Origin: T1SED10-198M sp003554345 [NCBI: Candidatus Sumerlaeota bacterium]
Lineage (GTDB): Bacteria; Sumerlaeota; T1SED10-198M
Direction: 5' to 3'
DNA: 5,710 nucleotides
Assembly: GCA_003554345.1 (NCBI GenBank)
Contig: PWGE01000255.1
Location: 1-5,710 of the forward strand
In this document: one piece after another, positions 1 to 5,710 of the stretch
Layout of the letters: every line of letters begins with the position of its first letter
Position numbering within the stretch: position 1 is the first letter of the stretch
Position numbers and translations under genes: made by a program
The notes under the pieces: generated by a model
Databases searched by the model: none
The model's input: the letters and a program-made list of their open reading frames with translations, nothing else
What the model was told of the DNA's origin: nothing

Positions 1-259
1 CGGGGGGTGTGAGTCTCCCGGTGCGTTTAAAACGCTCCTTTCTTCGTTTTTCAGCTTCTACCTGTTTCTGTAGGAAACGTTTTTTTTCGTCTTCAAACTG
101 GTTAAGGTATTCGTTGGCTTCAAGATCCTTTTCATCTACCTGTGTGGAGTCTTCCTGCTCATTGAGCGAATCTTCTATGTCTTCCTCAGATTCCAGTCTT
201 TTTTCCAGTTCTTTATTATAATTATTCTGGGAGCTACTTTTAAAAAATTTTTTTATCAT
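1..259 (-). CDS. Charged coiled-coil-like hypothetical protein (5' part)
   Basis: I do not recognise this protein. It reads leftwards from an ATG at 259-257 and stays open to the window edge, so only its first 86 residues are visible. It starts MIKKFFKSSSQ and then becomes very rich in Glu, Asp, Lys and Gln, with a Lys/Arg-rich stretch (about residues 60-83) ending in a TGRLTPP segment. This looks like a soluble alpha-helical or coiled-coil region. There is no signal peptide or membrane segment. The Shine-Dalgarno match is modest (GAGG and AAAGAG in the 15 bases before the ATG), but a near-consensus promoter lies just upstream, which supports a real gene. It follows rmlB in the same direction, but its own promoter suggests independent transcription. 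The function is unknown; the visible part could be the linker or N-terminal region of a larger protein. Confidence 0.7.
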   Translation of the reverse strand, partial: MIKKFFKSSSQNNYNKELEKRLESEEDIEDSLNEQEDSTQVDEKDLEANEYLNQFEDEKKRFLQKQVEAEKRRKERFKRTGRLTPP

Positions 260-297
260 AACTCTTTCTACCTCATTTTACCAGTGTTAAAACGGTA

Positions 298-326
298 ATT
301 ATAATACAACTTATTTTAAATTTCAA
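298..326 (-). promoter_or_regulatory. Sigma70-type promoter for the leftward hypothetical gene
   Basis: On the minus strand TTGAAA (326-321) and TATAAT (303-298) are separated by 17 bases. The -10 box is perfect and the -35 box matches 5 of 6. The predicted start is near 291, about 30 bases before the ATG at 259. It lies in the gap after rmlB, so the charged protein can be expressed independently of rmlB. Confidence 0.65.
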
Positions 327-395
327 ATTTTACACCTTAACAAACAGGTTGAGAAGCAAAACTCAGACGCTTTGTGAACTGCCGGGTGTCTCATC

Positions 396-1445
396 TTAAG
401 TATCCCTCTGGGAATACATTTTTTCATAATAACGACGATAAGAAGCTGAGTGAACGGTTTCCAGCCATGCTTCGTTTGAGAGGTACCAATCGATAGTACA
501 TTCGATGCCTTTCTCAAAAGAGAATTCAGGTTCCCAGTTAAGCTCCCGGCTTATTTTTGCAGCATCTATGGCATAGCGACGATCATGACCGGGTCTGTCT
601 TTTACAAATTTTATGAGAGATTCAGGTTTGTTAAGTTTTTTGAGAATGAACTTTACAATCTCGATATTTTGCCATTCATTCGAGCCGCCTATATTATAAA
701 TTGTGCCGGGGGCAGCCTTTTGAAGAACAACTTCTAATGCCCGGCAATGGTCAAGGACGAAAATCCAGTCTCTTATGTTTTTTCCATCTCCATATACCGG
801 TATTTCCTTGTCCTGCAGGGCATTGGATATAAGGAGGGGAATTAACTTCTCAGGAAATTGAAAAGGACCATAGTTATTGGAACAACGGGTAATTAAAGTG
901 GGAAGATTGAAGGTATGGTGATAAGCTCGAACCATAAGATCTGCAGAAGCTTTGGAGGCAGAATAGGGACTGTTGGGTGCTAAAGGCGAATCCTCCCGGA
1001 AATACCCCCTGTCTCCGAGAGAGCCGTATACTTCGTCGGTTGATATTTGCAGGAAGCGACAGTTGTTTTGAGCATCGGGGTTTTTTTTCCAGTGAGCTAC
1101 TGCGGTATCCAGCAGTACCTGGGTGCCCAGAACATTCGTTTTGAGAAAAATTTGAGGATCCAGGATGCTTCGATCAACGTGCGACTCAGCTGCAAAATTA
1201 ACAACATGGGTGATATTGAACTTTTCGAAGAGATGTTGAACCAGTTCCCTGTTACCAATATCTCCCTTGATGAAAGAATAATTGTCATGAGATTCGATAG
1301 ATTTCAGGTTCGCCAGGTTTCCGGCATATGTTAAATCATCAAGATTAATAAATAAAATATCAGGGTGACGGGGTGTCATGTGGTTCAGAAAGTTGGACCC
1401 TATAAAACCGGCCCCGCCTGCCACCAGAAAAGCTTGTTTTTCCAC
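396..1445 (-). CDS. rfbB: dTDP-glucose 4,6-dehydratase
   Basis: This is RmlB/RfbB, the cytoplasmic NAD-dependent enzyme that converts dTDP-glucose to dTDP-4-keto-6-deoxyglucose, the second step towards dTDP-L-rhamnose and related surface sugars. It is an extended short-chain dehydrogenase. The Rossmann motif GGAGFIG lies near the N-terminus (residues 10-16), the family's STDEVYG segment carries Thr136, Asp137 and Glu138, and the catalytic YSASK has Tyr161 and Lys165. Further signatures are CSNNYGP, FPEKLIPL, YGDGKNIRDW and DRPGHDRRYAID. The length of 349 residues is normal for the family. The start is a GTG either way. I chose 1445 because GGTGG lies 5 bases upstream; an in-frame GTG at 1454 would add three residues but has no ribosome site. 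No rmlA, rmlC or rmlD is visible beside it. No convincing promoter was found upstream, only a poor TTGAGT/ATTATT pair near 1501-1473. Confidence 0.95.
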   Translation of the reverse strand: MEKQAFLVAGGAGFIGSNFLNHMTPRHPDILFINLDDLTYAGNLANLKSIESHDNYSFIKGDIGNRELVQHLFEKFNITHVVNFAAESHVDRSILDPQIFLKTNVLGTQVLLDTAVAHWKKNPDAQNNCRFLQISTDEVYGSLGDRGYFREDSPLAPNSPYSASKASADLMVRAYHHTFNLPTLITRCSNNYGPFQFPEKLIPLLISNALQDKEIPVYGDGKNIRDWIFVLDHCRALEVVLQKAAPGTIYNIGGSNEWQNIEIVKFILKKLNKPESLIKFVKDRPGHDRRYAIDAAKISRELNWEPEFSFEKGIECTIDWYLSNEAWLETVHSASYRRYYEKMYSQRDT

Positions 1446-1614
1446 AATTCCCACCCGAAATTTTTGAATAGAAATAATATCATACTATAACGTTTACTCA
1501 ATAAGTATAGGGCATATTTTTAAAATTGTCCAGATAAATTTTGACCAGAAGAGAGGTCTGTATCAATAAATCTTTTACTCCGTTTTTGGCATTGCGGCTT
1601 ATTAAATATATTAC

Positions 1615-1642
1615 TTTACATGGCTTGAAACTTTGATATAAT
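1615..1642 (+). promoter_or_regulatory. Sigma70-type promoter of rplS-rnhB
   Basis: TTTACA (1615-1620) and a perfect TATAAT (1637-1642) are spaced by 16 bases. The predicted start is near 1649, giving a leader of about 30 bases. That leader is too short for an elaborate structured control element before rplS. Confidence 0.7.
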
Positions 1643-1680
1643 TCATCTCTCAAAAATTTTCATGTTTTCGAGGTGTACTT

Positions 1681-2094
1681 ATGGATAGCCAGATTTTAAG
1701 AGATTTGGATAACGAATACAAAAGAGATGACCTTCCTGAATTTAAAACCGGTGATACCATTGAAGTGGGTTTTAAGATTAGAGAGGGTGATAAAGTGAGA
1801 GTCCAGAAGTTTCGGGGTTTATGCATTAGTAAAAAGAAGGGACCACTCGGCGGAACCTTTACAGTCCGGAAGATTTCTTTTTCTGTTGGCGTAGAAAAGA
1901 CCATTCCCCTTTATTCTCCCCTGATAGACTCTATAAAAGTTATCAGGCGGGGTAAAGTGAGAAAGTCCAAATTGTATTATCTTCGCCAGTTACAGGGGAA
2001 AAAGGCGCGTGTTAAGGAATTACGCGATTGGGAACAGCAGGCTGCACCTTCTTCTTCATCACCTGAAACCAAACCTGAAGAGAAATCTTTGTAG
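1681..2094 (+). CDS. rplS: 50S ribosomal protein L19
   Basis: L19 is a large-subunit ribosomal protein located at the 30S-50S interface. The family hallmarks are clear: FTVRKIS (residues 60-66), GVEK (70-73), SPLIDSIKV (79-87), the basic block RRGKVRKSKLYYLR (89-102) and GKKARVKE (106-113). The N-terminal part aligns with the usual region containing the P-x-F-x-x-GDT segment (LPEFKTGDT). The ATG at 1681 is preceded by GAGGTG at 1670-1675. The protein has 137 residues against roughly 115 usually; the extra part is a low-complexity Ser/Pro/Glu/Lys tail from about residue 116, probably disordered. In many bacteria rplS closes an rpsP-rimM-trmD-rplS operon. Here a divergent rmlB lies immediately upstream and rplS has its own promoter, so it is detached from those genes. 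rnhB follows after 48 bases and probably shares the transcript. Confidence 0.97.
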   Translation: MDSQILRDLDNEYKRDDLPEFKTGDTIEVGFKIREGDKVRVQKFRGLCISKKKGPLGGTFTVRKISFSVGVEKTIPLYSPLIDSIKVIRRGKVRKSKLYYLRQLQGKKARVKELRDWEQQAAPSSSSPETKPEEKSL

Positions 2095-2142
2095 CACCTC
2101 TTTTGAAGGCGCACTCTTGAACTCCCTGGCTTTTAACTGACC

Positions 2143-2784
2143 ATGGATAGTGCTCTTCATCTACAATATGAAAACAAAGCCTGGGAAGAAGGCTATGAAA
2201 AGGTGTGTGGGCTTGATGAAGCCGGTCGGGGTCCAATAGCCGGTCCGGTCGTGGCCGGTGCCTTCCTTCTCTTTCCTCATTACCCTTCCTTTTTGCTGGA
2301 GGCGGATGATTCCAAGAAACTTTCTGAGATTACCCGCCAGCGTATATTCTCTCTGTTACGGGAGAGTGACGATTTAGTATGGGGGACGGGTATTGCAACG
2401 GTTGAAGAAATTGATCAGATTAATATTTACCAGGCTTCATGCCTGGCTATGCAGCGAGCTGTTTCCAACCTTCAGGTTCGACCTGATTACCTGATAGTTG
2501 ATGCGGTTTGTCTGAAAGAAACAAACATCCCTCAATGTTCTGTAACCAGGGGAGATCAGACCTGTCTTAGTATTGCCCTTGCTTCTGTGGTTGCCAAAGT
2601 GATGCGGGATGATATCATGAAAAAACTGGCAGAAGAATATCCGGCTTATGGCTGGGAGAAGAATAAAGGCTATCCTACGGCAGCTCACCTGGATGCTCTT
2701 GAAAAATATGGGCCTACGCCTTATCATCGAAGAAGCTTTTATCCGTTGAAAAAAAGACCCTTTTCATTTAAACCTCTGCGATAG
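2143..2784 (+). CDS. rnhB: Ribonuclease HII
   Basis: RNase HII cleaves the RNA strand of RNA-DNA hybrids and nicks 5' of single ribonucleotides misincorporated in DNA, starting ribonucleotide excision repair. The sequence has the diagnostic GLDEAGRGPIAGPV segment with catalytic Asp25 and Glu26 and the GRG (28-30) that recognises the RNA-DNA junction. It also has DDSKKL (55-60), Asp120 in LIVDA, GDQ with Asp138 (by family position the fourth metal-binding carboxylate), SIALASVVAKVMRD, and KGYPTAAHLDALEKYGPTPYHRRSF. The length of 213 residues is normal. The ATG at 2143 is the first possible start because an in-frame TGA sits at 2137-2139. There is no recognisable Shine-Dalgarno sequence before it, so translation may depend on proximity to rplS upstream. 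A rplS-rnhB neighbourhood is known in other bacteria. Confidence 0.97.
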   Translation: MDSALHLQYENKAWEEGYEKVCGLDEAGRGPIAGPVVAGAFLLFPHYPSFLLEADDSKKLSEITRQRIFSLLRESDDLVWGTGIATVEEIDQINIYQASCLAMQRAVSNLQVRPDYLIVDAVCLKETNIPQCSVTRGDQTCLSIALASVVAKVMRDDIMKKLAEEYPAYGWEKNKGYPTAAHLDALEKYGPTPYHRRSFYPLKKRPFSFKPLR

Positions 2785-2793
2785 ATGCATTTT

Positions 2794-2841
2794 GGAAAAT
2801 ATTTCCCTGCCCGGGAAACTCTGTATACTTTTAAAACAGAG
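2794..2841 (+). other. Overlapping inverted repeats downstream of rnhB
   Basis: Three small palindromes follow one another within 48 bases and share arms. GGAAA (2794-2798) pairs with TTTCC (2802-2806). TTTCCC (2802-2807) can instead pair with GGGAAA (2813-2818). CTCTGT (2819-2824) pairs with ACAGAG (2836-2841). A distant CAGAGTTT (2892-2899) is complementary to AAACTCTG (2816-2823), giving a further alternative. None is followed by a proper T-tract. They may form the folded 3' end of the rplS-rnhB transcript; a regulatory role is only a possibility. Confidence 0.3.
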
Positions 2842-2920
2842 GATTCAAACACTTTCCGAAACCCTGACAGAAAAAAACATTGCCCATCAACCAGAGTTTA
2901 TTAAAAAATAGAAAAAAGCC

Positions 2921-2953
2921 GATATAAGTAGCGCCTATTTCTGATATCTTTTT
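2921..2953 (+). terminator. Possible intrinsic terminator of rplS-rnhB
   Basis: GATAT-AAGTAG (2921-2931) can fold back through a CGC loop onto CTATTT (2935-2940) and ATATC (2944-2948), with a three-base bulge (2941-2943) and one G-T pair. Five Ts follow (2949-2953), and an A-run lies upstream (from 2912), so it may work in both directions. The stem is AT-rich and therefore weaker than a typical terminator. It sits just upstream of the fbaB promoter, where a terminator would insulate that gene. Confidence 0.4.
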
Positions 2954-2975
2954 CAAATATTATAAAAAATTACGC

Positions 2976-3003
2976 TTGTCAATTGGTGAGAAATTCATAT
3001 AAT
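2976..3003 (+). promoter_or_regulatory. Sigma70-type promoter of fbaB
   Basis: TTGTCA (2976-2981) and a perfect TATAAT (2998-3003) are spaced by 16 bases. Transcription should start near 3010, about 27 bases before the fbaB ATG. The -10 box lies inside the upstream in-frame open extension (from 2983), which is direct evidence that the extension is not translated. Confidence 0.75.
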
Positions 3004-3023
3004 ATATATCTAAATCTTATAAA

Positions 3024-3031
3024 AGGAGGAG
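3024..3031 (+). promoter_or_regulatory. Ribosome binding site fixing the fbaB start
   Basis: The sequence AGGAGGAG is a near-perfect Shine-Dalgarno match, 5 bases before the ATG at 3037. It decides in favour of this start over the in-frame TTG at 2983, which lies upstream of the predicted transcription start. Together with the promoter it suggests high expression. Confidence 0.85.
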
Positions 3032-3036
3032 TATTC

Positions 3037-4089
3037 ATGGCTAAGAAAGTAATTGACTTGTTGGGAGATGAAAAGGACTATTTGCTCAATCATAAGTGTG
3101 AGACTGTTTCGAAGGACAATCTCTATCTTCCGTCGGCTGATTTTGTTGACAAAGTGGTTTGTTGTTCCGACCGTTCTCCGGCAGTGATGAGGAATTTCCA
3201 GCAAATCTTCAATACCGGACGACTGGGTGGCACAGGATATCTTTCAATATTACCTGTTGACCAGGGCATCGAACATACAGGTGGAGCCTCATTTGCTCCT
3301 AATCCCATTTATTTTGATCCTGAAAATATTGTAAAATTGGCTATCGAAGGTGGTTGTAATGCTGTTGCTTCTACCCTGGGAGTGTTAGGGGCTGTTTCTC
3401 GAAAATATGCTCACAAGATTCCTTTTATTGTGAAACTCAATCATAATGAATTGCTCACCTATCCCAATACTTATGACCAGATTCTTTTTTCCAGTGTTGA
3501 CCAGGCTTTTGAAATGGGTGCCGTAGCGGTTGGTGCTACTATTTATTATGGCTCTGAAGAAAGTTCCCGACAGATTCAGGAAATTGCCCGGGCATTTGAG
3601 TATGCCCATCAACTGGGAATGGTGACATTTCTCTGGGCGTACCTGAGAAATTCTGAGTTTAAGACCAAGGATAAGGATTATCATGTAGCTGCTGACACCA
3701 CTGGACAGGCAAATCATCTCAGTGCGACCATTGAAGCAGACATCGTCAAGCAAAAACAACCTCAAACGAATGGTGGCTTCAAAGACCTGAGCTTTGCGAA
3801 GACTCATGATAAGGTATACAGCGAACTGACCAGTGACCATCCTATTGATCTTACCCGCTACCAGGTTGTGAATTGCTATATGGGACGTGCCGGCATGATT
3901 AACTCAGGTGGAGCGTCTGGAAAAAATGATATAGCCCAGGCAGTAAGAACAGCCGTCATTAATAAGAGAGCTGGTGGCATGGGGCTGATTTCCGGTCGTA
4001 AAGCCTTTCAGAAACCGATGAAAGAAGGCGTCGAAATTCTCAATGCCATTCAGGACGTCTATCTTGATGACGATATAACAATTGCCTGA
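3037..4089 (+). CDS. fbaB: Class I fructose-bisphosphate aldolase (DhnA/FbaB type)
   Basis: This enzyme reversibly cleaves fructose 1,6-bisphosphate to dihydroxyacetone phosphate and glyceraldehyde 3-phosphate in glycolysis and gluconeogenesis, through a Schiff base on lysine and without metal. The (beta/alpha)8 barrel motifs are all present: [14 protein letters not shown] with Asp75, FIVKLNHNE with Lys133, the [16 protein letters not shown] strand, ADIVKQK with the expected Schiff-base Lys238, the phosphate-binding INSGGASG (288-295) and GLISGRKAF (316-324). The protein is 350 residues long and ends [10 protein letters not shown]. From memory it is colinear with E. coli FbaB, also 350 residues, with long identical stretches. 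It has its own promoter and a very strong ribosome site, so it is probably a monocistronic, well-expressed gene. Its TGA stop touches the stop of the convergent pseudopilin gene. Close similarity to the proteobacterial form could mean transfer, but this family is widespread. Confidence 0.97.
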
Positions 4090-4121
4090 TTAACGCTCTT
4101 CGAATTCTATCGAACCGTTAA
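4090..4121. terminator. Hairpin at the stop-to-stop junction of fbaB and the pseudopilin gene
   Basis: TTAACG (4090-4095) pairs with CGTTAA (4116-4121), and inside it TTCGA (4099-4103) pairs with TCGAA (4110-4114) around a six-base loop, giving 11 pairs. Being palindromic it can form in RNA from either strand. It starts on the base after the fbaB stop and contains the last codons and stop of the opposing gene. No T-tract follows on either strand, so it may stabilise or pause transcripts rather than terminate them as a classical intrinsic terminator. Confidence 0.4.
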
Positions 4122-4710
4122 GATAAAGAACATTTTCCCCCTTTTCTTCTTCCCAGAGATGAGGAAAAGGGGGATTTTCTTTTGTCCATTCCGGTTGAAT
4201 ATGCATGCAGGCTGCTACCCACATGTGTTCATTTTCTGAGGGAGAGTAAAGAACGGGGGGTTCTTCAATGACGAGATAGTCCATGGCAGGTGCATGATTG
4301 TAGGCATAGCGAAAATGCTCTTTTCGCTCCGGATATAATCTCATAAGAGAAGGACAGTACAGATATTCTTCGCTGCTCAGGTATTCATCATCAACCAGCT
4401 GAAAAGGAACTGCCGACCAGTACCCATTGGCTGCCGGTCCTTCCCCGAAGTTGGATGGAGACGTGAGATTGCTGTTTCTGACGTGGGCATCTCCGTCTGC
4501 ATAAGGGAAAGCATTATGGTCTATATAATACGATTTTAAAGCTGTATCCAGAGCATGGAGATTATTCTGACACTGAACGGTTCGGGCTCTTTCTGTGCCC
4601 ATTCTCAGGTTAATGGTGGCTATAGCTGAAAGAATACTTATAAGGGCAACTACCACCAGTAATTCCAGAAGGGTAAAAGCTTTTTTAAAGTTCAGGGTTT
4701 TATTGAACAT
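4090..4710 (-). CDS. Pseudopilin / type II secretion system-like prepilin
   Basis: The N-terminus has a type IV prepilin signature: short basic leader MFNKTLNFKKA, then FTLLELLVVVALISILSAIA as the conserved hydrophobic helix with the Glu at mature position 5 (Glu16). Prepilin peptidase should cut after Ala11; the usual residue there is Gly, so this is a less common site. The periplasmic domain begins CQNNLHALDTALKSYY, typical of pseudopilins, and the C-terminus NVLYLNGSIEF resembles the NVLFLDGHVEF ending of H-X9-DG/DUF1559 prepilins, with Asn replacing Asp and wider spacing from His184. Cys47, Cys119 and Cys168 could form a disulfide. There are eight His residues. No other secretion or pilus genes are nearby. 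AAAGGAGC (4728-4721) is the only ribosome site and is rather far (about 11 bases) from the ATG. Its upstream leader contains a B12 riboswitch. Its specific role is unknown. Confidence 0.85.
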   Translation of the reverse strand: MFNKTLNFKKAFTLLELLVVVALISILSAIATINLRMGTERARTVQCQNNLHALDTALKSYYIDHNAFPYADGDAHVRNSNLTSPSNFGEGPAANGYWSAVPFQLVDDEYLSSEEYLYCPSLMRLYPERKEHFRYAYNHAPAMDYLVIEEPPVLYSPSENEHMWVAACMHIQPEWTKENPPFPHLWEEEKGENVLYLNGSIEFEER

Positions 4711-4734
4711 TGGTCACATTGCTCCTTTAATTGT

Positions 4735-4810
4735 GCTAATTTCATTGTTAAAATAAAATAACTTAAGAAGCCTGTTGTACCTTCATGAAATGCTTGCATG
4801 AGAAATTAGC
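4735..4810 (-). repeat. 9-base inverted repeat enclosing nested palindromes
   Basis: GCTAATTTC (4735-4743) and GAAATTAGC (4802-4810) are exact inverted copies, 58 bases apart. In leftward RNA they would close a large stem-loop whose base ends about 7 bases before the AAAGGAGC ribosome site of the pseudopilin gene. Inside lie ATGCTTGCAT (4790-4799), a stem of four pairs with a two-base loop, TTCATGAA just beside it, and GTTA/TAAC (4747-4762). It could be an operator cluster or an RNA element controlling translation. Confidence 0.45.
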
Positions 4811-4958
4811 TTTTTTTCTTTGTATTTATGACATGATCCATTTTTCTTGAGGTGCCATGAGTACTGTTACCGGGAGTCTGAGAAGGAGCCCCTTTCCCTG
4901 AATGTTTGAGGCTCATTGCAATAAAAAAAGTGGTTTTGAGCTGTTTTTATCACTGCCC

Positions 4959-4985
4959 TCACGGTACCAGGGTGAACATTTCACC
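4959..4985 (-). other. Mini-ORF whose start codon is the loop of a perfect hairpin
   Basis: On the minus strand GGTGAA (4985-4980) and TTCACC (4976-4971) pair perfectly around a three-base loop that is exactly ATG. GAGG lies just upstream, four bases from the ATG, and the reading frame gives MFTLVP followed by TGA at 4961-4959. It could be a leader peptide start masked by structure or simply a small hairpin. Chance occurrence cannot be excluded. Confidence 0.25.
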
Positions 4986-5046
4986 TCAAAAAAGGTCTAA
5001 AGGCTCTGTTAATGGACAAATGACGGGAAAAAGCTCACGTAAATAT

Positions 5047-5079
5047 TCAGGGATAACCTTCAGGTAAGGAGAAAAACAT
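5047..5079 (-). CDS. Possible 10-residue leader peptide after the riboswitch
   Basis: An ATG at 5079-5077 is preceded by AAAGGAGG (5093-5086) at a six-base spacing, the best Shine-Dalgarno site on the minus strand of this interval. It opens a frame encoding MFFSLPEGYP and then TGA. It is the first start codon downstream of the cobalamin aptamer, which is where the controlled gene normally begins. Either the peptide itself is the controlled product, or it is the stub of a larger gene. Dropping one T from the T5 run at 5076-5072 would instead open 30 codons (to the TGA near 4986). I know no homologue. Confidence 0.35.
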   Translation of the reverse strand: MFFSLPEGYP

Positions 5080-5106
5080 GTTCAACCTCCTTTCGCGTTT
5101 GGTTGA
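5066..5106 (-). promoter_or_regulatory. Riboswitch expression platform with alternative hairpins over a ribosome site
   Basis: TCAACC (5106-5101) pairs with GGTTGA (5087-5082), placing the Shine-Dalgarno AAGGA in its loop. Alternatively AAGGAG (5092-5087) pairs with CTCCTT (5071-5066), burying the ribosome site and closing a loop that contains the ATG. The two helices share G5087. In addition CCTCC inside the aptamer (5190-5186) is complementary to the GGAGG of the ribosome site (5090-5086), which could be a long-range contact of the kind known in cobalamin riboswitches. Control at translation initiation is therefore more likely than termination, since no strong terminator follows. The choice of the ligand-bound state is inference. 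Confidence 0.5.
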
Positions 5107-5112
5107 GAATAA

Positions 5113-5250
5113 GAGAGGGTATTCTGACTTCCGGCTCTTCCTACTGATTCCGCCTTCCCACAGGAAAAGGTCCCTGCAGTGGCATGGAGGAATGTTCGTC
5201 GCCGGTTACAGCGGCGCGTCCGTGGTGGTTTTGCACCACCTTCCCCTCAT
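5113..5250 (-). promoter_or_regulatory. Cobalamin (B12) riboswitch aptamer
   Basis: The minus strand from 5250 down carries the cobalamin riboswitch core in the right order. There is GAGGGGAA at the 5' end, then the stem GGTGGT-GCAAA-ACCACC (5240-5224). Next are GCCGCTGTAACCGGC (5215-5201) with the conserved CTGTAA, ATGCCACTG (5185-5177), a CAGG/CCTG stem (5176-5161), GGGAAGG (5159-5153), and GAGCCGGAAGTCAGAATACC (5137-5118), which contains the B12 box AGTCAGAATACC (5129-5118). GAGGG (5248-5244) pairs with CCCTC (5119-5115) to close the aptamer. These elements and their order fit the RF00174 class as I know it. The RNA normally binds adenosyl- or other cobalamins and represses B12 uptake, synthesis or B12-independent enzyme genes. 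It starts only about 5 bases after the fabD stop and points away from it, towards the pseudopilin gene about 400 bases on. No cobalamin gene is in reach. Confidence 0.93.
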
Positions 5251-5253
5251 CTT

Positions 5254-5282
5254 TTTATAATGTTAAAATGGTATCATATGTA
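5254..5282 (-). promoter_or_regulatory. Candidate promoter for the riboswitch RNA
   Basis: TATAAA (5259-5254) overlaps the fabD stop and would start transcription almost exactly at the first bases of the aptamer. The matching -35 is poor (TACATA, 5282-5277, spacing 17). TATGAT (5278-5273) is an alternative -10, also without a good -35. Read-through from fabD is equally possible. Confidence 0.3.
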
Positions 5283-5710
5283 TTCACTGGAGTGCATTCC
5301 AGGGAAGAATCGATGCGCTTGATGAGTCCTGTTAAAATGTTCCCCGGTCCACATTCCAGCAGGGTCTTCACATTATTGTCGGCCAGATATTCTATAGAAT
5401 CCTGCCACAAAACTGATCCGGTCACTTGTTTAATGAGGTTCTCCTTTATGTCGCAGGCACTTGTTACCGGGCTGGCACAGACATTGCTGATGATAGGAAC
5501 CTGAGCCTCTTTTACTTCTACATTCTCCAGGTAGCCGGCTAATTTTTCCTGTGCGGGCTTCATATAACGGCTATGCCAGGGGCCACTTACTTTTAAAGGT
5601 ATCACCTTTTTTATTCCATGTTCACGAAGAAATTTACGGAACGATAACAGGGTCTTTTTTTCTCCAGAAACAATTATTTGTCCGGGAGCATTGAAATTGG
5701 CTATGTCTAA
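5255..5710 (-). CDS. fabD: Malonyl-CoA:ACP transacylase, C-terminal part
   Basis: FabD transfers the malonyl group from coenzyme A to acyl carrier protein, supplying the two-carbon donor for type II fatty acid synthesis in the cytoplasm. The reading frame is open to the window edge, so only the last 151 residues are present; the Ser nucleophile segment (GHSLGE-type) lies outside. The visible part begins LDIANFNAPGQIIVSG, the conserved NxPxQ(V/I)V(I/V)SG segment. It continues to VIPLKVSGPWHSRYM, whose His (residue 46 of the fragment) is the catalytic-dyad His, then PIISNVCASPV and LLECGPGNILTGLIKR. The gene ends at TAA (5257-5255). An internal GTG at 5605 is not the start, because homologous sequence continues upstream. 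fab genes probably lie to the right of the window. The cobalamin riboswitch follows immediately downstream. Confidence 0.95.
   Translation of the reverse strand, partial: LDIANFNAPGQIIVSGEKKTLLSFRKFLREHGIKKVIPLKVSGPWHSRYMKPAQEKLAGYLENVEVKEAQVPIISNVCASPVTSACDIKENLIKQVTGSVLWQDSIEYLADNNVKTLLECGPGNILTGLIKRIDSSLECTPVNTYDTILTL

What the first reader, a model, noticed from the sequence alone, without database searches (positions are those of the whole stretch)
5113..5250. B12 riboswitch with no cobalamin-related gene downstream
The aptamer has nearly all conserved core elements, so it is probably functional. Yet the next ORF of normal size on its strand is a pseudopilin-like gene about 400 bases away, and the riboswitch starts right after fabD. 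Known targets are B12 transport, synthesis or B12-alternative enzymes. Options are a riboswitch-controlled small RNA (as described for Listeria and Enterococcus ethanolamine systems), a leader peptide, control of the pseudopilin, or a relic of a deleted gene.
Basis: partly seen in the sequence, partly recalled or inferred. Interest (0 to 1): 0.75.

Follow-up and report, generated by a model that had tools for sequence, protein, structure and literature searches.

The report
Vitamin B12 riboswitch controlling a pilin
A vitamin B12 sensor in the RNA of an uncultured bacterium sits ahead of a pilus-like protein, and in related bacteria that same protein is encoded next to B12-uptake genes while the usual outer-membrane B12 receptor is mostly not found, which hints at a different way of taking up B12.

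Summary
In detail: a full-length cobalamin riboswitch lies at 5294-5097 (minus strand; RF00174, 86.2 bits, E 6.5e-21). The premise of "no cobalamin gene downstream" is not. The gene downstream, a type IV pilin-like protein (4710-4090), belongs to the B12 regulon of its phylum, Candidatus Sumerlaeota. One clear orthologue exists in 36 of 40 Sumerlaeota genomes; in 28 of these it lies up to 4 kb downstream of an RF00174 riboswitch on the same strand, against 0 of 92 other pilin matches. In 6 relatives it is the first gene after the aptamer. Neighbours are probably secreted propeller-like proteins, a protein whose model best matches the B12-binding BtuH domain, a BtuF-like binding protein in 7 of 27 and once a cobalamin adenosyltransferase domain. 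cbiC is found in 0 of 40 genomes and TonB-receptor plugs in 4 of 40. Best reading: a B12-repressed pilin of a largely TonB-receptor-free B12 acquisition system. How the pilin acts is inferred. In this genome a 386-nt leader with a 10-codon ORF separates aptamer and pilin, so the regulatory step is unproven.

The parts
5097..5294 (-). cobalamin riboswitch aptamer (RF00174, full length)
   Evidence: cmscan 86.2 bits, E 6.5e-21, model 1-189/189; also found by whole-genome search
5082..5106 (-). putative P13-L13 hairpin of the expression platform (UCAACC / GGUUGA, loop AAACGCGAAAGGA) that encloses the Shine-Dalgarno sequence
   Evidence: script; a hairpin with a UUCG-type loop stands at about the same place in many relatives with changed stem sequences; no formal covariation test was run; the names P13 and L13 are recalled
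5086..5093 (-). Shine-Dalgarno sequence AAAGGAGG of the 10-codon ORF
   Evidence: sequence
5047..5079 (-). 10-codon ORF MFFSLPEGYP, at about the position where several relatives start the first riboswitch-controlled gene
   Evidence: sequence and translation; function unknown
4711..5096 (-). 386-nt leader between aptamer and pilin, without an intrinsic terminator found and without detectable remnant of a neighbouring operon gene
4722..4728 (-). Shine-Dalgarno sequence AAAGGAG of the pilin
   Evidence: sequence
4090..4710 (-). type IV pilin/pseudopilin-like protein, 206 aa; orthologue of a pilin linked to B12 riboswitches in Sumerlaeota
   Evidence: Pfam N_methyl over its cut-off and DUF1559 at its cut-off; TIGR02532 over its cut-off; orthology and linkage
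5255..5710 (-). 3' part of a fabD-like acyltransferase gene whose end overlaps the 5' end of the aptamer match

Best explanation
The element is a cobalamin riboswitch that most likely shuts down a pilin when B12 is plentiful. Shown by calls: the aptamer; the pilin's orthology; its repeated linkage to B12 riboswitches; its operon partners (propeller-like proteins, a protein with a BtuH-like model, BtuF-like protein, ABC ATPase, FecCD-type permease, once a cobalamin adenosyltransferase domain); the rarity of TonB receptors and the absence of cbiC in the genomes searched. Inferred: when B12 is scarce, the pilin is made, processed and assembled by type II/type IV pilus-like machinery, and together with secreted B12-binding proteins brings B12 across the outer envelope to the BtuF-like protein and ABC transporter, a task done elsewhere by BtuB and TonB. 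In relatives with the pilin directly behind the aptamer, control is most likely by hiding the pilin's own ribosome-binding site in the hairpin behind the aptamer (clearest in G002, where the 3' strand AGGAG is the Shine-Dalgarno sequence). In this genome the same hairpin encloses the ribosome-binding site of a 10-codon ORF, so control of the pilin 386 nt downstream would have to work through translation of that ORF (coupling or Rho-type termination). This last step is a guess.
For: Riboswitch. Orthology: with the pilin profile lacking the N-terminal helix, 36 of 40 genomes have one match of 130 bits or more, and the best of the other 92 matches has 36.9 bits. Linkage: 28 of 36 orthologues within 4 kb downstream and on the strand of an RF00174 match, 0 of 92 other pilin matches. 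Six of the 27 linked relatives have the pilin as first gene 50-151 nt behind the aptamer. Of the 8 unlinked orthologues, 2 follow the propeller/BtuH-like pair and 1 follows a propeller gene, all three cut by a contig end, and 1 is followed by a BtuF-like gene. Partners: BtuF-like (Peripla_BP_2) gene behind the pilin in 7 of 27 linked relatives, with an ABC ATPase next in 6; cobalamin adenosyltransferase domain in G004. BtuH-like model: VIA-align Z 12.8 and 11.8 to the BtuH domains of 7biz and 8blw, next entries 9.6. Need for uptake: CbiC 0 of 40; 12 B12-binding domains over the cut-off in the own genome. Route: plug domain 4 of 40, secretin 40 of 40, FecCD 39 of 40. Own genome: the second riboswitch precedes a propeller-family gene, another probably secreted protein and a BtuF-like gene.
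Against: No biochemical evidence that the pilin binds B12 or touches the transport pathway. Four orthologues (G017, G018, G020, G029) show no B12 link in the sequence held; G029 is cut by a contig end. In several linked relatives the gene behind the pilin has nothing to do with B12 as far as Pfam tells (amidoligase, peptidyl-prolyl isomerase, ABC exporter, or no family). Four genomes with the pilin do have a TonB-receptor plug (G007, G021, G029, G032), most genomes are incomplete, and a diverged receptor could be missed. The pilin model (pLDDT 77.9) matches nothing in PDB with E 0.001 or better. In this genome the pilin starts 386 nt away, behind a small ORF, and has its own ribosome-binding site. 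The BtuH-like call rests on one model of pLDDT 71 of a relative's protein, not one of this genome. The own BtuF-like protein scores 69.6 bits on the BtuF model, below its cut-off of 234.
Confidence: 0.62

Rival explanations
1. The pilin is a dedicated export part: a minor pseudopilin that helps a type II-like system secrete the B12-binding surface proteins, and has no part in bringing B12 in.
For: Directly upstream of the pilin lie probably secreted proteins in 20 of 27 linked relatives; most of them carry a shared C-terminal W-x-x-Y-E/Q-like tag; secretins occur in 40 of 40 genomes.
Against: The tag also occurs on other proteins away from B12 genes, so a dedicated pilin is not needed for it. 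In six relatives the pilin stands first behind the riboswitch, without such a partner directly before it, and in G004 it leads into a gene with an adenosyltransferase domain, then BtuF-like and ATPase genes.
Confidence: 0.2
2. In this genome the riboswitch is a relic, or acts only on the 10-codon ORF; the gene it once controlled is deleted and the pilin is driven by its own promoter.
For: 386-nt gap; strong ribosome-binding site and start codon at about the place where several relatives begin a first gene, followed by a stop after 10 codons; both riboswitches of this genome are followed by a start ATGTTTTT.
Against: The aptamer and the hairpin behind it look intact; no remnant of an operon gene above shuffled controls; no sigma-70-like promoter before the pilin in a simple scan, which does not cover other promoter types; the pilin remains the next gene on the strand, as in relatives.
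Confidence: 0.12
3. The riboswitch controls a small RNA or a leader peptide, as in the ethanolamine systems of Listeria and Enterococcus (named by the first reader).
For: A 386-nt leader and a 10-codon ORF exist.
Against: No other Rfam match in the leader at E 1 or better; no intrinsic terminator found to end such an RNA; the leader does not fold better than shuffles (z -0.31); relatives show protein genes here.
Confidence: 0.04

Closest known systems
Cobalamin riboswitch, RF00174
   Same: Full-length match above the gathering score; Shine-Dalgarno sequence in a hairpin behind the aptamer, as expected of translational cobalamin riboswitches (recalled).
   Different: The gene downstream is a pilin; searches of the held library for such a target gave no relevant listing.
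B12 transport loci of Bacteroides (BtuB, BtuG, BtuH, BtuJ, BtuF, BtuCD)
   Same: B12 riboswitch, surface B12-binding proteins and BtuF/BtuCD genes together (PMC10404256, PMC8941943, PMC12751083: passages seen; PMC13398666: abstract and two sections). A Sumerlaeota operon protein has a BtuH-like model.
   Different: No TonB-receptor plug found in 36 of 40 genomes (barrel model); a pilin is present. The propeller-like proteins tested match no BtuG (PF16819) or DUF4465 model in Pfam.
Type II secretion pseudopilins / type IV pilins, DUF1559 pilins
   Same: Prepilin cleavage/methylation motif in 28 of 28 linked pilins and a long N-terminal helix in the model.
   Different: The part after the helix sets this orthologous group apart from the other pilin matches and has no solved relative found; the gene is linked to B12 riboswitches.

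Membership tests
Cobalamin riboswitch RF00174 | score above the curated threshold over the whole model | tested here: met
   86.2 bits against 31.5, model 1-189
Cobalamin riboswitch RF00174 | expression platform behind the aptamer (hairpin hiding the ribosome-binding site, or terminator) | tested here: inconclusive
   hairpin 5106-5082 encloses the Shine-Dalgarno sequence of a 10-codon ORF; no terminator found; kissing-loop pairing not tested
Cobalamin riboswitch RF00174 | binding of cobalamin and change of expression | not testable with these tools
   needs in-line probing or reporters
Type IV pilin / pseudopilin | prepilin N-terminal cleavage/methylation motif | tested here: met
   PF07963 28.8 bits against 21.2; TIGR02532 30 bits against 16.3
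Type IV pilin / pseudopilin | membership in a named pseudopilin or pilin equivalog (GspG, GspH, ComGC ...) | tested here: not met
   all equivalog models listed score below their cut-offs, e.g. GspG 35.7 against 88.85
Type IV pilin / pseudopilin | assembly into a fibre | not testable with these tools
   needs microscopy or fractionation
BtuH-like B12-binding protein (operon partner in relatives, not in the window) | BtuH C-terminal B12-binding domain fold | tested here: inconclusive
   best matches of the model (pLDDT 71): Z 12.8 to 7biz residues 316-592 and 11.8 to 8blw_B 393-660, next unrelated entries 9.6; no sequence-level match in PDB or Pfam
BtuB/TonB B12 uptake system | TonB-dependent receptor (plug and barrel) | tested here: not met
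   own genome 0 plug and 0 barrel matches; phylum: plug 4 of 40, barrel 4 of 40 of which 3 over the cut-off; the own genome is 87.7% complete
BtuF (own genome, contig C7, L080) | periplasmic binding protein family and BtuF equivalog | tested here: inconclusive
   Peripla_BP_2 68.7 bits against 27.5; BtuF equivalog 69.6 bits, below its cut-off of 234

The most novel reading that the evidence does not exclude
Sumerlaeota take up vitamin B12 through the outer membrane with a pilin-based machine instead of a TonB-dependent receptor: a B12-repressed pilin, built and possibly retracted by a type IV pilus/type II secretion-like apparatus, collects B12 from secreted propeller and BtuH-like binders and hands it to a BtuF-like protein in the periplasm, much as competence pili bring DNA in.
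Probability: 0.25. Interest if true: 0.95.

Novelty: new variant of a known kind. Interest (0 to 1): 0.72.

Why it matters
Cobalamin riboswitches are known as switches for B12 transport, synthesis or B12-alternative enzymes. A pilin family repeatedly placed under them, in a phylum in which no cbiC and few TonB receptors were found, makes a concrete, testable case for an unrecognised route of B12 acquisition. It also suggests a function for one of the many unexplained pilin families of uncultured bacteria.

Tried and rejected
Small RNA or terminator: no other Rfam match in the leader, no intrinsic terminator found, leader folding not better than shuffles. Remnant of a deleted operon gene between aptamer and pilin: best score 19.2 bits against a median of 20.4 in 100 codon-shuffled controls. 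RAGATH-25 (18.9 bits, cut-off 49) and KCNQ1OT1_1 (11.3, cut-off 70) matches in the window are far below threshold and were dropped. The idea that the C-terminal W-x-x-Y-E/Q tag marks only B12 proteins was rejected: it occurs on other proteins in the same genomes. Sequence searches of the partner proteins against PDB gave no relevant match. The pilin model gave no PDB fold match with E 0.001 or better. Literature searches for a pilin under a cobalamin riboswitch, for B12 in Sumerlaeota/BRC1, or for TonB-independent cobalamin uptake gave no relevant listing (listings only).

Limits: the profile was built from the 28 riboswitch-linked pilins, which favours them; but unlinked orthologues score as high (G017 284.7, G008 271.8 bits), and a search with the window protein alone also found the linked pilins as best matches of their genomes. 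The genomes are related, so the Fisher p (2.2e-21) is not a true probability. One search used stricter filters that can lose weak riboswitches. The list typed into held the 55 Sumerlaeota riboswitches and one of another genome (G052), which had no effect; the 26 other non-Sumerlaeota rows were left out. One pilin-motif ORF, 255 nt behind the G034 riboswitch (L089:1474-2070, minus; N_methyl 27.6 bits), is not a match of the pilin profile; it was left out of the alignment and of both counts. That proteins are secreted was judged from their N-termini by eye; no signal-peptide tool was at hand. Pilin start codons in relatives were set by a script and may be off. One search finds only loci that match one of two short patterns, so the family may reach further than it shows. 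An earlier count said 9-codon ORF; it has 10 codons.

Full report
Observation. The window is a whole contig (C92, 5710 bases) of an 87.7% complete, 454-contig genome. Infernal finds a complete cobalamin riboswitch at 5294-5097 on the minus strand, 86.2 bits, E 6.5e-21. It overlaps the last 40 bases of the fabD-like ORF and is followed after 386 nt by a 206-aa ORF (4710-4090) with a type IV prepilin N-terminus. The genome has one more cobalamin riboswitch, on contig C7.

Which organism. A scan of one genome for each of 84,980 species with the pilin profile (N-terminal helix removed) gave 24 loci: 20 in records named Candidatus Sumerlaeota, Sumerlaeaceae, Sumerlaeia or candidate division BRC1, and 4 in records named only "bacterium". 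I take the 39 genomes that the tool calls same-phylum, and the window's own, to be Sumerlaeota.

The pilin is a member of the B12 regulon. With the profile, 36 of 40 genomes have one match of at least 130 bits, and the best of the other 92 matches has 36.9 bits, so this is an orthologous group of its own among 14 to at least 51 pilin-like matches per genome (the tool scored no more than 51). In 28 of the 36 genomes the orthologue lies up to 4 kb downstream of, and on the same strand as, an RF00174 match; of the 92 other pilin matches none does (from the tables). One other pilin-motif ORF, outside both counts, lies 255 nt behind the riboswitch of G034. In six relatives (G002, G004, G026, G027, G028, G031) the pilin starts 50 to 151 nt behind the aptamer and is the first gene. 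In the other 21 linked relatives it stands further down, in 20 of them directly behind a probably secreted protein's gene. Of the eight unlinked orthologues, G024 and G032 follow the same propeller/BtuH-like gene pair and G011 follows a propeller gene, all three cut by a contig end; G008 is followed by a BtuF-like gene; G029 is cut by the contig end; G017, G018 and G020 show no B12 neighbour and no riboswitch in the sequence looked at.

The partners. Directly before the pilin stands either a protein of about 260 aa (11 of 27 linked relatives) or a propeller-like protein of about 450 aa with weak BNR similarity (9 of 27). Other first genes are NHL- or PQQ-like propeller-type proteins. Behind the pilin, 7 of 27 have a BtuF-like binding protein (Peripla_BP_2 over its cut-off; G006, G012, G013, G015, G016, G025 directly, G004 one gene further), in 6 of these 7 with an ABC ATPase next. 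FecCD permease matches lie close by on the same contig and strand in G004, G006, G015, G016 and G025. In G004 the pilin is followed by an ORF with a cobalamin adenosyltransferase domain (187 bits, cut-off 24), then the BtuF-like gene, then the ATPase. Of six further ORFs behind pilins that were scanned, three matched families without a known B12 link (amidoligase, peptidyl-prolyl isomerase, ABC exporter) and three matched none. Of 17 second riboswitches of the phylum that were fetched, 9 precede a gene of the NHL-like propeller family and 5 other operon-family genes (one of these a BtuF-like/ATPase pair); 3 had no assignment. In the window's own genome the second riboswitch precedes a propeller-family protein, another probably secreted protein and a BtuF-like protein, so its B12 regulon seems to be split: binders and BtuF-like protein on C7, pilin in the window.

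A BtuH-like partner. The 260-aa protein has no Pfam or PDB sequence match. An AlphaFold2 model of the G003 protein (pLDDT 71, 9 sequences) has as best Foldseek match the BtuG1 chain of the B. thetaiotaomicron BtuB1-BtuG1 complex (E 7.1e-5) and, at rank 7, the B12-binding lipoprotein 7biz (E 1.7e-3). The second look ranks these two first, Z 12.8 (158 residues, 3.4 A) and 11.8, against 9.6 for the next, unrelated entries. The aligned parts, 7biz 316-592 and 8blw_B 393-660, span the residues that bind B12 in BtuH2 (Gln333 to Trp577; passages of PMC8941943) and lie in the C-terminal BtuH extension of BtuG1 (passages of PMC10404256). This is fold evidence, not proof of binding.

Need and route. CbiC, a corrin-ring enzyme, is found in 0 of 40 genomes (control: 7 of 14 reference genomes). 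This one gene suggests, but does not prove, that the phylum cannot make B12; the own genome has 12 B12-binding domain matches above the cut-off. TonB-dependent plug domains are found in 4 of 40 genomes, barrels in 4 of 40 with 3 over the cut-off, none in the own genome; the four genomes with plugs also have the pilin. Secretins are found in 40 of 40 and FecCD permeases in 39 of 40, 37 above the cut-off. So uptake through the inner membrane looks conventional, and the outer-membrane step does not.

How the switch may work here. Behind the aptamer many relatives carry a hairpin with a UUCG-type loop followed by a Shine-Dalgarno sequence or, further on, a terminator-like hairpin (stems vary, e.g. 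CUUCU/AGAAG, GCCU/AGGC, CCUUUU/AAAAGG; no formal covariation test was made, and in several genomes the script's hairpin is probably not the right one). In G002 the 3' strand of this hairpin is the pilin's own Shine-Dalgarno sequence, the clearest case of direct control. In the window the hairpin (5106-5082) encloses a Shine-Dalgarno sequence that serves a 10-codon ORF (5079-5047). No terminator and no remnant of another gene were found in the 386-nt leader. The likely, unproven, route is that ligand binding blocks translation of the small ORF and so lowers expression of the pilin by coupling or premature termination.

Literature. Six searches of the held library gave no relevant listing that links a cobalamin riboswitch to a pilin, treats B12 in Sumerlaeota/BRC1, or describes TonB-independent cobalamin uptake (listings only). 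The Bacteroides system is described with TonB-dependent BtuB in PMC10404256 and PMC8941943 (passages), and further binders in PMC12751083 (passages) and PMC13398666 (abstract and two sections).

Verdict. The riboswitch is real. The puzzling "missing" target is a pilin that belongs to the B12 regulon of its phylum. That this pilin takes part in B12 acquisition there is well supported by linkage; what it does physically is open.

Noticed in passing
Sumerlaeota loci L117-L146 and operon proteins: Many probably secreted proteins end in a C-terminal tag W-x-x-Y-E/Q directly before the stop, in unrelated families and also away from B12 genes: 52 matches of the codon pattern in 4 genomes against 18 of the reversed pattern; 22 of 30 loci looked at are ends of ORFs over 260 codons. 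It looks like a sorting signal; whether it is described was not searched.
   Followed up: partly
window 5047-5079 (minus): A 10-codon ORF (MFFSLPEGYP) with a strong Shine-Dalgarno sequence behind the riboswitch; the gene behind the genome's other riboswitch also starts ATGTTTTT.
   Followed up: partly
L089:1474-2070 (minus), G034: A different pilin-motif ORF (N_methyl 27.6 bits) lies 255 nt behind a cobalamin riboswitch in a genome without the orthologous pilin.
   Followed up: partly
L056:4994-6838 (G004): A 615-codon ORF with a cobalamin adenosyltransferase domain and weak similarity to cobalamin-independent methionine synthase in its first half, between pilin and the BtuF-like gene; possible fusion.
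   Followed up: no
L053, L055, L077 downstream of the pilin: In G001, G003 and G033 the pilin is followed by two genes that look like larB and larC of nickel-pincer cofactor synthesis (recalled from the sequence, not tested).
   Followed up: no
L103:600-646 (minus): An Acido-Lenti-1 RNA (44.4 bits, cut-off 37) lies just upstream of the G011 pilin.
   Followed up: no
L149 (G017): The pilin orthologue stands between two other pilin-like ORFs, without a B12 neighbour.
   Followed up: no
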